6,757 nt of DNA from Tateyamaria sp. (lineage in GTDB: Bacteria; Pseudomonadota; Alphaproteobacteria; Rhodobacterales; Rhodobacteraceae), in the NCBI GenBank assembly GCA_018668195.1, contig JABITU010000361.1:1-6757 (forward strand), given 5' to 3'. Positions 1 to 6,757 of the stretch are shown one piece after another. Position 1 is the stretch's first letter, and each line of letters starts with the position of its first letter. A program made the translations under genes and the position numbers. Below the pieces are notes generated by a model. It was not told where the DNA came from. It searched no databases and was given only the letters and a program-made list of their open reading frames with translations.

Positions 1-1
1 A

Positions 2-76
2 GTCGCTGCCAACTATGGCTCAGGGTATGCGCTGGAGGGCATGCGGGAGCACATGGTGAAAGTCTGGGAGGAGTGA
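2..76 (+). CDS. C-terminal end of an unidentified protein (partial, 5' end outside window)
   Basis: Reading from base 2, 24 codons run to a TGA at 74-76. The peptide starts VAANYGSGYALEG and ends in MVKVWEE. The codons mostly end in G or C, and the peptide has a balanced, protein-like composition with a charged amphipathic tail, which is why I favour this frame. Frame 1 is also open, to about 195, but its peptide is rich in Gly, Cys and Trp and looks less natural. I do not recognise the family. The gene points toward the 3' end of the cyn operon, so it converges with it and is probably unrelated. A 24-residue fragment cannot settle identity, and a chance open frame is possible. Confidence 0.4.
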   Translation, partial: VAANYGSGYALEGMREHMVKVWEE

Positions 77-420
77 TGGCGAAGTGGACAAGTGGCAGGT
101 CTGAGCGGACACTCAACCAAAGCGCAGCGAACGGCAGAAATGAGCCCAAAGTTGCAGATGCTGCAAAGTGCATGAATGGCGGCTTTCAGGAATAGTAGCC
201 TCGTGGAAAGCAATAACAGTGCTTACGGAGACACCCATCTGAAACTCAACGTATAGTTTGAGTGTGTACGGAAAATCGCAATTTCAGCATTTTATCAAAA
301 CGACTTCAGCTCGAATGGAACGTGAGGTTGAAAGATGGAAAAATTATGAGCATCTGCTATCTTACGCGTAGCAGACTACTCCTAATTTCAAAGTTTAAAA
401 TTCTTCAAAAGCGAGCCCTG
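77..420. other. Non-coding stretch between the left-hand gene end and cynS
   Basis: I find no convincing gene here on either strand. The part at about 90-195 is relatively GC-rich. Its wording (GAGCGGACA, then CAGCGAACGGCAGAAATGAG) reminds me of dispersed intergenic sequence seen in Roseobacter-group genomes, but that is an impression only. From about 240 to 420 it becomes AT-richer. It holds a 6+6 bp dyad (ACTCAA at 244-249, TTGAGT at 258-263) and a 7+7 bp hairpin at 353-375. Confidence 0.5.
353..375 (-). terminator. Possible hairpin terminator after cynS
   Basis: TCTGCTA at 353-359 pairs perfectly with TAGCAGA at 369-375 around a 9-nt loop. Read on the minus strand, the hairpin begins 46 nt after the cynS stop. 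A five-T run follows about 8 nt further on (complement of the A-run near 341-345). The stem is short and half AT, and the T-run is not adjacent, so this is a weak candidate for an intrinsic terminator. It could equally be a small regulatory dyad. Confidence 0.33.
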
Positions 421-873
421 TTACCAGCTATTATATCCTAAATACTTGCCTGACATCTCAACTTTTACGCGGTCGCCCTTGAGGTTTTCTACGCGAGTCA
501 CGGTCATGTCAAAGTCGATGGCTGACATGATGCCATCGCCGAATTTTTCCTGGATCAGTGCCTTAAGTGTTGGTCCATAAACGCCGACGATTTCATAAAA
601 CCGATAGATGCAGGGATCAGTTGGCACGGCCTGCTCCCAAATCTTGGTAGGGCTCTCGGAGAGCGCACTTTCCGCCTCTTGGGGCAGGCCCATTACCTTG
701 ACCATCAGGGCTGCCTTATCAGGGGGAAACGCGTTCATGCCCATCGCAGCAGAATGCGTCCAAACTGGTGACATGCTAATCTTATCGGCAATCTCTTCCC
801 ATGTGATGCCTGTCGTTTTCTTGGCCGATAGTATCATGGCTGTGACGTCTTCTTTGGTCATCATCTCGGTCAT
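421..873 (-). CDS. cynS: Cyanate hydratase (cyanase)
   Basis: Cyanase converts cyanate and bicarbonate, through carbamate, to ammonia and CO2 in the cytoplasm. The protein has 150 residues, close to the 156 of the E. coli enzyme. An N-terminal helical region (about 1-75, with AKKTTGITWEEIADK) precedes the compact C-terminal catalytic domain. The E. coli catalytic set Arg96/Glu99/Ser122 matches Arg91, Glu94 and Ser117 here, with identical spacing, in the contexts YRFYE and IMSAIDF. The C-terminus GKYLGYNSW is family-like. Start: the first ATG at 873 has an AAAGGA ribosome site (883-888) 9 nt upstream; in-frame Met4 and Met5 are less well placed. It is the last gene of the cynABD-DUF1348-cynS run, 44 nt after the preceding stop. 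Its own ribosome site suggests independent translation. The family is decameric. Identification is very secure. Confidence 0.97.
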   Translation of the reverse strand: MTEMMTKEDVTAMILSAKKTTGITWEEIADKISMSPVWTHSAAMGMNAFPPDKAALMVKVMGLPQEAESALSESPTKIWEQAVPTDPCIYRFYEIVGVYGPTLKALIQEKFGDGIMSAIDFDMTVTRVENLKGDRVKVEMSGKYLGYNSW

Positions 874-917
874 TGGTGGTCGTCCTTTATATTTTTGACG
901 TGGTAAGAAAGGGAGGG

Positions 918-1397
918 TTAGAGGCCCAGTTCGCTCAGGCTGGGATGATCTTGCGGGCGTGGTCCGGGTGCGGGCCAGTGGAACAATCGGTCCGCCTGTG
1001 CGATGGGCACATCGTTGATCGAGGCATGGCGCTGCGACATGTAACCATCCACGTCAAAAGCCCAATTTTCGTTGCCATGGGCGCGGTACCATTGGCCATC
1101 CGCGTCATGGTATTCATAGCAAAACCGCACCGCGATTTGCGCATCCCCATGAGCCCAGATTTCCTTGATTAAGCGGTATTCGTTTTCACCAAACCATTTG
1201 GCCACCAGAAAAGTTTCGACCTCAGTACGGCCATTTAAGAACTCCGAGCGGTTGTGCCACATTGTATCCGGCGTATAGGCCAACGCAACCTTTGCGGGAT
1301 CACGCCCATTCCATGCGTCCTCAGCCATACGTACCTTTTGTACAGCATCAGCAGTGCTGAACGGTGGCACCGGAAAGCGCGGCGGTGCCCCAATCAT
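918..1397 (-). CDS. DUF1348 / SnoaL-like (NTF2-fold) small protein of unknown function
   Basis: This is a 159-residue protein of the DUF1348 family, which adopts the NTF2/SnoaL-like cone fold. Recognisable family blocks are AEDAWNGRDP (25-34), a W-H/R-NR segment (MWHNRSEFLNGR, 46-57), KWFGENEYRLIKEIWAH (67-83), RFCYEYHDADGQWYR (91-105), GNENWAF (108-114), and ASINDVPI (125-132) with RLFHWPAPGPRPQDH (137-151). Full length is as expected for the family. No signal peptide or membrane segment is visible, so it should be cytoplasmic. Its ATG overlaps the cynD stop by 4 nt (ATGA), implying translational coupling; no strong ribosome site is seen. NTF2-fold proteins serve as small-molecule isomerases, dehydratases or binding proteins, but no activity can be assigned here. 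Its place between transporter and cyanase suggests a role tied to cyanate handling, which is inference. Confidence 0.9.
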   Translation of the reverse strand: MIGAPPRFPVPPFSTADAVQKVRMAEDAWNGRDPAKVALAYTPDTMWHNRSEFLNGRTEVETFLVAKWFGENEYRLIKEIWAHGDAQIAVRFCYEYHDADGQWYRAHGNENWAFDVDGYMSQRHASINDVPIAQADRLFHWPAPGPRPQDHPSLSELGL

Positions 1398-2290
1398 TTC
1401 GGGACTGCCCGCAAAAGAGGTTCTGCGTCGGCTGCGCCCTCGGTCTTGTCGATACGCACCGTTTCGGGGCGGTGTGTTTCATCTCCAACGCTCTCCCCCG
1501 CGAGCAGAACAGACCTTTCGCCAAGAAATTGCACGAGATGGTTGCGAATGGCGTAGTAGTTGGGGTGCTCGACGATTGTCGTACGGGTGCGCGGGCGCGG
1601 CAGCGTGATCTCGACGCTTTCGGCAACACGGGCATTTGGGCCATTGGTCATCAGCAAAATACGGTCAGCAAGCAAAATCGCCTCGTCAATATCATGGGTG
1701 ATCATGAACACAGTTTGGTCGGTACCACTCCAGACCTTGATCAACTCGTCTTGAATGGTGCCACGCGTGAGCGCATCAAGTGCGCCAAACGGCTCGTCCA
1801 AAAGCAACAGCTTCGGCTCATTGGCGAATGCCCGCGCGATGGACACCCGTTGACGCATCCCCCCCGACAGCTGGCTGGGTTTGCGATAGATAGCGTCTCC
1901 GGTTAGGCCGACCTTTTCCAAAAACGCGATTGAATGGTCTGTCACCTGCTGCTTGGTCCACTGCGGAAACCGCGCTGCCACGCCAAATGTCACGTTCTTG
2001 AGCGTGGTGAGCCACGGCAGCAGCGAATAGTTCTGAAATACCACGCCACGATCAAGACTGGGGCCAGAGATGGCCTGACCGTCCATCTTGATCACACCAC
2101 TGGTCGGATCAGAAAGACCCGCGAGGATATTCATGATCGTAGATTTACCGCAGCCTGAATGGCCAAGGATGCAAACGAACTCGCCTTTCTCGATGCCAAA
2201 GCTGGCGTTCTCAAAGACGGTGAATTCGCCCCCTTTGCCGTCTGGGTAGCGTTGTGTAAGCCGTTCAATGCTCAGGAATGAAGATGCCAT
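1394..2290 (-). CDS. cynD: ABC transporter ATP-binding protein, cyanate/nitrate type
   Basis: This is the energising subunit of the importer, of the NrtD/CmpD/TauB group, 298 residues. Motifs in order: Walker A GHSGCGKST (43-51), Q-loop FQNYSLLPW (Gln86), ABC signature LSGGMRQR (141-148), Walker B LLLLDEP (161-167) with the D-loop GALD, and the switch His in ITHD (His199). The PRPRTR segment (231-236) is typical of the nitrate/taurine ATPases. The C-terminal 30 or so residues (acidic, with ETHRPETVRID) extend past the usual end and look unstructured. Start: ATG at 2290 has AAGG seven bases upstream. It lies 9 nt after cynB and overlaps the next gene by 4 nt. Sequence alone cannot separate cyanate from nitrate or bicarbonate ATPases; the assignment rests on the linked cynS. 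Confidence 0.93.
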   Translation of the reverse strand: MASSFLSIERLTQRYPDGKGGEFTVFENASFGIEKGEFVCILGHSGCGKSTIMNILAGLSDPTSGVIKMDGQAISGPSLDRGVVFQNYSLLPWLTTLKNVTFGVAARFPQWTKQQVTDHSIAFLEKVGLTGDAIYRKPSQLSGGMRQRVSIARAFANEPKLLLLDEPFGALDALTRGTIQDELIKVWSGTDQTVFMITHDIDEAILLADRILLMTNGPNARVAESVEITLPRPRTRTTIVEHPNYYAIRNHLVQFLGERSVLLAGESVGDETHRPETVRIDKTEGAADAEPLLRAVPK

Positions 2291-2299
2291 GTGTCTGCC

Positions 2300-3133
2300 T
2301 TATTCGACGTATGCGACGCGTCGCTGGAGCAGGCCAAGCGCCGCGTCCAGCAACATGCCGACAACGCCGATCATGAGAATTGAAAAGATGACGGAGGTCA
2401 GGTCGAGGTTGTTCCACTCGTTCCATACGTAATAGCCAATACCAGTGCCCCCCACGAGCATCTCGGCGGCCACAATGACCAGCCACGCGATACCGATGGA
2501 GATGCGCATGCCCGTTACAATTGTTGGTGCTGCTGCGGGCAAGATCACGGTGAAGGCAGTTTTTAGCGGCCCCAACTCATGGGTGCGGGCCACGTTGACC
2601 CAATCTTCGCGAACGCCCGCCACACCAAAGGCTGTATTGATCAGCATTGGCCAGATCGAGCAGATGAAGATTACAAAGATCGCAGAAGCCTCAGAGTCCT
2701 GAATGACAAACAGGGCCAGTGGCATCCACGCCAGTGGCGAAATCGGGCGCAGCACCTGAATGAACGGGTTGAGCGCCTTGTGGGCAACCCGTGACATACC
2801 GATCAAAAAGCCCAAAGGAATCGCTATGAGGGCGGCCAACAGATAACCCACCAATACGCGGTAAATTGAATAGCCTATCTGGATACCAATGCCCTTGTCG
2901 TTGGGACCGGCATCATAGAAGGGGTTCGACAATTGCTCCCAAGCTTTCGCAATCACTTGACTGGGAGGCGGTACGCCTGCCTTTGGTTGACCGGTCCCTG
3001 TCAGACGCTCGTATTCAGTCAGGGCCTCGACGGTCTTTTGTGCGGGAATAGACATTTCCCACACAAACAGACCGACGAGAAGCAACAATACCGAAAGCAG
3101 TGCTGCTTTCTTGTTCTCCGACAGCGTTTCCAT
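2300..3133 (-). CDS. cynB: ABC transporter permease, cyanate/nitrate type
   Basis: This is an inner-membrane permease of the NrtB/CmpB/SsuC group, 277 residues. A first hydrophobic segment lies at about 10-27 and is followed by a polar periplasmic stretch (about 28-88, with GTGQPKAGVPPPSQV). Further membrane segments are at about 92-113, 136-170 (probably two), 208-228 and 247-268. The cytoplasmic EAA loop that contacts the ATPase is at about 181-203, around ARTHELGPLKTAF and VILPAAAP. The RPISPLAWMPLAL block (129-141) is characteristic of this group. Its ATG overlaps the cynA stop by one base (TGATG), so translation is probably coupled to cynA. It would work as a dimer with cynD beneath it and CynA delivering substrate. 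Confidence 0.93.
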   Translation of the reverse strand: METLSENKKAALLSVLLLLVGLFVWEMSIPAQKTVEALTEYERLTGTGQPKAGVPPPSQVIAKAWEQLSNPFYDAGPNDKGIGIQIGYSIYRVLVGYLLAALIAIPLGFLIGMSRVAHKALNPFIQVLRPISPLAWMPLALFVIQDSEASAIFVIFICSIWPMLINTAFGVAGVREDWVNVARTHELGPLKTAFTVILPAAAPTIVTGMRISIGIAWLVIVAAEMLVGGTGIGYYVWNEWNNLDLTSVIFSILMIGVVGMLLDAALGLLQRRVAYVE

Positions 3134-4506
3134 CAGTCGGCCTTGATCGCAAAGCTGTCGACATAGGCTTCGGGCTGCGCGGGATCAAACGACTTCCCCA
3201 TGATCATGTGCGACTTGTAGTTGTCCGCAGGCGCATCATAACCAAGGTCAGTCATAACCTTGCGGGCGTCTGCAGCCAGATAGACCTGTTCGGCCACTTT
3301 TTTGTAGTCCACATCCCCCTCGATATAACCCCAACGCTTCATCTGAGTCAGGATCCACACGCCCATGGATTGCCATGGGAAGGGGTCAAAATCGATCCGG
3401 TCGGGCACGCGCTGTACCTCGCCCAATCCATCCGCATAGGTCCCCGTCAGAACCTGCTCGATCACCGTGACTGGCTGATTGAGATAGTTCGTGGGCGCAA
3501 TCGCAGACGAGATTTCTTTGCGGTTGTCAGGGTTCGACGCGTATTGCGTGGCATCAATAATAGACTTGAGCAAAGCGCCGTAAGTATTCGGCAATTCGGT
3601 GGCGAAAGACAAAGGTGCCGCAAAAGCGCAACATGGATGACCCTCCCAAATTTCTTTGGTCAGGATGTGGATAAAGCCGATGCCCTCATAGACCGCACGC
3701 TGGTTGAACGGATCAGGAGACAGATAGCCGTCAAGGTTCCCGGCGCGCAGGTTGGCAACCATCTCTGGTGGGGGCACGACGCGGATCTGGATGTCGACAT
3801 CAGGGTCCAGACCAAATTCGGCGACGTAATAGCGCAGCAGGAAGTTGTGCATCGAATATTCGAACGGCACCCCAAAGGTGAAGCCTTTCCACTGCTTCGG
3901 ATCACGCTTGTCAAGGTGTTCGTTGGCCAAAACAATCGCCTGACCGTTGATGTTTTCAACGGCTGGCATGATATAGGGCTCTGCAATGGATCCCGCCCCC
4001 AAGGTCATTGCCAATGGCATCGGCGTCAGCATGTGGGAGGCGTCGTATTCACCCGACAGCGATTTATCACGGGCCACGGCCCATCCAGCGGTTTTGATCA
4101 CCTTAGCATTCAGACCGTAGCGGGAATAAAAGCCCAGCGGTTCTGCCATGATGATGGGTGTGGCGCAGGTGATCGGCACAAAGCCGATGTTCAGGTCAGT
4201 CTTTTCGGGCGTGCCGAGATTGTCGAGGATTGCAGCCTTGGCCGCGTCCAGTGGAAAGACAGAAGCCAGGGCGGCAGCAGCTGTTGTGCCACCAACCATC
4301 CCCATGAAGGACCGCCTACCAATGTCGCTGTGGCCAAAGACCGAGCGCACAATCGCGCTTTCAACAGCCTGCTCCAGCATGTCGTCACTGGACATATGCG
4401 CTGTTTGCGGCGTGGCGGTGGCTTGACACGTATCACACGAACAGCTTTGCCCGTGCCGCAGATCGGTGTCTTTCGAAAATGGATTTCCTAAGCTTTTCAC
4501 TGTCAT
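3133..4506 (-). CDS. cynA: Tat-exported cyanate-binding protein (NrtA/CmpA family)
   Basis: This is the periplasmic solute-binding subunit, 457 residues with the start chosen here. An unusually long leader (about 91 residues) contains a Cys cluster, SCSCDTC (Cys22, Cys24, Cys27, with His18). An acidic/amphipathic helix (about 40-58) precedes the twin-arginine motif GRRSFMG (Arg64, Arg65). The hydrophobic h-region follows (about 69-84), with a likely cut after AKA (89-91). The mature part shows the NrtA/CmpA pattern: LNIGFVPITCATPIIMAEPLG near 105-125, TAGWAVARD (139-147), GNLDGYLSPDPFNQRAV (256-272, matching the GEPWN region of NrtA) and WEGHPCCAF (287-295). The frame is open upstream to 4599, but ATG 4506 has GGGGA five bases ahead, while ATG 4518 and 4599 have no ribosome site. 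First gene of the operon. Nitrate or bicarbonate binding cannot be excluded from sequence, but linked cynS favours cyanate. Confidence 0.92.
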   Translation of the reverse strand: MTVKSLGNPFSKDTDLRHGQSCSCDTCQATATPQTAHMSSDDMLEQAVESAIVRSVFGHSDIGRRSFMGMVGGTTAAAALASVFPLDAAKAAILDNLGTPEKTDLNIGFVPITCATPIIMAEPLGFYSRYGLNAKVIKTAGWAVARDKSLSGEYDASHMLTPMPLAMTLGAGSIAEPYIMPAVENINGQAIVLANEHLDKRDPKQWKGFTFGVPFEYSMHNFLLRYYVAEFGLDPDVDIQIRVVPPPEMVANLRAGNLDGYLSPDPFNQRAVYEGIGFIHILTKEIWEGHPCCAFAAPLSFATELPNTYGALLKSIIDATQYASNPDNRKEISSAIAPTNYLNQPVTVIEQVLTGTYADGLGEVQRVPDRIDFDPFPWQSMGVWILTQMKRWGYIEGDVDYKKVAEQVYLAADARKVMTDLGYDAPADNYKSHMIMGKSFDPAQPEAYVDSFAIKAD

Positions 4507-4511
4507 AACTA

Positions 4512-4516
4512 TCCCC
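4512..4516 (-). promoter_or_regulatory. Ribosome binding site deciding the cynA start
   Basis: The minus strand reads GGGGA at 4516-4512, five bases before the ATG at 4506. The alternative in-frame ATGs at 4518 and 4599 have no purine-rich site before them. This selects the 457-residue form of CynA over the 488-residue form. Confidence 0.6.
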
Positions 4517-4527
4517 ATGAACTGATT

Positions 4528-4543
4528 TGGAATTATGTTGCCA
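4528..4543 (-). promoter_or_regulatory. Candidate sigma-54-like promoter of the cynABD operon (imperfect)
   Basis: On the minus strand the sequence reads TGGCAA, five bases, then TTCCA. Against the sigma-54 consensus TGGCAC-N5-TTGCA it matches 9 of 11 defined positions with correct spacing. One mismatch is the normally near-invariant G of the GC in the -12 box (CC here). If real, transcription would start near 4517, leaving a leader of about 11 nt that still contains the cynA ribosome site. The palindrome at 4645-4664 would then be centred about 137 bp upstream of the start, a usual distance for an enhancer-type site. The missing G makes this a tentative call. Confidence 0.35.
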
Positions 4544-4631
4544 TGGATTGTGCAGGTGCAGAAAGTGGGTTTGCGAGGTGATTGAAAAACGCAATTCATT
4601 GAAATAAATGATTAAATATTTGGCAGATGAT

Positions 4632-4643
4632 ACGAATTTTCGT
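4632..4643. repeat. Small dyad beside the main palindrome (5+5 bp)
   Basis: ACGAA at 4632-4636 pairs with TTCGT at 4639-4643 around two bases. The half-site resembles that of the adjacent larger palindrome (ACGAT), and the two centres are 17 bp apart. It may be a weaker second binding site for the same regulator. Short dyads in AT-rich DNA also occur by chance. Confidence 0.4.
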
Positions 4644-4644
4644 G

Positions 4645-4664
4645 AATTACGATAGATCGTAATT
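4645..4664. promoter_or_regulatory. Perfect 9+9 bp palindrome, probable operator in the cynA/cynF divergent region
   Basis: The sequence AATTACGAT-AG-ATCGTAATT is a perfect inverted repeat with a 2-bp centre. It lies about 139 bp upstream of the cynA start codon and 29 bp upstream of the first cynF start codon. Fis-type C-terminal domains bind such dyads as dimers, so the natural candidate ligand is the adjacent regulator. In this position it could serve as an upstream activating site for cynABDS while overlapping the cynF promoter or leader, allowing autoregulation. Ownership by CynF is inference. Confidence 0.6.
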
Positions 4665-4693
4665 GCTACGACAGTCCTTCCTCTGACCACAGT

Positions 4694-6568
4694 GTGAAGA
4701 TGAAGGACGATTCTCATTCACCGGTTGCGACTTCGCATAATCCGCTGCCCGCTATTATCGTGGGGACCCGAACTGGCGCGATTATGTCATGCAATCAAGA
4801 TGCGGTGACCCTGTTCAAAACCGATCTTATCGGCATAGAGGTCGGCAGGTTTCTCACCTCGCCCTCGGGTTCAATAGCTGTGTTTCTGGAAGCGGTGATG
4901 CACTTTGGGCGCTACATCGACACAGCATTAGAATTTGCGTGCTCTGATGGTATGCCGCTTCGGGTGCACATCTACGGGACCCATGTAGGGACGTCAGATG
5001 TGATGCTCAGCTTTCTGGACCTGAACGCACAAAATAGACGTGAATATCTGGCCGAACAAGACGCCCACCAGCGCGCAGGACTGATGCAATGGCAAAACAT
5101 CTACGGATTTTTTCGCGAGGTTGAGGCGCAAAACCAGCTGATCCTTGAGGCCGCAGGCGAAGGCATCTACGGGATCAATGCAGAGGGCAAAGCCACCTTC
5201 GTCAACCGCGCCGCCCAAGAGATGCTGGGCTGGAACGCCGAAGATCTGATTGGGCGCGAGTTGCATTCCATCATCCACCATCACCATCTGGACGGCGGCC
5301 AGTTCCCTGCTCATGAGTGCCCAATCTACGATTCATTCCGGCGCGACAAAACCGTGCGCGTGGAAGATGACGCCTTTTGGCGCAAAGACGGCAAGCCCAT
5401 TTTGGTTGAATATGTCTCTACACCAATCTATGATCACGGCGTCTTGGCGGGGGCGGTTGTTATCTTTCGCGATGTGACCGAGCGCAAAGAAAACGAAAAA
5501 AAGCTGCGCCATGCCTTGGCAGAGGTCGAAACCCTGCAGGTTCAACTGGAACAGGAAAACGACTACCTGTTGACCGAGATCCGAAACGTCCAATCCCATG
5601 CTGGTATCATCGGGCAATCTGCTGCTGTGCGGAACCTGAACATACAGATTGATCTGGTGGCCGATACCAAAACGAATGTCTTGATCACAGGGGCCGCGGG
5701 CACTGGAAAAAGCCTTGCGGTGAGCGCAATCCACGAAGCCAGCAGCGGGCGCAAACGGCCCTTGGTGCAAGTCAATTGTTCCGACACCACCAGCCAAGCG
5801 CTTGAGGCCGAGATATTTGGCTATCGGCGCGGCGCATTTCGCGGCGCTGTGCGCGATACCGTCGGCAAATTGGCATTGGCAAACAATGGCACCTTGTGTC
5901 TGGACGACGTGTCAGAGCTGCCCAAAGCCTTTCAGGCGAAACTGATCGCAGTCATCAAAGAGGGCCATTTCAAACGATTGGGGGATGACATTCATACCCG
6001 TGTTGACCTGAGGATCATCTCGACCACCACCCGCAACCTTGCGGCTGAGGTGCAGGCAGGGCGTTTCCGCCAGGATTTATTCTTCGAGTTGAACGTTTTT
6101 GCCATCAATTGTGATGGCCTCAAAGACCGGCCTGACGACATTCCCCTTTTGGCCAAACACTTTCTGGATCGCGCTTCGCGCAGGTTGCGCCTTCCACCAG
6201 CACGTCTTTCAAAGGCCAATATTGAAGCGCTCTCGCAGTATGACTGGCCGGGGAATGTGCGCGAATTGGAGAACGTGATTGAGCGTGCCGCGATTCTAGC
6301 ACAGGGTCGTAAGCTGCAGTTTGAGTTCCAATCAGGCCCTGCACAATCAGTCGATCTGGAAGCTCAAATTCTTTCCACGTCTGATCTAAAGCGCTTAGAA
6401 CGTGAGAACCTGATCCGGTGTTTGATACGGTCCCACGGGCGCGTCTCTGGTCCATCCGGTGCAGCACGCCTTTTGGAGCTGGCTCCCACCACTGTTTATT
6501 CCAAGATTACGGCCTTGGCCGTTACTGAGGCTGATTGGAAGCTGGAAGGTGCTAAGGCCGATCAGTAG
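4694..6568 (+). CDS. cynF: CynF-type regulator: PAS-PAS-AAA+-Fis, NtrC/FhlA class, with altered sigma-54 motifs
   Basis: A 624-residue cytoplasmic transcription regulator, divergent from cynABDS. An N-terminal divergent PAS-like domain spans about 18-112. A clear second PAS (about 145-265) contains LEAAGEGIYGINAEG, GWNAEDLIGREL, a His-rich HHHH (195-198) with Cys209 in ECPIY, and ends in IFRDVTERK. A coiled-coil linker follows (about 267-300), then the AAA+ domain (305-535) with Walker A GAAGTGKS (333-340), GAFRGA in place of GAFTGA (380-385), Walker B LCLDD (401-405), and FRQDLFFELNVF (458-469), where the second arginine-finger position is Glu465. WPGNVREL (518-525) is normal. A Fis-type helix-turn-helix lies at about 568-608 (VSGPSGAARLL, TTVYSK). 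Start GTG 4694 or ATG 4700; neither has a good ribosome site, and an in-frame stop lies at 4643. P. pseudoalcaligenes cynF, described as a sigma-54-dependent regulator of cynABDS, is the model for the symbol. Several core residues are off, so true sigma-54 activation is doubtful. Confidence 0.88.
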   Translation: MKMKDDSHSPVATSHNPLPAIIVGTRTGAIMSCNQDAVTLFKTDLIGIEVGRFLTSPSGSIAVFLEAVMHFGRYIDTALEFACSDGMPLRVHIYGTHVGTSDVMLSFLDLNAQNRREYLAEQDAHQRAGLMQWQNIYGFFREVEAQNQLILEAAGEGIYGINAEGKATFVNRAAQEMLGWNAEDLIGRELHSIIHHHHLDGGQFPAHECPIYDSFRRDKTVRVEDDAFWRKDGKPILVEYVSTPIYDHGVLAGAVVIFRDVTERKENEKKLRHALAEVETLQVQLEQENDYLLTEIRNVQSHAGIIGQSAAVRNLNIQIDLVADTKTNVLITGAAGTGKSLAVSAIHEASSGRKRPLVQVNCSDTTSQALEAEIFGYRRGAFRGAVRDTVGKLALANNGTLCLDDVSELPKAFQAKLIAVIKEGHFKRLGDDIHTRVDLRIISTTTRNLAAEVQAGRFRQDLFFELNVFAINCDGLKDRPDDIPLLAKHFLDRASRRLRLPPARLSKANIEALSQYDWPGNVRELENVIERAAILAQGRKLQFEFQSGPAQSVDLEAQILSTSDLKRLERENLIRCLIRSHGRVSGPSGAARLLELAPTTVYSKITALAVTEADWKLEGAKADQ

Positions 6569-6757
6569 AGTAAATGTCTGATATACAGGTTTGCATTTGT
6601 TGGAGGAGGAAAAGCGGCCGTTAAAGCAGATGCCGCGTAGGGCGACTTTGTCCGCAGAGTAGACATCTGGACAGAGTGTAGCAAAGGGCTGCTTCCCACC
6701 GTTTCCACCTCGGGCGGAGTGGCAGCTAGGTTCAGGACTCATAACCAGAATATGACG
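6569..6757. other. Non-coding right flank after cynF
   Basis: I see no convincing gene and no clear terminator. A weak GCGGC/GCCGC pairing (6614-6618 with 6632-6636, 13-nt loop) has no T-run. The last bases (TTCAGGACTCATAACC and onward) resemble, from memory only, sequence found at the ends of some Roseobacter-group insertion sequences; no transposase is within the window to support this. Confidence 0.4.

Follow-up and report, generated by a model that had tools for sequence, protein, structure and literature searches.

How does an enhancer-type regulator serve its operon when the motor residues that characterize its class have been replaced? The question is raised by CynF, which presumably serves cynABDS, the divergent cyanate operon, as its dedicated activator, in the window analysed here (the whole stretch of 6,757 nucleotides), where the following genes and domain are found:

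421..873, minus strand: cynS, cyanase
918..1397, minus strand: DUF1348 / SnoaL-like protein gene
1394..2290, minus strand: cynD, ABC ATPase
2300..3133, minus strand: cynB, ABC permease
3133..4506, minus strand: cynA, substrate-binding protein, with a likely start at ATG-4506, residue 32 of an ORF opening at 4599
4700..6568, plus strand: cynF, regulator of PAS - AAA+ (PF00158-type) - HTH build, 622 aa from ATG, 624 from GTG-4694
5132..5482, plus strand: PAS sensor domain of CynF (Pfam match), residues 147-263

The ORF at 4694-6568 (plus strand) is uninterrupted, and Pfam recognizes Sigma54_activat (PF00158; residues 305-471, E 4e-53), AAA_lid_14 and PAS in its product, in agreement with the intact frame and sigma-54 activator build given in a preliminary description of this DNA. 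The same description called the DNA-binding domain canonical, a term which does not hold, there being no Pfam match to HTH_8 at E<=1e-3; the C-terminus is presumably FhlA-like. A receiver domain, as expected of NtrC, is absent from the Pfam matches and a PAS domain is present instead. CynF probably begins at ATG-4700, because the alignment with most close relatives starts at residue 3 and a 100% identical homologue (P0002) measures 622 aa. Residue numbers here count GTG-4694 as codon 1; on that count the earlier numbering places each residue correctly, although the numbers are probably 2 too high and fall by 2 from the ATG.

As a PAS-AAA+ protein encoded divergently from cynABDS, the regulator corresponds to CynF of Pseudomonas pseudoalcaligenes CECT5344 (cynFABDS), which is described as a Fis-type putative sigma-54 regulator, likewise divergent from cynABDS (PMC6627978). 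At 45 of 47 loci cynF has a divergently oriented cyn gene as its neighbour, the remaining two being nitrilase-cluster loci, and the DUF1348 / SnoaL-like gene recurs in 7 of 10 long cyn loci (L001-L006, L083-L086). CynF is an accessory gene, since it is present at E<=1e-140 in 18/295, 13/121, 15/148 and 6/101 genomes of overlapping samples. The window's CynF is a form occurring in the Rhodobacterales, as seen from named records and from the genome family of Planktotalea frisia, which carries a 99.7% identical cluster.

The AAA+ motor contains the following sites, given with their conservation among 39 altered CynFs:

5690..5713, plus strand: Walker A GAAGTGKS, residues 333-340; Lys339 kept in 39/39
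5831..5848, plus strand: GAFRGA (380-385) in the L1 loop, Thr replaced by Arg383
5903..5908, plus strand: Walker B Asp404-Asp405, usually Asp-Glu
6020..6031, plus strand: STTT at sensor I (443-446) in place of the usual AATN; 3/39 keep Asn446
6068..6070, plus strand: Arg459, first arginine finger, kept in 39/39
6086..6088, plus strand: Glu465, where the second arginine finger would be; 39/39 have A, E, M, T, H, F or Y here
6260..6262, plus strand: Arg523, sensor II arginine, kept in 38/39

Alignment to the solved ZraR, NifA and FlrC, which have GAFTGA and the second arginine at the aligned places and AATH, AATN and ATSN at sensor I, puts GAFRGA, DD, STTT, Glu465 and Arg459 where they had originally been located (ISTTT, residues 442-446, at 6017-6031; RFRQDLFFE, 457-465, at 6062-6088). 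We take Arg459 to be the equivalent of PspF Arg162 and Glu465 to occupy the place of PspF Arg168. Among the marks of sigma-54-dependent bEBPs, the L1 Thr/Ser, second Arg finger, sensor I Asn and Walker B DE are missing and the first finger is kept; an L1 motif lost with the nucleotide pocket retained is the state of GAFTGA-less bEBPs that act with sigma-70. A further coupled change is the Ser after the P-loop Lys, a position held by Glu in 120/120 Bosea-type proteins (best 120 of 8000 listed). The regulator of the two nitrilase loci (L087, L088), on Acinetobacter plasmids, is of the same type, 36-40% identical and adjacent to nitrogen-starvation nitrilase genes, a cluster that we take to be Nit1C-type; it differs from the window's CynF in retaining GAFTGA, AATN and the full pair of Arg fingers.

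Thr/Ser383, Asn446 and Arg465 are jointly present in none of 99 close homologues (P0002-P0100) and in one of 21 proteins of a 47-52% identity group (P0104, 49%), these being the best 120 of 1615 homologues of the window's CynF; the corresponding figure is 119 of 120 for Bosea-CynF relatives (best 120 of 8000). A strain-specific mutation, which the preliminary description would have read from close orthologues with GAFTGA and normal fingers, is rejected on the count of 0/99: loss is clade-wide. Within the best 120 of 1615, Arg459 is kept in 97/99 close homologues, and Walker B reads DE in 90/99 and DD in 3/99 of these and DD in 14/21 of the 47-52% group. Hence the DD, formerly counted as one of four joint changes, is indeed present in the window yet is, on this comparison, a local variant and not a trait of close relatives. 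The 39 altered CynFs form one clade in a tree with support of 100/100 (a protein set without L002, which nearly equals L001, and with L048; loci repeating one genome's cynF, e.g. L010, L011, L014, L018-L020, L040, L065, L076 and L082, were counted once). The second Arg finger is absent in all 39 and the sensor I Asn in 36. Hosts of altered CynFs are mostly marine bacteria.

So many lost catalytic residues might signify that cynF is decaying and regulates nothing, and, measured against PAS, the AAA+ domain is also less well conserved than in the Bosea type, being the more conserved of the two in 3/1500 pairs of the altered clade versus 1299/1500. We find this scarcely credible, given that the frames of 47/47 translated loci stay open as far as the sensor II motif or beyond, operators are conserved and the neighbourhood is kept. 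Whole-gene dN/dS of cynF is 0.04-0.07 in 5/7 pairs, on which a pseudogene was rejected, and AAA+ dN/dS is 0.03-0.05 in the 5/7 pairs where it is computable (some domain values are uncomputable in 3/7 pairs, including the window's own pair L001/L062, for AAA+ and whole gene). These values indicate that cynF is under purifying selection, and the original view that this is not simple gene decay stands. Several cynF matches report one stop, necessarily after the sensor II motif. In a separate reading of loci, L022 and L035 yielded no frame that could be used, L007 and L013 yielded an identical one, and the R-finger assignments were crude. PAS is the most conserved part of CynF in the window's clade, with 85% mean identity.

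The promoter has changed with the regulator. A -24/-12 sigma-54 promoter before cynA is present at >=10/12 in 5/5 intact-motor loci, and in 0/39 altered loci in a scan of the cynF-cynA gap (best 9/12 or fewer), so that a hidden sigma-54 promoter in the gap was rejected. Gaps of 24/39 altered loci lack a GG-N10-GC core of any kind, and the core is absent from the gaps of L001 and L002, which match the window's. The gap set includes L002 and omits L048, for want of a cynA alignment there; a cyn gap is absent from L087 and L088. Compared by description, CECT5344 cynA has a putative sigma-54 promoter (PMC6627978), whereas the window has no -24/-12 element and has lost the motor residues. We found rpoN in 3/3 intact-CynF genomes and 11/38 altered-CynF genomes; it was not found in 27/38, which may be incomplete and some of which are small (2.2-2.8 Mb). 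On the tree, motif loss and rpoN loss give only three independent pairs, a comparison without power.

In the rpoN-positive hosts CynF might still use sigma-54 through a modified L1 loop, being silent or acting otherwise elsewhere. One such host, HTCC2083, has a practically identical CynF. We nevertheless consider continued use of sigma-54 improbable. No rpoN-positive altered locus has a -24/-12 promoter at >=10/12, the second finger is gone from all 39 altered CynFs and the sensor I Asn from 36, rpoN was not found in the P. frisia genome in spite of its near-identical cluster, and Thr changes other than S, E or putatively D are classed as inactive (Francke et al., PMC3162934). Clade-wide motor loss, the lost -24/-12 element before cynA and the failure to detect rpoN in most hosts support the earlier suggestion that this regulator may act without sigma-54. 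Against a CynF free of sigma-54 stand the 11/38 hosts with rpoN, G080, which retains GAFTGA, two others with GAFSGA, and P0104 with all three residues; in Caulobacter, moreover, NtrC mutants lacking GAFTGA are able to increase sigma-54-dependent transcripts of flagellar genes (PMC12421884).

The gap contains two palindromes:

4649..4660, no strand assigned: candidate operator palindrome 1, ACGATAGATCGT; cynF starts about 43 nt away
4632..4643, no strand assigned: candidate operator palindrome 2, ACGAATTTTCGT, its centre 17 bp from that of palindrome 1

The pair occurs at <=2 mismatches in 43/44 loci, with both motor types, and each beats 200 shuffles; from position and conservation we infer that CynF binds both palindromes. 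The palindromes and the promoter described below could instead belong to another regulator, with CynF acting elsewhere or indirectly. This seems very unlikely: in a search for exact sites only, the pair occurred once, beside cynF, in 4/6 genomes (in G001 and G002 within the cynF-cynA gap) and had no exact match in the other two, and it is common to CynF loci of either promoter type.

Between the palindromes and cynA, we predict a sigma-70-type promoter:

4600..4616, minus strand: conserved AT-rich box, TTAATCA..TTCA when read towards cynA, situated between operator and promoter and weakly IHF-like; TCA in 18/18
4558..4564, minus strand: -35 region of the predicted cynA promoter; C in 15, T in 17 and T in 14 of 18 (operator-anchored columns)
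4535..4543, minus strand: extended -10 TGgCAACAT of the predicted sigma-70-type cynA promoter; TG at -15/-14, A-11, T-7; predicted +1 at 4528

The motif TGnnAnnnT lies near the cynA start in 17/18 loci of the window's subclade (2.8 expected; 3/18 in a control stretch). Since alignment on this motif makes TG, A-11 and T-7 conserved by construction, columns anchored on the operator alone were used instead, giving, across the 18 loci, T-35 in 17, TG in 17 and 17, A-11 in 17 and T-7 in 16. The distance from operator centre to predicted +1 is 109 bp in 17/18 loci and 108 in one (L064 placed by hand). In cross-validation of the promoter profile, 13/18 best matches fell at 108-110 and 5/18 elsewhere, and only 5/18 were beaten by at most 1/100 shuffles. 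In the second subclade the profile beats all 100 shuffles in 7/20 loci, all 7 at 119-121, and TGnnAnnnT occurs in 6/17 (2.2 expected); L051, L054 and L081, in which the cynA match runs from residue 75, are outside the 17 and inside the 20. The spacing in those 7 is about one helical turn longer than 109 bp; in L052, also of this subclade, a match elsewhere is nearly as good (1/100 shuffles). A plain sigma-70 consensus scan found no promoter, and the predicted one is weak and far from consensus. At <=1 mismatch an IHF-like site occurs in 39% of the 18 loci against 11% expected, in 40% of the 20 against 14%, and in 4/5 intact loci against 3%; no IHF site is claimed for the AT-rich box. In the window's subclade the sequence predicts binding sites some 100 bp ahead of a promoter of sigma-70 type. 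For NtrC the distance is about 100 bp.

The preliminary description left the choice between a repressor and a sigma-70 activator. Because the operator centres lie about 109 and 126 bp ahead of the predicted cynA start, promoter geometry favours the second over repression of cynA. A CynF that acted as a repressor on the palindromes, relieved by cyanate or nucleotide and retaining its AAA+ domain only as an oligomerisation or ligand-binding module, would accommodate the loss of motor residues; with operators so close to the cynF start, self-repression is plausible, and some sigma-70 promoters are repressed by Caulobacter NtrC (PMC10274813). As an account of cynA, however, repression is unlikely, for besides being distant the operators keep their spacing to within 1 bp across 18 loci, and the shift of about one helical turn in the seven significant sister-subclade loci fits activation or looping and not occlusion; moreover, the weak -35 is of the kind found where a promoter depends on an activator, and CynF is reported as essential for cynABDS expression in P. 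pseudoalcaligenes (PMC6627978).

TyrR, DhaR, HupR and VpsR belong to other families and respond to other signals than CynF. Like the activator proposed here, they are bEBP relatives without sigma-54 interaction (PMC3162934; VpsR also PDB 7v2b). The best reading is that CynF resembles NtrC of Rhodobacter capsulatus, in another regulator family. That protein, from the same order, is a GAFTGA-less bEBP working with the housekeeping sigma factor, for which ATP binding rather than hydrolysis is reported as required (PMC10274813, PMC6925177); it has a receiver domain and an L1 deletion, whereas the window's CynF is PAS-headed, carries substitutions and has extant sigma-54-type orthologues. Caulobacter NtrC has also lost GAFTGA and is active at sigma-70 promoters, but differs in an 8-residue L1 deletion, in a reported need for both ATP binding and hydrolysis residues and in being a global regulator (PMC10274813, PMC12421884). 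Francke et al. (2011, PMC3162934) note about 110 GAFTGA-deviating homologues, among which Pro is preferred, and a case from Jannaschia in which rpoN is lacking. Cyanate lyase is given among sigma-54-regulated functions, enriched in alpha- and gammaproteobacteria (PMC12316311), an entry that fits the intact CynF type. The cyn regulon is absent from the excerpts of PMC5343134, and the literature matches listed, in which subscription journals were mostly outside scope, include no recognisable paper on a sigma-54-independent CynF.

We consider it probable that enhancer-type CynF now works on housekeeping RNA polymerase, regulator and promoter having left sigma-54 together. In the clade ancestor both would have abandoned it: the -24/-12 promoter would have given way to the weak extended -10 promoter now predicted to be in use, and the AAA+ motor, through loss of the L1 Thr, the sensor I Asn, the second Arg finger and often the switch Asn, would have lost the coupling of ATP hydrolysis to sigma-54 remodelling. 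The nucleotide pocket would have been preserved, ATP presumably being bound and no longer needed for a motor, and the operator pair would have remained some 90-120 bp ahead of the start. PAS may sense cyanate or a related signal, upon which CynF, probably as a nucleotide-bound oligomer, would occupy the two palindromes, situated near -109 and -126, and recruit or stabilise housekeeping polymerase across an AT-rich, possibly bent, spacer, with no sigma-54 remodelling. The fuller proposal, to which we give somewhat better than even chances, is that a sigma-54 switch was rebuilt in place as an enhancer-dependent sigma-70 switch, its operator kept, its promoter exchanged, its ATPase retired to a nucleotide-bound scaffold and its distance locked to helical phase (109 / about 119 bp).

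Polymerase carrying sigma-54 depends on such activators, and the exit of a regulator from sigma-54 without broken regulation is rarely visible. Here both states are found in orthologues of one gene, with the same operon and the same operators, such that the path can be reconstructed and tested stepwise. Many named clade members are annotated as 'sigma 54-interacting' or 'sigma-54 interaction domain' regulators, labels that would mislead on mechanism. If the reading is true, CynF would be one more family, alongside NtrC, with an AAA+ activator driving the housekeeping polymerase from about 100 bp, its fixed 109/119 bp spacing would offer a sharp and cheap handle on how sigma-70 polymerase is contacted at a distance by an AAA+ scaffold, and the CynF switch would be portable between rpoN-positive and rpoN-less hosts.

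The regulator gene cynF diverges from the cyn cluster of the window in the following arrangement.

3133-4506, minus strand: cynA
rest of the minus-strand cluster: cynB, cynD, a DUF1348 gene and cynS
4700-6568, plus strand: cynF (regulator), divergent from the cyn cluster

ATG-4700 is the likely start of cynF because the alignments of most close relatives begin at residue 3. The preliminary description listed four departures from a sigma-54 activator, and all of them are correct at the coordinates given there, with PDB alignments for comparison: GAFRGA (Arg383), DD in Walker B (404-405), STTT at sensor I (Thr446) and Glu465. Homologues were counted among the best 120 of 1615 and of 8000 matches, comprising 99 close homologues (P0002-P0100), 21 proteins at 47-52% identity and 120 relatives of the intact Bosea orthologue. 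A strain-specific mutation is excluded, Thr/Ser383, Asn446 and Arg465 occurring jointly in 0/99 close homologues; the combination is found in 1/21 of the 47-52% group (P0104), where GAFTGA occurs in three, and in 119/120 Bosea relatives. Among the close homologues, position 383 is Arg in 53, Pro in 28, Ala in 10, Ser in 3, Val in 3 and His in 2, and position 465 is Ala in 57, Glu in 33, Thr in 7 and Met in 2. The DD, although present as described, is not a trait that close homologues share; it is a local feature, since Walker B reads DE in 90/99 and DD in 3/99, and it is common (14/21) in the 47-52% group. A fifth coupled change is the Ser that follows the P-loop lysine in the window's CynF, a position occupied by Glu in 120/120 Bosea-type proteins.

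In a tree of 46 CynF-type proteins, computed with the motif columns removed, the 39 altered proteins form one clade (support 100/100), outside which lie the fully intact orthologues of Bosea, Methylobacterium and genomes G344, G349 and G358, and likewise the regulators of Acinetobacter nitrilase clusters. Parsimony requires at least three changes of L1 state, with Ser scored as intact. One genome inside the altered clade, G080, keeps GAFTGA, yet its second Arg finger, sensor I Asn and -24/-12 promoter are gone, which suggests that the promoter and the residues for hydrolysis were lost first and the L1 Thr later.

Decay of the regulator is a highly improbable explanation of such losses: dN/dS, computable for five of seven pairs, is 0.04-0.07 over the whole gene and 0.03-0.05 over the AAA+ domain, and altered CynFs retain Lys339 (39/39), Arg459 (39/39) and Arg523 (38/39); by these sequence measures altered cynF is still under selection. 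Mean identity in the window's clade is 85% for PAS and 66% for AAA+, against 77% and 83% in the Bosea type, and AAA+ identity exceeds that of PAS in 3/1500 sampled pairs of the former, 1299/1500 of the latter and 2/210 pairs of the 47-52% group. This shift in constraint would be expected if the motor were unused as a motor and sensing unchanged. Conservation of the PAS domain (5132-5482) is unusually high: His195, His196, Cys209 and Pro210 never vary across 31 aligned sequences, and the domain may bind a ligand or cofactor.

In all five intact loci the cynF-cynA gap contains a -24/-12 element that matches the consensus at 10-11 of 12 positions. Residual use of sigma-54 at altered loci is an improbable rival reading: the GG-N10-GC core is absent from 24/39 of their gaps, the remaining 15 score only 5-9 of 12, and the highest score (9, L051) is equalled by 8/100 shuffles. 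In the window's subclade (18 loci, omitting that of HTCC2083), TGnnAnnnT stands shortly before cynA in 17/18, compared with 2.8 predicted by shuffles and 3/18 in a control stretch. Columns anchored on the operator only, disregarding the promoter, are conserved at C-36 (15/18), T-35 (17), T-34 (14), T-15 (17), G-14 (17), A-11 (17) and T-7 (16), around a mostly variable 17-bp spacer. The predicted layout is of the extended -10 sigma-70 type, poor at -35, and is too distant from consensus for a plain sigma-70 scan, which did not detect it. When two parts of the subclade were cross-validated against each other, the top match lay 108-110 from the operator in 13/18 loci, with only 5/18 equalled by at most 1/100 shuffles. 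Applied to the second altered subclade, the profile exceeded all 100 shuffles in 7/20 loci, at three places on the tree, with predicted starts at 119-121, about one helical turn beyond the 109 of the window's subclade; 12 others gave no significant match, and L052, with its best match at 66 (equalled by 1/100 shuffles), counts against this pattern. No intact locus exceeded all shuffles, the best match in Methylobacterium, non-significant, happening to lie at 123.

With at most two mismatches, the gap of 43/44 altered and intact loci contains a pair of palindromes, ACGAnnnnTCGT, whose centres are 17 bp apart, a result unequalled in 200 shuffles; the sole exception, G344, has four mismatches. 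From its sequence, this putative enhancer is retained across altered and intact loci. That CynF represses from these sites, or that another regulator owns them, are rival readings of low probability. The exact pair occurs once per genome, in the cynF-cynA gap, in four genomes, and an exact-match search found none in two others. The second palindrome lies 109 bp from the predicted start in 17/18 loci of the window's subclade and 108 bp in one (in L064, which lacks the full TGnnAnnnT, the start was placed by hand), and 90-103 bp from the expected sigma-54 start in five intact loci. Between operator and promoter an AT-rich box (4600-4616) carries TCA in 18/18, its resemblance to an IHF site being weak.

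rpoN was found in 14/41 regulator-bearing genomes, comprising 3/3 with intact and 11/38 with altered CynF; G005 and G285, under the TIGR02395 cut-off, were scored positive on a near-full model match and passing PF04552. In a 295-genome family sample, 92 have rpoN above the PF04552 cut-off. Single absences are soft, genome completeness not being given, but the pattern across 27 genomes is not. No GAFTGA was found among readable PF00158 loci of four rpoN-less genomes (G001, G003, G004, G006), and rpoN-positive G005 has one PF00158 protein with GAFTDA. In rpoN-positive HTCC2083, two PF00158 loci are found some 20 kb away from rpoN (G002 C5:379-401 kb), and one or both encode a GAFTGA protein, as if rpoN had arrived together with its own local regulon. 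Another PF00158 protein (L008), in the genome of L004 where no rpoN was detected, reads GAFPGA with a normal YRLN second finger, perhaps a separate loss.

The window is 99.85% identical to HTCC2083 across 6554 bases and 99.74% to Planktotalea frisia SH6-1 across 6504. Between those two strains the cyn cluster is 99.7% identical and two other loci only 79% and 81%, so the cluster seems to have been transferred recently between, or into, hosts with and without rpoN, and presumably has to function in both. In HTCC2083 it is flanked by two near-identical genes, 13.9 kb apart, which we take to be tyrosine-recombinase-like (L002 2044-3383 and 16133-17283), and window 2-76 is the C-terminal end of a similar gene; with the identity between hosts that differ by about 20% at the two other loci, these flanks make the cluster look like a recently moved island. 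An element presumed to be IS5-like (L002 9858-10629) abuts the cynF 3' end in HTCC2083, substituting the last few codons to give a 646-aa frame, and the window (6551-6757) retains about 170 extra bases before the same element.

We propose that the PAS domain of CynF would detect a cyanate-related signal and that CynF, occupying the two palindromes at about -109/-126 and binding nucleotide with little or no hydrolysis, would from there activate the housekeeping polymerase. This scheme is modelled on NtrC of R. capsulatus, which works with RpoD (PMC6925177) and is reported to depend on binding of ATP rather than on its hydrolysis (PMC10274813). A related PAS-AAA+ regulator adjoins a nitrilase cluster on Acinetobacter plasmids (L087 906-8872), and in Loktanella salsilacus cynF lies between the cyn operon and a nitrilase cluster (L084 3128-14474); given these arrangements, one regulator might serve both clusters. 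CynF is not a first case of sigma-54 loss, which is already known in bEBPs (PMC3162934). As far as literature searches show, subscription journals lying mostly outside them, what is new is that CynF provides such a case, and that motor and promoter were exchanged as a pair around an enhancer that was kept.
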